Below the pieces are notes generated by a model, which was not told the origin of the DNA, made no database searches, and saw only the letters and a program-made list of their open reading frames with translations. A DNA stretch of 64,000 bases, taken from Fontibacillus panacisegetis. Its GTDB lineage: Bacteria > Bacillota > Bacilli > Paenibacillales > Paenibacillaceae. The position numbers were made by a program, and so were the translations under genes. The DNA lies in NCBI RefSeq assembly GCF_900102215.1, contig NZ_FNBG01000005.1:62001-126000 (forward strand), in the 5' to 3' direction. Positions 1-64,000 of this stretch are shown piece after piece. Every line of letters begins with the position of its first letter. Position 1 is the stretch's first letter.

Positions 1-537
1 AAAAATCAGTTTTGGTACGAATTTGAAGCAGGGAAAAAGCTAGATGGTTCCAGAAGAAAGATCAGGAAAAAAGGGTTTCTAACAGAAAAGGAAGCAACTG
101 TAGCTATGACTAAAGCAATGAATGATTTCTTCGAGGGGACTTATGTTGAACCTTCTAAGATTAAATTTATTGATTATCTGAATGACACATGGCTTCCTGC
201 AAAAAAATCATTAAGTCAGCAAACAAGGGAAATGTATAACAGTTACATTAATCGTCATGTGAAAACTTCTTCATGTGGAAACATCGAACTAGGTAAACTC
301 AATCCAACGCACATGCAAAAACTAATTGTTGAACTAAGAGAAAAAGGACTCGCAGAAAATACTGTAAAGAAAATTTATAGTATCGTCAATACTGCCTTGA
401 ACAATGCTACGTACCAACTGAGACTTATCAAAGAGAATCCAGCATTATATGTGATTGATAAACCTCAAAATGTAAAAACTGAAATTTTAGTTTGGGATGC
501 TGAGGAATCAAGAAAGTTTGTGAAGGAATCTGAATGA
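1..537 (+). pseudogene. Tyrosine-type phage integrase, N-terminal fragment
   Basis: Frame 1 is open from the left edge, so the 5' end lies outside the window. The first ~35 residues (FWYEFEAGKKLDGSRRK, then LTEKEA) look like the arm-type DNA-binding domain of Tn916/phage integrases. Residues after ~55 (YLNDTWLPAKKSLSQQTREM onward) look like the SAM-like core-binding domain. The frame stops at 535-537, just after VWDAEESRKFVKESE, where family members enter the catalytic domain. The catalytic R...HxxR...Y residues are absent and no continuation is seen downstream in any frame. This is inferred to be the scar of a lost or rearranged integrative element. It cannot catalyse recombination. Confidence 0.8.
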
Positions 538-920
538 TACATTGATATAATCCATTCAGGTCTTGTCTTCTCATCACTTATTGGACGTGACAAATAAATT
601 TACCTTGTTTTAAATGGTCATGATATGGTCTTTTATCAAAGTTAATGGCAGTTTCCTGCTGCATACTAGGAAGCAAAAGTATTCTTAATTCGACAAATTA
701 CGATATATTTTCGATGGTATATCTGATAAAATAGCACTAATTTATAAGAATAGATAAATACATAGGGATAATAGAAAAAAGTGCGATTCTTTTTAAAAAT
801 TTTCATAATTTTCAGAGTATTCACCAAAATGCCGAGCATGTCATTAGGCAATGAAAAACTTGATAAACAACCGCTAAACAAGGTGCGAACGCACTTGCTT
901 ACGATTGGAGAGTTACAGAA
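538..920. other. AT-rich gap with no supported gene
   Basis: This stretch follows the broken integrase. A 71-codon reading frame on the minus strand (666-881) is rich in Phe, Tyr, Ile and Lys, as expected from AT-rich non-coding DNA. It has no recognisable domain and is not called as a gene. No RNA gene or att-like repeat was recognised. Confidence 0.5.
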
Positions 921-1265
921 TTGAAAAAGTGGATTTATGTAGTGCTTGCTGTTGCACTGGCTTTACGTGTTTATTACATCGTCACCACTACATTCCCACC
1001 GCTGGTTGGAGATGCGTTTGGTTACGACAAGATGGCTAAGCAGTTTCTTGAAACCGGTGTGCTCGGATACCTGGAATCAACAGCAAATTCTTTTGTTATG
1101 CCGGGTTTTCCTGTACTGCTATCCATGGTATACCTTGTATTTGGTACGAACTTGATCTGGTTTCAGCTTTTGCAAGTTATTTTCAGTGTCAGCACGATAG
1201 CTGTCATAAGGAGTTACCTTTACCGTTCATCAAGTGGATGTGAAGAAATACAAGTAGAGGTTTAG
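921..1265 (+). pseudogene. Truncated GT-C (ArnT/PMT-like) membrane glycosyltransferase
   Basis: A TTG start at 921 is preceded by GGAG at 907. The 114 residues open with a transmembrane segment, then a luminal loop GDAFGYDKMAKQFLETGVLGY that resembles the first extracytoplasmic loop of dolichyl-phosphate-mannose/ArnT-type GT-C transferases (acidic D with nearby Y), then a second membrane segment (MPGFPVLLSMVYLVFG). Such enzymes are normally over 400 residues with about ten membrane segments. Here the frame leaves family-like sequence after VIRSYLYRSS and stops at 1265. It is most likely a 3'-deleted gene. Family assignment rests on the loop pattern only. Confidence 0.5.
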
Positions 1266-1339
1266 GAGTGTTTTCACAAAATTCCTACCAATCAGCATGT
1301 AAAAAATACAGAAATTTCTGTCAACTAGTAGAGGTGTAT

Positions 1340-2767
1340 ATGAAGAGAATCTTGTTATCTATCCTATTGAGTCTATTTTTTGTCATCGTTTTTCCTATTG
1401 AAAGCAATGCAGCGGCCGATAACTCCAAAATCATTCTGGATGGCCAAGAGTTGATCCTTCCTGATAAAGTACAAGTAGCTAATGTCAACAAGAGTGTTAT
1501 GATTCCTATACGAGTTGTGGCAGAGAGCTTAAAGTTTAAGGTGGATTGGGATCAAAAATCCCGAAATGTCAAGATTCAACAGAATGCAAGAACGTTATCG
1601 TTAACAGTCGATCAAAAAGAAGCGTTAGTGGATAATAATATCGTTGAACTCAACAATACTCCTCTGATCATGAATAATACTGTAGTAGTTCCTATTCGTT
1701 TTGTGAGTGAACAAATGGGGCTTGAAGTAAGCTGGGACAATACGGATAAAATTGTGTATCTGACTAGAAAAAATAGTGAAGCTTCATCTGAAAATTCATC
1801 GACGGGTACTGTGCAAGATACTACGAGCTCTGTGAAACGTGTAAATGAAATCAATTTTTCGAGCAATCAATTGGTTATAGCTATGGATAGTTCAGTTACC
1901 CCGGTGATTTCTACATTAAATAATCCTGATCGTGTTGTAATCGATCTGCCTAATACTACTTTTGGTAATATGGCTCAATCAATAGATTCCAGTTCAAATG
2001 GTAAGCTTGATGTGAGTGCTTTTCCAGCTGTAGCTGATATTAGATATTCTTTGTTTAGTCGTGATCCCGATCAAGTCCGAATTGTTATTGAACTGGTAGA
2101 CGTTCCAGCTATAGGTTTTAGTTATGAAACCAGTGCTGACAAAATATTAGTTAATTTGAATGTAACGGGTGATGGAGCAGCCCCAGCTCCTCAAAATCCT
2201 GCATCTTATTCAGAAACTAAAGTCGTTGTTATAGATCCGGGGCACGGGGGAAAAGACCCTGGGACAACGGGTATTAATAACTATAAAGAGAAGGATTTTA
2301 CTCTAGCGGTCGCATTAAAGGTTCAAGCACTTTTGCTGCAAGAGCCTGAAATTGAAGTGATTATGACCCGAGAGACTGATGTTTATCCCACTCGACCTGA
2401 ACGTGTGCAATTGGCTAATCAATTAAATGCCAACGTATTTGTCTCAATTCATGGCAATAGTGTTCTCTCATCCCCGCAAACGACTGGAACAGAGACATTT
2501 TATTATCAGAGAAGCGATAGTAAAGAATTAGCTGATGTTATTCACAAACACTTAGTAGCAGCTATGGGCTTAAAAGACCGCGGAGTTAAGAACGGCAATT
2601 ATGAGGTAATTAGAGAAACAAAGATGGCTGCGGTTTTGTTGGAAGTAGGATTTTTGAGCAACATTTATGATGAAGAGATTATGCTGTCTGAAAGTGGGCA
2701 AAATGCGGCAGCGCAAGCGATAGTAGATGGAATCAAAGAATATTTGGGAGTAGTACAAGTCCCCTGA
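1340..2767 (+). CDS. Secreted N-acetylmuramoyl-L-alanine amidase with stalk and AMIN domains
   Basis: Zinc amidase predicted to cleave the N-acetylmuramoyl-L-alanine bond of peptidoglycan outside the cell. The frame opens at 1268, but ATG 1340 is chosen because it follows AGAGGTG and begins a clear signal peptide (MKRILLSILLSLFFVIVFP...SNAAA). Residues ~30-150 form a copper-amine-oxidase-N-like stalk with two IPIRVVAES/VPIRFVSEQ repeats. Residues ~165-275 are AMIN-like. Residues ~295-470 are Amidase_3, with metal and catalytic residues visible at H302 (DPGHGG), H371 (SIHGN) and E435 (LLEVGF). The length of 475 aa and full motif set suggest an active enzyme. It stands alone, between a broken gene and a terminator. 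Confidence 0.93.
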   Translation: MKRILLSILLSLFFVIVFPIESNAAADNSKIILDGQELILPDKVQVANVNKSVMIPIRVVAESLKFKVDWDQKSRNVKIQQNARTLSLTVDQKEALVDNNIVELNNTPLIMNNTVVVPIRFVSEQMGLEVSWDNTDKIVYLTRKNSEASSENSSTGTVQDTTSSVKRVNEINFSSNQLVIAMDSSVTPVISTLNNPDRVVIDLPNTTFGNMAQSIDSSSNGKLDVSAFPAVADIRYSLFSRDPDQVRIVIELVDVPAIGFSYETSADKILVNLNVTGDGAAPAPQNPASYSETKVVVIDPGHGGKDPGTTGINNYKEKDFTLAVALKVQALLLQEPEIEVIMTRETDVYPTRPERVQLANQLNANVFVSIHGNSVLSSPQTTGTETFYYQRSDSKELADVIHKHLVAAMGLKDRGVKNGNYEVIRETKMAAVLLEVGFLSNIYDEEIMLSESGQNAAAQAIVDGIKEYLGVVQVP

Positions 2768-2784
2768 GTCATTCAGGGGACTTG
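2756..2784 (+). terminator. Terminator-like hairpin after the amidase gene
   Basis: A perfect 12-bp stem (CAAGTCCCCTGA / TCAGGGGACTTG) with a 5-nt loop. Its left arm includes the TGA stop codon of the amidase gene. The downstream U-tract is poor (TTGCAT), so termination efficiency is uncertain. Confidence 0.6.
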
Positions 2785-3300
2785 TTGCATAAGTTGCTTT
2801 AGCCAATTTAAAGACGTGAGAAGGAGCTTTTGGAATCGCGGTTTACTACTCGAATGCGCCAATTACATACCATAGGGGCTGTCCCAAAATTAGGTTTACT
2901 GTCAAAACTAGAAATAGCGGTGCAAGGAAGACGATCCCTGCACCGCTTGATCCCGCCACATTCTATGACCGTATCTCATGTGTAATAGTGTCATAATGCG
3001 TAAATTCCTGAAATTCCTGCAAATGTGCAGGCTTTGGTCATGTAAAGTCTCCAAATGCCCTAAATTGCTGCAAATGTGCAGGCTTTCTCTAAGGATTCTC
3101 TTCAAACTAGTCTATTCTGAACCATATTCCTGCATTTTTGCACGCTTTTGTTCATCCTTTCATGGCTACTTTTAAAAAAGTGCATTTTTGCATTATTTTC
3201 CGGATATCTTGCCTTTCCACTGGCCTCATGTTAGGGAATGTTTTGCTGTATGCGGTTAAACATCGGGCTTTCTTTTTAATGGGATGAATCTGATGCTCTA
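2785..3300. repeat. Gene-free stretch with irregular TGCA palindrome repeats
   Basis: No supported gene. An 11/12 stem (2916-2947, AGCGGTGCA...TGCACCGCT) occurs first. Then come four related units at 3011-3035, 3062-3086, 3124-3149 and 3180-3199, each built around CTGCAaATgTGCAGGCTTT or the looser GTGCATTTTTGCATTAT. They lie about 50-60 bases apart. A similar unit forms the hairpin at 7318-7345. These look like dispersed palindromes rather than coding DNA. The stretch also has GGGGCTGTCCCAAAAT at 2875-2890, which resembles the ends of several IS families. Confidence 0.6.
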
Positions 3301-3328
3301 TTTCAATTTGTAAATATACAAATTGAAA
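3301..3328 (+). promoter_or_regulatory. Perfect 11-bp inverted repeat, candidate operator for the ABC operon
   Basis: TTTCAATTTGT and ACAAATTGAAA form a perfect 11-bp inverted repeat around AAATAT, about 120 bases before the substrate-binding protein gene. The symmetry and AT-rich arms suit a dimeric repressor site. No T-run follows, so a terminator is less likely. The cognate regulator is not in the window. Confidence 0.5.
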
Positions 3329-3446
3329 CAATTAGTGTAAAATTGCATCACTATGATTTACAATTTATTTGCAAGGAGATTACGCACTGGATTGTGAATT
3401 AATGCGCAAAATGGTTTTTACAACAGGAGATGGAGGATTAACGTTC

Positions 3447-4457
3447 ATGAAAACAAAAAAAGCATCATCAAGAATTTTTACACTTATTGTATTATTGGCA
3501 TTGATTAGTGTGGTGGGAACGGCATGTGGTTCAAGTGGTAACTCTGCTAAAAACACAGGTGCAGTATCTGAAGGTTCGAATGATAAAACAGTGGCAGCCA
3601 AAGAAATAGGAGAGCTTAACCTGGGTCTATTGACGTCAATTGACGCGATACCTTTTATAATAGCGCATGAGCAGGGGTTTGATGAGAAGCACGGGGTTAA
3701 ATTGAACATTGAGTCGTTCAAAAGCGCGAAGGATCGTGACGTGGCATTTCATGCAGGCAAGATTGACGGAATCAGCGCTGATTTAATCGCTTTGGCGATC
3801 TATAATGAAGCTGGTTTGGATGTAAAGGCGACCAGTACGACGTTCGGTGAATTTGATTTGTTAACAGGTAATGCTGACATTATGGAAGTGAAGGATTTAC
3901 AAGGAAAAACCGTTATTCTGTCTAAAAACACTTCTACGGAATATACAGTAGCTATGATGCTGAAACAAGCTGGTTTGAGTGAAAAGGATATTACTGTAAC
4001 AGAGGTGCCGCAAATTCCAACGAGATTGGAGCTGCTCAAGAGCAACAAGTCTGATGCAGCTATTTTACCGGAGCCATTTGTAACGATGGGACAAGCGTCA
4101 GGACTACGCGTATTAAGCTCTACTATACAGGCGGGTGTGAATCCGTTTATTTTGGCGTTTCCACAGGAAGTTATCAGTCAGAAATCTCAAGAAATTGCTG
4201 CCATGTATGCAGCGTACGATGAAGCAGTAGCTTATATGAAGTCTCATGATCAATCAGACATTATTGACTTGATCATTGAAGAGGTGGGCTATCCGGAAGA
4301 AATGAAAAATGAGATTAAGATTCCTGAATACGTACCTGCTTATCAAGTGGATGGAGAACAAGTAAAGGCTGCATTTGAATGGGCGAAAGAAAAAGGCTTG
4401 CTAAGTAAAGATATTTCACCAGAAGAAGTGATATCAGATGTCGTATTTAAGAAATAG
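3447..4457 (+). CDS. ABC transporter substrate-binding lipoprotein (NitT/TauT-like)
   Basis: Predicted lipid-anchored receptor of an importer. ATG 3447 follows GATGGAGG and begins a lipoprotein signal with lipobox VGTAC (C27), so it is preferred over the upstream in-frame ATG at 3369. The mature part (LNLGLLTSIDAIPFIIAHEQ, later LQGKTVILSKNTSTEYTVAM and AAILPEPFVTM) follows the two-lobed NMT1/SsuA/ThiY pattern for taurine, nitrate, sulfonate or thiamine-precursor binding proteins. It is the first gene of a three-gene operon; its end overlaps the ATPase gene by 20 bases. The ligand cannot be told from the sequence. No TPP-type leader is visible upstream. Confidence 0.85.
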   Translation: MKTKKASSRIFTLIVLLALISVVGTACGSSGNSAKNTGAVSEGSNDKTVAAKEIGELNLGLLTSIDAIPFIIAHEQGFDEKHGVKLNIESFKSAKDRDVAFHAGKIDGISADLIALAIYNEAGLDVKATSTTFGEFDLLTGNADIMEVKDLQGKTVILSKNTSTEYTVAMMLKQAGLSEKDITVTEVPQIPTRLELLKSNKSDAAILPEPFVTMGQASGLRVLSSTIQAGVNPFILAFPQEVISQKSQEIAAMYAAYDEAVAYMKSHDQSDIIDLIIEEVGYPEEMKNEIKIPEYVPAYQVDGEQVKAAFEWAKEKGLLSKDISPEEVISDVVFKK

Positions 4458-5214
4458 AGGACTCGATATTCGGAATCTAACCGTTGAGTATCAAGGGGGA
4501 CAGGCGGCGTTAAAATCTGTTGATCTATTTTTGCCAGAACACAGTATTTACACCATACTAGGTCCTTCTGGATGCGGTAAATCAACGCTTTTACGTTCTA
4601 TTGCAGGATTAGTAAAGACATACCACGGTGAGATCAGTTATAACGGCAAAGCTTTACCTGAACAGGATCAGGTATTGATCGGGCTCGTACCACAAAATTA
4701 CGGGCTCCTCCCATGGAAGACGGTTCAATCTAATATCAGGACGGCGATGAGGATTAGCAATTCCGGCACGTTAACCAAACAGCAGCAGGAGCAGCGGATA
4801 ACGAATTGGCTTGAATCCATGGGGATTGCTGATTTAGCCCATCGATATCCTTTGTCTCTTAGCGGAGGGCAGCAGCAGAGGGTGGCGATTGCCAGAGCTT
4901 TTGCTATATCACCGCAAATTATGCTGTTGGATGAGCCTTTTTCAGCATTGGATGCTATTACACGTGAAGAGATTCAGCGGATTTTTTTGGGAAACTGGAA
5001 TTCACTCCCGACCACTACGTTGTTTGTGACGCATGACGTGGAGGAAGCCATTTTACTTGGAGAGAAAATCATCATGATGACCTCGAATAAAGAAGACCCC
5101 CTTATCGTAATGGACAATCCTTTATTTTCGATAAAGCCGGAGGAAAAGCGGGATAGCGAACAGTTCTTTCAATTGAGTAAAGAAATCAGAAAGGTAATGC
5201 AAGAGAAATGGTGA
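4438..5214 (+). CDS. ABC transporter ATP-binding protein (NitT/TauT-like)
   Basis: Cytoplasmic ATPase that energises the importer. It shows Walker A (GPSGCGKST, ~40-48), a Q-loop (VPQNYGLLPW), the signature LSGGQQQRVAIARA, Walker B (IMLLDEPFSALD) and the switch histidine (FVTHDVEEA), all intact at 258 aa. The start at ATG 4438 lies inside the end of the substrate-binding protein gene, and the stop overlaps the permease start, so translation is probably coupled. The Shine-Dalgarno before 4438 is weak. The closest general family is SsuB/TauB/ThiZ; the substrate is unknown. Confidence 0.9.
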   Translation: MSYLRNRGLDIRNLTVEYQGGQAALKSVDLFLPEHSIYTILGPSGCGKSTLLRSIAGLVKTYHGEISYNGKALPEQDQVLIGLVPQNYGLLPWKTVQSNIRTAMRISNSGTLTKQQQEQRITNWLESMGIADLAHRYPLSLSGGQQQRVAIARAFAISPQIMLLDEPFSALDAITREEIQRIFLGNWNSLPTTTLFVTHDVEEAILLGEKIIMMTSNKEDPLIVMDNPLFSIKPEEKRDSEQFFQLSKEIRKVMQEKW

Positions 5215-5966
5215 CAAAAAAACGGTTTTCTCATCTGATCAGACTTATTGGTGTTCTTTTAGGTATGAATTTGATTTGGTATTTGCTCTATCTCTTGATT
5301 GATCATACCATTCTTCCGAGTCCGCTTGATGTGTATGTCTCGCTATTTCATTTAGAGGGTCAAGAGGTAGCAACGCATATAGGCTACAGCTTGTCTCGTG
5401 TATTCGTAGGGGTCATTTTGGCGCTAATTATCGGAATGCTGATAGGCATATTAATGGGTTGCTCTGCATTATGGAATAAGCTGCTTGACCCAGTAATTTA
5501 CTTAACCTATCCAATTCCTAAAATTGCTTTATTGCCGGTTGTTATGCTGTTCTTTGGGCTTGGAGAGTCATCTAAAATACTAATGGTCATGCTGATTCTA
5601 GTGTTTCAGATTATTATATCTGTGCGGGATGGGGTAAAAGCAATTCCTCAAAACACCTACGATGTATTAAGCAGCATTGGGGCAGGAAGAGTACAGAAGT
5701 TTTGGCACGTTACCTTACCTGGTGCGTTGTCCGTGATTCTAAGTACGATTCGGATTTCGTTAGGTACGGCACTATCGGTCTTATTCTTTACTGAAATATA
5801 CGGAACGGAATATGGAATGGGATATTTTATTATGGATGCCTGGTTAAGAATGGACTACAAAGAGATGTATGCAGGTATACTTTTGTTTAGCTTGGTTGGC
5901 TTTGTGTTGTTCCTGCTTGTAGATTTATGTGAGCATAAATTTATGAAATGGCGTAAGTCTGTTTAA
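5208..5966 (+). CDS. ABC transporter permease (NitT/TauT-like)
   Basis: Inner-membrane channel subunit of the same importer. It has 252 aa with about six hydrophobic segments, a BPD_transp_1 core at ~60-240, and an EAA-like loop around GAGRVQKFWHVTLPGALSVI that would dock on the ATPase. ATG 5208 overlaps the ATPase stop by 7 bases (ATGGTGA). Only one permease gene is present, so it probably works as a homodimer. Length and order (receptor, ATPase, permease) are typical for the family. Confidence 0.9.
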   Translation: MVTKKRFSHLIRLIGVLLGMNLIWYLLYLLIDHTILPSPLDVYVSLFHLEGQEVATHIGYSLSRVFVGVILALIIGMLIGILMGCSALWNKLLDPVIYLTYPIPKIALLPVVMLFFGLGESSKILMVMLILVFQIIISVRDGVKAIPQNTYDVLSSIGAGRVQKFWHVTLPGALSVILSTIRISLGTALSVLFFTEIYGTEYGMGYFIMDAWLRMDYKEMYAGILLFSLVGFVLFLLVDLCEHKFMKWRKSV

Positions 5967-6029
5967 AAAGAGAGCATAAGGCGCAGAATGTGATTAAAGC
6001 GGAGAAAAGCCAGAAAGGAATGGATCCGA

Positions 6030-6278
6030 GTGAATCACCGACTGAGCCAATACAATGATCATGAACCTAGTGATAACAAGTATCCACGATTTGGGTGCAG
6101 AACAGCAAGCTTGGTCATTAGTTTGACTACTATTTTTACTGTATGTATAAGTGGTTGCAGTTTATCAGCTGACAAGGCGACAATGGATCGGCAGGCCAAG
6201 GCTCCTTGGTGGTCAGGTTCATCCATTTCTGATGAAGTGTATCCTTCTGCAGTGCAGAAAGAAGTTTATTCTGAGTAA
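6030..6278 (+). CDS. Small putative lipoprotein of unknown function
   Basis: GTG 6030 with AAAGGAA upstream gives 82 residues. A polar N-terminal stretch of ~25 residues precedes a hydrophobic segment ending in lipobox ISGC (C43), followed by a short acidic/polar tail. It lies 63 bases after the permease gene in the same direction and may be the fourth gene of that operon. No family is recognised. The long region before the hydrophobic core is unusual for a lipoprotein signal, so the start or the gene itself is uncertain. Confidence 0.5.
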   Translation: MNHRLSQYNDHEPSDNKYPRFGCRTASLVISLTTIFTVCISGCSLSADKATMDRQAKAPWWSGSSISDEVYPSAVQKEVYSE

Positions 6279-6298
6279 CGCTTAACCTCAGTTGTCTC

Positions 6299-6409
6299 TT
6301 AATCCTCGTCCCAGTTTTTGGAGTATCCCTTTTTAATGGCAAAAAATACAGGTACGATGATCAGCACTGCGATGATTATAGCGGCAACGATGGTGACACC
6401 TAGAAGCAT
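6299..6409 (-). CDS. 36-aa single-pass membrane peptide
   Basis: On the minus strand, ATG 6407-6409 preceded by GGAGG opens a 36-residue frame: hydrophobic stretch LLGVTIVAAIIIAVLIIVPV, then FFAIKKGYSKNWDED and TAA. The pattern is that of a single-pass small membrane protein with a charged cytoplasmic tail. The same frame is also open from ATG 6458-6460, which would give 53 aa (MFFLYSWGIILNGGIPPM at the front), but no ribosome site precedes that codon. Function is unknown. It converges on the small lipoprotein gene. Confidence 0.6.
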   Translation of the reverse strand: MLLGVTIVAAIIIAVLIIVPVFFAIKKGYSKNWDED

Positions 6410-6535
6410 AGGTGGAATCCCTCCGTTCAAAATGATACCCCAACTATACAGGAAAAACATTATTTTGTATAATGTTCCGGTTTAGTATAATAAAATAGTG
6501 TCGCGAGATGAAGTCAACTTGGGGAGGAATTTGAT

Positions 6536-6988
6536 GTGGCTGCAGTAATTGTACGCGTTCAAACACAGAATCAGCTTGAGGAATGCCTGAATATTCGTAA
6601 GGAAGTTTTTGTAGAGGAACAGCAGGTTCCGTTGGAGCTTGAAATAGATGAATACGACAGAATTGGACCGGACGTGCACCATGTGTTAGTAGATGTAGGG
6701 GATGAGTATGCTGCTACAGGACGTATGATCTATTATCATGACAATGCGGCAAAAATGCAGCGTATTGCTGTTCGCAAGTCCTATCGCTCTCACGGGATCG
6801 GTAAAATTTTGCTGATTGCGATGGAAGAGCTTGCAAGAGAGCTCGGACTTACCGAATCGGTGCTTGATGCACAATGTCAGGCGGAGCCTTTTTACCGTAA
6901 ATTAGGCTATGAGACGATTTCCACGGAACCTTTTGATGACGCCGGGATTCCGCATGTCCGTATGGTGAAATCGCTAAGAAATGTTTAA
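6536..6988 (+). CDS. yjcF: GNAT family N-acetyltransferase (YjcF-like)
   Basis: Predicted acetyl-CoA-dependent acetyltransferase of 150 aa with unknown acceptor. GTG 6536 follows GGGGAGGAA at good spacing; the overlapping ATG 6534 is out of frame. The start (VIVRVQTQNQLEECLNIRKEVFVEEQQVPLE) matches the YjcF/ElaA branch. Motif A with the acetyl-CoA pyrophosphate loop is seen as RIAVRKSYRSHGIGKILL, and motif B as LDAQCQAEPFYRKLGYET. Monocistronic; TATAAT-like boxes lie at 6467 and 6488. Confidence 0.85.
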   Translation: MAAVIVRVQTQNQLEECLNIRKEVFVEEQQVPLELEIDEYDRIGPDVHHVLVDVGDEYAATGRMIYYHDNAAKMQRIAVRKSYRSHGIGKILLIAMEELARELGLTESVLDAQCQAEPFYRKLGYETISTEPFDDAGIPHVRMVKSLRNV

Positions 6989-7054
6989 ATCATAGTTTGC
7001 AATTTGTGGGGCATGCTATACATATCGCTAACGTAGAGGAGATGTTGATAGCAT

Positions 7055-7294
7055 ATGAAGCCTGACACAAGAGAAAGATTTATCGCTGTCCAAAAAAATG
7101 GAGATGGTAATTTGACTGCTTTCCAAACTTCCAGCGGACGTGTGCTTGATTATGAACAGGCTCTTGAGGAAGTGAATGCTGGCGCCATCGCTGGTGTCAA
7201 CCTATTTAAGGGCAGGGATGGAGAACTGCATATACGCGGTGATGCGGATGGTGATCCTACTAATAATCTTGATGCGTTGCCTATTTTTGAGTAA
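7055..7294 (+). CDS. DUF3892 domain protein
   Basis: A 79-aa protein from ATG 7055, preceded by GAGGAGATG. It fits the DUF3892 pattern: RFIAVQKNGDGNLTAFQTSSGRVLDY, a conserved ALEEVNAGAIAGVN segment, and a short GDADGDPTNNLDALP tail. Members are small soluble proteins with no assigned function. It is followed by a palindromic terminator. Confidence 0.8.
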   Translation: MKPDTRERFIAVQKNGDGNLTAFQTSSGRVLDYEQALEEVNAGAIAGVNLFKGRDGELHIRGDADGDPTNNLDALPIFE

Positions 7295-7317
7295 AAGAAT
7301 TGGTTGATCAGAACAAC

Positions 7318-7345
7318 AAACAGCCTGCACATGTGCAGGCTGTTT
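7318..7345. terminator. Bidirectional terminator built from a TGCA palindrome
   Basis: AAACAGCCTGCA/CATG/TGCAGGCTGTTT is a near-perfect palindrome ending in T-rich DNA, between the converging DUF3892 and MBL genes. Its core matches the dispersed units at 3011-3086. Confidence 0.75.
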
Positions 7346-7434
7346 TGTGTGCAAGACATCAAAATAGGATCTACTTGTCCACTCGAATGCTCGTAATCAC
7401 CCGATCCAGGAAGAAACTCGATTTAATAACAGCC

Positions 7435-8169
7435 TTACAACGTATACATTTCATGCTGACGCAGAAACTTCATTTCTCCAGCTTTTTTAATGAAATCTTC
7501 CATATTGTCGTTATAATGCATCAACCAGATCATGCTGCGAATGTCTACGGGCAGAGAGAGCAGTTCATCCAGAGTTGTATGGACTTCGCCAGGACCTACC
7601 AATTGCACCTCGTGGAATATTTTGCGGCAATGTCTCTCATAGACCAGTTCCTTAAGTAAATCAGGCTGAAAAGTCATATCCGCGCTATAAAAAATTTCAT
7701 TGTTTAAATAAAGCGAATAGCTTGGCTTACCAGGAATATGAGAAGTCTGAATCATCTCAATTTGCAGGCTTGGAGAAATTTGATTTAACATTCCCTCCTT
7801 TAGTGCCCGAACCTCGAAAACATCCTCAAGTGAAGTGATGGTCTCCTGACTCATCCCACCCTTTAACGTATTTTCCCATAGCGGTGCTATTAATTTCTCA
7901 GAGATGTACAAGACAGGTTTACGACCAAACTCGTATTTCATGCGAAAGGCGAATTCTTCGAGTCCTCCAACATGATCAGCATGAATATGGGTAATGAGAA
8001 TCGCATCAATCTCTGTGAGTGATACACCGAGTTGATGTAGTGAGGTCGGAGCTGTAATACCGCAGTCAATTAACAAGGTGAAGTCATCTGTGTACAGCAG
8101 ACCGTTGTTATTGTAATATTTTTTGGCGAATGCACCGCCCGTTCCGAGCATTTGAAGGCGTAATGTCAT
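7435..8169 (-). CDS. MBL-fold metallohydrolase (RNase Z-like)
   Basis: Predicted zinc hydrolase of 244 aa. The metal-binding motif HIHADHVGG lies at residues 61-69, with further candidate ligands at the [10 protein letters not shown] aspartate and the C-terminal WLMHYND histidine. The ATG at 8167-8169 is preceded by GGGAGG. The family includes tRNase Z and phosphodiesterases; the flexible arm typical of tRNase Z is not obvious, so the substrate is open. It converges with the DUF3892 gene. Confidence 0.85.
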
Positions 8170-8362
8170 GGGTAAGGCCTCCCTAAATCAATATTATTTC
8201 CTACATTAATGTACATGATTTTTCGAACGTATGAAAGCTTGAAACCTGCCCGTGAAATAACAAGACAAATAAACTTGTCAACTTTTAATAAAAAACCGCA
8301 ACTTGGAGACTCTCGGAGAGTATACATTTACATCAACATGAATCTATTGGAGGGTCTTTGGA

Positions 8363-8914
8363 ATGAAATGGAGAAGAGTTGCAATTCTTGTCACTGTTTT
8401 CTCCCTGATGGGAGGTTCACTATTATTTGCCGATTCATCGCAAAAGATGCGATTATTGTTTAACGGCCTGGAGGTTGAAGACGGCGGTTATGTAATAGAA
8501 GGGAAGACTTATATTCCAGCTCGTGATTTAAACGGTATGATTGAATATAATGAATCCACGAAGACAGTGAATTATAATAAACCGAATGTTCACATGTTCC
8601 TTTTTGCGGAAGAAACGGTATTTGGAGATATTAAAAAAACCGGCAAGCTGAAGTTCAATGTATTCTCCCAAATCGATAATTTAAAAACTGACATCTCTGC
8701 GGTGCGTGTATCCATAACTGCGCCGGATGGCTCTTCTAAAGTAATTCAGACAAGCGAAATCAAGGAGCAGCGTGATACCTTCTGGTTCCGTACAGAGGAT
8801 TACACCTATGATTTCAAAACTGCAGGCAAATATATTGTCGGTTTTTATATGAAATCATCCAGTGGTACTGATTTCTCACTTGTTGCCGAGAAAGGAATTA
8901 CTGTTCTTAAATAG
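8363..8914 (+). CDS. Secreted stalk-domain protein
   Basis: 183 aa from ATG 8363 after GGAGGG. Residues 1-24 are a signal peptide ending near LLFADSS. A single copper-amine-oxidase-N-like stalk repeat follows (LLFNGLEVEDGGYVIEGKTYIPARDLNG), then a beta-rich region from ~70 that resembles an Ig-like or intracellular-inhibitor fold but is not recognised. It is probably extracellular. There is no operon partner. Confidence 0.75.
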   Translation: MKWRRVAILVTVFSLMGGSLLFADSSQKMRLLFNGLEVEDGGYVIEGKTYIPARDLNGMIEYNESTKTVNYNKPNVHMFLFAEETVFGDIKKTGKLKFNVFSQIDNLKTDISAVRVSITAPDGSSKVIQTSEIKEQRDTFWFRTEDYTYDFKTAGKYIVGFYMKSSSGTDFSLVAEKGITVLK

Positions 8915-8951
8915 TTACAACATGTTTTATAAATAGCCACATATTCTCAAA

Positions 8952-8981
8952 TTGACCTGTCCCATCTAAAAGTGATACGAT
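8952..8981 (+). promoter_or_regulatory. Sigma-A-type promoter for the DUF1292 gene
   Basis: TTGACC (8952-8957) and TACGAT (8976-8981) are 18 bases apart and about 50 bases before the DUF1292 start. Confidence 0.5.
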
Positions 8982-9029
8982 ACGGGGGAGAATAGTAATA
9001 TTAAATCAAACTTAAAGTGAGGTATTTTA

Positions 9030-9344
9030 ATGAGCGACCACAATCACGAACACGGTGAAGCGTGCGGGTGCGGACATGACCACGAGCACGAAGAGTTTGT
9101 GTTGACGCTGACTGACGAACAAGGCAATGACGTGGAGATGGTTCTTGTCGAAACGTTCGATGTAGCTGAGAAGGTATATGCGCTTCTGCTGGAACGCAAC
9201 AATCCGGGAGCGGATGGTATCATTCTTCGCATGGAAGAAGAAAACGAAGAAATGGTACTTTACAATATTGAAGATGAAGAAGAATGGCGTCAAGTAGAGG
9301 AAGCTTACAATCAGTTGGTTGCTCAACTGGACGACGAAGCATAA
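9030..9344 (+). CDS. DUF1292 (YrzB-like) protein with His-rich N-terminus
   Basis: 104 aa from ATG 9030 after GTGAGGT. The body (FVLTLTDEQGNDVEMVLVETFDV, then EEENEEMVLYNIEDEEEW) is the DUF1292/YrzB pattern, a small very acidic protein of unknown role. The first 22 residues are rich in His and Cys (MSDHNHEHGEACGCGHDHEH), like metal-binding tails on SlyD or UreE. That tail is not part of the basic family and is inferred to bind a transition metal. It is followed by a strong terminator. Confidence 0.85.
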   Translation: MSDHNHEHGEACGCGHDHEHEEFVLTLTDEQGNDVEMVLVETFDVAEKVYALLLERNNPGADGIILRMEEENEEMVLYNIEDEEEWRQVEEAYNQLVAQLDDEA

Positions 9345-9391
9345 CATCTATCATTCAATTTGTATGAATGTATCAAATAGCAATCAAAATC

Positions 9392-9442
9392 AAGGAGCTA
9401 TCCTGTAAGCCGATGATGGCAACGGGATAGCTCCTTTTTTTG
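9392..9442 (+). terminator. Rho-independent terminator
   Basis: Arms AAGGAGCTATCC (9392-9403) and GGATAGCTCCTT (9425-9436), then a T run. The stem closely matches the terminator after dapF at 62123. Confidence 0.85.
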
Positions 9443-9489
9443 TTGCTATAGTCAGCTTCGTGATCCAAAGCTGATTTAGTAAACAGTCA

Positions 9490-10965
9490 TTAAAAGATCG
9501 GATCGGCTTCCACGATTACTTTAACTTGATTAATGTAACGATCTTCAGGTCCTTTAACAGGAAGTCCAACCTCAACGTGATCAACAATGTAATCGATGTT
9601 GTCCTGGGAGATGACTTCGCCCGGAAGCAGGATTGGAATGCCTGGAGGATACACGTAGATAAATTCTGCAATGATCCGTCCTGCTGATTCCTTGAAGGGA
9701 ATCACCTCCGTATCCGCATAAAAAGCGTTGCGCGGAATGAGGGATAATTGCGGAATTTCCGGTATTTTAACAATAAGCTCATTGGCGTTGTTTTCGATAT
9801 AGTAAGTTTTCGATAGTTCAATCAACGCGGTGATCAGGGTATCGATCGTTTCCTGAGTATCTCCAAGTGTAATAATACAAAGGATATTGTACATATCACT
9901 AAGCTCAACTTCAATATTGTAGTGCTCACGAAGCCAGTTCTCAGTCTCGTACCCAGTAATGCCCAAATGTCTTACGTGGATGGTGAGCTTGGTCGGGTCC
10001 ATATCATAAGCTGCCTCACTACCTAGAATTTCACGACCAAAGCTGTAAAGTCCATCGATTTCATTTATTTTCCATCTTGCGTAATTGGAAAGTTCAATCA
10101 CATTGTCTATTAGCTCATGACCATTTAGCGCAAGGTTTCTGCGGGCAGTATCAAGTGATGCAAGCAACAGATACGAAGTGGACGTCGTTGTTAACATACT
10201 GATAATAGTTTGGACACGCTGTGGATTTACGAATCCGTTCTTTACGTTCAGATTCAGGATCGAGCTCTGAGTCATTGAACCGCCGAGCTTATGGACACTT
10301 GTGGCCGCCATATCTGCCCCTGCTTGCATTGCAGACATCGGGAGCTTCTCATGAAAATGAATATGGACACCGTGAGCTTCATCAACAAGAACGGGCACTT
10401 CAAAGCTATGAGCAAGCTCGACAATTTCTTGCAAATGTGCACTAACGCCAAAATAGGTCGGATTAATAACGAGTACTGCTTTGGCATCATGGTGCCGCTC
10501 CAGTGCTCTGCGGACTGAGGAAGTGGTGATTCCGTGATCAATACCAAGATTCTCATCCTGTGCAGGCGATACAAATATAGGCTTAGCTCCTGCAAATATT
10601 ATAGCGGACATGACTGATTTATGAATATTTCTCGGGACGATAATTTTATCACCGGGAGAACAAATGGATAGTATCATAGTCATAATGGCTCCACTGGTGC
10701 CCTGGACTGAGAAAAAAGTATAGTCTGCCCCAAATGCGTCGGCAGCAAGCTTTTGAGCCTCCTCAATAACGCCAGTAGGTTGATGGAGGTCGTCCAGCGG
10801 TGCAATGTTGATCAAGTCGATGGAAAGGGCGTTATCGCCTACAAATTCGCGAAATTCTTGATCAGTTCCGAGACCCTTCTTATGTCCTGGAATGTGAAAT
10901 TGTACGGGATTTTCGGCCGCATGCTGCTTAAGAGCTGTAAATAGCGGCGTACTTTTATGATTCAT
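9490..10965 (-). CDS. Orn/Lys/Arg decarboxylase (SpeA-like)
   Basis: PLP-dependent basic amino acid decarboxylase of 491 aa, close to the ~490 aa of Bacillus arginine decarboxylase SpeA. It shows IPGHKKG near the N-terminus, the aspartate of the cofactor pocket in VLVDEAHGVHIHF, and the Schiff-base lysine in ATSVHKLGGSMTQ. A C-terminal domain follows. The ATG at 10963-10965 is preceded by AGGAAGGG. It probably makes agmatine or cadaverine for polyamine synthesis. Substrate choice among Arg, Lys and Orn cannot be fixed from sequence. It stands alone. Confidence 0.88.
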   Translation of the reverse strand: MNHKSTPLFTALKQHAAENPVQFHIPGHKKGLGTDQEFREFVGDNALSIDLINIAPLDDLHQPTGVIEEAQKLAADAFGADYTFFSVQGTSGAIMTMILSICSPGDKIIVPRNIHKSVMSAIIFAGAKPIFVSPAQDENLGIDHGITTSSVRRALERHHDAKAVLVINPTYFGVSAHLQEIVELAHSFEVPVLVDEAHGVHIHFHEKLPMSAMQAGADMAATSVHKLGGSMTQSSILNLNVKNGFVNPQRVQTIISMLTTTSTSYLLLASLDTARRNLALNGHELIDNVIELSNYARWKINEIDGLYSFGREILGSEAAYDMDPTKLTIHVRHLGITGYETENWLREHYNIEVELSDMYNILCIITLGDTQETIDTLITALIELSKTYYIENNANELIVKIPEIPQLSLIPRNAFYADTEVIPFKESAGRIIAEFIYVYPPGIPILLPGEVISQDNIDYIVDHVEVGLPVKGPEDRYINQVKVIVEADPIF

Positions 10966-11137
10966 AGTGCCTTATCCCTTCCTTTCATTTTTGTAATAGG
11001 ATGAGTATAGCAAAAAGGGACTGGATTGCAAGCAAAGTTTAGTGTTTATATATTTTGTTAAAAGGAGAGTAATTAACTCCTTGAAACAGGACAAACTGGT
11101 TAATAGACTATAAAACTGCTAAGGGAGAGAATGTCAA

Positions 11138-12406
11138 GTGGAGATGACGTCCAAGCTTATGAATAAAAGATTGCTCAATCCCACCTTTATTAGCCTGTGG
11201 ATCATTATGTTTTTAGTGGAGTTTGTAAAAGGGGCATTAATCGTCGCTATTTTACCAGTATACATGGGTGATGTGCTGCATTTAAGCGCCTTTGCAATCG
11301 GACTATCTTTCTCATTACAGTACATAGGAGATAATCTGTTTCGAAGTCCGGCCGGTTGGTTAATTGAACGGATTGGATTTCGTTTTACGATGACTATAGG
11401 CTTGATCTTTACGTTTGCCGGAGTCTTGATTATCGCAATTACAAGCTCTGTAGGATTCATCGTTTTAGGCTGTGCCATGATCGGAATTGGATCAGCGCCG
11501 CTATGGCCATGTGTGCTTATGGGGATTTCTGCAGTTACAGAGGAGAGCAACAATTTCGGGACAGCTATGGGTGTGATTCAAATATCGAGTTTGGGCGGAA
11601 CTGGACTTGGACCTGTAATTATTAATTTTATTGTCAGCACATCCTATCATTTAGTGTTCTGGATTCTACTCGGCTGTATGGGGCTAGTTATTTTCATTTC
11701 CTTGTTGCTTCCGGGGAAATCTTCAACGATGAACAGTGGTGCTGAAGCGCACCATTCTTCTAGCGGCAACGCACACACGCCAAACCAGCCAAAAGGTATT
11801 CTGGAAAATGTGAAACAGACCTTCAGGCATATTCGAAGCAACCTAAATGTCAGTCCATTGTTTTATCCAGCCCTGTTTCTTCAGACGTTTGCAATTGGGC
11901 TTCTGACACCTGTTATTACATTGTTTGTTCGTACTGAGCTGGGGCTTTCTCCCGAGGCATACAGTGCCATGTTAGTCGTTGGAGGCGGTATTACTGTTCT
12001 GGGCCTTGTTCCTGTTGGCAAGCTGGTTGACCGTTATGGAACCAAATGGTTTCTGCATACTGGCTTTCTGCTAGCGACCGTGGCGATCGGATTATTTTCT
12101 GTGATGAGGAATGTTCCTACCGTGTGGATCATGGTAGTGCTGATCGGCATCAGCTATTCTTGCATTCTTCCTACGTGGGACACGATGATTTCGCATCATC
12201 TTCCTAAAGGGGAGAAAGGGACGGTCTGGGGACTTTTTCTGACAATTCAGGGATCAGGTATGGTATTTGGGCCGATTGTGTCAGGTAAAATGTGGGACAC
12301 CTTAGGTCCAACAGCTCCATTTTTGGCTAGCGCTGCATCAATGGGTTTGTTATTTGTTATTCATATTGTGTTATCACGGCAAAAACCGGATGCTCAGATA
12401 AATTGA
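11138..12406 (+). CDS. MFS transporter
   Basis: 422 aa with about twelve hydrophobic segments split by a polar central loop (~195-235, His/Ser/Asn-rich). The motif after segment 2 (LFRSPAGWLIERIGFRFTM) and its repeat (GLVPVGKLVDRYGTKW) are the major facilitator motif A. GTG 11138 follows AAGGGAGAG; ATG 11144 is an alternative. It is probably a proton-coupled exporter by overall layout, but the substrate is unknown. Confidence 0.85.
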   Translation: MEMTSKLMNKRLLNPTFISLWIIMFLVEFVKGALIVAILPVYMGDVLHLSAFAIGLSFSLQYIGDNLFRSPAGWLIERIGFRFTMTIGLIFTFAGVLIIAITSSVGFIVLGCAMIGIGSAPLWPCVLMGISAVTEESNNFGTAMGVIQISSLGGTGLGPVIINFIVSTSYHLVFWILLGCMGLVIFISLLLPGKSSTMNSGAEAHHSSSGNAHTPNQPKGILENVKQTFRHIRSNLNVSPLFYPALFLQTFAIGLLTPVITLFVRTELGLSPEAYSAMLVVGGGITVLGLVPVGKLVDRYGTKWFLHTGFLLATVAIGLFSVMRNVPTVWIMVVLIGISYSCILPTWDTMISHHLPKGEKGTVWGLFLTIQGSGMVFGPIVSGKMWDTLGPTAPFLASAASMGLLFVIHIVLSRQKPDAQIN

Positions 12407-12429
12407 ATAGAGGCTGATATTCAGATAAT

Positions 12430-12472
12430 AAAAGGCGGCTCTGATCTGTAATATGATCGTGCCGCCTTTTTT
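12430..12472. terminator. Bidirectional terminator
   Basis: AAAAGGCGGC (12430-12439) pairs with GCCGCCTTTT (12461-12470), between the converging MFS and DUF1054 genes. Confidence 0.85.
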
Positions 12473-12474
12473 GA

Positions 12475-13098
12475 TTAGAATGCAGCTTTATAGAGAGGCA
12501 GCAGTGCTGCAAAAGTACTCTCAATCGTCTCTACAAGCTTAACGCCGTCACTCAATAATGGGTCATCACGATCCAATCGCAGCCCGCACATGATTTCTGC
12601 TTTTTTGACCGTTTTAAGCTTCTCGGCCATCGCTTTCAGTGATGCGCTGTTTAGATCCTGATGCAGCTTTCCTTCCGGAGCCATGTGATCCATGGACCAA
12701 TAGAACTCCCCAGGGATTTCCTTAACCGCCTTGCTGGCGTGTTTCTGCAAATAATTACTGAACACTGCTTTGTTGGGACTCTCATAAATAATGGCGAAAA
12801 TAATAAACAGGTGGGTAGAGAACATGCCTACTTCGAAATGTGGCAATGCCTTGTAACCGCGTTTGCTCGTTGCCCATGCAATCCAGGTATCCTTTGGCGG
12901 ATTTACTTTGCGACGGGCATGCTTGGCTACGTGAGGGTACATCTCTTCACCGCAAAGCGCCGACAAGTAAGGAGAGATTGTGCTGCCCAAAGTTTCCAGC
13001 TTAGGTCTGATTTGAGCTATGATTGATTCCATACGAGGCTCCAGGCCAGGTACAGTTAGCGCATCAAAATCTTGATTTGTAAAACCGTTAAACGTCAT
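12475..13098 (-). CDS. DUF1054 (UPF0637, YktB-like) protein
   Basis: The frame extends to 13233, but the ATG at 13096-13098 is preceded by GGAGGT and starts the family-typical MTFNGFTNQDFDALTVPGLE. This gives 207 aa, the normal family size. Recognisable blocks are HVAKHARRKVNPPKDTWIAW and GYKALPHFEVG. The structure of the family is known but no activity is assigned. The gene stands alone. Confidence 0.85.
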   Translation of the reverse strand: MTFNGFTNQDFDALTVPGLEPRMESIIAQIRPKLETLGSTISPYLSALCGEEMYPHVAKHARRKVNPPKDTWIAWATSKRGYKALPHFEVGMFSTHLFIIFAIIYESPNKAVFSNYLQKHASKAVKEIPGEFYWSMDHMAPEGKLHQDLNSASLKAMAEKLKTVKKAEIMCGLRLDRDDPLLSDGVKLVETIESTFAALLPLYKAAF

Positions 13099-13344
13099 TT
13101 TTTTACCTCCAATACGTTCCTTCTGAGATTTCGGTGTTTTCAAGTATAGCATATTTCGAGTCGCGTTTTGTCGATCTTCGGAATGACCGCTCATTGAGGG
13201 TACAATTTCGTTATTGTGCCTTTTTTGCGTCATATCGGGACACTAACGGGTAAAAATAATCAATAAACCAAGTTCCGCAACATAAGATGTAGTATAAGAT
13301 AAAGTAAGCCGCAATCGGGAGATGACTAAAGAGGAGGGAGTGCC

Positions 13345-13941
13345 GTGAATAAAAGTTATGAAGTGGAATACTGCAACCTGGAACTCCGATTCGACCGCCG
13401 GCACATACAGCAATTAATTAGAGATTTAATTCAAGACGGGTATTCCTTATATTGGAGCGAGAATGAGTCCATTTTTATTATTTCAGTACGTACCGGTCGC
13501 AAGCTGACCAAGCTGCGTTTTCAGCGTCTCGCTAAAGGATACAAGCTTGTTGGAGACTACGTGATAAAGGATGCCAAATTGGCGGAATGGCTAGAAAAGC
13601 TGATCGGAGATCTTCGCGGTCATGCAGTGGTGAAACGTTTTAAAGACAGACAAATTTTGATTGAAAATATTTTGTTTGGTGAAGTTATTCGTCTGGTTGA
13701 GATTACAGGAATGGAACATCGGGTGATCTATCAGAAGGGTCCAATCATTGATATCGGGAAAATGTCGGAGATGTATGCCTCGGAGTCAGCAGAGCAGAGA
13801 CTGGATTTGCTGCAGCAGGAGCTTGATGAGGAGCTGGAGAAATTGTATGATGCCCTGCAAAAAGGCGAAAATGACTTAGTGGATTCCTGTAAAGAAAAGC
13901 TGAAGCTGATTAGAATCGAGCTGATTCGACTAGAATGGTAA
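13345..13941 (+). CDS. Uncharacterised 198-aa protein
   Basis: GTG 13345 follows AGAGGAGGGAG. No family was recognised. The N-terminal ~75 residues look alpha/beta (LELRFDRRHIQQLIRDLIQDGYSLYW). The middle is basic, and residues ~145-198 are strongly helical and acidic, likely coiled coil (LLQQELDEELEKLYDAL...). No signal peptide or membrane segment. It has a good ribosome site and its own terminator, so it is very likely a real gene. Confidence 0.7.
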   Translation: MNKSYEVEYCNLELRFDRRHIQQLIRDLIQDGYSLYWSENESIFIISVRTGRKLTKLRFQRLAKGYKLVGDYVIKDAKLAEWLEKLIGDLRGHAVVKRFKDRQILIENILFGEVIRLVEITGMEHRVIYQKGPIIDIGKMSEMYASESAEQRLDLLQQELDEELEKLYDALQKGENDLVDSCKEKLKLIRIELIRLEW

Positions 13942-13977
13942 TTACGATTTTTAGATAAATTATGAGAATAATCATTG

Positions 13978-14003
13978 CAGCCCCCTACATTTTTTTGGGG
14001 GTT
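13978..14003 (+). terminator. Rho-independent terminator
   Basis: CAGCCCCC / GGGGGTTG stem around a T-rich loop, 37 bases after the 198-aa gene. Confidence 0.7.
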
Positions 14004-14100
14004 GTTTGCTGGTTAGCGCTCTCAAGGGGTTCACTTCTGTACTCAAAAGAGTTAAAATGATACTATTGAAAAAAATATAAGTGTGCAAAGGATGGAAACC

Positions 14101-15510
14101 ATGTCAAAACAACAAATTGGCGTTATCGGCCTTGCCGTTATGGGCAAAAACTTAGCGCTGAATATTGAAAGCAGAGGTTTTACTGTTTCAGTATTTAACC
14201 GCTCCGCGCAAAAAACTCATGATCTTCTTGAGAACGAAGGCAAAGGCAAAAATCTTGTCGGTGCGTTCACAGTAGAAGAATTTGTTCAATCTTTGGAAAC
14301 GCCTCGTAAAATTTTGATTATGGTACAAGCTGGTTCTGCTACTGACGCAACAATCGAAAGCTTGCTTCCATATTTGGATCAAGGCGACATCATCATCGAT
14401 GGAGGTAACGCATACTTCCCTGATACTGTTCGTCGCAGCAAAGAACTTGAGGCTAAAGGCTTCCGCTTTATCGGAACTGGTGTGTCCGGTGGTGAAGAAG
14501 GGGCTCTGAATGGTCCGGCAATTATGCCTGGTGGTCAAGAAAGTGCCTACAAACTGGTTGAATCCATTTTCACAGCAATTTCTGCTAAAGTAAATGGTGA
14601 TCCATGTTGTACATATATCGGACCAGACGGTGCCGGTCATTATGTAAAAATGGTACACAACGGTATCGAATACGGAGATATGCAGTTGATCTGTGAAGCT
14701 TACCAATTGCTCAAAGATGTTCTTGGCGTGGACGCCAAAGAATTGCATGAAATTTTCACAGAATGGAATAATGGTGAGCTTGACAGCTACCTGATCGAAA
14801 TCACTGCAGATATCTTCTCACAATATGATGAGGAAACTGGTAAACCAATGGTAGATGTCATCCTTGACGCTGCTGGTCAAAAGGGTACTGGTAAATGGAC
14901 AAGCCAAAGCGCACTTGACCTCGGAGTACCTTTGTCCATGATCACGGAATCAGTATTCTCCCGCTTCTTGTCCGCAATGAAGGAAGAACGCGTTGCTGCA
15001 AGCAAAATTCTTAGCGGCCCTGCTAAAAAAGAATTTTCTGGCGACAAAAAAGAGTTTGTCGAAAATGTTCGTAAAGCACTCTTCGCAAGTAAAATCGTGT
15101 CTTATGCTCAAGGCTTCGCTCAAATGCGCGCGGCTTCCGATGAGTACGGCTGGGATTTGAAATATGGTAACATCGCTATGATTTTCCGCGGTGGTTGCAT
15201 CATCCGTTCGCAATTCCTGCAAAACATTAAGGATGCTTATGATCGTGATCCTGCGCTCAAAAATCTGCTTCTTGATTCTTATTTCAAGAATGTTGTTGAA
15301 AACTATCAGGATGCATGGCGTAAAGTGGTTGCGGCTGCCGTTGAGAACGGAATTCCGGTTCCAGGCTTCTCCAGCGCTCTGTCCTACTATGACAGCTACC
15401 GTTCGGAACGCTTGCCTGCTAACCTGCTTCAAGCTCAACGCGATTACTTCGGTGCTCACACCTTTAAACGTGTTGACAAGGAAGGCGTATTCCACCATCA
15501 ATGGTTCTAA
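14101..15510 (+). CDS. gndA: 6-phosphogluconate dehydrogenase (decarboxylating)
   Basis: Oxidative pentose phosphate enzyme converting 6-phosphogluconate to ribulose-5-phosphate with NADP+. ATG 14101 has AGGATGG at 8-base spacing and gives 469 aa, the family norm; the upstream GTG 14083 is rejected. The Rossmann motif [16 protein letters not shown] is at the N-terminus. The signature [12 protein letters not shown] and the catalytic [19 protein letters not shown] follow, with a C-terminal helical tail ending HHQWF. All are intact. It is monocistronic with a strong terminator. Confidence 0.96.
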
Positions 15511-15555
15511 GATGATTTGACACGTTATCAGCGTGTTTTGGAATGACCGAATGAG

Positions 15556-15597
15556 ACGTCGGAGGAGCGGATTAACGCTTTCTTCGACGTTTTTTTG
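15556..15597 (+). terminator. Rho-independent terminator
   Basis: ACGTCGGAGGAG pairs (with G-U wobbles) with CTTTCTTCGACGT, then seven T. Confidence 0.8.
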
Positions 15598-15726
15598 TTA
15601 GCATTATAGGTTAATGTGAGGCTTAGAATTAGAAGTGCGTGTTCAAAAAGTGCCAGCCTGTGTTATGATATGGAAAAGTTAATTGCTAACGAAACCAATA
15701 TGGATGTTCAAAAAGTAGGTGAAACA

Positions 15727-16239
15727 TTGACCAGCAATAGGGACAATATTGTGCTTATCGGCATGATGGGAACCGGAAAATCTACCATTGGCTCACTGCT
15801 TGCAAGTGAACTTGGATATCAGCTGGTGGATTTGGACAGTGTTATTGTGGAGGAAGCGGGCTGTTCAATCCCTGAGCTATTTGAAGAGAAGGGTGAAGCT
15901 TATTTCCGCGATCTGGAGACAACTGTGCTGCGCAAAGTATTGCAAGAGTGCAATATCGTGCTGGCCACTGGTGGTGGTGCTGTGCTGCGGAATGAAAACT
16001 GCGGTTTAATGAAGAATAACGGCTGGGTGGTTGCACTGTCTGCGACAGTAGATGATATTATAAGCAGGGTAGGAGAAGACCCGAATCGGCCTCTGTTAGC
16101 AGGGGGAGCTAGAGAACGAGTGACTGCTCTGTTGGAAGAACGTAAGCATGCATATAGCTTTGCTGATGTAACGATTGCCACTTCGGGTAAAAGTACGGAG
16201 CAGGTATCATCTGAGATTTTAATACATTACCGCGGTTAA
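15727..16239 (+). CDS. aroK: Shikimate kinase
   Basis: Phosphorylates shikimate at the 3-hydroxyl with ATP in the aromatic amino acid pathway. TTG 15727 is chosen because AGGTGA lies just upstream and it gives 170 aa beginning TSNRDNIVLIGMMGTGKST, as in family members; ATG 15700 and GTG 15616 would add tails. The P-loop is GMMGTGKST; the shikimate-binding aspartate lies in LVDLDSVIVEEAG and R in FRDLETTVL; the core GGGAVLRNEN and lid R (NRPLL) are present. The next gene is aroA, 33 bases on, so the pair forms an operon. Confidence 0.92.
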   Translation: MTSNRDNIVLIGMMGTGKSTIGSLLASELGYQLVDLDSVIVEEAGCSIPELFEEKGEAYFRDLETTVLRKVLQECNIVLATGGGAVLRNENCGLMKNNGWVVALSATVDDIISRVGEDPNRPLLAGGARERVTALLEERKHAYSFADVTIATSGKSTEQVSSEILIHYRG

Positions 16240-16272
16240 CCAATAATATTAATGTAAAAGGGGAATGGATCG

Positions 16273-17565
16273 ATGGACATTATCGTAAAGCCCACGCCAG
16301 AGTTGAAAGGTGAATTCGGGGCACTCTCATCCAAAAACTATACGACTCGCTACTTGCTCGTTGCTGCACTTGCGGAAGGAACAAGTACAATATATTATCC
16401 GGCTCATAGTGAGGATAGTGACGCCATGCGCCGCTGTATTGCTGATCTTGGAGCTGTACTTGAGGAAGATGATGAGAAGATCGTGATCAAGGGCTTTGGA
16501 CGTCATCCAAGAGATGTGAAGGAACTAAATGTCGGGAATGCTGGCGCAGTTCTTCGTTTTTTGATGGCGGTAACTGCGCTTTGTCCAGACGTTACTTTTA
16601 TTAATAAATATCCGGATTCCCTAGGCAAACGTCCGCATAGTGATTTGATTGAAGCGCTCGAAAGTATGGGTGTAGGGATCGAGCATCAGGACGGTCGTTT
16701 ACCGATTACTATTCGTGGTGGAGCACCTAAAGGCGGGAAGATTAAAGTGTCGGGATCGGTCAGCTCCCAATATTTAAGCGCATTATTGTTCCTTACTCCG
16801 CTTCTTGAGGAAGATAGTGAAATTGAAGTGCTGGGTGACCTTAAATCTAAAGTAGTTGTGGGTCAAACGCTGGAAGTGCTGGAGCAGGCCGGAATCGTGA
16901 TTCATGCCAGCCAAGATTATATGAAATTCACCGTGCCAGGCCGTCAGTCTTATCAGGCTCAAAGCTATACTGTTCAGGGAGACTATCCGGGCTCCGCTGC
17001 TATTCTTGCAGCAGCTGCAGTGACAAAATCCAACGTTAAGGTGCATCGGCTTATGGAGAACAGTAAACAGGGCGAACGGGCCATTGTAGATGTTTTGCAG
17101 ATGATGGATGTTCCGCTGAGTCATAAGGACGGCATTGTACATGTTCTGGGCAACGGACGGCTTCGTCCTATAGAGTTCGATGGTGATGCAGCTACTGACG
17201 CAGTGCTGGCGATGGTAGCGGCTGCTGTGTTCGCGGATGGTACTTCAAGATTCTACAATGTGGAGAACCTTCGTTATAAAGAATGTGACCGGATCACAGA
17301 TTACTTGAATGAGCTCCGCAAGGCAGGCGCAAATGTGGAAGAGACTCAGAGTGAAATCATCGTTCACGGACGTCCTAACGGTCTTGAAGGCGGTGCTACG
17401 ATCAACGCACATTATGACCATCGGGTTATTATGGCGCTGACGGTTGTTGGTTTGCGTTGTGAGCAGCCGCTTCTGATTAAGGATGCTCATCATGTTGCCA
17501 AATCATATCCGCAATTTTTCGATCATATTGCCGCGCTTGGCGGGAATGTTGAATGGGTAAAATAA
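16273..17565 (+). CDS. aroA: 3-phosphoshikimate 1-carboxyvinyltransferase (EPSP synthase)
   Basis: Joins PEP to shikimate-3-phosphate, the next but one step to chorismate. ATG 16273 follows AAAGGGGAA. 430 aa with two beta-alpha barrel halves. Visible active-site blocks are the LSSKNYTTRYLLVAALAEG start, VGNAGAVLRFLMAV, the SVSSQYLSALLFL region, and LRYKECDRITDYLNEL with DHRVIMALTVV near the C-terminus. Glyphosate sensitivity class was not judged. It is co-transcribed with aroK by spacing. Confidence 0.94.
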   Translation: MDIIVKPTPELKGEFGALSSKNYTTRYLLVAALAEGTSTIYYPAHSEDSDAMRRCIADLGAVLEEDDEKIVIKGFGRHPRDVKELNVGNAGAVLRFLMAVTALCPDVTFINKYPDSLGKRPHSDLIEALESMGVGIEHQDGRLPITIRGGAPKGGKIKVSGSVSSQYLSALLFLTPLLEEDSEIEVLGDLKSKVVVGQTLEVLEQAGIVIHASQDYMKFTVPGRQSYQAQSYTVQGDYPGSAAILAAAAVTKSNVKVHRLMENSKQGERAIVDVLQMMDVPLSHKDGIVHVLGNGRLRPIEFDGDAATDAVLAMVAAAVFADGTSRFYNVENLRYKECDRITDYLNELRKAGANVEETQSEIIVHGRPNGLEGGATINAHYDHRVIMALTVVGLRCEQPLLIKDAHHVAKSYPQFFDHIAALGGNVEWVK

Positions 17566-17599
17566 GTATATGAATTCTTAATGGAAGGTGGAGTATACA

Positions 17600-18025
17600 A
17601 TGCCATTTGAAAATCCTGGTCGCGAGGAAATTAAAAATATTTTAGAAAACGCAGGGAATATCGCGGTAGTAGGGTTGTCAGACAAAACAGATCGCACATC
17701 CTACATGGTAGCACAGGCACTCCAAAACAACGGCTATCGCATCATTCCTGTCAATCCATCGGTCCAAGGTGAGATACTTGGGGAGAAGGTATTCAGCTCT
17801 CTGAAGGATATCCCAGAGCCGGTAGGCATCGTAAATGTATTCCGTCGTAGTGAATATACGCCAGAAGTAGCGCAGGAAGCTGTAGAAATAGGTGCTAAAG
17901 TGTTATGGCTCCAGCTTGGAATTACAAGCGAGGAGGCTTACAAGATCGCTGCCGATGGTGGACTTGCTGTCATTATGGATCGCTGTATTAAAGTGGAGGA
18001 TAGCATTTTGATTGGAAAAAGGTAA
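17600..18025 (+). CDS. CoA-binding domain protein (YccU-like)
   Basis: 141 aa from ATG 17600, after AAGGTGGAG; the upstream GTG 17588 lies inside that ribosome site. The Rossmann-like CoA-binding fold is evident: IAVVGLSDKTDRTSYMVAQALQNNGY, IPVNPSVQGEILG, and the C-terminal VIMDRCIKVE. Family members bind CoA; physiological role unknown. It sits 34 bases after aroA in the same direction and may be transcribed with it. Confidence 0.85.
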   Translation: MPFENPGREEIKNILENAGNIAVVGLSDKTDRTSYMVAQALQNNGYRIIPVNPSVQGEILGEKVFSSLKDIPEPVGIVNVFRRSEYTPEVAQEAVEIGAKVLWLQLGITSEEAYKIAADGGLAVIMDRCIKVEDSILIGKR

Positions 18026-18045
18026 TAATTGTAATTTAAGGGAGG

Positions 18046-18075
18046 GACCTGCAGAAAAATGGCGGGTCTTTTTTC
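18046..18075 (+). terminator. Rho-independent terminator
   Basis: GACCTGC / GCGGGTC stem (one G-U pair) followed by six T. Confidence 0.75.
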
Positions 18076-18201
18076 TATGAGTGAGACCAATGCAACCTCT
18101 GTGTGCAATTTCCTTTGACAAATTTATAAGGCTAGGCTTACCATAATGAATTAGAGAGAGGGTATCCTATAGTACAAATAGGGGACATAGGGGGTCGAAA
18201 C

Positions 18202-19944
18202 ATGATACAGGGTATCGGTGCAGCGGCTGGTGTTGCCATCGGCAAAGCATTTGTCCTGCCCGCCTGGGAATGGGATATGCCGGATCACCGGATGGAGAAG
18301 GTGGACCTGGCTCAGGAGTTTGAGAGACTTTACGAAGGAATTCGTACTTCCAAGACTGAGATTGAGTGCATGAAGAATGAGATTAAGGAAACGGTTGGAG
18401 TAGCTGAGTCAGGAATTTTCGATGCGCACATCGCTATTCTGGAAGATCCCGTATTCATGAGCGAAATTCAGGGTGTTATTGAACGTCAATATAAAGCTGC
18501 TGAAGTAGCTGTTAAAGAGGCAATAGATCATTTTGTTACGATGTTTGATTTGCTGGACGATGAATATATGAAAGAAAGAGCTCTGGATATCAAGGATGTT
18601 GGTAACCGCTTGCTCAAGCATCTGCTCGGCACTCCGGAAATCACATTGCCTTCAGATACGCAGCCGTATATTTTGGTTGCCAAGGAATTGTCGCCCTCCC
18701 AGCTTGTTCATATGAATCCTGAGCATGTGCTTGGTATGGTGACGATGGTTGGAGGCAAAACCTCACACTCGGCAATAATGGCACGGGCTCTAGGCATTCC
18801 ACTTGTTTCAGGCCTTGAAAATAAATTGGTGGAACCGTTCCAAACGGGCGACTTGCTTGTCATTGATGGAGACGAAGGTACTATTTATCTTGATCCGTCT
18901 CAAGAAATTGTTGATCGTTATACGGAGGTTGCAGAACGACTTCGCCGCCGCAAGGAACAGCTTCAATTATTAGCTTCTGTGGAAGCCGTTACAAAAGACG
19001 GTTACCGCATGAAACTTGCAAGCAATATCAGCTCTGTCAGAGATTTGGAACAGGCGATCAAGTATGGAGCTGAAGGCGTAGGCTTGTTCAGGACAGAATT
19101 TTTATATATGAATCGAACTGATTTTCCGAGTGAAGAGGAGCAATATGAAGTTTATCGCCAGGTTGCTGAAAAAGCAGGAGATCATTCTGTAGTTATCAGA
19201 ACGCTCGATATAGGCGGGGATAAGCAACTTGAGTATTTTGACCTTCCAGAAGAAGATAATCCTGTTCTGGGCTATCGTGCGATTCGTATCAGTCTCGATA
19301 GTAAACCATTGTTCAAAACTCAGTTGACCGCCATTCTACGAGCTAGCGTGCATGGCAATGTAAAGATTATGTATCCGATGATATCTTCATTGGAGGAAGT
19401 CAGAAATGCAAAAAGCCTGCTTGAAGAGGCCAAACGTGATCTTGATGAACGCGGCATCAGCTACTGTCATGACATACAGGTCGGGATTATGATTGAGGTT
19501 CCTGCGGCGGCGGCTATTGCCGATTTGCTGGCTCAAGAGGTTGATTTCTTCAGCATCGGTACAAATGATCTGGTGCAATATGTGCTTGCTGTAGACCGGA
19601 TGAATGAGAAAATAGCGCACATGTATCATCCTTATCACCCTGCGGTGCTGCGAATGATCCGTCAGACTGTCATGGCTGCCAAAGAGGCGGGTATTCCTGT
19701 TAGCGTATGCGGAGAAATAGCTGGTGACGAAAAGGCAATTCCGATCTGGCTTCATTTAGGGGTAAGCGACCTCAGTATGTCTTCGGAGCTCCTCCTGCGG
19801 GTGAAGCATCGCATTTTGAACACGTTCGCTTCAGACGGTAAGGAAATAGGAGCTTCATGCTTCAGATTGTCAACAAATGATGAAATCGAATCAGTTTTGC
19901 TCCAGTTTTCAGAGAAGGACGTTGTGCTTGATCGGAAATGCTGA
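18202..19944 (+). CDS. ptsI: Phosphoenolpyruvate-protein phosphotransferase (PTS enzyme I)
   Basis: Transfers phosphate from PEP to HPr. 580 aa with the N-terminal HPr-binding helical region (LYEGIRTSKTEIECMKNEI), the phosphorylated histidine in GGKTSHSAIMA (H188), and the C-terminal PEP-binding barrel (FRTEFLYMNR, GTNDLVQYVLAVDR, catalytic Cys in SVCGEIAGD). No GAF domain, so it is not the nitrogen-PTS PtsP type. It lacks the usual adjacent ptsH. An HPr-like gene 18 kb away lacks the active histidine, so the true HPr must lie outside the window. TTGACA at 18115 may be a -35 box. Confidence 0.92.
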   Translation: MIQGIGAAAGVAIGKAFVLPAWEWDMPDHRMEKVDLAQEFERLYEGIRTSKTEIECMKNEIKETVGVAESGIFDAHIAILEDPVFMSEIQGVIERQYKAAEVAVKEAIDHFVTMFDLLDDEYMKERALDIKDVGNRLLKHLLGTPEITLPSDTQPYILVAKELSPSQLVHMNPEHVLGMVTMVGGKTSHSAIMARALGIPLVSGLENKLVEPFQTGDLLVIDGDEGTIYLDPSQEIVDRYTEVAERLRRRKEQLQLLASVEAVTKDGYRMKLASNISSVRDLEQAIKYGAEGVGLFRTEFLYMNRTDFPSEEEQYEVYRQVAEKAGDHSVVIRTLDIGGDKQLEYFDLPEEDNPVLGYRAIRISLDSKPLFKTQLTAILRASVHGNVKIMYPMISSLEEVRNAKSLLEEAKRDLDERGISYCHDIQVGIMIEVPAAAAIADLLAQEVDFFSIGTNDLVQYVLAVDRMNEKIAHMYHPYHPAVLRMIRQTVMAAKEAGIPVSVCGEIAGDEKAIPIWLHLGVSDLSMSSELLLRVKHRILNTFASDGKEIGASCFRLSTNDEIESVLLQFSEKDVVLDRKC

Positions 19945-19960
19945 TTTATTTGGGTTAAAA

Positions 19961-20016
19961 AAAGAGAGCCGTGTTTAGCTAAACAAAAAAGTTTAGAAGA
20001 ACATGACTCTCTCTTA
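19961..20016. terminator. Long hairpin terminator between ptsI and the PfpI-like gene
   Basis: AAGAGAG...TCTCTCTT arms enclose a second partial stem (GTGTTTAGCTAAAC region with GTTTAGAAGAACATG). It lies between converging genes. Confidence 0.7.
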
Positions 20017-20032
20017 GCAACCCGTTATTGTA

Positions 20033-20557
20033 TTAATTTGAAGCTAATGCATCGACAAAAGCTTTGCCGTATGGCGGGAGATCGGGTGGTCTTCTCGCCG
20101 ATATGATGTGGCCGTCCACAACCACCGGTTCATCCTTCCAGATGGCCCCGGCATTCTCCATATCATCACGAATACCTGGAGTGGAAGTTACAGTGACACC
20201 TTTTAAAATACCTGCAGATATAAGTACCCAGCCAGCGTGGCAGATTTGACCGATCGGTTTCTTTGCTTCATTTAACTCACGAATAACATCGAGCACTTTA
20301 CCGTAACGACGCAGCTTGTCCGGAGCCCAGCCTCCCGGAACCAGAATACCGTCATAATCGCTAGCATTAATTTCCTCAAAAGCATAATCGGTTTCGGCTG
20401 GAACCCCGTATTTACCAATGTATTTTTTGCCTTTCTGTTCACCAACCAGATGAACCTCTGCCCCTTCTTCACGAACCCGATAGATCGGGTACCAGAGCTC
20501 CAAATCCTCAAAATCTTCATCAACTAACGCGATGACCTTTTTACCAGTTAGTCTCAA
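20033..20557 (-). CDS. DJ-1/PfpI family protein (YfkM/YhbO-like)
   Basis: 174 aa. The minus-strand frame opens at 20668, but TTG 20555-20557 follows AGGAGGAGAG and gives the family-typical start RLTGKKVIALVDEDFEDLE. The nucleophile elbow GQICHAGW places Cys at ~106 with the adjacent His; the PGGWAPDKLRR and HIISARRPPDL segments are conserved. Members act as stress-response glyoxalase/deglycase-like or protease-like enzymes; the activity here is not decided by sequence. Confidence 0.87.
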   Translation of the reverse strand: MRLTGKKVIALVDEDFEDLELWYPIYRVREEGAEVHLVGEQKGKKYIGKYGVPAETDYAFEEINASDYDGILVPGGWAPDKLRRYGKVLDVIRELNEAKKPIGQICHAGWVLISAGILKGVTVTSTPGIRDDMENAGAIWKDEPVVVDGHIISARRPPDLPPYGKAFVDALASN

Positions 20558-20682
20558 AATACTCTCCTCCTGTCTAAAATCGGTCTTGACGAAAATCACT
20601 TTCAATATTTTAATTGTATCAAAATACAATCCATATTTGAAATCAGATGGTAGATTGTAAAAGGACAAAATGAGGTGATACT

Positions 20683-21129
20683 GTGCGCAGACTATGTGGT
20701 TGCGGACAAAAAATGGACCTCGGTTTTCGGTTGGTTATTTTCGAAAATAAGTTCCAAATCGACCGGGTGCCGATTCTCGAATGTGAGGATTGCGAGTACT
20801 ATGAGGTGTTGCCCGCAATTAAATGTGATTTAACAAATCTCTTGGCTCAGCTTAAAGACGAGGGCAAAGGTGGACGGGTGCTCTTTACAGATGTTAATGA
20901 ATTTGCGGATGTATTATATAGCAGTTACCTGACCTGGAAACGTACCGGAGACAATCAATCGTTTGAAGAGCTTCTAGAGCAGGGATGCGATGAACGGATC
21001 AACATGCTTTTGGATTTATACAGCTGTGCCAAAAAGGCGAGCGATTCCAAGTGGATGAATGAAATATCATCACGACTCGCGCCTTTGTCGAAATATGTGA
21101 AAGAACGTCAATGTTTGGAGACAAAATAA
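20683..21129 (+). CDS. Zinc-ribbon (YgiT-like) protein of unknown function
   Basis: 148 aa from GTG 20683, with AGGTGAT upstream. Cysteines at the start (RLCGCGQKM) and in LECEDCEYYEV look like a two-knuckle zinc ribbon similar to YgiT/MqsA N-termini, but no HTH domain follows. The remaining ~100 residues are helical with no recognised fold. It lies between the PfpI-like gene (divergent) and ytxJ. Confidence 0.65.
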   Translation: MRRLCGCGQKMDLGFRLVIFENKFQIDRVPILECEDCEYYEVLPAIKCDLTNLLAQLKDEGKGGRVLFTDVNEFADVLYSSYLTWKRTGDNQSFEELLEQGCDERINMLLDLYSCAKKASDSKWMNEISSRLAPLSKYVKERQCLETK

Positions 21130-21235
21130 ACAGAGAGTTCATTTTTTGATGAGTAAAAGTTGTTTTTAAGTTTAGCTTTTTGATAAGATAACAGAAGGTA
21201 AGAATTGTCGTTAAAGGGAAGGGGGCCAAATTATC

Positions 21236-21577
21236 GTGTCCAAATTGTCGAGAATCTCATCCGTTGAGGAGCTTCACCGTGTTATTGAAGGTTCGGCAGA
21301 TCAGCCGCTTCTTTTATTTAAGCATAGTACGCGTTGTCCAATAAGCAGTGGAGCACATCATGAGATGGAGAACTATTTGCAGGATCAACCTAATGAAGAG
21401 ATTACATACGGGCTCATATATGTTATCGAAGACCGTTCCGTGTCTAATGAAGCCGCAGAATTGCTCGGTGTCAAGCATGAATCTCCTCAGGTGCTTCTGG
21501 TTAAGAATGGACAAGCGGTATGGCATACCTCACACTCTAATATCACTTCAGTGAATTTACGAGGAAATCTTGTGTAA
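21236..21577 (+). CDS. ytxJ: Monothiol bacilliredoxin YtxJ
   Basis: 113-aa thioredoxin-fold protein that removes bacillithiol from proteins. GTG 21236 follows GGGAAGGGGG. Single active cysteine in STRCPISSG (C34), then VIEDRSVSNEAAELLGVKHESPQ and the cis-Pro loop. It presumes a bacillithiol-making host, which fits a Firmicute. It is followed by ccpA 108 bases downstream, where the ccpA promoter begins. Confidence 0.9.
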   Translation: MSKLSRISSVEELHRVIEGSADQPLLLFKHSTRCPISSGAHHEMENYLQDQPNEEITYGLIYVIEDRSVSNEAAELLGVKHESPQVLLVKNGQAVWHTSHSNITSVNLRGNLV

Positions 21578-21591
21578 ATGAAGCGTTATCA
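21577..21591 (+). promoter_or_regulatory. Candidate cre (CcpA) site before ccpA
   Basis: AATGAAGCGTTATCA matches WTGNAANCGNWNNCW except for two 5' bases and lies immediately before the -35 box of ccpA. It suggests autoregulation. Not proven by sequence alone. Confidence 0.4.
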
Positions 21592-21620
21592 TTGCACAAA
21601 GTATTATTTTGTCGTATCAT
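21592..21620 (+). promoter_or_regulatory. Sigma-A-type promoter of ccpA
   Basis: TTGCAC (21592-21597) and TATCAT (21615-21620), spaced by 17 bases, about 65 bases before the GTG start. Confidence 0.6.
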
Positions 21621-21685
21621 AAATTTAATTGGAGTATTGGAATTACGTGACGATAGTTAAAATCTATGGCAATGGAGAGAAGAAT

Positions 21686-22690
21686 GTGACGGTTACCATT
21701 TACGATGTGGCACGTGAAGCGGGCGTCTCGATGGCTACGGTTTCCCGGGTTGTGAATAACAATCCTAACGTGAAACCGCAGACCCGTAAGAAAGTATACG
21801 AAGCGATTGAACGTTTGGGATATCGTCCAAATGCGGTGGCAAGAGGTCTTGCCAGCAAAAAGACGACAACGGTCGGAGTGGTTATTCCTGACATTTCAAA
21901 CTCAATTTTCGCGGAAATTGCACGGGGTATTGAAGATATCGCGAACATGTACCACTATAACATTATTTTGAGTAATGCAGACAAGAAGAAAGAGAAGGAG
22001 ATTCGCGTCATTAATACACTGCTTGAGAAGCAAGTGGACGGGCTTCTTTTCATGGGTGGAACTATTACAGAAGAACATATTCAAGCGTTCCAGACCTCGG
22101 CAGTTCCTATTGTACTTTGTGCTACGAGCGACGAGAAGGGTGTTATGCCTTCTGTTGACATCGATCATGAGGCTGCTGCTTTTGATGCAGTAAGTACGTT
22201 AATTCGCCACGGGCATCGCAACATTGCGATGATTAGTGGTACACTGCAAGATCCGGCTAACGGATATGCACGCTTTCAGGGATATAAACGCGCTTTAGAA
22301 AAGGCGGGAATTGAGTATCAGGAAGATTTGGTGCGGATCGGCAATTACCGTTATGAGTCCGGTGTTGAAGCAATGAAGTATTTCCTGGGACTTAAGAAGC
22401 GTCCAACCGCTATTTTTGCGGCGACTGATGAAATGGCAATCGGTGCCATTCACAGTATTCAGGACGAAGGACTTAAAGTGCCGGATGATTTCTCGATCAT
22501 TAGTGTCGACAACATCCGTATGGCATCTATGGTACGTCCGCAGTTGACTACAGTGGCTCAACCAATGTATGATCTTGGTGCGGTTGCGATGAGGCTTTTG
22601 ACGAAGCTGATGAAGAAGGAAGCGGTTGACAACCCACGGGTTATTTTGCCGCATGAGACAATTCTTCGCTTGTCCGTTAGCCATATTTAA
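21686..22690 (+). CDS. ccpA: Catabolite control protein A
   Basis: LacI-family master regulator of carbon catabolite control. With its corepressor (HPr or Crh phosphorylated on serine) it binds cre sites. The frame opens at 21629; GTG 21686 is chosen because GGAGAG precedes it and the protein then begins [21 protein letters not shown], giving 334 aa, the CcpA norm. HTH at 1-55, hinge with [16 protein letters not shown], sugar-binding-like core after 60. [15 protein letters not shown]-type segments are seen. Acetate genes acsA and acuAC follow within 4 kb. Confidence 0.93.
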
Positions 22691-22760
22691 GTTTAGTATG
22701 GCTGACACTATATAGATATAAGATTTAACAGACAAATATATGAAAAAGGTTATACGGATA

Positions 22761-22789
22761 AAAAAAGCTCCTTTATGGGAGCTTTTTTT
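22761..22789 (+). terminator. Rho-independent terminator of ccpA
   Basis: AAAAAAGCTCC / GGGAGCTTTTTTT stem with a 5-nt loop. Confidence 0.85.
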
Positions 22790-22824
22790 AGAGTTTAAAT
22801 TTAAAATTTGATGTAAAGGGAAGA

Positions 22825-23547
22825 ATGCCAGTGATCAAAACGATCGGACTTATGGGAGCGATGGATGAAGAGATCGCTTTGCTATTGCAAGTGATGGAAG
22901 GGAATGAAGAGATCAAGCATGCGGGGGTATCTTTTGTAACAGGTACGCTTCATAATAGTAAAGTTGTCGTATGTAGATCAGGTGTAGGAAAGGTTAATGC
23001 TGCTGCGACTACTCAAATCTTGATTGATCGGTTTAATGTAGATGCCATCTGGTTTACAGGTGTTGCTGGTGCAGTGCATCCTGATCTGAATATTGGAGAC
23101 ATCGTCATTTCTTCATCATGTCAGCAGCATGATATCGATGCGAGTCCGCTCGGTTACGAAAAAGGTGTAATTCCTTATCAGGAAGTGTCCGATTATCCGG
23201 CAGACCCACGTTTTGTAGCCTTGGCACAAGAAGCTTGTGCACTCAAATGTAGCGATCATCATTACATCGTCGGTAAAGTGTTATCTGGTGATCAATTCGT
23301 TGCAGATTATCATTATGTAGCCTTGCTGCGTGAGACGATGAATGGGGCATGCGTGGAAATGGAAGGGGCTGCTGTTGCCCAGGTTTGCTACATGAACCAA
23401 ATTCCATACGTTGTACTGCGTTCTATGTCAGATAAGGCGGATGGAACCGCAGATGTGAACTTTGCCGAATTTACTGTAATGGCCTCCAATCGCTCTTATC
23501 AAATCATAAATGAAATGTTAGAGAGATTGCCTACTGTTCAGAATTAA
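22825..23547 (+). CDS. mtnN: 5'-methylthioadenosine/S-adenosylhomocysteine nucleosidase
   Basis: Hydrolyses MTA and SAH to adenine and the thiosugar, clearing products of methylation and polyamine synthesis. 240 aa from ATG 22825 after AAAGGG. Key residues: Glu in GAMDEEIALLL, the purine-pocket VEMEGAAVAQVCY, and the catalytic Asp in MSDKADG. Its last four bases overlap the tail of acuC on the other strand, and its terminator lies within the acuC coding region. Confidence 0.93.
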   Translation: MPVIKTIGLMGAMDEEIALLLQVMEGNEEIKHAGVSFVTGTLHNSKVVVCRSGVGKVNAAATTQILIDRFNVDAIWFTGVAGAVHPDLNIGDIVISSSCQQHDIDASPLGYEKGVIPYQEVSDYPADPRFVALAQEACALKCSDHHYIVGKVLSGDQFVADYHYVALLRETMNGACVEMEGAAVAQVCYMNQIPYVVLRSMSDKADGTADVNFAEFTVMASNRSYQIINEMLERLPTVQN

Positions 23548-24737
23548 ATAGCAGGATAGTCCTGAAGAGCAACCGCGAGAGTCTCGCGGTTTTTTGACGT
23601 TATCTCTTCGCGTCTCGCAATTCCCTCCCAACGGCTCAGATCATCAAGCCAGTCTGTTGGGAGCGGCACATGTGTCTGGCTCTGCCATTTATCCAGCCAT
23701 GTTGTCGGTAATTTGGATTGTGACAGCTGATTGATCGACAGCTTCAGAGGGTGATGGCTCATTTCCAGCCACAGCATACTCCAGGCGCGGGGAACTACGC
23801 GCCATATATCATAACCTCCGCCACCCACAGCTACCCAACGTCCGTTAGTATAGGCATGTGCAAGATCATGTAGAATGGACGGCATTTCGCTATATATTGC
23901 CATACTGCAATGCATATGGGATAGCGGGTCCAACGCATGCGCATCGCATCCGTGCAAGCTAATGATCAAATCCGGTTTAAAATAGTCCGTGACACGGTGA
24001 ATTGATTCTTTGAAGCATTCCATCCACGATTCATCCTCAGTATAGGGCTGGAGAGGGATGTTAAGGCATGCTCCGTAGCCCTGATGTTCTCCTCTTTCTT
24101 GTACAGCACCTGTGCCGGGAAACAGATATTTTCCTGTCTCATGAATGGAGTAAGTACATACCTCGGGGTCGCTGTAAAAGCTCCACTGAACACCATCTCC
24201 ATGATGAACGTCGGTATCTACATAAAGTACGCGTGCTCCGTAAATATGTCTGGCATAAGCGATTGCAACAGATACATCGTTATAGACGCAAAAGCCCGCA
24301 GCTTTCGCTGAGAGGGCATGATGAAGACCTCCACCTAAATGTAAGGCGTGAGTGCTTGCGCCCGACATTACGGCATCTACGGCGGCGATGGAGCCACCTG
24401 CAACGTAGGATGCTGCTTCGTGCATTCCGGCAAAATAAGGCGTATCGTCATCCATCAGTCCGTACTGTGCCGCACGGCTAATCCATACCGGATCTGGAGA
24501 GGGGCTGCTTAGCTGTTTTACGGCTTCTAAATAGGTTGGATGATGAACCCGTAATAATTGTTCTTCAGTGGCTGGAGCATAGCTTAGCATCTGTGAGGAG
24601 TCCAAGGCTCCCAGATCGTGGAGTAAGTCAAGCGTAAGCTGGAGTCGAATAGGATGAAAGGGATGTTGGTCATGAAATCGATAATTAAGAGCCTTGCCAT
24701 GGTGCACAAATAAGCTGTTTCCCGACAATGGGTTCAT
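23544..24737 (-). CDS. acuC: Acetoin utilisation deacetylase AcuC
   Basis: Zinc-dependent deacetylase of the class I/II histone deacetylase fold; in Bacillus it removes acetyl groups from AcsA. 397 aa. Zinc and charge-relay motifs are visible: GGGLHHALSAKAAGFCVYND, YVDTDVHHGDGVQW, and LHGCDAHALDPLSH. The ATG at 24735-24737 lies 15 bases after the acuA stop, so acuA-acuC form an operon divergent from acsA. Confidence 0.93.
   Translation of the reverse strand: MNPLSGNSLFVHHGKALNYRFHDQHPFHPIRLQLTLDLLHDLGALDSSQMLSYAPATEEQLLRVHHPTYLEAVKQLSSPSPDPVWISRAAQYGLMDDDTPYFAGMHEAASYVAGGSIAAVDAVMSGASTHALHLGGGLHHALSAKAAGFCVYNDVSVAIAYARHIYGARVLYVDTDVHHGDGVQWSFYSDPEVCTYSIHETGKYLFPGTGAVQERGEHQGYGACLNIPLQPYTEDESWMECFKESIHRVTDYFKPDLIISLHGCDAHALDPLSHMHCSMAIYSEMPSILHDLAHAYTNGRWVAVGGGGYDIWRVVPRAWSMLWLEMSHHPLKLSINQLSQSKLPTTWLDKWQSQTHVPLPTDWLDDLSRWEGIARREEITSKNRETLAVALQDYPAI
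23571..23597 (+). terminator. mtnN terminator inside acuC coding sequence
   Basis: AACCGCGAGA / TCTCGCGGTT stem followed by six T on the + strand. It lies within the last 10-20 codons of acuC (minus strand), so one sequence serves both roles. Confidence 0.75.
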
Positions 24738-24752
24738 GCTCCTCTCTTTACA

Positions 24753-25385
24753 CTAGTACATGAAGCGCTGGTGGAAGCGGATTCGGTCAAATTGCTCCTC
24801 CGATTCGATCGGAACCTTCTTGCCGATTCTGACCATTAGACAGTTCGCAGGATGGGAGCAAATTTCTGGGTCATCCGTTGCATACCATACCATATCAACT
24901 GTTTTCATCAGTCGTTCCATCATTTTGCGGTAATCCCATACCGTTAGTTCGCTGCTTTTTAAATCCCAATGCCAATAATATTCCGTTGTAAAAACAATAT
25001 AAGATTCCATCTGCTCGTCTTCAAACGCTGTACGGATCATTTTAGATCCAAGGCCTAATGAACGGTAATCGTTTGCAACTTCTACCGCGCCCAGCTCAAT
25101 GAGGTCGGGCATATTTCCTTGTGACCATCGCTCCATTTCGTCAGGGTAATGAAAGGTTACGTAGCCGACGATGGTGTCGCTATCCCGAGCCACAATGATC
25201 CGACCTTCGGGAAGTCCCGCAATTTCGATAATAGCTTCCTGCTGATCCCTTGGTTTGCGAAATGCATCCAGCTCAGGATGCATCACAAGACTTTGGAGAT
25301 GAGCGGGCGTGACAGGGCCTTCCACGATAATTTCGTTATTGCGATAGGGCAGGGTATGGCGGATATACGTTTTTTTATGTTCCAT
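24753..25385 (-). CDS. acuA: Protein acetyltransferase AcuA (GNAT)
   Basis: GNAT enzyme, 210 aa, which in Bacillus acetylates and inactivates acetyl-CoA synthetase AcsA. The start ATG 25383-25385 has a Shine-Dalgarno in the 25 bases before it. The acetyl-CoA motif is ELGAVEVANDYRSLGLGSKMI. It is followed by acuC (deacetylase), and acsA lies divergently, so target, writer and eraser are side by side. Confidence 0.92.
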   Translation of the reverse strand: MEHKKTYIRHTLPYRNNEIIVEGPVTPAHLQSLVMHPELDAFRKPRDQQEAIIEIAGLPEGRIIVARDSDTIVGYVTFHYPDEMERWSQGNMPDLIELGAVEVANDYRSLGLGSKMIRTAFEDEQMESYIVFTTEYYWHWDLKSSELTVWDYRKMMERLMKTVDMVWYATDDPEICSHPANCLMVRIGKKVPIESEEQFDRIRFHQRFMY

Positions 25386-25614
25386 TACTGCCGCCTCCTT
25401 TGCTCATTCCACTCACTTATAACAAAAAAATGAAGAAATGAAAAGTATAGCAGCTCTCATTAGCGTGTGATATAATGATTTCCGACATAAAAATTTCATA
25501 ATTATACCGTGTTTGTGTGATTGTTTGTCTTGATTTTACTTTGTGTGGTAATCCACAGCGACACTGTGTTGCTCTATGATGAAGTGCTTCTGAGTACCTG
25601 CAAATTATTTTATC

Positions 25615-25629
25615 ATGTATCCGTTTTCG
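25615..25629 (+). promoter_or_regulatory. Weak candidate cre site before acsA
   Basis: ATGTATCCGTTTTCG differs from WTGNAANCGNWNNCW at two positions. It lies between acuA and acsA, where CcpA repression is expected in Bacillus. Low support. Confidence 0.25.
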
Positions 25630-25681
25630 TGCTATTTGTATCGTTTAGCAGTATCGTACAGATTCAAGGGAGGATGGAACG

Positions 25682-27406
25682 ATGAATCAATTGCAAGGAG
25701 AGACGATTGCAGCAGCAGCTTCCTCATCCAATCTGGGCAGCTATGATGAGGCCTACGCCAATTTTAATTGGGATGAGATTGAGAAACAGTTTTCGTGGTA
25801 CGTAACGGGGAAGGTCAATTTGGCCTATGAGGCGATTGATCGTCACGTAGATGCTGGCAAGGGTGCAAAAATCGCGCTTCGGTTCACAGATCAGTCTAGG
25901 GATGAGGCTTATACGTTTGAAGATTTGCAAGCCTTGAGCAACCAGTTTGCCAATGTGCTCCGTAGTTATGGAATTACAAAAGGGGATCGGGTTTTTGTAT
26001 TTATGCCGCGCAGCCCTGAATTATATGTTAGTCTGCTTGGCATTATTAAAGTGGGTGCTGTAGTAGGACCGCTGTTCGAGGCTTTTATGGAGACGGCTGT
26101 TAAGGATCGCCTCGAAGACAGCGGAGCAGTTGCTTTGGTTACGACGCCGACACTGTTGTCTCGGGTTAAACGAAATGAGCTTCCCTCACTTAAGACTATT
26201 TTTGTGGCAGGAGAAGAAATAGAGGTGTCAGAAGGAATTGTCGATTATCATGCTGAAATGGCTGAGGCATCCGCTGACTGTGAAATCGAATGGGTGAACC
26301 GTGAAGATGGACTGATTCTGCACTATACATCCGGTTCAACAGGCAAACCAAAAGGTGTGTACCATGTGCACAATGCCATGCTGCAACATTACTATACCGG
26401 CAAGGTAGTTCTTGATCTTCAAGAAGATGATATATATTGGTGTACCGCTGATCCTGGATGGGTAACGGGCACGTCCTATGGCATATTTGCTCCATGGCTT
26501 CATGGAGTGACTAATGTTATTCGTGGTGGGAGATTTACGCCGGGTGATTGGTATAATACGATACAAAATAATAAAGTTACGATCTGGTACAGCGCTCCAA
26601 CCGCTTTTCGTATGTTTATGGGGGCTGGGGAAGATATCGTCAAGCAATATAATCTGTCGTCGCTAAGACATATTTTATCTGTAGGTGAACCGCTAAATCC
26701 AGAGGTGGTACGCTGGGGGAATAAAGTGTACGGTCGAAGAATACATGACACCTGGTGGATGACAGAGACAGGAGGTCAACTGATTTGTAATTACTCATCG
26801 ATGCCGATTAAGCCTGGCTCGATGGGCAAGCCGGTTCCTGGAATTCAGGCTGCAATTATTGATGATAATGGAAAGATACTACCGCCTAACCGAATGGGGA
26901 ATTTAGCGATTCGTACACCATGGCCTTCGATGATGAGGCTGATTTGGAACAATGCACCGAAGTATGAGGAATATTTCCGCATACCGGGATGGTACATTTC
27001 AGGTGATACGGCATTTATGGATGAAGACGGGTATTTCTGGTTTCAGGGCCGAATTGATGATGTGATCAACTCTTCAGGTGAGCGGATTGGACCGTTTGAG
27101 GTCGAGAGCAAGCTTGTGGAGCATCCTGCAGTAGCTGAGGCTGGTGTGATCGGTAAACCAGACCCGGTTCGAGGCGAAATCATCAAGGCGTTCATATCGT
27201 TGCGTGAGGGGTATTCTCCAAGTGCGGAACTTAAGGAAGAGATTGCAAAGTTCGTTAAAGAAGGATTGTCCGCCCATGCTGCACCAAGGGAAATCGAATT
27301 CAAAGATAAGCTTCCAAAGACTCGTTCCGGTAAAATCATGCGCCGGGTCCTGAAGGCTTGGGAGCTCAATCTTCCGGCAGGTGATTTGTCGACGATAGAG
27401 GATTAG
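25682..27406 (+). CDS. acsA: Acetate-CoA ligase AcsA
   Basis: AMP-forming acetyl-CoA synthetase, 574 aa (Bacillus AcsA is about 572). ATG 25682 follows GGGAGGATGG. ANL superfamily motifs: A3 LHYTSGSTGKPKG, A5 DTWWMTETGG, A7 YISGDTAFMDEDGYFWFQGR, A10 PKTRSGKIMRR. The A10 lysine (about K551) is the site acetylated by AcuA in Bacillus. The gene is divergent from acuA-acuC with a ~300-base regulatory gap, and a clean terminator follows. Confidence 0.95.
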   Translation: MNQLQGETIAAAASSSNLGSYDEAYANFNWDEIEKQFSWYVTGKVNLAYEAIDRHVDAGKGAKIALRFTDQSRDEAYTFEDLQALSNQFANVLRSYGITKGDRVFVFMPRSPELYVSLLGIIKVGAVVGPLFEAFMETAVKDRLEDSGAVALVTTPTLLSRVKRNELPSLKTIFVAGEEIEVSEGIVDYHAEMAEASADCEIEWVNREDGLILHYTSGSTGKPKGVYHVHNAMLQHYYTGKVVLDLQEDDIYWCTADPGWVTGTSYGIFAPWLHGVTNVIRGGRFTPGDWYNTIQNNKVTIWYSAPTAFRMFMGAGEDIVKQYNLSSLRHILSVGEPLNPEVVRWGNKVYGRRIHDTWWMTETGGQLICNYSSMPIKPGSMGKPVPGIQAAIIDDNGKILPPNRMGNLAIRTPWPSMMRLIWNNAPKYEEYFRIPGWYISGDTAFMDEDGYFWFQGRIDDVINSSGERIGPFEVESKLVEHPAVAEAGVIGKPDPVRGEIIKAFISLREGYSPSAELKEEIAKFVKEGLSAHAAPREIEFKDKLPKTRSGKIMRRVLKAWELNLPAGDLSTIED

Positions 27407-27442
27407 AGAGTAATATTAATAAATCGACGCGACTTAAATGAC

Positions 27443-27475
27443 AAAGAGGTCAGGGCAATTAGCCCTGACTTCTTT
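27443..27475. terminator. Bidirectional terminator
   Basis: AAAGAGGTCAGGGC / GCCCTGACTTCTTT, a 14-base stem with a 5-nt loop between the converging acsA and PBP1A genes. Confidence 0.85.
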
Positions 27476-27487
27476 GCGTATAGTGCT

Positions 27488-30400
27488 TTATTTAGTAAAG
27501 GGAACTGCAGATGAAGCAGCAGATTCACCTGAAGCATTGACTGCTGTGACCTGAATATACCCACTGGCAGATTCCGGGGTGAAGGTGAACTGGTTAATTG
27601 AAGGTGAACCGATTCTTGAGAAAACACCGCCTGTTGATTCAAAGAAATAAACGTTGTAATTCAGAACCTGATCCGTGCTTGCGTTAGCGCTCCAAGTAAC
27701 TGTGAGGCTTCCGTTGTCATTCTGAATGCTTACCTGTGAAGGAGCTGCAGGCAGAGTGACCTCGGCTCCCGGATTTGATGGATCCTCCCCTTCACCGGTA
27801 TCTGAGCCGTCTGGAATCGAAGCATTAGATCCAACAGTTGCACTTGGAGAAGATTCTTTACCAGCGACGTCAACGGCTGTAACGTAGTAGGAGTTGCCGG
27901 AACCGGAATCGGAAAATGCGGTTGATTGTCCAATAAGAATTGATTTACCCGTGTATACAAAATCAGTACCATTTCCTGATTTGTACAGACGATATCCTAC
28001 AACATCCTTTTCGCTATTGTTATTAAAGCTGATCGTTACAGATCCATCGGTCGCTGAAAGACTTACATTAGCTGGTGATGCCGGTGCATGACCATCATCA
28101 ACCCGAGGATCGACCTTGGTTGGCGCATCCTCACCTGCATCCTTCGGAAGATAATAGCTGATTGATTTGTGGCCGCCTCTCATCGATGAGAATGCTTTAT
28201 TAAGCTCTTCTATCAATTCCTTGATCGGCTTTTCACGCTTAACTACAACCTTCTCAAGCAGCATATCAGATGGTGTAGATTCCTTCGGAATGTAGTTGAC
28301 ATCCCCGTAAGGAATATATTTCATTCTGACAAGTACATCGTCCGCTTCTTTTGGTACATATTTGGAGTTGAAAATGTCAGTAACTAACTTGCCGGCCTGT
28401 CTGGTCAGATCCGTAGGCAACTTGCCGCTATATCCTGATACGGTTTTTGAAACGATGCCGTCAGGCTTTTCAAATGATGGAGTAACGAACAAATCTCCAA
28501 CATTTTCAGTTACTTCATTCATCACGAGAGCCCAGATCGAACGAGCTCTTGATTTACCTTTATCCGATAGTGTATTTTTTGGCTCCTTGTAGCCGATCCA
28601 TACACCAAGAGTTACGTCAGGAGAGTACCCCATAAACCAGACATCGGCATAATTTTGGGTCGTTCCTGTCTTGCCGACAACAGGTATTTTGCCGTAGTTT
28701 TTAAATGAGCTCTTGATAGATTTGGCTGTTCCGCTAGTTATAACAGTACGCAGCATATCTGTCATAAGGTATGCAGTTTGCTTGGAGAACACCCTCTGCG
28801 GCTTTGCTTCTTGCTTGTAAACCACATTTCCTTTTGAGTCCGTAATTTTTGCGATCATATAGGCATCGTTGAATTCGCCGCCGTTAGCAATTGAGCTGTA
28901 GGCATTTGTTAATTCTTCAACGGTTACGCCGTATTTGAGACCACCAAGCACCCCGGTTTGTGCTCCATAATCCTGCTCATCGATCGTCGTGATTCCAAGC
29001 TTTTTGGTGAAATCCCAAGCCTTCTCGATGCCAAGCGTCTGATTGAACACCTTGAGTGCAGGAATGTTGCGTGATTCGTTAAGAGCAGTACGTGCAGTCA
29101 CAAGGCCCTTGTATCCACCGCTAGAATTGACTGGAATATGGTAGCCCTTTGAATAATCCCTCAAAATGAGAGGGGAATCGTCTATAATACTCGCTGGTTG
29201 AATAAGTCCCTCATCCATAGCCGGTAAATAGGCAGCGATAGGCTTCATAGTTGATCCGGGCTGTCTAACCATTTGAGTAGCGTAATTCATCTGCTCAGTG
29301 TAAAAATCCCGGCCTTCAATCATTCCGAGGATAGCTCCGGTATGATTGTCAATCATCATAGCGGCGACTTGTTCAAGTCCCTTGGTTTCGCTGTAAGGTG
29401 AGAAATTCTCCGCGTTATCTGACACTCTGTGCATTGCGTTGTACACTTTTTTGTCAATGGTTGTGTATACCCGATAACCTCCGGTTAAGAGCTCTTGACG
29501 AGCCTCCTCGATCATTGCGCTATTTTTGGCAAGTTCCTCTTTGGTCATGTCAGGATTGTTAATCATTGCAATAATGAGTGCGCCTTGTCGCTCTGTCTCA
29601 AGCATCAAATAAGGGAATGTTTCATAAGCCTTTTTTGTCTGAGGCGCCAGAGAACCTTTAATATCGAATGCGAGAGCTTCGTTGTATTGAGAGTTGTTGA
29701 TTTTGTTCTCTTCGAGCATTCGCTTCAGTACGAGCTGTTGACGCTTAACGGCACGGTTAAATGCTCCCTCGTTAAACTCTCCCTTACCGTTAAAAGCTGA
29801 ATATGAGGACGGAAGCTGAGGAAGACCAGCCAAATAAGCTGCTTGAGCGATATTTATTTCATCCAGATTTGACTGATTGAAAATTCCTTTGGCTGCAGCC
29901 TTGATTCCGTACACTTGATATCCGTTAGAGCCATTGCCAAATGGTACCTTATTTAAGTAGGCTGTAAGGATTTCGTCTTTGGTTAGAAAGCGTTCCAACC
30001 GCACGGCAAGTAAAATTTCTTTGACTTTACGGTTGTCCGTTTTATCCAGATTCAAAAATACACGGCGTGCCAGCTGCTGGGTTAGGGTGCTGCCGCCGGT
30101 CTGAATGTCTTCCTTAAGCAACCTTTGCTTAACCGCACGCATTGTCCCGGCAAAATCGATTCCGATATGTTCATTGAAATTGTTGTCCTCAATTGCGATG
30201 ACAGCATCAATGACAGATGTGGGTATTTCTTCATAGCTGACAGGGCGTCTATCTTCTTCAGAACGAAGCTGTCCGATAGGCTGCCCATCACGGAAGTATG
30301 CAAATCCAGTAATTTCGTTATAATTGATTTTCTGTTCGATATCGGCACCCGAGCGTACCGGATCGTCCTTGACGATCGAGGAGACGTAGCCGAAAACGGC

Positions 30401-30571
30401 GCCCCCTACAAACAGGATTCCAGCAAAACCGAGCAGAACAAGCCAACCTAATGTCGCCCAAACCCAGCGTCCCTTTCTTTTCTTTGGAACCTTCTGAGCG
30501 TTCTGAGCCGGTTTTTTGCTCCGGGACATTCGTTGATTATCTCCGGAGTTGTTCTCGTTCTCATGAACCAT
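27488..30571 (-). CDS. ponA: Penicillin-binding protein 1A with two FN3 domains
   Basis: Bifunctional peptidoglycan glycosyltransferase/transpeptidase, 1027 aa, single membrane anchor at ~35-60. The transglycosylase block has EDNNFNEHIGIDF and GGSTLTQQLARRVFL. The transpeptidase has the active serine in RQPGSTMKP, SRN in NESRNIPALK, and KTGTTQ. After ~790 the Pro/Ser-rich linker is followed by two fibronectin type III-like domains (NVSLSATDGSVTISF... and SQVSIQNDNGSLTVTW...), which make it longer than the ~914 aa PBP1 of B. subtilis. The ATG at 30569-30571 has AAAGGAGG. The promoter side faces the tyrS T-box. Confidence 0.93.
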   Translation of the reverse strand: MVHENENNSGDNQRMSRSKKPAQNAQKVPKKRKGRWVWATLGWLVLLGFAGILFVGGAVFGYVSSIVKDDPVRSGADIEQKINYNEITGFAYFRDGQPIGQLRSEEDRRPVSYEEIPTSVIDAVIAIEDNNFNEHIGIDFAGTMRAVKQRLLKEDIQTGGSTLTQQLARRVFLNLDKTDNRKVKEILLAVRLERFLTKDEILTAYLNKVPFGNGSNGYQVYGIKAAAKGIFNQSNLDEINIAQAAYLAGLPQLPSSYSAFNGKGEFNEGAFNRAVKRQQLVLKRMLEENKINNSQYNEALAFDIKGSLAPQTKKAYETFPYLMLETERQGALIIAMINNPDMTKEELAKNSAMIEEARQELLTGGYRVYTTIDKKVYNAMHRVSDNAENFSPYSETKGLEQVAAMMIDNHTGAILGMIEGRDFYTEQMNYATQMVRQPGSTMKPIAAYLPAMDEGLIQPASIIDDSPLILRDYSKGYHIPVNSSGGYKGLVTARTALNESRNIPALKVFNQTLGIEKAWDFTKKLGITTIDEQDYGAQTGVLGGLKYGVTVEELTNAYSSIANGGEFNDAYMIAKITDSKGNVVYKQEAKPQRVFSKQTAYLMTDMLRTVITSGTAKSIKSSFKNYGKIPVVGKTGTTQNYADVWFMGYSPDVTLGVWIGYKEPKNTLSDKGKSRARSIWALVMNEVTENVGDLFVTPSFEKPDGIVSKTVSGYSGKLPTDLTRQAGKLVTDIFNSKYVPKEADDVLVRMKYIPYGDVNYIPKESTPSDMLLEKVVVKREKPIKELIEELNKAFSSMRGGHKSISYYLPKDAGEDAPTKVDPRVDDGHAPASPANVSLSATDGSVTISFNNNSEKDVVGYRLYKSGNGTDFVYTGKSILIGQSTAFSDSGSGNSYYVTAVDVAGKESSPSATVGSNASIPDGSDTGEGEDPSNPGAEVTLPAAPSQVSIQNDNGSLTVTWSANASTDQVLNYNVYFFESTGGVFSRIGSPSINQFTFTPESASGYIQVTAVNASGESAASSAVPFTK

Positions 30572-30658
30572 TCGTTATCCTCCTTTATGACAGCAACATT
30601 ATAGCACAAAATTAGTGTTTAGGATGCTTTTTCATCGTTTTTAGACAGGTACCGACGT

Positions 30659-30688
30659 TTGACTTACGAAAAGCGTCTATGATATAAA
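30659..30688 (+). promoter_or_regulatory. Promoter of the tyrS T-box transcript
   Basis: TTGACT (30659-30664) and TATAAA (30683-30688), 18 bases apart, placed just before the leader. Confidence 0.55.
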
Positions 30689-30689
30689 A

Positions 30690-31008
30690 GATCTAATTAT
30701 AAATCGATAAAGGCTTAGAAAGACTTTAGTAGAAGGCGAAATCCCGCTGCGCAGAGAATCGGTGGTTGCTGTAAACCGAATGAGCGAATCGTTTTTGAAT
30801 TACCGTCTGGAGCTGTCCGGGGGAAAGTGCAGATTTTTTCAGGCACAAGTAGCCCGGCACCGGGATAACCGTTATTGTAATGAAGTGAAAGCCGACTTTT
30901 GTCGTAAAATATGCTGATGCAGCATTGACGTTGAATGGCGGTTTTAATTAGGGTGGTAACGCGAGCAACTCCTTCCTCGTCCCTTTGGATGAGAAGGGGT
31001 TTTTTTGT
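30690..31008 (+). ncRNA. Tyr-specific T-box riboswitch leader
   Basis: tRNA-sensing leader. Stem I elements are visible: GCGCAGAGAATCGGTGG, then GAATTACCGTCTGGAGCTG, where the specifier codon is TAC (tyrosine, 30801-30803). The T-box core AGGGTGGTAACGCG is at 30950-30963. The terminator stem AACTCCTTCCTCGTCC / GGATGAGAAGGGGTT is at 30967-31001, with a T run to 31006. Uncharged tRNA-Tyr would pair via the T-box and favour read-through. The downstream gene is a damaged tyrS, so the switch is intact while its target is not. Confidence 0.9.
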
Positions 31009-31047
31009 GTATATCGATAATTATTATTTTAGGGAGGAATCTGATTT

Positions 31048-32060
31048 ATGAAGTGGGATGAACTTACACAAGTCCAGCGTGAAGAAGTAGAGCGGCAGCT
31101 TAAGGTGATCTCTCGAGGAGTCGTAGAAATAGTTCCGGAAGATGAATTGAAACAAAAATTGATGAAATCGGTTTCAAAATTTTAGACCCTGAGAAAACTA
31201 AGGTACATTTCAACTCTGAATGGCTAGCGCCTATGACTTTTGCCGATGTAGTGAAGTTGTCAGCGAAGGTAACTGTGGCGCGTATGCTCGAAAGAGACGA
31301 TTTTACAAAACGCTACCAAGGTGGATTGCCAATTAGTATTCATGAGTTTTTCTATCCGCTAATGCAAGGCATGGACTCTGTAGCGCTTGAGAGTGACATC
31401 GAGCTTGGCGGCACAGATCAGAAATTCAATCTATTGATGGGTAGAACGCTGCAGAAGGAGTACGGAAAAGATACTCAAATCGCGATCACGACACCGATTA
31501 TCGAAGGTCTGGATGGCGTACAGAAGATGAGTAAGAGTCTTGGCAACTATATTGGTATCGATGAAGAGCCGAATGAAATTTACGGTAAAGCGATGTCTGT
31601 GCCTGATGAGCTTATGGTGAAATATTATGAGCTTGTAACTGATTTGTCTAATGAGGAGCTTGAGATTATAGCTCAAGGTATTAAGGAAGGAACGATGCAT
31701 CCACGTGATGCAAAAATGAAGCTAGCATACACTTTGGTGCGTATGTTCCACGGAGTGGAAGCGGCTGAAGCGGCGCAAGAGTACTTCGTAACGGTATTTC
31801 AACAACGCGCTTTGCCTGATGATATTGCGGAGTTTGTACTTCCTGAAGAAGAGTTTGAGGGCGGCAAGATGCGTTTGATCAAATTGTTGACTCTTCTTGA
31901 ATTTGCAGCCTCCAATGGTGAAGCGAGACGCAGCATCCAGCAGGGCGCAGTTAAGCTGAATGAAGAGAAGCTTACAGATCCAAATGCTGAAATCGAAATT
32001 GCCAGTGGGGACATTATTCAAGCAGGTAAACGTAAGTTTGCCAAGCTGCTGAGAAAATAG
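31048..32060 (+). pseudogene. tyrS: Tyrosyl-tRNA synthetase, internally deleted and frameshifted
   Basis: ATG 31048 after GGGAGG gives a normal start (MKWDELTQVQREEVERQL, then [18 protein letters not shown]), but the frame shifts and stops at 31183-31185. A second frame (+2) resumes at ~31158 with [18 protein letters not shown] and runs to 32060 with intact TDQKFN, KMSKS ([10 protein letters not shown]) and a C-terminal S4 domain. About 80 codons between them, including the catalytic HIGH motif and much of the tyrosine pocket, are missing. Only ~337 of ~420 codons remain. It cannot be an active TyrRS. A second synthetase (TyrZ or other) must exist elsewhere, or the assembly is wrong. Confidence 0.9.
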
Positions 32061-32067
32061 TGCATAA

Positions 32068-32106
32068 AAAAACCGACCCAAGTCGAGTAGACTGTGGGTC
32101 GGTTTT
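32068..32106. terminator. Bidirectional terminator after tyrS and rpsD
   Basis: AAACCGACCCA / TGGGTCGGTTT stem with flanking A and T runs between converging genes. Confidence 0.85.
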
Positions 32107-32121
32107 GGAAATATCCTGATC

Positions 32122-32721
32122 TTAACGGTTGTAGAATTCGACGATTTGTTTTTCGTCGATTTCTTGAGACAACTCAGCGCGTTCAGGAAGACGGATGAAC
32201 TTGCCTTCAACTGCGTTATCGTTGAACTCAAGGTAAGCTGGAAGATGTGAGCGGTTTTCCAAAGCTTCTTTCACAGAAGAAAGACCGCGGCTTCTTTCAC
32301 GAAGACCAATTACATCGCCAAGGCTTACACGGTAAGAAGCGATATCCACTTTCTTGCCGTTAACAGTTATGTGACCGTGAGCTACCAATTGACGCGCACC
32401 AGCACGGGAATTAGCAAAACCAAGACGGTATACGAGGTTGTCCAGACGGCTTTCAAGCAGGATCATGAAGTTTTCACCGGCAATACCTGCCATTTTTTGT
32501 GCTCTGTTAAACAATGTGCGGAATTGTTTTTCACCCAAACCGTACATATGGCGCAATTTTTGTTTTTCTTGAAGCTGCATACCATAGTTACTGATTTTTC
32601 TCCGTTGAGTTGGACCATGTTGTCCAGGAGGGAAAGGGCGTTTCAAATCTTTTCCAGTTCCGCTCAAAGAAATGCCAAGGCGGCGGCTGAGTTTAAATTT
32701 AGGACCAGTGTAACGTGCCAT
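32122..32721 (-). CDS. rpsD: 30S ribosomal protein S4
   Basis: Primary 16S rRNA-binding protein of the small subunit and a repressor of its own mRNA in Bacillus. 199 aa; N-terminal [17 protein letters not shown]4 RNA-binding domain at ~90-150 ([30 protein letters not shown]). The ATG at 32719-32721 is preceded by AAAGGAG. As in Bacillus, it stands alone and has a structured leader. Confidence 0.97.
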
Positions 32722-32724
32722 TGT

Positions 32725-32905
32725 ATAGGTAGACTCCTTTGTAAATATAATTTTGTTGTAGGGTTCTACTTGCGCGGCTTTTGTTTAAATGAACGAAGGA
32801 TAGATAATTATTCGTTCACTGACAAGAAAGTTCAGCCGCTGTCTTGTCAGCAACAAAAACCGAGAGGGTGCTCGCATGCTTTACGCCCCAAAGTTAAGAC
32901 TCTAT
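32725..32905 (-). promoter_or_regulatory. Structured rpsD leader, likely S4 autoregulatory element
   Basis: Read on the minus strand, hairpin CTGACAAG...CTTGTCAG (32843-32850 and 32819-32826) carries AGCGGCT in its loop. This can pair with AGCCGC at 32774-32779, forming a pseudoknot that also spans hairpin TGAACGAA/TTCGTTCA (32811-32818 and 32790-32797). S4 is known to bind a leader pseudoknot in Bacillus. The exact limits and binding are inferred. Confidence 0.6.
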
Positions 32906-33194
32906 CCAGTCTTTATCAACAATAAATTTTAAATGATTTACATCAATAAAGTCAAGTAGAGTTTTTTGTTTGAAAAGAAAGAAAATTGTCGATAGGGCTT
33001 ACGTCCTAAAAAAGCAGGCCAAAATAAATAATTTTTGATGCAAAACAGAAGCGATGATAGTAGAATGAACATATAATACAAGAACGGGACTAGCATTAAC
33101 ATACCTAAGAGTGCAATCTCAACCAGGCATAGTTAGAAGGCTTCGTTAACCATTTCTATCGCTGCATAATAGAAGCAGTGAAAAGGAGCTTTTC
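32906..33194. other. AT-rich intergenic region before the GGDEF gene
   Basis: No gene. A TATAAT box (33073-33078) may be the -10 of the GGDEF gene, but no good -35 is seen. A c-di-GMP aptamer was looked for and not recognised. Confidence 0.4.
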
Positions 33195-35186
33195 ATGGTA
33201 AAACAATCAAGAGATGACCCATTTGTCATCAAGCAGAACAAGAGCTTATCCGAAAATGATGTGCATAGAAAGCTGGATGCTGCAGAAGGGATAAGCTGGT
33301 TGGAAGTAGTGGACATTACAACATATGATTTCCCATATATAAACCATCTTCTTCAGTTAGCTTATGATGATTGGTGCAGCGAGATGCCTTCGCTTCCCGA
33401 ACCATACCATGCGGAATGGTTTATTACTGACCATAAAGGTGAGGTAATTAATCGGGAGCAGCAGCTATCATGGTCTGTAAATGAAGGGGAACGATCTTTT
33501 CTAACAGAAGCGGTTGAATCATGCCTGCTAGAAGGTGAGATTAGCGTTGTTCTGGGTTCTCATGCCGAAGTCTGTATTGCGACTCCGATCTTAACGCGTG
33601 AAAGTCGAGAAACATTTGCTGTATTGGTATGTGTTATTTCCGGAGTGGATGATAGCGTATTATCCTTTGCCAAATTTATGATTAGTTCAGCTGCGAACAG
33701 TTTTCGGACAAGCTTTTATAAACGCTTTGAAACTATATTTGTAACAGATTTGTTAGAGATGGGCAAACAAGCTGAGCGTGAAGAACAGAGGCGATCCATT
33801 CTTTTTCGTGTTGTACAGAGTCTGCATGACAAGATTGACGTTGATTCTGTTTTAACGGAAGTATTTGATATAATCGCAGGTCTTTACCCTGAAGCTCAAA
33901 TTCAATTGCTGATGTCTCAGGATCATCATAGCCGTGACCCAAGAGTGAAATCGCTACAGCTTCACGGTCAGGATCACCTCTGCGTTCGAGCTTTTATGGA
34001 AGGACGTATGCTGCGGCTGGATACGGTCAGCATTCATAAGGAGCCTTCCATAGAGATGGCTGTTCCGCTGATTGGTAAGCAAGGGGTATACGGTGTATTC
34101 CATTTGATTATGAAGAGCACCGAAATCGAGGAAGTTGATTTAGAGCTCGTAAGTATGCTTGCAGGGACTGCCGGTTCAGCATTTGAGAATGCTAAATTGT
34201 ACGAGCAATCCAACTTGCTTGTTACGGAGCTTAGGCTGATTAACGAATTGACTAAACGTCTCAATCAGAGTCTTAGACTCAAAGAGGTGTTTAAGTTTGC
34301 AACGGAAGAGCTGCTGACTATTTTTAAAGCGGAGTACTGCTGTATTACACAAATTGACAAAGAGAGCTCTCACTTTGAAATTATGTCTTGTAACGTTCCG
34401 GCGATGTCCAAAGAATATTATCCAAAAGATTACGGGTTTAGCGGACTTGTATATTCGACGAGAGAACCGATTATTTTGTCCGATTACAAGGCCTATGGTA
34501 AAGTAACCTCTCAACTGATGGAACTGACAGGCTCTCGCTCGCTGATCGTTGCTCCGTTGATTGTACGTGGAGAGGTTAACGGCTCCATTATGCTGGCGCA
34601 TCGCAATGAAAGCTTTTTCTCATACGAGAACTATAAATTGCTGCAAATTTTGTCCCCGCATATCGGTCTTGCGATTGCCAATGCTTCATTGCACGCTGAG
34701 GTTCGCAGGATGGCTAATCGAGATATGCTTACCGAGCTGTACGCGCGTCATTATCTGGATGATTCCATTCAGGAATTCCAGAAGAAGGATGAGGGCGGAG
34801 CGCTCATTATTGTGGATATTGATAAATTCAAGCAGATCAATGATACATTCGGTCATCAGACTGGGGATAAAATATTAAAGCAAGTGTGCTCCATCATCAA
34901 AACCTCGGTTCGTAAAACGGATGTTGCGGCTCGCTGGGGCGGTGAAGAGCTAGCCGTGTATTTACCGGGAGCGAATGTACACAGCGGGTATCAGTTAGCT
35001 GAAATCATTCGCTTACGGGTTGCGATGGAGACAAATCCGTCGGTTACTGTATCATGCGGTATTGCAGAGTGGAATCGCGCTAGTGAGAAGATTAGCGTTG
35101 AATCTCTTTTTTATTCAGCAGATATGGCACTGTACAAGGCTAAGAACAACGGCCGGAATCAAGCCCAAATTAGTTTAAGCAGTTAA
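33195..35186 (+). CDS. GAF-GAF-GGDEF diguanylate cyclase
   Basis: 663 aa predicted c-di-GMP synthase. ATG 33195 follows AAAGGAG. Residues 1-190 contain a GAF-like or unassigned sensory region; ~205-330 and ~350-495 look like two GAF domains; GGDEF spans ~505-660. The active site is GGEEL at ~581-585, with Mg-binding VDIDKFKQINDTFGHQ at ~538. The inhibitory I-site RKTD sits exactly five residues before GGEEL. No membrane segments, so it is cytosolic. It is monocistronic with its own terminator. Confidence 0.92.
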   Translation: MVKQSRDDPFVIKQNKSLSENDVHRKLDAAEGISWLEVVDITTYDFPYINHLLQLAYDDWCSEMPSLPEPYHAEWFITDHKGEVINREQQLSWSVNEGERSFLTEAVESCLLEGEISVVLGSHAEVCIATPILTRESRETFAVLVCVISGVDDSVLSFAKFMISSAANSFRTSFYKRFETIFVTDLLEMGKQAEREEQRRSILFRVVQSLHDKIDVDSVLTEVFDIIAGLYPEAQIQLLMSQDHHSRDPRVKSLQLHGQDHLCVRAFMEGRMLRLDTVSIHKEPSIEMAVPLIGKQGVYGVFHLIMKSTEIEEVDLELVSMLAGTAGSAFENAKLYEQSNLLVTELRLINELTKRLNQSLRLKEVFKFATEELLTIFKAEYCCITQIDKESSHFEIMSCNVPAMSKEYYPKDYGFSGLVYSTREPIILSDYKAYGKVTSQLMELTGSRSLIVAPLIVRGEVNGSIMLAHRNESFFSYENYKLLQILSPHIGLAIANASLHAEVRRMANRDMLTELYARHYLDDSIQEFQKKDEGGALIIVDIDKFKQINDTFGHQTGDKILKQVCSIIKTSVRKTDVAARWGGEELAVYLPGANVHSGYQLAEIIRLRVAMETNPSVTVSCGIAEWNRASEKISVESLFYSADMALYKAKNNGRNQAQISLSS

Positions 35187-35209
35187 TTTTCGAGTTGCAG
35201 AAGCAAGGG

Positions 35210-35242
35210 AAGGGCGTCCTGGAGTTTACAGGCGTCCTTTTT
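35210..35242 (+). terminator. Rho-independent terminator
   Basis: AAGGGCGTCCTG pairs with CAGGCGTCCTT (one bulge, one wobble), then T run. Confidence 0.7.
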
Positions 35243-35349
35243 GCTATGGTGGTATCCAAAGGGTGGTGTGCGTGATTGCATAGATTCTGAATGGGGGGAC
35301 AGCCTACAGCGTAACAGTCGCATTGTAGTTACGGAGGTGCTTTTTGTAC

Positions 35350-36189
35350 ATGAAAATGGGATCTTCTATAAAAATACAGAACATTGTACGTTGGATTCTG
35401 ATCACATCATCTATTTTAGCGTTGATAACGGGCTGTTCTCGAATGGAGACCAGATCACCTGAGGATTGGTTTAATTTTTGTTGGGCAGGATTGGCGGGGA
35501 GTGATGGTCTGACCTTTCATGGTAATGCAGTACTTCTTCGAGGTGAAGAGTTAATTGCTGAAGGGAATGTAAGCTATTCTGGACAATTAAGAGATCATCA
35601 TGAATTGGCAATGAAATCTTTATTACCTGGTACACGTATAAATAAAGTAAACGAAGCAGGTAACGAAATTAAGCTGCGTTGGGAGGACGGAAGCTGGAGC
35701 CTTAAGTCAAATGAGAATGATACCACTGCACAGGCGGCTGGGTTGGCTCGAATGAATCCGTTAGATCAATTAGAAGAAATTAAAAACGCGAGGAAAAATA
35801 TTAAGCTAGAGAATGCTTCAGCCAGGGGGACCAAGGTGCTTCGTATTGAGATTGATCCGGCGGACGCCAAAGAACAGTTACAGAACAAGCTTGTAATGGA
35901 AATGGAGAATTTAAGAAACAAGTGGCAACGGAACATATCAAAATTACAGTCGGATCGCCGTTCACAGGTAAGTAAAGATGTAGAGGCACATTGGAGTACA
36001 GGAAAAGAGCAGCTTATCCGTATGCTGGATCAGGCTGATGCTAAAGTAACTTATCATTTAACAATTGATCGAAACAGCGGTTTGCCTATACGATTAACAT
36101 CAGAAACACGGCTCGATTATCCCAATATACGAGGCATCAACGAACATGAGGTGCTATTAAGTGACAATAGATTTGTCGATTACCAGTAA
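35350..36189 (+). CDS. Putative lipoprotein (TcaA/YckD-like size) of unknown function
   Basis: 279 aa from ATG 35350; GGAGGTG at 35333 also serves TTG 35344. The signal peptide ends in lipobox ITGC (C29). The mature part is charged and helical between ~125 and 230 (DQLEEIKNARKNIKLEN..., then EMENLRNKWQRNISKLQSD) with a C-terminal beta segment (AKVTYHLTIDRNSGLPIRLTSETRLDY). No known domain was recognised. Exported and membrane-anchored by inference. Confidence 0.7.
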   Translation: MKMGSSIKIQNIVRWILITSSILALITGCSRMETRSPEDWFNFCWAGLAGSDGLTFHGNAVLLRGEELIAEGNVSYSGQLRDHHELAMKSLLPGTRINKVNEAGNEIKLRWEDGSWSLKSNENDTTAQAAGLARMNPLDQLEEIKNARKNIKLENASARGTKVLRIEIDPADAKEQLQNKLVMEMENLRNKWQRNISKLQSDRRSQVSKDVEAHWSTGKEQLIRMLDQADAKVTYHLTIDRNSGLPIRLTSETRLDYPNIRGINEHEVLLSDNRFVDYQ

Positions 36190-36326
36190 TTTCAAGGTGT
36201 AAGGCTGACTTCCGTTGAACAGCGTGATACAATAGGATATGAAAAAATTAACCATCGTTCAACTGCGAATGTTGCTTTATAAACATGATGGCAAGTTCGC
36301 AACTTTTTGAGGAGGCGTAATTGTTT

Positions 36327-37442
36327 ATGCGGGACCCTAGAATACAAAAATTAGCGGAGAACCTGGTCGGTTATTCTGTAGATGTACAGCCTGGTGAAAA
36401 TGTACTGGTCGAAATGATCGGTGATGAACGGGATTTACTTAAGGCTGTAGTGGAAGAGATCGGGAAAAAGGGTGGAAATGCTTTTGTTGAGCTTACGGAT
36501 AAAGCCGTTCAACGCTCGCAATTGAAATATGCAACAGAAGAAGGAATTAAGGCTTGGGCAGAGTATGATCTCGTTCGAATGAAAATGATGGATTGCTATA
36601 TTGGCATCCGTGCCGGGTCAAATGTTAATGATCTGTCTGATGTACCTGAAGATAAAATGAAAATGTACAACTCGTTATACTCTCATCCAGTTCACAGTGA
36701 GCAACGGGTTAAACGTACTAAATGGGTAGTGCTTCGTTATCCGAATCCAAGCATGGCACAACTTGCGAATGTGAGCACTGAGGCGTTCGAAGATTTTTAT
36801 TTTGACGTGTGCAATCTGGATTATGCTAAGATGGACCGTGCACAGGATGCACTTGCTGACCTGATGAAGCGTACGGATAAAGTGCGTATCGCAGGACCAG
36901 GGACAGACCTGAACTTCTCTATCAAAGGTATTGGAGCAGAGAAATGCTCTGGCCAAAAAAACATTCCAGACGGTGAGGTATACAGCGCACCGGTTCGAGA
37001 TTCTGTAAATGGTACTATTAGTTATAATGCAGCGACGCTGTACAACGGAGTAACATTTGAGAATATCAAATTTACTTTTGAGAATGGTAAAATTGTTGAA
37101 GCTACTAGCAATGATACGAAGCGTTTGAACGATATTTTGAACTCTGATGAAGGCGCTAGACATATCGGTGAATTTGCGATCGGCTTCAACCCGTACATTT
37201 TGCATCCAATGAAGGACATTCTGTTTGATGAGAAGATCGCAGGAAGCCTGCACTTTACACCAGGTCAAGCTTATGAAGAGACAGATAACGGCAACCGTTC
37301 CTCGATTCACTGGGATCTCGTTCTTATTCAACGTCCAGAATATGGCGGCGGGGAAATCTACTTTGATGATGTATTGATTCGCAAAGATGGTATTTTTGTG
37401 ATCCCGGAATTAGAGGACTTAAATCCAGAAAACTTGAAATAA
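36327..37442 (+). CDS. M29 family aminopeptidase (AmpS/PepS-like)
   Basis: Metal-dependent aminopeptidase, 371 aa. GGAGG is at 36311; ATG 36327 is preferred, with TTG 36321 possible. Conserved blocks: LVGYSVDVQPGENVLVEM, ELTDKAVQRSQLKYA, GTDLNFSIKG, IPDGEVYSAP, and the metal-binding GEFAIGFNP...SLHFTPGQAY...SSIHWDLVLI. Cytoplasmic, probably in peptide turnover. It stands apart from its neighbours. Confidence 0.9.
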   Translation: MRDPRIQKLAENLVGYSVDVQPGENVLVEMIGDERDLLKAVVEEIGKKGGNAFVELTDKAVQRSQLKYATEEGIKAWAEYDLVRMKMMDCYIGIRAGSNVNDLSDVPEDKMKMYNSLYSHPVHSEQRVKRTKWVVLRYPNPSMAQLANVSTEAFEDFYFDVCNLDYAKMDRAQDALADLMKRTDKVRIAGPGTDLNFSIKGIGAEKCSGQKNIPDGEVYSAPVRDSVNGTISYNAATLYNGVTFENIKFTFENGKIVEATSNDTKRLNDILNSDEGARHIGEFAIGFNPYILHPMKDILFDEKIAGSLHFTPGQAYEETDNGNRSSIHWDLVLIQRPEYGGGEIYFDDVLIRKDGIFVIPELEDLNPENLK

Positions 37443-37524
37443 GCAGAAAATCCCTTGCTTGGAAAGCGGATTCAATGTATCATATTAGTATGGTTATTTC
37501 AATGTCAGACACGGAGGGATTCCT

Positions 37525-37770
37525 ATGGCGACTAACAATGAAGCAGTAGTGGCAATTGCTCAAACGGCAGGTAAATTCACTTCTTCAATTGTCCTACAAG
37601 CAGACAACAAGTACATCGATGTCAAGAGTATTCTTGGTTTATTCACAACGCTTGTGAATACAAAAAGCTATGAATTGCATGTTCATGGGCCAGATGCGGA
37701 TGAAGCTAAAGCTGCAGTTTCCGAAGTGTTCGCAAAATATGGCTTGGATGTAAAAGTAGTAGCCGAGTAA
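37525..37770 (+). CDS. HPr-like protein lacking the catalytic histidine
   Basis: 81 aa aligning over its whole length with HPr/Crh. HPr His15 corresponds to N4 and Arg17 to E6, so the HARPAT phosphorylation site is gone (the N-terminus reads MATNNEAVVAIAQTAGKF). The serine used by HPr kinase is retained in VKSILG (S35, HPr Ser46). It therefore cannot carry PTS phosphate but could act as a serine-phosphorylated corepressor of CcpA, like Crh, or do something else. ATG 37525 has ACGGAGG. Not an HPr by function. The presence of ptsI and ccpA in the window fits a regulatory role. Confidence 0.85.
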   Translation: MATNNEAVVAIAQTAGKFTSSIVLQADNKYIDVKSILGLFTTLVNTKSYELHVHGPDADEAKAAVSEVFAKYGLDVKVVAE

Positions 37771-37789
37771 GATAGAAAACCGAATACCA

Positions 37790-37830
37790 AAAAGATACCG
37801 CGCAGGATTTCCTGAGCGGTATCTTTTTTT
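37790..37830. terminator. Bidirectional terminator
   Basis: AAAAAGATACCGC / GCGGTATCTTTTTT between the HPr-like gene and the converging permease gene. Confidence 0.85.
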
Positions 37831-37833
37831 ATA

Positions 37834-39966
37834 TCAACATTGAATATTCAGTATCCCGCACACTTTTCGCAGCGTAAAACGGTAAACGCCGTACAACAGA
37901 GCAGATCCCGCAGCAATCAGCACGAGGCAATTCGCCATGCCCGCAAGTTCACTGCCACTCAAATTCCCGCCATCATTAAAGTACATAATCATGGCATAGA
38001 AGGCATAGATGATGACCGTTCCGGTAAAAATCGGGGTAAAATACACTTTGGAAATTTGCCCTTTTACAGTTTTAAGCAGATAGCTGTTGGATGCGCCCAA
38101 ACGCCTTAAGTCGTCATAAACCTGCGCATTTGTTAATCCAATGGTCAGACTGCGGGTATAGGCAATGACAATCACAGCCGCAAAGCAGATGATGGCAATA
38201 AAGATAAACAGCATAAGAAATACAGCGGTGGTCTTTATAAAGTCGGCTTTGTCAAGCACCCTGAATTGGGGCATGTATTTCCAGAACATACGGAAATTTG
38301 AGGAATCCCGCTGCCGGTAGTCAATAGCATCGATTCCGTTTTCCGCCAGATATTCTTTGTCGTAAACATAGTCTTCTCCCGCTTGGTCAGCCAGCATTTT
38401 GGCCACCGGGTCCCATGAATCATACACCTCGACTTCAGGACTGGAACGATCTGTGGTGGTGTAAAATAGACGTTTGGCAAAATTGTAGGTATCGCTGACG
38501 TTATTCACATTAAAAAACACCTGCTCCTCAAGCCACTCATCAGTCAGTCCCTCAGTTATGCGCGCATAGTCCGTGTCATCCAATACACGGCGGCCAAACA
38601 GCATGGTGTTGCTGAGAACCTGTTCCGATGAAGCAACGTGCAGAACTTCACTGGTTACTGGGTTTGTGATCAGCGTTACATCGTTACTCATCCAGTAATT
38701 GCTGTTGCCCTCATCATCAAATACGGCCATAACCACGCCGGGAGCGATATTTAATGAATCGCCAGTCAGGGCGTTAAAGGCACTTTCGGACAAAAAAGGA
38801 CCGCTGCTTAATAGCTCGGTGTACTCGTGCGTATAAGTTACGCCCAAGCTGCCCCTTGTTTCTATATATTTTTGTCCATCGATCCCTAGTATGGCTGCCG
38901 GTTGGCTGGCATAACTGGTGATAGTTACGTTTTCCTCTGCTGCCATACGCTCAATTTCGTCTTTCCCGGGCATATCCTGATCGGAGCGGTAATGGAAAGC
39001 ATAATCCACCTTGCGGGAATCAAACCCCATCATAGCCCCCGTTCCCAGCATGGGGGTGTAAAATGAAGCGAAATAAGCCCCGGTTACTAACACAGTGATG
39101 ACCAGCATATTGCGTACCGTTTGCCTGCCTTGAAATTTCATCATGCTGCTTATGATGATATGCTTATACCGGTTTTTACCCTGTCGCCAGCCGTTGACTA
39201 CCGTATGAAGAAGAAGCAAATAAAGACCGATCAGGGCGGGGAGATAGGTAATGGAGGTAAGACCTTCCGGCGGGTACCAGTGCAACACATTGATAAAAAA
39301 GCTCGGGGTCAAGTAACCCAGCAACCCGCCTCCGACAAGAAGGGCAATACCCATCGGTCCATAGCGCCGGGGAACCTCCCGAATCGGCTCGGACTTTCGG
39401 GATTCGTTCACCACATCGATGATATTGGTGCGCCGGATAAACCGAGACAACATAATAAACAGCATGGCGATTACGAACACGGAAAAGGCCAAAGCAAACA
39501 GATATGCCTGCGGATCAAAGGAAAGGGGCATATCCTCGGTATCTACCAATAGCAGGCGAAACAACCGCCAAATAAGCCAGGCAAGCGGTGCACCCAACAC
39601 TGCCCCCGCAGCGCAGGAGGCAAAAGAAAGCAGCGCTAATTCTCGGGTTAGCAGGCCCTTGAGCTGTCTGCGAGATGCGCCTAATGCCATAAAAATGCCG
39701 GTTTCCCGGGACTTGTGCCGGAAAAACAATCCCGATGCATAGGTGGTAAATATACCACAGCCCAAGACAGCGAGTACAAAAATCATCATCACCTGCTTAC
39801 GGGAGTCACCTCCCTCAGGCAGTACGTTTAGAATGGTGGGTGAGCGCATCATGCACACATAGGCGGTAATCAGCAGAACTGAAAAGAAGCAGCATCCCGC
39901 CAGCAGAGCGTATTGCTTGATGTTCTTTTTTCGCAATGCGGCGTATACCTGAGAAAAGCTTGTCAT
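37834..39966 (-). CDS. BceB-like ABC permease with large extracellular domain
   Basis: 710 aa, FtsX-like. The N-terminal half has about six membrane segments, with the FtsX core around ~55-180. Residues ~300-560 form a large hydrophilic extracellular domain (MLGTGAMMGFDSRKVDYAFHY onward). Four further segments close the C-terminus. This layout is that of BceB permeases, which bind and shed peptide antibiotics and signal to a kinase. Its ATG overlaps the ATPase stop (ATGA). No kinase of the classical BceS type is present; the neighbouring two-component system is LytTR/GHKL. Confidence 0.85.
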   Translation of the reverse strand: MTSFSQVYAALRKKNIKQYALLAGCCFFSVLLITAYVCMMRSPTILNVLPEGGDSRKQVMMIFVLAVLGCGIFTTYASGLFFRHKSRETGIFMALGASRRQLKGLLTRELALLSFASCAAGAVLGAPLAWLIWRLFRLLLVDTEDMPLSFDPQAYLFALAFSVFVIAMLFIMLSRFIRRTNIIDVVNESRKSEPIREVPRRYGPMGIALLVGGGLLGYLTPSFFINVLHWYPPEGLTSITYLPALIGLYLLLLHTVVNGWRQGKNRYKHIIISSMMKFQGRQTVRNMLVITVLVTGAYFASFYTPMLGTGAMMGFDSRKVDYAFHYRSDQDMPGKDEIERMAAEENVTITSYASQPAAILGIDGQKYIETRGSLGVTYTHEYTELLSSGPFLSESAFNALTGDSLNIAPGVVMAVFDDEGNSNYWMSNDVTLITNPVTSEVLHVASSEQVLSNTMLFGRRVLDDTDYARITEGLTDEWLEEQVFFNVNNVSDTYNFAKRLFYTTTDRSSPEVEVYDSWDPVAKMLADQAGEDYVYDKEYLAENGIDAIDYRQRDSSNFRMFWKYMPQFRVLDKADFIKTTAVFLMLFIFIAIICFAAVIVIAYTRSLTIGLTNAQVYDDLRRLGASNSYLLKTVKGQISKVYFTPIFTGTVIIYAFYAMIMYFNDGGNLSGSELAGMANCLVLIAAGSALLYGVYRFTLRKVCGILNIQC

Positions 39967-40715
39967 TCCCCGTTGGCCTCCCCCATCAAGCGGATGGCTT
40001 CCAGTAGTTCATCATGAAAAGCACCCCGCATTTTATCCAGCCGCGAAAGCTCACGCCAAACCGTTCCGTCACGCAGAATAATTACCCGATCACAAAAAGA
40101 GGCCGCGAAAGAATCATGTGTCACCATAAAAATGGTTGCGCCGAGAGAGTCACGCGCTTGTACAAATGTGTTGATCACCTTGCGGGAGGACTTAGAGTCC
40201 AAATTTCCAGTCGGCTCATCCGCCAATATCAGCAGGGGATTATTAATGAGGGCGCGCGCAACGGCGGTACGCTGTTTCTCGCCACCGGAAATTTCAGCCG
40301 GAAACTTATCTTTTATGGGAGAAATGCCGAACACTTCACATAACCGGTCAGTAGCGTCCTCCATGCCTTTGTCTGTTTTGCCGCCAATAATGCGGGGAAG
40401 CATAATATTATCTCGAACGGTTAAGCCATCCAGCAATAAATAGTCCTGAAAAACAAAGCCCAGCCTGCGGATGCGCACCTCCGCAAGCTCGAATTCTTGC
40501 AGCGCAGCCAGTTCGATGTTGTCTAACCGTATACTGCCGGAATCAGCAGGGATATAGCAGGAAATACAGTTGAGCAAAGTCGTTTTCCCCGAACCCGACG
40601 GCCCCATAACGGCTACAAACTCCCCCTTGTCTACAGCGAGGGAAATCCCTTTTAGCACCTCATAGGTAGTTTTATTTGCATGATAGGATTTTTTAAGATT
40701 TTCCACAGCCAACAT
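39963..40715 (-). CDS. BceA-like ABC ATPase
   Basis: 250 aa (ATG 40713-40715 follows AAGGAGG; the upstream in-frame ATG at 40754 is rejected). Walker A GPSGSGKTT, signature ISGGEKQRTAVARAL, Walker B LILADEPTGNLD with the LDSKSS segment that marks the MacB/LolD/BceA group, H-loop FMVTHDSFAA. Coupled by ATGA overlap with the permease. Together with it, likely removes or senses an antimicrobial peptide. Confidence 0.9.
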   Translation of the reverse strand: MLAVENLKKSYHANKTTYEVLKGISLAVDKGEFVAVMGPSGSGKTTLLNCISCYIPADSGSIRLDNIELAALQEFELAEVRIRRLGFVFQDYLLLDGLTVRDNIMLPRIIGGKTDKGMEDATDRLCEVFGISPIKDKFPAEISGGEKQRTAVARALINNPLLILADEPTGNLDSKSSRKVINTFVQARDSLGATIFMVTHDSFAASFCDRVIILRDGTVWRELSRLDKMRGAFHDELLEAIRLMGEANGE

Positions 40716-40861
40716 ATCGGTCAGCCTCCTTCCAGAACCAACATAGCTAATCAAATGAATCCGCGTGGTCGGGAAAGTAACCTTTGGTGGTTATTTCGTC
40801 ATTTTTGGAATTTGTTCCGCAAGCAATGTAAAAAGCAGCAGGCTTTTTGTCAAGTTTGGTT

Positions 40862-40889
40862 TTGAGGTTTGCAGTTCACATGCTAAAAT
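40862..40889 (+). promoter_or_regulatory. Promoter of the LytTR/GHKL operon
   Basis: TTGAGG (40862-40867) and TAAAAT (40884-40889) with 16-base spacing, about 30 bases before the TTG start. The intergenic region is the divergent control point for the transporter genes. No convincing LytTR direct repeats were identified. Confidence 0.5.
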
Positions 40890-40918
40890 AAACTTGCCTG
40901 GAACGAGGAGGCGATACT

Positions 40919-41626
40919 TTGCTGAGGATTGGAATATGTGATGATATGCAGGAGGCGCGCTATGCGCTGTGCTGTTCATTGGAGCGGATTTTGGAACTGC
41001 GTGCAATAGAAAATGCGATCTATGAGTTCAGTTCCGGAGACAGACTGCTGGACTGGATGTATAAGCACGCAGGTGAGCTGGATGTCATCTTTCTTGATAT
41101 AGAGATGGGTGGCAGCAGCGGGTTGGAAACCGCCCACAAGCTGCGACATGCGGATGCAAATTTGCAAATCATCTTTGTAACCGGCTACTCCGATTTTGTT
41201 TTTGATGGATATTCTGTCGGTGCACTGAGCTATCTATTAAAGCCACCAACGGCAGATGCGTTGGATAATATTCTTACTCGCGCCATAGCCGCGCTTCATC
41301 TTGGCGCTAATGATGTATTTTTTTGCCGGAACAGCGAAGGGATGTACCGTATTCCGAAAGCGTCTATCCTATACTTTAGCTCTGAAAAGCGTCTGGTCAC
41401 CTGTGTTGCCAAAACCCGAAACTACACCTTTTATGCTCGTTTGGATGAGGTGGAGGAGAATGTGGGAGCATCCTTTGTACGCATCCATCAGCGATATCTC
41501 GTAAACGTGTCCAAGATTGATTGCATCGGTGTTAGCACGGTACAAATCGGCGAGCAAACTTTGCCCATCAGCCGAGCATATCAGAAAAAGGCGATGCTTT
41601 CACTGACCCGCGCCATGCTAAATTAA
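40919..41626 (+). CDS. LytTR family response regulator (AgrA-like)
   Basis: 235 aa. TTG 40919 is well placed after GAGGAGG. Receiver domain 1-120: acidic pair CDD, phosphorylated D60 (VIFLDIEMGG), T88, K108 (LLKPP). LytTR DNA-binding domain ~130-235 with FVRIHQRYLVNVSKIDCI, the typical motif. Part of a two-component pair with the next gene. Predicted to act on the divergent transporter genes. Confidence 0.9.
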   Translation: MLRIGICDDMQEARYALCCSLERILELRAIENAIYEFSSGDRLLDWMYKHAGELDVIFLDIEMGGSSGLETAHKLRHADANLQIIFVTGYSDFVFDGYSVGALSYLLKPPTADALDNILTRAIAALHLGANDVFFCRNSEGMYRIPKASILYFSSEKRLVTCVAKTRNYTFYARLDEVEENVGASFVRIHQRYLVNVSKIDCIGVSTVQIGEQTLPISRAYQKKAMLSLTRAMLN

Positions 41627-41638
41627 TGGGGGAGTTGT

Positions 41639-42919
41639 ATGACAGGAATACAATACCTTTTACAGCAATTTTCGGGTTATGCCGTTTTGATTCCCGGCGG
41701 TATAATTATGGGGATGACGGTAAACCGTTTTATCCCGAACAAAGGCTACTGGTTATATCGACTGATCCCGGTTTTGTTTTTTTCTTTAGTGATTGGTATA
41801 CCAAGCTGGATTGGGGATGAAAACCCGCTTATTATATTCCCGTTCTTTGCAGCTGTTTTTTTGATCTGTTACACGGGGCCATGGTATGCGCGACTGATTA
41901 TCAGCACCATCTTTTACAGCCTGCTGCTCCCGATGAATATGATGATCGATTCCGCTGCCACAAGAACTCTGGATTCCTTTACATATATTTTGATTGCGAT
42001 TAAGACATTGCTCTGGGGCATATTTTTGTTGCTTGCCCGGCGGCTCGTTACCAAAGAAAGAATGCTTATCCGATCCGTCAAGCTCTGGGCGTTGCTTGGT
42101 GGACTTTCCCTTGCGCCACTTTTTGCGACCTTATCCTTTACTTTCTGGAATGCCAGATGGTTTCCGGTAGAAGCTTATAATAGCATTCTGCGCTTTGGTT
42201 ATACCATTCTTCCCTTTTCGGTTTTGTCGGCATTGGCACTGCTTGCAGCTTTGATATTGCTATCCCGCCATGAGGAGCTTGAGCTGCAGCAAAAGCTGGC
42301 GGAAATTCAGGCGGTCTATTATCAGGGGCTGCAACGAGAGCAGTCCGAGGTGCACACGCTGCGGCATGATTTGCGCAATCACGTCCTAGTAGCCCAAAGT
42401 TTGCTCAGACAAGGGGATGTTAGCGGCGCAGAGCAGTATTTAGAGGAACTGTCTGATTCCATTGCCTTAATCGGTTTCCGGCACATTTGCGACAACGACA
42501 TTGCAAACGCCGTTCTTTCCAGTAAGCTATCCATTATGGAACTTGAGAATATGCAGGCGGATTGGCAAATCAGCCTGCCCAAGCAACTTGCGATTCCTGA
42601 TATTGAGCTTTGCGCACTGTTAGGGAATGCGGTGGACAACGCTATTGAAGCTGTCAGGGATGCCCAGGACAAGCGCATTATTATACGCGCCCGAGCGGAC
42701 AAGGGCTTCCTGATGCTGCGCGTGGAAAATGCGCTGGGCAAACGGCCGCATTGCGAAAACGGAGTTTTCAAAACAACAAAGGATCATGTCGCCATGCATG
42801 GATTTGGTTTGGCCAGCATGCAGGAGATTGTCCGAAAGTATAATGGATCACTGGATGCAATTGCATCAAATGGACGTTTTGAGCTGATAGTGTCTGTGCC
42901 TTTGGCTGAATCAAAGTAG
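41639..42919 (+). CDS. GHKL sensor histidine kinase (AgrC-like)
   Basis: 426 aa. ATG 41639 follows GGGGGAG. Residues ~10-205 hold about six membrane segments without a large extracellular loop, as in AgrC/ComD-type peptide sensors. The kinase core has the phosphorylated H243 in TLRHDLRNH, N-box LLGNAVDNAIEAV (N330, N334) and the G-box HGFGLASM. It is adjacent to the regulator gene and forms an operon with it. The signal is probably a peptide, by inference from topology. Confidence 0.9.
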   Translation: MTGIQYLLQQFSGYAVLIPGGIIMGMTVNRFIPNKGYWLYRLIPVLFFSLVIGIPSWIGDENPLIIFPFFAAVFLICYTGPWYARLIISTIFYSLLLPMNMMIDSAATRTLDSFTYILIAIKTLLWGIFLLLARRLVTKERMLIRSVKLWALLGGLSLAPLFATLSFTFWNARWFPVEAYNSILRFGYTILPFSVLSALALLAALILLSRHEELELQQKLAEIQAVYYQGLQREQSEVHTLRHDLRNHVLVAQSLLRQGDVSGAEQYLEELSDSIALIGFRHICDNDIANAVLSSKLSIMELENMQADWQISLPKQLAIPDIELCALLGNAVDNAIEAVRDAQDKRIIIRARADKGFLMLRVENALGKRPHCENGVFKTTKDHVAMHGFGLASMQEIVRKYNGSLDAIASNGRFELIVSVPLAESK

Positions 42920-43099
42920 TTAACCAGGTTCTGAATTTTTCAGAGGGTTCATTTTTTGTTCCTATAGTACCCCGCCTATTGAAACGGGAGTGTTTTTTGT
43001 GGCCTTTATTTGGTCAGGTTCTTGTATTGGTCAACGATTTCGTCTAATATTAGTAGTAGAGTAGATGAGTGGTGACTTTGGACATAGGGGGGAAGAAAC

Positions 43100-43390
43100 A
43101 TGACTTCATCTGATTTACAGGAGCAATTGAATCTCAAAGCGCTAAATCTTCTGAAGGAAGATGCAGATAAAATAGAAAAACTGATCGAAGTGCAGATGGA
43201 GAATCTGGCCATGCGTTACTGTCCTCTATATGAGGAAGTACTGGATACCCAGATGTATGGTTTCTCCAGACAAGTCGATTATGCAATTCGCGTCGGACTC
43301 ATCCAAGAGCCTGTTGGTAAGCAAATCTTGAGCAAGCTGGAACGTAACCTGGCTGTGCTGTATGAAGCGCTGAACAATAAAAAAGAGTAG
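43100..43390 (+). CDS. ylaN: YlaN family protein (DUF1507)
   Basis: 96 aa from ATG 43100 with GGGGGGAAG. Typical family text: [20 protein letters not shown], then [22 protein letters not shown]. YlaN is a small conserved Firmicute protein reported to affect iron homeostasis in Staphylococcus and to be needed under some conditions. In Bacillus it lies near ftsW, and ftsW also lies here 2 kb away. It is followed by a shared terminator. Confidence 0.9.
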
Positions 43391-43429
43391 CCTGTTGTAC
43401 AGACAGGCATACATACACGCTGAAATAAC

Positions 43430-43469
43430 AGAGCGCATGACTCCGGATGTTCCGGACATCATGCGCTCT
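43430..43469. terminator. Strong bidirectional terminator
   Basis: AGAGCGCATGA / TCATGCGCTCT stem with TCCGGA/TCCGGA inner palindrome, between ylaN and the converging cax gene. Confidence 0.85.
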
Positions 43470-43484
43470 ATCTTTTGCTTAGGA

Positions 43485-44558
43485 TTAAACAAGGTAAAAG
43501 GATACGCCAAGAATACAATAGACAGCGATAAGGAGAAGTCCCTCGTACCAGTTGGTCTGTCCGTCCTGTGTAATTGATTTGGCGATAAACACGGACACAC
43601 CGATGGCAGCAAGCTCAATAACTGTAAAGACAATGTCCATTGGCCTGCTGAACAGGTGACTGACGAAGACTAATACAGGGGCTACAAAAAGGGCGATTTG
43701 CAAGCTGCTGCCAACCGCAATCTCTACAGCAGCTCCAATTTTATTCTTCATCGCAAGCATAATTGCTGCGCTATGCTCTGCAGCATTACCAACGATTGCG
43801 ACGACAAAGGCACCTACGAACAATTCGCTAAGGCCATATTTTGCTGTAAATGTATCGAGAGTATGTACAAGCCATTCGCTGACAAACGCAACCATCACGG
43901 TTGCTATTACGAGGTAGAGGATAGATCTGCCTTTGGACCAGATAGGTTCCTCGTGTTCGTGAGAATCCTTTTGATTGTTGGTCTCGGTAACGTCTGCTAA
44001 ATAATCTTTATGTGTAATCATTGAGAAGACAAGCCATAACAGATAAGCAACGATTAGAATACCTGCTACAACCAGGCTGAGCGACGTGCGATCATTTTCC
44101 TGGAGAACATGGGTTTGCAAGAACACCGCAGGTACAAAAAGAGCGATGATGGCTACGATCATCAAGGAACCGTTCATTCCGGCGAGAGATACGTTATATC
44201 TCTGAACTTTATGTTTCAGGCCTCCAGCGAACAGACTTAAGCCGAGGACGAGCAGCAGGTTACCTATGATAGAGCCTGTGATACTCGCTTTAACCATGTC
44301 GAATAGTCCTTCTTTAACGAGTAAAATACCGATGATGAGCTCCGCTGCGTTACCAAAGGTAGCATTCAGGAACCCTCCCAGTCGCTGCCCGGCGTAGTGA
44401 GCAACGTTCTCTGTAGCTTTTCCAAGGAATCCGGCAACAAAAATGACGGCGATCGAGGAAAGAATAAATTGCAGGGTTGCGGACCAGTGGGCAAAATGTC
44501 CGATGGCGCTGAGAACGAAAAAAAGAACTAGCAACCCGGGAGATAAATACTTTTTCAT
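43485..44558 (-). CDS. cax: Calcium/proton exchanger (Cax)
   Basis: 357 aa CaCA-family antiporter, about eleven hydrophobic segments. Both cation-binding repeats are seen: [13 protein letters not shown] in the first and [16 protein letters not shown] in the second. An acidic/His loop lies between (HEHEEPIW). ATG 44556-44558 has GAGGTG. Exports Ca2+, or possibly another divalent cation, in exchange for H+. It stands alone. Confidence 0.92.
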
Positions 44559-44725
44559 AGATTTTTAACACCTCAGCATCATTTAATTTAGAGAATAACG
44601 GGTTCTAATTCAATATAACCAATAACGTGATGATTATAAACGAAAGACAGGAATCAGGTCTATATTTGCTTTAAAATAAATTACCATTTACAATGAAGAA
44701 TAATGAGGTTGAAGGAGGAATTACC

Positions 44726-45088
44726 ATGACCGAGCAACTGCAGTTGGATATGGGGCTTATTCGAATTTCAGATGACGTAGTTTCCAAAATCGCAGGAATG
44801 GCAGCTTTGGAAACGCCGGGGATTGCAGCGATGTCAGGCGGACTGTCCGAAGGATGGGCCAAACGATTAAGCGGTAAGAACGTGCAGAAGGGCGTCACCG
44901 TAGAAGTCGGTCAATTGGAAGCAGCGATAGATTTGCGAATTATCGTATTGTACGGAACTCCAATTCATGAAGTTTGTCGTATGCTGCAACAGAACGTACG
45001 GGAAGCTATTGAAAGCTTAACCGGACTGAAAATTGTTGAAGTGAATGTTAAAGTCGAAAATGTAGCATTTAAGGATGAGGAATTCTAA
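44726..45088 (+). CDS. Asp23/Gls24 family envelope stress protein
   Basis: 120 aa from ATG 44726, after AAGGAGGAA; ATG 44693 is rejected. Conserved pattern: GLIRISDDVVSKIAGMAALETPGIAAMSGG, then KGVTVEVGQLEAAIDLRIIVLYG. Small alpha/beta protein; in Staphylococcus relatives link to the membrane and envelope stress. It is followed by a terminator. Confidence 0.9.
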   Translation: MTEQLQLDMGLIRISDDVVSKIAGMAALETPGIAAMSGGLSEGWAKRLSGKNVQKGVTVEVGQLEAAIDLRIIVLYGTPIHEVCRMLQQNVREAIESLTGLKIVEVNVKVENVAFKDEEF

Positions 45089-45113
45089 TCCACACTAATT
45101 CAAAGAAAATGTA

Positions 45114-45166
45114 GAGGGCTGTACTGTGAGCGGATCATCCGTTCTCAGTACAGCCCTTCATTTTTT
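45114..45166. terminator. Bidirectional terminator
   Basis: AGGGCTGTACTG / CAGTACAGCCCT with an inner stem, then a T run. It separates the Asp23-family gene from converging ftsW. Confidence 0.85.
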
Positions 45167-45175
45167 CATATAAAA

Positions 45176-46429
45176 TTATAAATGACGGTTTCTTCGTTGA
45201 TTTTTTGGGTGATGGGTAGCAGATTCTTTGATTACAACGGATTTCGTTCTCTCCTGTTTGACCGGAAGAGAGGAATCACGAGAAATGCTAAGCACGATAC
45301 CCATAGCAACCATCATAACGAGCAGGGAAGATCCCCCGTAGCTGATAAACGGGAGAGTAACTCCGGTAATTGGAATCGTTCTGGTTACTCCGCCGATATT
45401 CACGAAGGCTTGAATGGCGATCAGTCCCATAATACCAACACCCATTAAAGTTCCGAATGGACTGGAGCATCGCAAGGAGACTAGCAATCCCCTCCATATG
45501 AAATACATATAGAAGAGCAGAAAAATGATCGTTCCAATAAATCCAAACTCTTCGCCGATTACTGAGAAAATAAAGTCATTATATGCATTTGGCAAATAGT
45601 GGAGTTTCTGAATACCTTGTCCGAAGCCTGTGCCTGTTACCCCTCCATGTCCAATAGCAGTTAGCGATTGAATAAGGTTGTAGCCAGTATGCTGCGGGTC
45701 TTCCCAAGGATCAATGAACGCTTTAAAACGGCCTATTTTATAATCGTTACTAGCAGCTGCAGTCTCGGATGGGTTTATTTTGTCCCATAGTGCTCCGGCT
45801 CCCATCACAATGCTCGCTCCTAGGACGAGGAGGGCGATTGATCCCAAAATATGCTTCAAATTTGCCCCTCCGGCAAAAATAATAAGCCCTGCTGTTGCAA
45901 CAAGAATAAGGCAGGAGCCAAGGTCAGGTTGAAGCATAATAAGACCGGCGACAAAGCCGACGATGACCATTACTGGGATATAGCCTGTCCTTAGGTCACG
46001 GAAACGCTCGCCTTTTTTGGAGATGAGCGCGGACAAGTACATTATCGTAGTTATTTTTGCAAGCTCTGTTGGCTGAATACCAAGTGTTCCGATTTTGAAC
46101 CAACTGGCAGCACCATTGATCTTGTCAGCTACAAAAGGGACGATTATCAGCATCAATATAGCCAAAAGAAATACAGGAACAAACAATTTCTTGAATTTCT
46201 CATAAGGAATATTCATGGTGATGAACATCCCTAGCAGACCGATCCCTCCGAAAATAACTTGGCGTCTGGTAAAATATAACGGATCATAATCAAAACCTTT
46301 GTTAACCAGGGCGATACTGGAGCTGGAGCTGAACACCATGATGATTCCGAAACCCACCATTAATAGGGTAAGGATGAGAAGCTGGAAATCGGGAGTTCCG
46401 CGTTTAGTCCCTTCTTTGCTGTCTTTCAT
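45176..46429 (-). CDS. ftsW: FtsW/RodA/SpoVE family protein
   Basis: Septal peptidoglycan glycosyltransferase partner of a class B PBP. 417 aa with about ten membrane segments; it shows the SEDS signatures (GFIGTIIFLLFYMYFIWRG and the C-terminal ITGVTLPFISYGGSSLLVMM). FtsW, RodA and SpoVE share these motifs, so FtsW is favoured by the ylaN neighbourhood. It follows yugN with 12 bases spacing. Confidence 0.88.
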   Translation of the reverse strand: MKDSKEGTKRGTPDFQLLILTLLMVGFGIIMVFSSSSSIALVNKGFDYDPLYFTRRQVIFGGIGLLGMFITMNIPYEKFKKLFVPVFLLAILMLIIVPFVADKINGAASWFKIGTLGIQPTELAKITTIMYLSALISKKGERFRDLRTGYIPVMVIVGFVAGLIMLQPDLGSCLILVATAGLIIFAGGANLKHILGSIALLVLGASIVMGAGALWDKINPSETAAASNDYKIGRFKAFIDPWEDPQHTGYNLIQSLTAIGHGGVTGTGFGQGIQKLHYLPNAYNDFIFSVIGEEFGFIGTIIFLLFYMYFIWRGLLVSLRCSSPFGTLMGVGIMGLIAIQAFVNIGGVTRTIPITGVTLPFISYGGSSLLVMMVAMGIVLSISRDSSLPVKQERTKSVVIKESATHHPKNQRRNRHL

Positions 46430-46441
46430 GTAGATTCCTTC

Positions 46442-46783
46442 TTACGCCTCAAGTAATTGTTTCAATTCTAACAGCTTCTTGTTAGCAGTCTGCATAACAG
46501 ATGCGGGAATTTCAGATTCATATTCTAATCCGTGAGGAAAAGTGGCCCGCCCCATATAGACCGCTTCAATAGCCAGAATGGTGTCTGGACGCTCCAGTTT
46601 GCCTTCAATGGCACGTGTGTTTATGCGAAGGAAGTATTCATCATTGTTGAATTCAATTTTATAATCGTATGTAGCACGGTAATATTCCCACTGCCAGCGA
46701 ATAAAACCAACTTTCTCAGCTGTTTCGTCCAAGTAGGCCAAATCGCTCTTCAATTCATCTAAGCCCGTATTCTCAACAATCAT
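46442..46783 (-). CDS. yugN: YugN-like family protein
   Basis: 113 aa. The start ATG 46781-46783 follows AGGGAGGC. The N-terminal IVENTGLDELKSDLAYLDETAEK and the YFLRINTRAIEGKLE and PHGLEYE segments match YugN-like proteins. Function unknown. It is transcribed towards ftsW and probably co-transcribed with it. Confidence 0.8.
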   Translation of the reverse strand: MIVENTGLDELKSDLAYLDETAEKVGFIRWQWEYYRATYDYKIEFNNDEYFLRINTRAIEGKLERPDTILAIEAVYMGRATFPHGLEYESEIPASVMQTANKKLLELKQLLEA

Positions 46784-47042
46784 TTATTGAATGCCTCCCT
46801 TAAAATTGTAATTCTAGGTTCGATGTTGATATGCTGTCAGTGTCAATTTGTGAACAAAGGATGACTTTTTGAATAAACTTAAAGTTCTCTTCCCATGATA
46901 TTATGTTTCTATCACTTGTGCAAGCATGTGGAAACCTTGGAAGAGTAGGTTGTCATGCGATATTGCCGCTTTTTAATTCGTATTCGCTCTATCACATTTC
47001 TGATACAATGGAACAATAATGGAAATAAGGAAGTGGGATGGA

Positions 47043-48206
47043 ATGGAACTGGAGTTACTCAAAACACTATTTCCTAATATGGTTGAATGCAGGCGATACT
47101 TACATCGCCATCCAGAGTTGTCGTTTAAGGAACAAGAGACCTCTAAAATGATAGCTTCTAAACTTGAACAACTGGGCGTGCAGAGCCTGACCGGAATCGG
47201 AGGGTATGGGGTTATCGGCAGAATTCGTGGAGCATTGCCGGGCAAGACGGTTGCGCTTCGTGCTGACATGGATGCATTACCGATTCAGGACGAGAAGAAT
47301 GTGGACTATGCGTCGCAAGTTCCAGGAGTAATGCACGCTTGTGGTCATGATGGGCATACGGCAATCCTTCTGGCAGTAGCAGAATATTATAGTCACCGGA
47401 GAGAACAACTGCGCGGAGAAATTGTTTTTATTTTTCAGCCTGCTGAGGAGGTATTTCCTGGGGGAGCTATGTCTATGATCAAAAGTGGGGCTCTGCAGGA
47501 TGTGGATGTGATTTATGGTATTCATTTATGGACTCCAATTCCTGTAGGAACATCGGCATGTTCACCTGGACCAATGATGGCATCTACGGATGAATTTATT
47601 ATAGATATTCAAGGGCGGGGCGGTCATGGAGGAATGCCGCATACTGCCGTAGATAGCGTAGTAGCTGCATCATCTCTGGTTATGCAATTACAAAGTATTG
47701 TTAGCCGATCGGTAGACCCGCTAGATCCTGCTGTGGTAACAATAGGTTCCATACAAGGCGGGACAGCGCAGAATGTTATTGCAGACCGCTGCCGCATTGC
47801 TGGTACTGTAAGATGTTTTAACGAGGAGACAAGAAGTTTTATTCGAGACCGGATTTATGCATTGGCAGAAGGAACCGCAGCGGCTTACGGAGCTGAGGCG
47901 ATAATCAACTATACGATGTCGTATCCGTGTCTAGTTAATGATAACGAAGAGTTCCATCGTTTTTATAACGTGGGAGCGAACAAAGCTGGCTTGGTTCCGG
48001 AAGTCACGCCTAAAATTATGCCTGCAGAAGATTTTGCTTATTACTTGCAGCATGTTCCCGGCTGCTTTATGCTTGTTGGTGCAGGCAATGAGAGTAAGGG
48101 AATCCTTCATCCACACCATCATCCTAAGTTTGATATCGATGAGGAAGCAATGCTTTATGGAGCGTGTCTGCTAATCTCGATGACAGAATCCTATCAGAGC
48201 AAATGA
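47043..48206 (+). CDS. M20 family amidohydrolase
   Basis: Dinuclear zinc hydrolase of the IAA-amino acid/hippurate hydrolase and N-acyl-diaminopimelate group. ATG 47043 is chosen because it follows AAGGAAGTGGG and starts near the typical KTLFPNMVECRRYLHRHPELSF; ATG 47019 is upstream. 387 aa. Metal ligands lie in HACGHDGHTAILL, EVFPGGA region (catalytic Glu in QPAEEV), IHLWTP and the C-terminal HHHPKFDIDE. Dimerisation/lid domain in the middle. Substrate is not decided. Confidence 0.88.
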   Translation: MELELLKTLFPNMVECRRYLHRHPELSFKEQETSKMIASKLEQLGVQSLTGIGGYGVIGRIRGALPGKTVALRADMDALPIQDEKNVDYASQVPGVMHACGHDGHTAILLAVAEYYSHRREQLRGEIVFIFQPAEEVFPGGAMSMIKSGALQDVDVIYGIHLWTPIPVGTSACSPGPMMASTDEFIIDIQGRGGHGGMPHTAVDSVVAASSLVMQLQSIVSRSVDPLDPAVVTIGSIQGGTAQNVIADRCRIAGTVRCFNEETRSFIRDRIYALAEGTAAAYGAEAIINYTMSYPCLVNDNEEFHRFYNVGANKAGLVPEVTPKIMPAEDFAYYLQHVPGCFMLVGAGNESKGILHPHHHPKFDIDEEAMLYGACLLISMTESYQSK

Positions 48207-48261
48207 TCTGTATAAAAGTTTCCTGCCTATGGAACTCTATGTTCCAAGGAGGGATTTAGAG

Positions 48262-48687
48262 ATGAGAACTGTTAGTGAAATTATGACACATGAGGTTGTT
48301 ACGGTTACACCTAAGGATAATGTATATGAAGTAGCTGTCAAAATGAAACAGCATGATACAGGCTTTATTCCAGTGGTAGAGGAAGGCAGCGACAGGCTTA
48401 TCGGCGTTATTACGGACCGTGATTTAGTTGTTCGGGGTATTGCTGAGAAACGACCCAATTCTACTGCGGTTGAAAATGTAATGACAACAGGGATTAGAAC
48501 AGCTTCCCTCGATACTTCAGTGGACGAGGCGGCTGAACTGATGGCTGATCAGCAAATACGCCGTTTGCCAGTAACTGATGGAGAGCGGTTGATCGGGATC
48601 GTATCGATTGGTGATTTGGCGACGCGGAATATTTATGCAGATAACGCAGGAGAAGCTCTATCGCAAATTTCAGAGCAGATCCATTAG
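48262..48687 (+). CDS. Two-CBS-domain protein
   Basis: 141 aa from ATG 48262 after AAGGAGGG; GTG/ATG 48229 upstream is rejected. Two tandem CBS motifs: VSEIMTHEVVTVTPKDNVYE...LIGVITDRDLVVRG and VENVMTTGIRTASLDTSVDE...RLIGIVSIGDLATR. Binds adenosyl ligands in relatives. No catalytic domain. It precedes the helicase operon by 80 bases, with a terminator between. Confidence 0.88.
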   Translation: MRTVSEIMTHEVVTVTPKDNVYEVAVKMKQHDTGFIPVVEEGSDRLIGVITDRDLVVRGIAEKRPNSTAVENVMTTGIRTASLDTSVDEAAELMADQQIRRLPVTDGERLIGIVSIGDLATRNIYADNAGEALSQISEQIH

Positions 48688-48707
48688 TGTATAATAATTT
48701 AGATGGC

Positions 48708-48746
48708 AAGAAGTTCGCAGGCATATCTGGCGAACTTCTTTATTTT
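48708..48746 (+). terminator. Rho-independent terminator after the CBS gene
   Basis: AAGAAGTTCGC / GCGAACTTCTT stem, then TATTTT. The upstream in-frame ATG 48703 of the helicase lies beside this stem, so the helicase start is placed at 48769. Confidence 0.7.
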
Positions 48747-48768
48747 GATACGAAGGGGAGACGGGTTC

Positions 48769-50463
48769 ATGAATACAGCTGGAGCTTGCATTGTGCAGCG
48801 TGACTTCACGGTGCTGCTGGAAAAGGATCATCCTGGCTTTCAGCTTGCCCGCGGATATTTAAACCTTTTTGCTGAAATGATCAAGACGCCTGCCCACTAT
48901 CATACATATCGAATTACACCGCTATCGTTATGGAATGCTGCTGCAAAAGGAACGACGGCGGATGAGATTATAGAGTCGCTTCGCTTAATATCCAGGTGGG
49001 ACCTCCCGAGCGGGGTTGTTGCTGATATAAAAATGTGGGTGAACAGGTACGGTGCATTAAAAGTGTATTCCTTACCATATGAATCGGATTCGTTATGCTT
49101 GGAGTGCTACACTCAAGATGCTAATGTACTACAACAGCTGGTGAGCGAAGGGAAATTGGATAGCAGCTTCAAATGGGAGTGGATGGATGAACGCCATATA
49201 CGCTTTCCGATCCGATATAGAGGGTTACTAAAGCAAGGGTTAGCCCGCTCAGGGTATCCTGTTCAGGATGAAGTTGGTTATCATCGTGGACGGGAGATGT
49301 CTTTTGGTCTGCGTTCTGTGCTGCCCGAAGGACGTCTCTTTGCGCTACGTTCCTATCAGAGAGAGGGGGTCGAGGCATTTGCTGGAGAGCAAGGGCATGA
49401 TGGGGGGAACGGCGTACTGGTATTGCCTTGCGGTGCAGGGAAAACCGTCATTGGCCTGGGCGTTATGGACAAATTTCAATGCGAGACCCTCATTTTGACC
49501 TCAAATGTAACTTCTGTGCGGCAGTGGATTTCAGAGATTTTGGACAAGACGACACTAACGTATCAGGATGTAGGCGAGTATTCTGGAGAGAAAAAAGAAG
49601 TACGGCCAGTAACAGTTTCTACGTATCAAATATTAACCCATCGAGGCAGAAAAGAAGAAGGCTTCAAGCACATGGGGCTTTTTAACGAGCGGGATTGGGG
49701 ACTAATAATTTATGATGAAGTGCATCTTCTTCCTGCACCTGTATTCCGTGCTACCGCAGACATTCAGGCAACTCGCAGATTGGGGCTGACAGCAACCTTA
49801 GTGAGGGAGGATGGCTGTGAGCGAGACGTGTTCTCTTTAATTGGCCCTAAAAGGTATGAAGTTCCTTGGAGAAATCTAGAGGAGAGTGGATTCATTGCGC
49901 AGGTGGAGTGCCAGGAGGTTCGTATTCCTATGCCTTCCGAGTTGCAGGGATGCTACATTCAGGCTGAGGGTCGAGAGAAGTTCAGAATAGCAGCAGAAAA
50001 TCCGTTGAAAATTAACGTTTTGCAGCGATTAATACAGCGTCATTCTGGACGTCAGATTTTAATAATTGGACAGTATTTGGATCAACTCCATCGTGTAGCA
50101 GAAAAATTAAATGTGCCGCTCATTACCGGCAGTCTGCCGCAACAGGAGAGAGCCAGACGTTATCAAGCCTTCAGAGAAGGGGAAATTCCAGTGCTGGTCG
50201 TATCCAAGGTAGCTAACTTCGCAGTAGATCTGCCTGATGCATCGGTGGCAATTCAAATATCGGGGAGCTTCGGCTCGCGTCAGGAAGAAGCACAGCGGCT
50301 TGGTAGAATATTACGCCCTAAAGCAGATGGCAGCGGTGCTTACTTCTATACATTGGTGTCAGAAGATACTCGAGAGCAAGATTTTGCGATGCGAAGACAG
50401 ATGTTTCTGGTAGAGCAGGGTTATGATTACTCGGTAAAAATCGAAAGGGGAGAAGGTGCTTGA
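48769..50463 (+). CDS. XPB/Rad25-like DNA helicase
   Basis: 564 aa superfamily 2 helicase. ATG 48769 follows GAAGGGGAG. The N-terminal ~190 residues carry the XPB damage-recognition-like region. Walker A is LPCGAGKTVIG (~222-228), DEVH is IIYDEVHLL (~314), motif III LGLTATLVREDG, motif VI QRLGRILRPKADG. XPB homologues are 3'-5' helicases in nucleotide excision repair and transcription. The downstream partner gene overlaps by four bases, suggesting a dedicated complex. Confidence 0.85.
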   Translation: MNTAGACIVQRDFTVLLEKDHPGFQLARGYLNLFAEMIKTPAHYHTYRITPLSLWNAAAKGTTADEIIESLRLISRWDLPSGVVADIKMWVNRYGALKVYSLPYESDSLCLECYTQDANVLQQLVSEGKLDSSFKWEWMDERHIRFPIRYRGLLKQGLARSGYPVQDEVGYHRGREMSFGLRSVLPEGRLFALRSYQREGVEAFAGEQGHDGGNGVLVLPCGAGKTVIGLGVMDKFQCETLILTSNVTSVRQWISEILDKTTLTYQDVGEYSGEKKEVRPVTVSTYQILTHRGRKEEGFKHMGLFNERDWGLIIYDEVHLLPAPVFRATADIQATRRLGLTATLVREDGCERDVFSLIGPKRYEVPWRNLEESGFIAQVECQEVRIPMPSELQGCYIQAEGREKFRIAAENPLKINVLQRLIQRHSGRQILIIGQYLDQLHRVAEKLNVPLITGSLPQQERARRYQAFREGEIPVLVVSKVANFAVDLPDASVAIQISGSFGSRQEEAQRLGRILRPKADGSGAYFYTLVSEDTREQDFAMRRQMFLVEQGYDYSVKIERGEGA

Positions 50464-52295
50464 TTCAGCATATATTTACTCGCTTTGCGGGGCTTCCCTT
50501 CAAGCTACAAAACCTTCAGGATTCCTCATTCGGAGCTATATGCGGAGCGGATCTGCTGGCTGAGGTTCCAGAGCTGCTTCGCAGCGGAAGGCTTGCTTCA
50601 ATTAAAAAGGTGTGGGGAGAGCGTCTCTATTACATTCCGGCTGATGTGATTCCGCTAGTATGGAAAGAGCTTGAGCCCACAGAACAGGTTCAGCAAGATG
50701 AACATAGGGTTACATTGCATCGTGCAGCCAAGCTTGGTCTTGCATTTGATATTTTCAAGACATTGGCTTGGATAGGCCGTCATGGATTAAAGCTAACATC
50801 CAAGGGGACGATCCATCAGAGATCACTTGGTAAACTGAATGAGCTTTTATTTTTGAGTGATGACGACGTAAACGGACTAGCACTTCGATATCCCCATCAA
50901 GATGCCTATAGAGCACCGCTGGCAATTGTGCTGGATATGATCATGTCGCTAGGATTGATCAACAAGCAAAGAGCAGGCTGGAGTCTCAATACCGAGTCAT
51001 TAACGGCATGGCTTGGATTGACTGCTCAAGAGATGAATGCAGTGTTGTTTAGGGAATTGCTGCTCAGATATGCGCCGGACAATGTTCCGATTCAACATTT
51101 TGTGCACAGATTGATTTTACCGGATTTAGAAGTAGGCAGTTGGTACAATTTGCCCGACCTACTGCTTTCTATGCATGAGCAAGGGATGATACCGGAAGTG
51201 CTGTCACAAGAACAGATAAGCTGGATGGAGAGCTGGCTGACAGCGTTGTCTGGTTTCGGATGGATTGATATGGGCACGACCATAGATGACAGGATCGTAT
51301 TCAGATGGCAGACAAAACCCGATTTATCACTTGTTAATATTGCTGAAGAAATAAGCAGCTCAAAGGTGGAAGTGTCATCAGCATTCCAAGGGATGATTTT
51401 TGTTCAGCCTGATTTTGAACTATTGGTTCCACCGGATGTGTCTTTCTTGCTTCGTTGGGAGCTTGAAGCCTTTTGCGAGAATATAACGGTTGATACAATG
51501 TCACTCTATCGCCTGACTCGAAACAGTGTTGCTCTTGGAGCAGAATGTGGACGATCACCGGAGATGATATTGAATCTGCTTCAGAAGTGTTCCTCAGGTG
51601 TGCCGGATAATGTCAGGCTGGCTCTTGAGCAATGGGGCAGAGAGATGGGGCGAACCCTGCTGGAAGAGAAGCTGCTGCTTCGGTGCAGTGATTCTCAGGC
51701 TGCAGATACGATCTCATCAATTACTTCTTTGGTGGGCATAATTGAAAGGATTGGTCCGCTTGATTTCATTGTAAGTAACGATCATGAAGATAAGGCGAGG
51801 AAGGCGCTGGAAGAGATCAGGCTATCACCGCCGAAGCGAAGAACAGAGGGACTGGATGAATCGGAATATCCAATATTGGAACCGTCGCAATTAATAGAAG
51901 GGGTTACTGCTTTTACTAAGGCTTCGAATCAACATGGATGGATTTTTAACGGTAAAGATACCCACTTCTATGAACCGGATACTACGATCCCGGATTTTGA
52001 AGCTTTATTTCCGGGACTTCGTGACATTCCTCCGATGTGGGTCAAGGAAATGAGAAAGTATCATGATTCTACGGCTCGTAAAATTGTGGAGCAGGCGATT
52101 CAGTGGAGAGCCAAAATAAAGCTGTCCATCGGTGGAGAAATTATGCTGTGCATACCTGAAGGAATTCAAGGTGGAGAGAAATGGAGTTTGAGTGGCCGTT
52201 TATTTAGGGATACCGACGACTATAAAGAGGGAGAAGGGGTTGTTTTGTCACCAGATGATTGGGCCGAGCTGGGGCTTGTTTTACCGGAAATGTGA
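50460..52295 (+). CDS. Helicase-associated partner protein (XPB_N/Helicase_C_3-like)
   Basis: 611 aa starting at TTG 50460 (GGGGAGAAGG upstream), overlapping the helicase stop by 4 bases. No ATP-binding motif. The middle, FVQPDFELLVPPDVSFLLRWELEAF, matches the helicase XPB subunit N/C3 family that accompanies bacterial XPB. The rest looks helical and winged-helix-like. Inferred to bind the helicase and DNA or RNA polymerase. Probably not an independent enzyme. Confidence 0.75.
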   Translation: MIQHIFTRFAGLPFKLQNLQDSSFGAICGADLLAEVPELLRSGRLASIKKVWGERLYYIPADVIPLVWKELEPTEQVQQDEHRVTLHRAAKLGLAFDIFKTLAWIGRHGLKLTSKGTIHQRSLGKLNELLFLSDDDVNGLALRYPHQDAYRAPLAIVLDMIMSLGLINKQRAGWSLNTESLTAWLGLTAQEMNAVLFRELLLRYAPDNVPIQHFVHRLILPDLEVGSWYNLPDLLLSMHEQGMIPEVLSQEQISWMESWLTALSGFGWIDMGTTIDDRIVFRWQTKPDLSLVNIAEEISSSKVEVSSAFQGMIFVQPDFELLVPPDVSFLLRWELEAFCENITVDTMSLYRLTRNSVALGAECGRSPEMILNLLQKCSSGVPDNVRLALEQWGREMGRTLLEEKLLLRCSDSQAADTISSITSLVGIIERIGPLDFIVSNDHEDKARKALEEIRLSPPKRRTEGLDESEYPILEPSQLIEGVTAFTKASNQHGWIFNGKDTHFYEPDTTIPDFEALFPGLRDIPPMWVKEMRKYHDSTARKIVEQAIQWRAKIKLSIGGEIMLCIPEGIQGGEKWSLSGRLFRDTDDYKEGEGVVLSPDDWAELGLVLPEM

Positions 52296-52400
52296 AAATA
52301 AGCTTCTAGTGCAAACCTCTTCTGCTTCAGAAGAGATTGTGGTATGATTGTTTCGTCTACCTAAGGGTAGAACATTTATAACAGAATCGAGTTGACATTC

Positions 52401-52853
52401 ATGAGCGTAACGGAGACCAACACGGTAGATATGGCCGAGCTGTTGACATACGCCTATGAATTAGGCGATATGATAAACAATTCTACTGCAGTTACAGATT
52501 ATTTATACTGGAAACGCCAGGTAGAATCAGATGATGAGGTTCAGGTCCTTGTTAAAAAGCTGGCAGCCAAGAAGGAACTGTTTGAAGAAACCGAACGCTT
52601 CGGACATTTTCATCCTAACTATCACGAAGCTAAGGATCAAGTGGCACAGGTTGAAAGCGAGCTTGAGCAGATTGAATCGGTAAGAAGATTCAAGGCTGCG
52701 GAGAAGGAGCTTGATGACATTTTGCATCAGATGTCGGAAACCATTGCATATGCAGTGTCCGATACGATCAAGGTTCCAAGCAATGATCCTAATCCAAGCG
52801 GTGGTTGCAGCAGCGGAGGCTGTGGAAGCGGTGGCCAATGCAGCTGCGGTTAA
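52401..52853 (+). CDS. ylbF: YlbF family regulator with Cys-rich tail
   Basis: 150 aa from ATG 52401; no strong ribosome site is seen (TTG 52392 is another option). Helical YlbF domain (DMAELLTYAYELGDMINNST, then [11 protein letters not shown]-type helices). YlbF, YmcA and YaaT form a complex that carries iron-sulfur clusters and regulates sporulation, biofilm and RNase Y processing in Bacillus. The C-terminal tail holds four Cys in a Gly/Ser-rich setting (GGCSSGGCGSGGQCSCG), fitting cluster or metal binding. It pairs with ylbG. Confidence 0.85.
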   Translation: MSVTETNTVDMAELLTYAYELGDMINNSTAVTDYLYWKRQVESDDEVQVLVKKLAAKKELFEETERFGHFHPNYHEAKDQVAQVESELEQIESVRRFKAAEKELDDILHQMSETIAYAVSDTIKVPSNDPNPSGGCSSGGCGSGGQCSCG

Positions 52854-52937
52854 ATTTTACCAGTGGCTCAACCGGATTGTAATGCTGCAGGTGTCGTCAC
52901 CAGATGACATACAGAGAGGACAGAACGGAGGGAAAAC

Positions 52938-53201
52938 ATGTTTCCGGAACGTACAGGCTATATTATTTGGGTAAGTGATCTGAAAGCGGCAAGGAATTTG
53001 GAGAAGTACGGGAGCGTGCATTATTTGTCCCGTCGAATGCATTATGTCGTCATGTATGTTAATGCAGATCGTGCAGAAGATACGATAAAAAATATTCGCA
53101 AGCTCTCTTATGTTCGAAAGATAGAACGTTCATTCCGTAATGAGATTAAAACAGAGTACTCAAAGGATACTGAAGACAAGACAAGATACTACGGTCTGTG
53201 A
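52938..53201 (+). CDS. ylbG: YlbG family protein (DUF2129)
   Basis: 87 aa from ATG 52938 after GGAGGG. Pattern of the family: ERTGYIIWVSDLKAARNLEKYG, then MHYVVMYVNADRAEDTIKNI. Function unknown. It lies directly after ylbF, as in Bacillus, and precedes a strong terminator. Confidence 0.88.
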   Translation: MFPERTGYIIWVSDLKAARNLEKYGSVHYLSRRMHYVVMYVNADRAEDTIKNIRKLSYVRKIERSFRNEIKTEYSKDTEDKTRYYGL

Positions 53202-53247
53202 TACATCTTATCGGGAAAAAAGATTAATCGAATAATGCCATTATAGA

Positions 53248-53273
53248 AGCGGCTGATCCAGCCGCTTTTTTTT
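53248..53273 (+). terminator. Rho-independent terminator of ylbFG
   Basis: AGCGGCTG ATC CAGCCGCT followed by a run of T. Confidence 0.85.
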
Positions 53274-53398
53274 CTATTTTCATTTCACAAAGGTTTTACT
53301 TTATCATATAAAGGTTATCTTGTAGATTGAAAGGACATATTGTAATATAATAGGTAAAAATACTTAGTTAAAAAGACCTATAGAGTGTGAGGTGCGGC

Positions 53399-53836
53399 AT
53401 GAGGGACAAGGTTACAGAGCGGTGTGGGACATACGATGATTCCCATGTCCTATTAGGCAACAAAAGAGTTGCTGATATCGTTATAACCAACCATGCCAAA
53501 ATGAGATATAGTGATCGGATAGAACGGAATGATGTCGAAATAGGGCAAATTGCGAGCTGGGTATGGGAGTGTCTGAAGGAAGGACGAATTACGCCTTATT
53601 ATCGGAATGGCGAGGACGTTTATCTTATTGATGATGATCTGGTAATGGTTGCCGAGTTTGCATCAATGAACTCAGAGCTAAATTCTGAAGGAATGCCTCT
53701 GGATCGGATGATCATCGTAACTTTTTTGGGCCGAATGTCGGAAACAATGGAGCTGCGTGATTTGAAATCATATTATTCATGGCTCCGTCATTCGAGACGT
53801 TCGACATTGCTGAAGAACAGTCGGAAACGAAGATAA
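53399..53836 (+). CDS. Uncharacterised 145-aa protein
   Basis: ATG 53399 with GAGGTG close upstream; GTG 53387 is an alternative. Sequence (NHAKMRYSDRIERNDVEIGQIASWVWECLKEG..., VYLIDDDLVMVAEFA, MIIVTFLGRMSETMELRDLKSYY) is alpha/beta and soluble with a basic C-terminus. The DDDLVMVAEFA/IIVTFLG strands look like a compact beta sheet, reminiscent of toxin or RNase folds, but no family was recognised and no antitoxin-like partner lies next to it. Confidence 0.6.
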   Translation: MRDKVTERCGTYDDSHVLLGNKRVADIVITNHAKMRYSDRIERNDVEIGQIASWVWECLKEGRITPYYRNGEDVYLIDDDLVMVAEFASMNSELNSEGMPLDRMIIVTFLGRMSETMELRDLKSYYSWLRHSRRSTLLKNSRKRR

Positions 53837-53849
53837 CGCAACAAGAGAG

Positions 53850-53878
53850 GCATGTTCTGCGTGGGACATGCTTTTTTT
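53850..53878 (+). terminator. Rho-independent terminator
   Basis: GCATGTTC / GGACATGC stem followed by seven T. Confidence 0.8.
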
Positions 53879-53929
53879 GTATGCTCTGACATGCTATTGT
53901 AGGTGTTAGAGAAGGGGAGAGTGATCAGG

Positions 53930-54835
53930 ATGGCGTTAAATTTTCACCAGCTTCACATTTTTTATACCGTAGCAGAACGAGGCAGCTTCTCTTCGGCTGC
54001 ACAGGCGTTGCATATGACTCAGCCTGCGGTAACGATGCAGATTCAATCTTTGGAAGAATATTTTGGCACCAAGCTGCTCGTAAGATCGACCAAAAAAATC
54101 GAGCTTACCGAATCAGGTAAAGCTTTGTTTCCATTCGCGCTTAAAAGTATTGAACTCATGCGGGAGACGGAGAGATCGATGTCCCGATTTACATATATGC
54201 TGGAAGGCAGATTGCAGTTAGGTGCCAGTTTGACTATTGGAGAGTATGTGCTGCCACGTATACTGGGTCCTTTTGGACAGCGGTATCCTCATATCTCTAT
54301 TGCACTTAAAGTAATGAATACAACCCAAATTATCGAAGATATCGTAAATCATCAGCTAAACTTCGGTTTGGTTGAAGCGCCTGTTCATCATCCTGATTTG
54401 ATATCGGACCCTGTCATGGAAGATGAGCTCAAGTTGATTGTTCCGGCTGGTCATCCTTTGTCTGGAAGAGGGCAAGTATCGCTGAATGAGGTTATCTCGT
54501 TTCCTTTTATTCTTCGTGAAAAGGGCTCGGGCACACGTCAGGTGATGGAGGACGAGCTTTTACGTAAGGGCATTGAGCCGCAAGAAATTGATACCATTAT
54601 GGAGCTGGGCAGTACTGGAGCTGTGAAGTCTGCTGTGGAGGCTGGGCTAGGAATTACAATTATTTCCCCATCCTCAATTAAGCATGAGAAGGCACTTGGC
54701 TTGCTGGAAGTTGTCGATATCGAGGATACCTTTTTTAAACGGCAATTTTATTCTATTCATGAAAAATCGACGTTGCTGCCAGTATCTGCTGTTACGTTTT
54801 TGACGTTTTTACGAGAAATCAAAAATCCTCAATAA
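53930..54835 (+). CDS. LysR family transcriptional regulator
   Basis: 301 aa from ATG 53930 (GGGGAGAGTG upstream; ATG 53903 possible). HTH at 5-60 (NFHQLHIFYTVAERGSFSSA, AALHMTQPAVTMQIQSLEE), effector-binding domain ~90-300. Its closest relatives by feel are CysL/YwfK-like, but the target is unknown. The PHP gene follows 13 bases later, so the two probably form an operon. Confidence 0.87.
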   Translation: MALNFHQLHIFYTVAERGSFSSAAQALHMTQPAVTMQIQSLEEYFGTKLLVRSTKKIELTESGKALFPFALKSIELMRETERSMSRFTYMLEGRLQLGASLTIGEYVLPRILGPFGQRYPHISIALKVMNTTQIIEDIVNHQLNFGLVEAPVHHPDLISDPVMEDELKLIVPAGHPLSGRGQVSLNEVISFPFILREKGSGTRQVMEDELLRKGIEPQEIDTIMELGSTGAVKSAVEAGLGITIISPSSIKHEKALGLLEVVDIEDTFFKRQFYSIHEKSTLLPVSAVTFLTFLREIKNPQ

Positions 54836-54848
54836 GGAAGTGGATTTA

Positions 54849-55706
54849 ATGACATATTACGACTTACATACGCACACTCGGGCTTCTGACGGAATGAATC
54901 GTCCCGCTGAGAACGTGAAGCTAGCAAAGGAAAAAGGTTTGACAGGACTTGCGATTACGGATCACGATACAGTAGCAGGAATTAGGGAGGCTCAGCTTGC
55001 AGGCAATGAACTTGGGGTTGAAGTCGTTCCAGGCGTAGAGATCAGCACCAGAGTAGGGGATAAGGACATTCATGTACTTGGATATTTTCTAAATATAGAT
55101 GATAAAAAGCTTCTCGCAAGATTAGTTTCTTTAAGACGTACAAGAGAGTTGCGAAATGAGCGGATTATCGAAAATTTGAACCAGCTAGGAATTGCAATTA
55201 CGCTTGAGGACGTTAAGTATGGACTCGGGCGCGAGCTTCGGCCTGATGAAAGTCTTGGTCGTCCGCATATTGCGGATACGCTGGTGAGAATGGGAGCGGC
55301 TGCCGATTTTCGCGATGCATTTGATCGGTATTTGGCTGAGGGAAGACCCGGGTATGCGTCATTGCCGAGAATTTCTCCCGAAGAGGCTATCCTGTGGATT
55401 CGCGAAGCTGGCGGAGCACCTGTGCTTGCACATCCAGGCTTGTACGGTGATGATGATCTGGTGATCAGTATTGTAGAAAAAGGTAAGCCGGCAGGCATCG
55501 AAGTATATCATTCTGATCATGGACCAGAAGATGAACAACGTTATTTGCAAATTGCTCAGCAATATGATCTTATTCCTACCGCAGGTTCAGATTATCATGG
55601 CGTTCGTGGGGGTGTAGTATTTCATGGGGATCTTGGTACGCGTTCGGTGTCGTCAGATACGGTAGAGAAATTAAGACAAGCAGCGGGTACGGGCAGAGTT
55701 ATTTAG
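54849..55706 (+). CDS. PHP domain phosphoesterase
   Basis: 285 aa from ATG 54849 (AAGGAAG upstream; GTG 54840 is an alternative). Metal-binding motifs: H7xH9 in YDLHTHTRASDG, AITDHDTVAG, GVEISTR, LAHPGLYGD and the C-terminal GSDYHG. The family includes YciV/RNase AM, 3',5'-nucleoside bisphosphate phosphatases and 5'-3' exoribonucleases on short RNA. Cytosolic. Follows the LysR gene with 13 bases spacing. Confidence 0.88.
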   Translation: MTYYDLHTHTRASDGMNRPAENVKLAKEKGLTGLAITDHDTVAGIREAQLAGNELGVEVVPGVEISTRVGDKDIHVLGYFLNIDDKKLLARLVSLRRTRELRNERIIENLNQLGIAITLEDVKYGLGRELRPDESLGRPHIADTLVRMGAAADFRDAFDRYLAEGRPGYASLPRISPEEAILWIREAGGAPVLAHPGLYGDDDLVISIVEKGKPAGIEVYHSDHGPEDEQRYLQIAQQYDLIPTAGSDYHGVRGGVVFHGDLGTRSVSSDTVEKLRQAAGTGRVI

Positions 55707-55778
55707 GCCGATAAAAGGGCTTCATATGAAGCCAATGAACATGAGCGACCTTATTATTGCAATTTAGAGGACTAAACT
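55707..55778. other. Short gap before the IS relic
   Basis: Contains a 16-base perfect palindrome GGCTTCATATGAAGCC (55718-55733) but no T run after it, so its termination role is unclear. Confidence 0.4.
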
Positions 55779-56147
55779 CACTAGCGTTGCATCAACATGT
55801 TGCTCATTGTCAGAAATATGGTTGATTTCATCAAATCAGTTTTTTTGAAAAAATATTTACAGTTGTCTTTTGTACCAGTGAGCTAAAAAAACAATAACGC
55901 AGCAAGCGTAGCCAAGGTTTTATCACGTTCATCGCTTAGATTAAGCAAATCTAGACATTTACAAATGACCTGGTCTTTTGGTATGTTACCCATGGTGGTT
56001 CTCCTTTGTTTTTGAAGTGGGCAACATGTCTACTCTTTAACAATAGGAGAATTTTTTATTTTTGAACAGATAGAAAGTAATAAAATATTGTAAATATAGG
56101 AATTTATTCAAATTATTTCTTGCTGTATGATTGATGCAACGCTAGTG
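55779..56147 (-). mobile_element. IS4-type relic (MITE-like) with 17-bp ends and 9-bp duplication
   Basis: Ends are CACTAGCGTTGCATCAA (55779-55795) and its exact complement (56131-56147). GACTAAACT flanks both sides (55770-55778 and 56148-56156), a clean 9-bp target duplication. Inside lies only a short remnant of a transposase-like frame. At 369 bp it is too small to encode a transposase and can move only with help in trans. The IS4 assignment rests on the duplication length and the remnant gene layout. Confidence 0.75.
55883..55993 (-). pseudogene. Truncated transposase-like start inside the IS relic
   Basis: ATG 55991-55993 follows AAAGGAG. 36 codons (MGNIPKDQVICKCLDLLN then LSDERDKTLATLAALLFF) end at TAG. 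It reads like the first residues of an IS transposase whose body has been deleted. Not expected to be functional. Confidence 0.5.
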
Positions 56148-56234
56148 GACTAAACTAGCCAGTCTCCCTCGTCAGTGTACTTCTATGGTGCTTTTCCCGC
56201 AAATTCAGCTACTTACCACAGTATAAATCGAGAC

Positions 56235-56328
56235 AAAAAACCACTAGAGATGTTCTGAACTGCAGCCTGATTGTTAGATATCCATCATCCAACAATTGGA
56301 ATTCAGCCCATTCTCCAGTGGTTTTCTC
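56235..56328. terminator. 94-base foldback, likely terminator of rqcH
   Basis: Outer arms AAACCACT/AGTGGTTT, a middle stem (GAGATG/CATTCTC, CTGAACT/AATTCAG) and an apical palindrome (ATTGTTAGATATCCATCATCCAACAAT). T-rich flank on the minus side fits termination of rqcH. It is longer and more structured than usual and may be a repeat or RNA. Confidence 0.55.
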
Positions 56329-56340
56329 TTGTGCAATGTT

Positions 56341-58083
56341 TTAACCGTTTTTTACGGTGTTAGGCATGCTTTTGATCAATTGCTCATTTGGTGTAACAAA
56401 CAGGGTGCGCTGATGATCGTAGATAACGAAGCCTGGTTTGGCTCCGCTCGGTTTGCGAACATAGCGGATTAATGTACAGTCCACAGGAACACTGCTTGAC
56501 TCTTTAGCTTGACTGAAATAAGCGGCTAATTGAGCGGCCTCATTCAGTGTATCATCTCCGAAGGAAGAGCTGCGAATAAGCACATGCGATCCCGGGATGT
56601 CTTTTGTATGCAGCCAGGTATCGTTGGGATTGCCTAATTTATTAGTAACATACTCGTTTTGCAGATTGTTTTTGCCGACATAGATTTCTATGCCTTCTGA
56701 AGAGGTGTAGATGTGCAATGTCGGGCGGTCGCTCTTTTTCTTCTTTTTGTTCTTCTTGCCGCGCTCCCTTAAATACCCTTGCTGAATCAGCTCTTCCCGA
56801 ATTTCATCGATATCGCTTAACGTTGCAAAGGATAACTGCTGCAGCAAACCTTTCATGTAGCTGATTTCTTCTTTTGTTAACGTCATTTGCTCATCAATGA
56901 CAGCAAGGCTGTTTTTGAATTTATTATATTTCTTGAAATATCGCTGAGCATTCTCTGATGGAGTAAGCAGTGGGTCAAGCGGAATCTTTTCAGTCTTCTG
57001 GTCCTCATCATAATAATTAATCAGCTCAACGAATTTATCGCCTTTACGAATGGTATGCAGGGATGGCAACAGCAATTCACCCCAGATTCGATAACGCTCC
57101 GCGTCTTCAGCCTCAGAGATATCCTCGTCCAATCTGGATAGTTTCTTTATGTTTTTATTAAGTTCATTGTGCAGGTAGCGGAGCAGATCGCTCGTTTTCT
57201 GTTTGACCGTGTCACGTAGTGCCTTATCTCCATAATAATCCTCAAGGCAATGACTAATAGTATCATACGTTTTCACTTCACCTTGCAGGGAGGTCAGCAT
57301 AAGTGCCGAGAAGACGCTTTTACCTTTGTTGTTCTCTCCGCTGTTGGGACAATAACGGTGCTCACGAACATCTGACATCGCATTGTCGAAGGCTGACCAT
57401 TGGTTGTTTGCTTCAGCTTCATGGTTCAGTTTGGATGCACGAAATTGAATTTCGTGAGCAATAAGGGGGCTTAATCCACTGAAATTTTCTACCAGCCAGC
57501 CATTAAGCTGATCATTGTCGCTCGCAGTTTGAAATGCATTCAGAAATTGATCCTTGGTAACCTCCAACGGATTTTGTTTATTCTGCTGAGGCGGTGTGGT
57601 ATAGCTAAAGCCGGGCATGACAATACGATAGCTGCTAATCGACGGGGTAACATGGTGTATTCCGTCAAGCTGCGTACCCGTCGCACTATCCAGCAAAATA
57701 ATATTGCTATGGCGGCCCATCAGCTCCACTACGATCCGCTTGAGTGATACATCTCCCAGCTCATCACGTTGACGTATATCGAAATGGATGATTCTCTCCA
57801 TACCGACTTGGGAGACAGCTTCGATTGTTCCGCTTTCACAATGCTTGCGAAGCAGCATACAGAACATTGGAGCCTCAAGCGGGTTAGGGTAGGATTGCTC
57901 GGTAAAATGAACTCTTGGATAGGTAGGATTAGCCGAGAGCAGTAAACGATGATTGCCACCGTTTGATCTAAGCTGGATCACTAAATCGTTTGAAGTAGGC
58001 TGATGAATTTTATTTATGCGTCCACCAACGCAAATTTGCAGTTCGTGTACGATAGAACGTGTCACTATTCCGTCGAGCGCCAT
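56341..58083 (-). CDS. rqcH: Ribosome quality control protein RqcH (NFACT/FbpA)
   Basis: 580 aa. Binds stalled 50S subunits and adds alanine tails to nascent chains. NFACT-N starts MALDGIVTRSIVHELQICVGGRINKIHQP; the QRDELGD segment matches the family Asp/Arg tRNA-interacting patch. Coiled coil at ~285-420 (with LDEDISEAEDAERYR and EEIRE), NFACT-R after ~440 with NDTWLHTKDIPGSHVLIRSS. The ATG at 58081-58083 is preceded by AGGAGAT-like sequence. As in Bacillus (yloA-yloB) it sits next to the Ca2+ ATPase, here divergent. Confidence 0.92.
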   Translation of the reverse strand: MALDGIVTRSIVHELQICVGGRINKIHQPTSNDLVIQLRSNGGNHRLLLSANPTYPRVHFTEQSYPNPLEAPMFCMLLRKHCESGTIEAVSQVGMERIIHFDIRQRDELGDVSLKRIVVELMGRHSNIILLDSATGTQLDGIHHVTPSISSYRIVMPGFSYTTPPQQNKQNPLEVTKDQFLNAFQTASDNDQLNGWLVENFSGLSPLIAHEIQFRASKLNHEAEANNQWSAFDNAMSDVREHRYCPNSGENNKGKSVFSALMLTSLQGEVKTYDTISHCLEDYYGDKALRDTVKQKTSDLLRYLHNELNKNIKKLSRLDEDISEAEDAERYRIWGELLLPSLHTIRKGDKFVELINYYDEDQKTEKIPLDPLLTPSENAQRYFKKYNKFKNSLAVIDEQMTLTKEEISYMKGLLQQLSFATLSDIDEIREELIQQGYLRERGKKNKKKKKSDRPTLHIYTSSEGIEIYVGKNNLQNEYVTNKLGNPNDTWLHTKDIPGSHVLIRSSSFGDDTLNEAAQLAAYFSQAKESSSVPVDCTLIRYVRKPSGAKPGFVIYDHQRTLFVTPNEQLIKSMPNTVKNG

Positions 58084-58200
58084 AATTATAATCTCCTGTC
58101 TTTAATCGTCTAAATGTGTTATTTCTCTATGATACATAACTTCAGGCAAAAACTTAAGAGCTATCCTGTGATAATTTGGGACTGGCTTGAATACATTTAG

Positions 58201-58268
58201 CCTAGTAGTGCGAGTTCAAAAAGAATTGCTTCGTGATCGAAAGCTGAACTTTTTGAACAACCTCTAGG
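58201..58268. repeat. Hairpin repeat between rqcH and the Ca2+ ATPase gene
   Basis: CCTAG/CTAGG outer arms and GTTCAAAAAG / CTTTTTGAAC inner arms (58214-58223, 58249-58258). A half copy, AAGTGCGTGTTCAAAAAG, occurs at 15633-15650 before aroK, suggesting a dispersed repeat family. There is no T-run, so it is probably not a terminator. Confidence 0.6.
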
Positions 58269-58322
58269 TGGAAAAGCCTTCACGCTGAATACCGCACAAT
58301 ATACGGGAGGGGAATAGGGAGG

Positions 58323-61121
58323 ATGGAACAAAAAAACTGGCACCAGTGGAGTGGGGAAGAGCTTCTGGAACGGTTCGACGTCACGCGTGAGCAGGGCCTG
58401 ACCCATGGTGAAGCGGAACGACGACGGGAAGAGAATGGTTGGAATGAGTTGTCTGAAGGGGAACGGATTTCTCCGTGGCTGCTTTTTTTGAACCAGTTCA
58501 AAGATTTTATGATGCTCGTACTAATGGGCGCCACGTTGATTTCCGGTATTCTCGGCGAATATTTGGATGCCGTTACGATTATAGCGATCATTATTCTTAA
58601 CGGAGTTCTTGGTTTTATTCAGGAATTTCGGGCCGAGCGTTCTTTGCACGCGCTCAAGGAATTGTCAGCTCCTCATGCTAATGTTCTGAGGGAAGGAACA
58701 ATGCAGCATATACCAGCCAGAGAGCTTGTGCCTGGTGACATCGTTCTACTTGAGAGCGGTGACCGTATTCCTGCCGATATTCGGTGGCTGGTCGCAAATA
58801 GTCTGGATGTTGAGGAATCGGCATTAACTGGAGAGTCACATGCTGTAAACAAGCATGTCTCTGTGCTGCGAGAAGAAGATGTTCCTCTAGGTGACCAGAA
58901 AAATATCGGATTTATGGGCACGATGATAACACGAGGCAGTGGACGGGGTATCGTTATTCGAACGGGTATGAATACGGAAATGGGTAAAATCGCCGATTTG
59001 ATTCAAAATACGGATACCCAGGAGACGCCACTTCAGCGTCGTTTAGAACAACTGGGCAAAATCTTGATTTATTTGGCGCTTGCACTTACGGTGCTGGTTG
59101 TATTAATCGGCATCATGCATGGACAACCGGCAGGGGCTATGTTCTTTGCTGGAGTTAGCTTGGCTGTAGCTGCAATTCCAGAGGGACTGCCGGCGATCGT
59201 CACCATCGCTCTTGCGCTTGGAGTTCAGCGAATGATCAAGCGCAAGGCGATCGTGCGCAAGCTACCATCCGTTGAGACACTGGGCTGCGCTTCTGTGATC
59301 TGTTCTGACAAGACCGGAACTTTGACCCAAAACAAAATGACGGTTACAAGACTGTGGGTGGAAGGACGTCCATTGAAAGTGACGGGAGAAGGTTATGCTC
59401 CTGTTGGAGATATCTTAGAGGAAAATAGTTCAGTTGATTTAAAAAATGACCAGAGCCTTAGACGTTTTCTGCAAATCAGCTCGCTTTGCAACAATGCAGT
59501 TATTTACGAGGAGGAGCTAAACAGTCCAACTCGGAAAAAAGGGAAAGATGAGCGTTCTGATATGGAATGGAGGCTTAAGGGCGATCCAACGGAAGGTGCT
59601 CTCGTTACCTTGTCTTCCAAAATGAGCATGTCTCCAGGCAAGCTCGACTCTTTGTATAAGCGTGAAAAGGAGCATCCGTTTGATTCTCAGCGAAAAAGAA
59701 TGTCTGTGATCGTCTCCCATCAGGGTGGGCGAATAGCATTCGTAAAGGGCGCACCTGATATGCTGCTGGATAAATGTTCTTATATTTTGTGGGATGGCAA
59801 GGTTGTTCCTTTTACAGGTACTTTACGTCAACGTGTGCTCTCCGCAAATGAAGGAATGGCCCGCGATGCTTTGCGCGTTCTGGGCTTGGCATACCGAGAC
59901 ATTAAGCCTCATGAATCTATCGAAAATGAGGGTGCAGTTGAATCGCAGCTTGTTTTTGTTGGACTGGCCGGAATGATTGACCCGCCTCGAAAAGAAGCAA
60001 GAGAAGCGATAGCTGTTTGTCGCAAAGCTGGAATCAAGACTGTCATGATTACAGGTGATCATGGGCTTACAGCGGAAGCAATTGCCAATGATCTCGGAAT
60101 TTTGCCGCGCGGTGGTTCCTCGATGTCAGGTCAGGAGCTTGCAATGCTAAGCGACGATGAGCTGGATCAGAAGGTGGATCAAATTTTTGTATATTCACGG
60201 GTATCGCCGGAGCATAAATTGCGGATCGTGAAGTCGCTACAGCGCAAGGGGCATGTCGTCGCGATGACGGGTGACGGGGTTAACGACGCGCCAGCTATTA
60301 AAGCAGCGGATATCGGGATCGCGATGGGGATTACAGGTACGGATGTGTCCAAAGAAGCCTCAGCTCTCATTCTAAGTGATGATAATTTCTCTTCCATCGT
60401 AGCTGCTATTGAAGAAGGTAGGAACATTTACGAGAACATCCGAAAATTTATCCGTTACCTGCTAGCATCTAATGTTGGTGAAATTTTGACGATGTTTTTC
60501 GCAATGCTTGCAGGTCTTCCTCTACCGCTCCTGCCCATACAAATATTGTGGGTTAACCTCGTGACCGACGGTTTGCCTGCAATGGCATTAGGAGTAGATC
60601 AGCCGGAAAAAGATTTGATGGAGCATAAGCCTAGAGGTGCTACCGAGAACATCTTTGCCAGAAGGCTGGGCTGGAAGATTCTAAGCCGCGGACTGCTCAT
60701 CGGATTGTGTACGCTAGGTGCATTCTGGATCACGCTTCGCGTAGCGCCAAATGATGCGGGGCAGCTTGCCAAAGCACAGTCTGTCGCATTTGCGACACTT
60801 GTTATGGCACAGCTTATTCACGTCTTTGATTGCCGCAGCTCGCGTTCGATTTTTCACCGGAATATTTTGCAGAATAAATATTTAGTTGTGGCTGTGTTGT
60901 CCTCGATCCTGCTGCTTCTTGGAGTAATGTATATCGAAGCGCTGCAACCGATTTTCAAGACCATCCCATTAGGATATCGAGAGTGGGCTCTTACTCTTGT
61001 AGCTGCGGGTATCCCTACATTCCTTCTTGGGGCAGGGAGTGTATGGTCAGGCAGACGTCGCCGTAAATATACAGGCCCTAGAACGATGAGTGCGGTGAAA
61101 AGTACAAATATTCGTGCATAA
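58323..61121 (+). CDS. yloB: P-type Ca2+ ATPase (SERCA/PMR1-like)
   Basis: 932 aa. Exports or sequesters Ca2+ at the expense of ATP. ATG 58323 follows GGGAGG. N-terminal cation ATPase domain, TM helices with the PEGLPAIV ion-binding motif, phosphorylated D329 in [13 protein letters not shown], nucleotide-binding [23 protein letters not shown] and hinge [18 protein letters not shown]-terminal cation domain to 932. Divergent from rqcH, as in the Bacillus yloAB region. Not an intramembrane relic: all motifs are intact. Confidence 0.94.
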
Positions 61122-61253
61122 AATCAATACCTTTTCCCTCCCGTAAAATATAGACTAAACTCCATGAAGCGAGTTGTGCTCCTCGGGCTGCGAATAGCTG
61201 AAATGCTTTTGAAAACACTCGCTGTACGGCTGATTTGAAGGGATGGAGATCGT

Positions 61254-62087
61254 ATGGAATTCACAAAAATGCATGGACTCGGAAATGATTTTCTTGTCTT
61301 TTATGGAGAACAGGAATTGCCTCATAATGTATCGGAGCTAGCTATCAAATGGTGCAACCGTTACTTCGGTATCGGAGGAGATGGACTGGTATTCATTTTA
61401 CCTTCGGAACGAGCGGACTTTAAAATGCGGATCATTAACTCGGATGGTACGGAAGCTGAACAATGCGGTAACGCAATCCGATGCGTATCTAAATATGTCT
61501 ATGACAACGGGTATATCGACAAGGGGCAAATTACAATTGAGACGCTAGGGGCGGGTGTACAGCAAGTATCCTTGCAGATTGAAGAGGGAATTGTACAGAG
61601 AGTTCGTGTTGACATGGGAGAGCCTATTTTGGATGGACTTACAGTGCCGACTACGATTGCTGCGAATCCTGTACTTGCTCAGCCTATTGAAAGTGACGGT
61701 CAAGATTTTAGCTTTACGGCCGTATCTATGGGTAACCCGCATTGCGTAATTTATGTGGAGGATGCACCAAACTTTGATTTGGCAACATGGGGACCAAAGC
61801 TGGAAGTTCACCCCTATTTTCCACGCAAAATTAATGTAGAATTTGCAACGGTTACCCGTCGTGATCGGGTTGAGATGAGAGTCTGGGAACGCGGGGCTGG
61901 ACCCACTCTGGCTTGCGGTACCGGAGCCTGTGCCACACTCGTTTCGTCCGTGCTGAATGGATTGACAGATCGCGCAGCATGGATTGGGCTAAAGGGTGGG
62001 GACTTATATATCGAATGGGATGAAAATGACAATCACGTCTACATGACGGGTCCTGCTGAAGCTGTGTTTAAAGGAAACATATTCTAA
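61254..62087 (+). CDS. dapF: Diaminopimelate epimerase
   Basis: Converts LL- to meso-diaminopimelate for peptidoglycan and lysine. 277 aa from ATG 61254. Both catalytic cysteines are visible: C71 in AEQCGNAIRC and C221 in LACGTGACA. The FTKMHGLGNDFLVF start is canonical. A strong terminator follows. It is not in an obvious operon. Confidence 0.97.
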   Translation: MEFTKMHGLGNDFLVFYGEQELPHNVSELAIKWCNRYFGIGGDGLVFILPSERADFKMRIINSDGTEAEQCGNAIRCVSKYVYDNGYIDKGQITIETLGAGVQQVSLQIEEGIVQRVRVDMGEPILDGLTVPTTIAANPVLAQPIESDGQDFSFTAVSMGNPHCVIYVEDAPNFDLATWGPKLEVHPYFPRKINVEFATVTRRDRVEMRVWERGAGPTLACGTGACATLVSSVLNGLTDRAAWIGLKGGDLYIEWDENDNHVYMTGPAEAVFKGNIF

Positions 62088-62122
62088 TTGTTCTTGGCGA
62101 GGATCAATAACTTAGTGTATGG

Positions 62123-62168
62123 AGCTATCCTACAAGCAGTGTTTCTGTTTGTTAGGATAGCTTTTTTT
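62123..62168 (+). terminator. Rho-independent terminator of dapF
   Basis: AGCTATCCT (62123-62131) / AGGATAGCT (62154-62162), T run to 62168. Stem shared with the terminator at 9392. Confidence 0.85.
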
Positions 62169-62328
62169 GATTACAGCTTAATCACTTCCCTTATTATCAA
62201 TCGCCTGAATTTATGATACAGTAGTATGAAATCAGATTGATTCGTATGTAATGCATTAACGAGGATCGAGATCCTCTTCCTGAATATAAATTTCCGTTTT
62301 TGCTTCTATTAGATAGGGAGGTATAGGT

Positions 62329-64000
62329 TTGAAACCTGATTTGAGAAAAAGATGGGAGAATGAGGTGCTGGTTGGAGATGGAGCGATGGGTACGTATTTG
62401 TACCAGCTCGGTTCTCCGGTAGGTATTTCTTGTGAAGAACTGAATTTGATTTCACCGGACGTTATTTCCGATGTTCATCGCCGTTATATAGAAGCAGGGT
62501 CACAGCTTTTGGAGACGAACAGCTTCTCTGCTAACTATTACAAGCTGTCCAAGTTTGGACTTGAATCACAGGTTGAAGAAATTAACCGCGCTGCAGTACG
62601 TATTGCTAGAGAAGCTGCAGGGTCGGAAGGGTATGTTGCCGGTGCAGTGGGCTCTATTCGTGGAGGAAAAAGAGTAAATGTGTCAGTTCAGGAGATGGGC
62701 ACGTATTTCGAACAGCAAATCTCGGCTCTTTTGACGGAAGGTGTTGATGCGCTGCTGTTCGAAACCTATTATGATTTGGCAGAAATGCGCATTGCGGTCG
62801 GACGAGCACGGAAGCTGACGCAGGTTCCGATTATCGCCCAGTTTGCTGTTGATCAGGTTGGACGTACGATGGACGGGTACAAAATTTCAGAAGCCTTCAG
62901 CATTTTGCAGGACGAGGGCGTTGATGTGTTCGGATTCAACTGTCATTCTGGTCCCAAAGGAATTATGAGTGTGATGTCGGGATTAAAAGGACCTCTGAAC
63001 GTTCCATTGTCAGTATTCCCTAATGCAGGATTGGCTGATTATGTAGATGGAGAATATGTTTATGGAGCGAGCCCTGAATATTTTGGTGAATGTGCATTGT
63101 CTTTTGCTAATTTGGGGGCACGATTGATTGGCGGCTGCTGCGGAACGACACCTGAGCATATAGCGGCTACCGCGTCTGCTCTTCAAGGATATAAGGCTGA
63201 ATCTTTGTCACAAGGGAAGCCGCTGCCAGAAGTTAGAGAAGCAATCGTAGTCAACAGCGACATGGCTGTAAAAGAAGCCAACAACGCCTCTAACGGTGCA
63301 AGTTCTGCTTCAGGCATCACCGAGCTTGTCAAGGAACGTCATACGATTATCGTAGAACTTGATCCACCGCGGGATCTTGATATCAGCAAATTTATGGAAG
63401 GTGCGGCGGCGCTTAAGGCTGCAGGGGTAGACGCACTTACACTTGCGGATAATTCGCTCGCAGTTACCAGAATGAGCAATATGGCTCTTGGACATCTTGT
63501 ATTGACTGAGCTCGGACTTCGTCCTCTAGTTCATATTGCCTGCCGGGATCGGAACCTTATCGGCACCCAATCTCATATGATGGGCTTTGATGCATTAGGG
63601 ATAGATCATGTTCTAGCCGTGACAGGTGATCCTGCTCGTTTCGGAGACTTACCTGGGGCTAGCTCAGTATACGATCTGACCTCCTTTGAGATTATTCGAA
63701 TGATCAAGCAATTGAATGAAGGGGTAGCCTTCTCTGGCAAGCCACTGAAGCAAAAAGCCAATTTTGTAGTTGGTGCTGCGTTTAATCCTAATGTGAAACA
63801 TTTGAACAAAGCGGTTGAACGTCTGGAGAAGAAAATTGCTTCAGGAGCGGATTACATTATGACCCAGCCGGTATATGATCCAGAGCTTATAGTCGCGATC
63901 AAGGAGGCTACTGCCCATCTGGACATTCCGATTTTCATAGGCATCATGCCGCTCGCAAGTGGAAAAAATGCGGAATATCTCCATAATGAAGTGCCGGGAA
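62329..64000 (+). CDS. yitJ: Bifunctional homocysteine S-methyltransferase / methylenetetrahydrofolate reductase, 5' part
   Basis: TTG 62329 after AGGGAGG, frame open to the right edge (557 codons; gene continues). The first domain (~1-290) carries LVGDGAMGTYLYQLG, LLETNSF and the zinc-binding GGCCGTTPEH. After a linker (~300-320) the MTHFR domain begins (IIVELDPPRDLDISKFMEGA, ADNSLAVTRMS, VTGDPARFGD). YitJ makes methionine from homocysteine and reduces methylene-THF. No SAM (S-box) aptamer is visible upstream, only a small GAGGAT/ATCCTC hairpin at 62261-62276. Confidence 0.93.
   Translation, partial: MKPDLRKRWENEVLVGDGAMGTYLYQLGSPVGISCEELNLISPDVISDVHRRYIEAGSQLLETNSFSANYYKLSKFGLESQVEEINRAAVRIAREAAGSEGYVAGAVGSIRGGKRVNVSVQEMGTYFEQQISALLTEGVDALLFETYYDLAEMRIAVGRARKLTQVPIIAQFAVDQVGRTMDGYKISEAFSILQDEGVDVFGFNCHSGPKGIMSVMSGLKGPLNVPLSVFPNAGLADYVDGEYVYGASPEYFGECALSFANLGARLIGGCCGTTPEHIAATASALQGYKAESLSQGKPLPEVREAIVVNSDMAVKEANNASNGASSASGITELVKERHTIIVELDPPRDLDISKFMEGAAALKAAGVDALTLADNSLAVTRMSNMALGHLVLTELGLRPLVHIACRDRNLIGTQSHMMGFDALGIDHVLAVTGDPARFGDLPGASSVYDLTSFEIIRMIKQLNEGVAFSGKPLKQKANFVVGAAFNPNVKHLNKAVERLEKKIASGADYIMTQPVYDPELIVAIKEATAHLDIPIFIGIMPLASGKNAEYLHNEVPG

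Follow-up and report, generated by a model that had tools for sequence, protein, structure and literature searches.

The window, a stretch of 64,000 nucleotides from Fontibacillus panacisegetis (G000:C43:62001-126000; genome 5.26 Mb), carries a whole tyrosine T-box leader in front of a tyrosyl-tRNA synthetase gene that is broken by an internal deletion. We regard this gene as a recent pseudogene of a TyrZ-type synthetase, made dispensable by an intact TyrS-type enzyme under its own tyrosine T-box, and assign a probability of roughly 0.88 to this reading. The genome holds both genes, and relatives carry differing lesions and several stages of decay. The window is thus most likely a mid-course snapshot of recurrent synthetase swapping. 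The features of the locus are listed in Table 1.

Table 1. Features of the leader, the broken gene and its neighbours in the window
Feature	Position	Strand	Basis or remark
Presumed penicillin-binding protein 1A (PBP1A)-like gene, upstream neighbour	27488..30571	-	Left border in 40 genomes
Tyrosine T-box leader, whole	30707..30987	+	Rfam RF00230, 106 bits, model 1-219/219
Specifier codon TAC (Tyr)	30801..30803	+	Letters read directly
Antiterminator core AGGGTGGTAACGCGAG	30950..30965	+	Leader alignment
Terminator hairpin and T run	30969..31006	+	Leader alignment, folding
TyrZ-type gene, 5' remnant	31048..31185	+	45 aa: 41 true codons and 4 out of frame
Deletion junction	31171..31172	+	241 bases absent, frameshift; alignment with 21 intact genes
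3' remnant, 304-codon open frame, first ATG 31233	31146..32060	+	Open reading frames, TIGR00234
Presumed ribosomal protein S4-like gene rpsD, convergent downstream neighbour	32122..32721	-	Right border

The leader passed the cut-off of RF00230 at full model length (106 vs. a gathering score of 93 bits). The leader alignment comprised this sequence and 21 TyrZ leaders from relatives in the genus, without the leader of G022, which was below the cut-off. The TAC specifier was in register with the GAATTAC or GAAATAC of the 21 relatives, and its amino acid agreed with the downstream remnant, which belongs to TIGR00234 (tyrosine--tRNA ligase). The core TGGTAACGCG was identical in all leaders of this alignment (22 of 22), whereas the consensus core of RF00230 is TGGTACCGCG; the latter was also seen in 7 leaders from other genera. 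The terminator region (30947-31010) had a folding energy of -25.3 kcal/mol (z -3.9), equalled by 0 of 200 shuffles, and the stem contained one C more than in the 21 relatives, which formed a bulge. At 135 columns invariant in the other leaders, 5 departures were found, 2 of which were insertions, and the additional C of the terminator stem is counted among the 5; among the 21 relatives, G026 (8) alone exceeded this number. Promoter prediction on the + strand ahead of the leader reported none. Stem I, the TAC specifier, the antiterminator core and the terminator of the known RF00230 tyrosine leaders were all present, in agreement with the preliminary description, which had recognized a tyrosine T-box with all hallmarks and TAC at 30801. 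The locus differs from working T-box loci in that the gene behind the leader is broken, and the earlier proposal of a riboswitch that controls a dead gene is well supported. Judging from the sequence, control of the leader by uncharged tRNA-Tyr would persist.

The preliminary description had recommended that the deletion be measured against the genes of relatives. Alignment with 21 intact tyrZ genes of the genus (each 1254 bases and gap-free; the tyrZ of G061 was excluded from the 22 intact ones) showed that 241 bases were missing as one block. The deletion and the frameshift described earlier were therefore right and the estimate of about 245 bases was close, while the break was moved from 31150-31160 to 31171/31172 and the lost residues from 38-119 to about 42-122 of 417. 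As had been stated, the HIGH motif was gone (HVGH, residues 62-65, lay within the deletion), and KMSKS (31524-31538) and the S4 end were kept. Since the deleted length is not divisible by three, the reading frame was lost, and a single frame of about 417 codons was replaced by two frames of 45 aa and 304 codons. The residues from 31233 matched TIGR00234 with 259.9 bits (profile 138-403 of 406). Neither the HIGH-type motif nor a complete catalytic domain, by which a functional tyrosyl-tRNA synthetase is recognized, was present, and the remnant is predicted to be without synthetase activity.

Over its remaining 272-275 residues, the remnant was 72-85% identical to the 21 listed intact enzymes of the genus. 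The best named protein matches came from Paenibacillus sanguinis, P. barengoltzii and Fontibacillus phaseoli (records identical or very close to the window may be missing from this search), and the nearest solved chains were 6byq, 6bqy and 1h3e. The junction sequence, with up to 3 mismatches allowed, occurred in 1 of 40 genus genomes, namely G000 itself. The earlier suggestion that the transcript could still be translated into two peptides stood for the 45-aa frame, which is preceded by a Shine-Dalgarno-like GGGAGG at 31032-31037 (direct reading). By eye, no such stretch was found ahead of 31233; translation of the C-terminal fragment is therefore doubtful. A programmed frameshift joining both frames was considered and rejected: no canonical slippery heptamer was seen by eye, and the HIGH-type motif would stay missing.

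Genome search revealed the second TyrRS that had been anticipated, an intact enzyme of 420 aa with HIGH and KFGKT at G000:C36:139125-140384. Its gene carried its own T-box (99.8 bits) with GAATTAC at the specifier, and its nearest solved relative was 2ts1. The two enzymes shared about 31% identity and were encoded at separate loci (C36 and C43). We take them to be of the TyrS-type and the TyrZ-type (KMSKS class), respectively, and presume that the TyrZ of Bacillus subtilis is of the same class as that of the window. Since an intact second synthetase with its own T-box is present in the genome, the broken tyrZ appears dispensable. Near this tyrS, a second elongation factor Ts-like gene was observed (L073:10535-11329; domain match G000:C36:144750-145175); the other elongation factor Ts-like gene of G000 was located at C41:422879-423373.

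The two enzymes were surveyed in 40 genomes of the genus. TyrZ alone was found in 19, TyrS alone in 17 (16 and G034), both in 3 (G011, G026 and G032), and both with a broken TyrZ in G000; TyrZ and TyrS queries concurred on the genomes holding TyrS. At the site between PBP1A and rpsD, a T-box over the cut-off was present in 21/22 intact-tyrZ genomes (exception G022) and in 0/17 TyrS-only genomes. The spacing of the neighbours in the TyrS-only genomes was about 230-650 bases in 15/17 and about 3 kb in G034 and G059. A C-terminal relic of tyrZ remained in G034 (56.7 bits; top of 1700 shuffles 2.8), and 5' stem I stumps of the T-box remained in G014, G024 and G002 (0/200 shuffles each). With nhmmer, the stumps of G014 and G024 scored 14.4 and 7.5 bits (shuffle maximum 5.2); that of G002 was unlisted and was counted on the shuffles. 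Two further candidate stumps were not counted, that of G017 (9/200 shuffles as good, 0.7 bits) and that of G004 (0/200 shuffles but one score unit over the best shuffle, and absent from the nhmmer list).

The scan for TyrS leaders covered 20 of 24 TyrS loci (L173-L176 were left out), and leaders over the cut-off were found at 14 of these 20. Two TyrS-type genes each were observed in G008, G003 and G030 (L077/L174, L081/L175 and L087/L176); in G008 and G003 the two genes differ in kind, and in G030 they are close copies. The tyrS of G034 (L091, about 6300-6360) was split by an N run with doubled flanks, which is an assembly scar and no real frameshift.

In a sample of 296 genomes, evenly drawn from the order, TyrZ alone was found in 78, unbroken TyrZ with a further match (match only) in 79, weak TyrS-like matches only in 128 (two in 14) and none in 2. 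Among the matches listed, at least 9 genomes had a broken tyrZ. Genomes were taken as candidates for a broken gene when their match scored oddly, fell into several pieces or contained stops; of the 11 checked, 8 were broken and 3 (G307, G246 and G067) were whole. The genomes with a broken tyrZ (G000, G179, G280, G185, G211, G252, G076, G157 and G140) all had a TyrS match (9/9). Broken tyrZ thus occurred in 9/88 multi-match genomes vs. 0/78 TyrZ-only genomes, among the matches listed (Fisher p 0.0036, relatedness uncorrected); the p value was 0.007 without G000, and 0.029 without G000 and both single-stop cases.

The nine broken genes were distributed over 8 genus codes, and their lesions differed, comprising frameshifts, internal deletions and single stops. 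The eight further loci are L197, L198 and L202-L207. A T-box of 95-123 bits preceded the remnant in seven of them, each with GAATTAC in the specifier region, and the locus of G185 was without one. The TyrS partners of these eight had open frames of 424-469 codons, their wholeness being judged by length and match; KFGK was present in 8/8, KFGKT in 3/8 and H[ILVM]GH in 6/8.

The 304-codon frame was free of stops. As 112 single changes could create a stop, neutral change is unlikely to have exceeded about 0.08 substitutions per site (5% bound). The ratio of the end branch of the remnant to the housekeeping branch was 0.94, vs. a pooled 0.79 in 18 TyrZ-only genomes. Of 167 residues that do not vary among the other 21 enzymes, 5 were altered in G000; the same test gave 0-2 changes in 19/21, 4 in G032 and 10 in G026. 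The stop-free frame, the near-housekeeping branch and the few changes in residues and leader indicate a probably recent loss of tyrZ; the leader may only now be starting to decay. We also considered whether selection on TyrZ is relaxed where both enzymes occur: the pooled branch ratio was 1.17 for the four such genomes vs. 0.79 for TyrZ-only genomes (single ones reach 1.65), and the explanation was set aside on the uneven ratios (G026 1.59, G032 0.96, G000 0.94 and G011 0.77). A dN/dS comparison of G000 with six relatives was discarded because synonymous sites were saturated.

A quick tree of the locus genes (20 kb, 21/40 genomes) placed G000 beside G015, G027 and G016, which are TyrZ-only, and G059 and G034, which are TyrS-only (SH-aLRT 98). 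In the PBP1A and rpsD tree of all 40 genomes, G000 was without firm placement. On this quick tree, the TyrZ-only state required 6 changes, and starred branches made 5 of these unavoidable; the synthetase state thus changed repeatedly in the genus. The TyrS tree grouped G000 with the G012 group at 63/89, and a grouping with G059/G034 was also allowed (AU p 0.418). A 199-aa gene adjoining tyrS was common to G000 and the G012 group; searches of G015, G027, G016, G059, G034, G003, G008 and G030 gave no copy. This common neighbour gives only a hint that tyrS may have been acquired by horizontal transfer.

These observations suggest the following course. Two synthetase forms would coexist for a time in the genus and the order, and with TyrS sufficient, the first lesion in tyrZ would cost little. 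In the window, one 241-base deletion removed the HIGH-type part of the catalytic domain and ruined the frame. The leader would usually be spared by the first lesion because it presents a small target compared with the 1254-base gene; it would outlast this hit, and the site would be cleared afterwards. As the leader has barely decayed, transcription should still be induced by uncharged tRNA-Tyr, yielding a message of no use. The window would then represent a loss just past the first inactivating lesion, with leader and remnant still uncleared.

The gene could instead be whole, the 241 bases having been lost during assembly. The genome is a draft of 76 contigs, and the relative G034 has a synthetase gene interrupted by a gap of Ns whose flanks are duplicated. 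However, the junction in the window is clean and lies within a 184,958-base contig free of Ns, the gene itself included, and by eye it shows no repeat longer than one or two bases. The deleted part was also absent from the rest of the assembly when sought with a TyrZ query, which matched only residues 1-44 and 115-415 on C43, and the tyrS of C36 at 31%. Above all, errors of assembly would ignore the presence of TyrS, whereas broken tyrZ was confined to TyrS-bearing genomes among the matches listed; such an error is therefore unlikely. No second strain of the species was found.

The conserved sequence of the remnant fits a recent pseudogene and a fragment kept for another use alike. Under the latter, the S4-bearing C-terminal part might bind RNA, or the orphan T-box might sponge uncharged tRNA-Tyr and tune the tyrS leader. 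The core of the leader and the 3' frame are indeed undamaged, and the T-box was kept at 7/8 other broken loci of the order; but most first lesions would miss so small a target anyway, and no leader over the cut-off was left in 17/17 TyrS-only genomes of the genus. Moreover, the G000 leader has changed at 5/135 invariant columns, more than in 20/21 relatives, and the C-terminal fragment has no start signal by eye. We consider a new use very unlikely, and give just as little credence to a scheme in which the orphan leader would bind uncharged tRNA-Tyr, compete with the tyrS leader, shift the induction of tyrS and so ease the change of synthetase. A recent pseudogene beside an intact TyrS-type enzyme remains the preferred reading.

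Discussion of synthetase replacement has relied largely on its outcomes, and in the available text of PMC3191353 a reviewer calls the intermediate seldom observed. The genus and the order together offer a series of two enzymes, a first lesion with a whole leader, several lesions, a relic, a stump and a cleared site, so that the order in which synthetase genes are lost and riboswitches decay, and the pace of both, can be measured by comparison. For annotation, a whole T-box is no guarantee of a working gene behind it. No earlier description of this T-box and broken synthetase was found in the open-licence literature; the event is of a known kind, and is unusually well documented here.

According to the available text of PMC3191353, homeoalleles are replaced by insertion elsewhere, coexistence and loss, or by recombination of flanks, and a reviewer asked there for the reason why so few intermediates with two synthetases are seen. 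The genus likewise has two patchily distributed TyrRS forms, with divergent genes of the same function at two loci and patchy loss of one form, and coexistence and loss are both visible. In Gamma- and Deltaproteobacteria, according to the same text, both forms of TyrRS occupy one syntenic context, whereas the forms described here lie at different loci, and 88/296 genomes of the order have TyrZ and a further match; the coexistence route is thus the one seen. Bacillus subtilis likewise has two TyrRS forms, a TyrS/TyrZ pair, in one Firmicute. Its TyrZ is described in the available text of PMC9437257 as an extra, highly selective enzyme, and a title cited there (Williams-Wagner 2015) indicates that tyrZ has a T-box. 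In contrast to this extra enzyme, the TyrZ-type is the sole tyrosyl-tRNA synthetase in 19/40 genomes of the genus.
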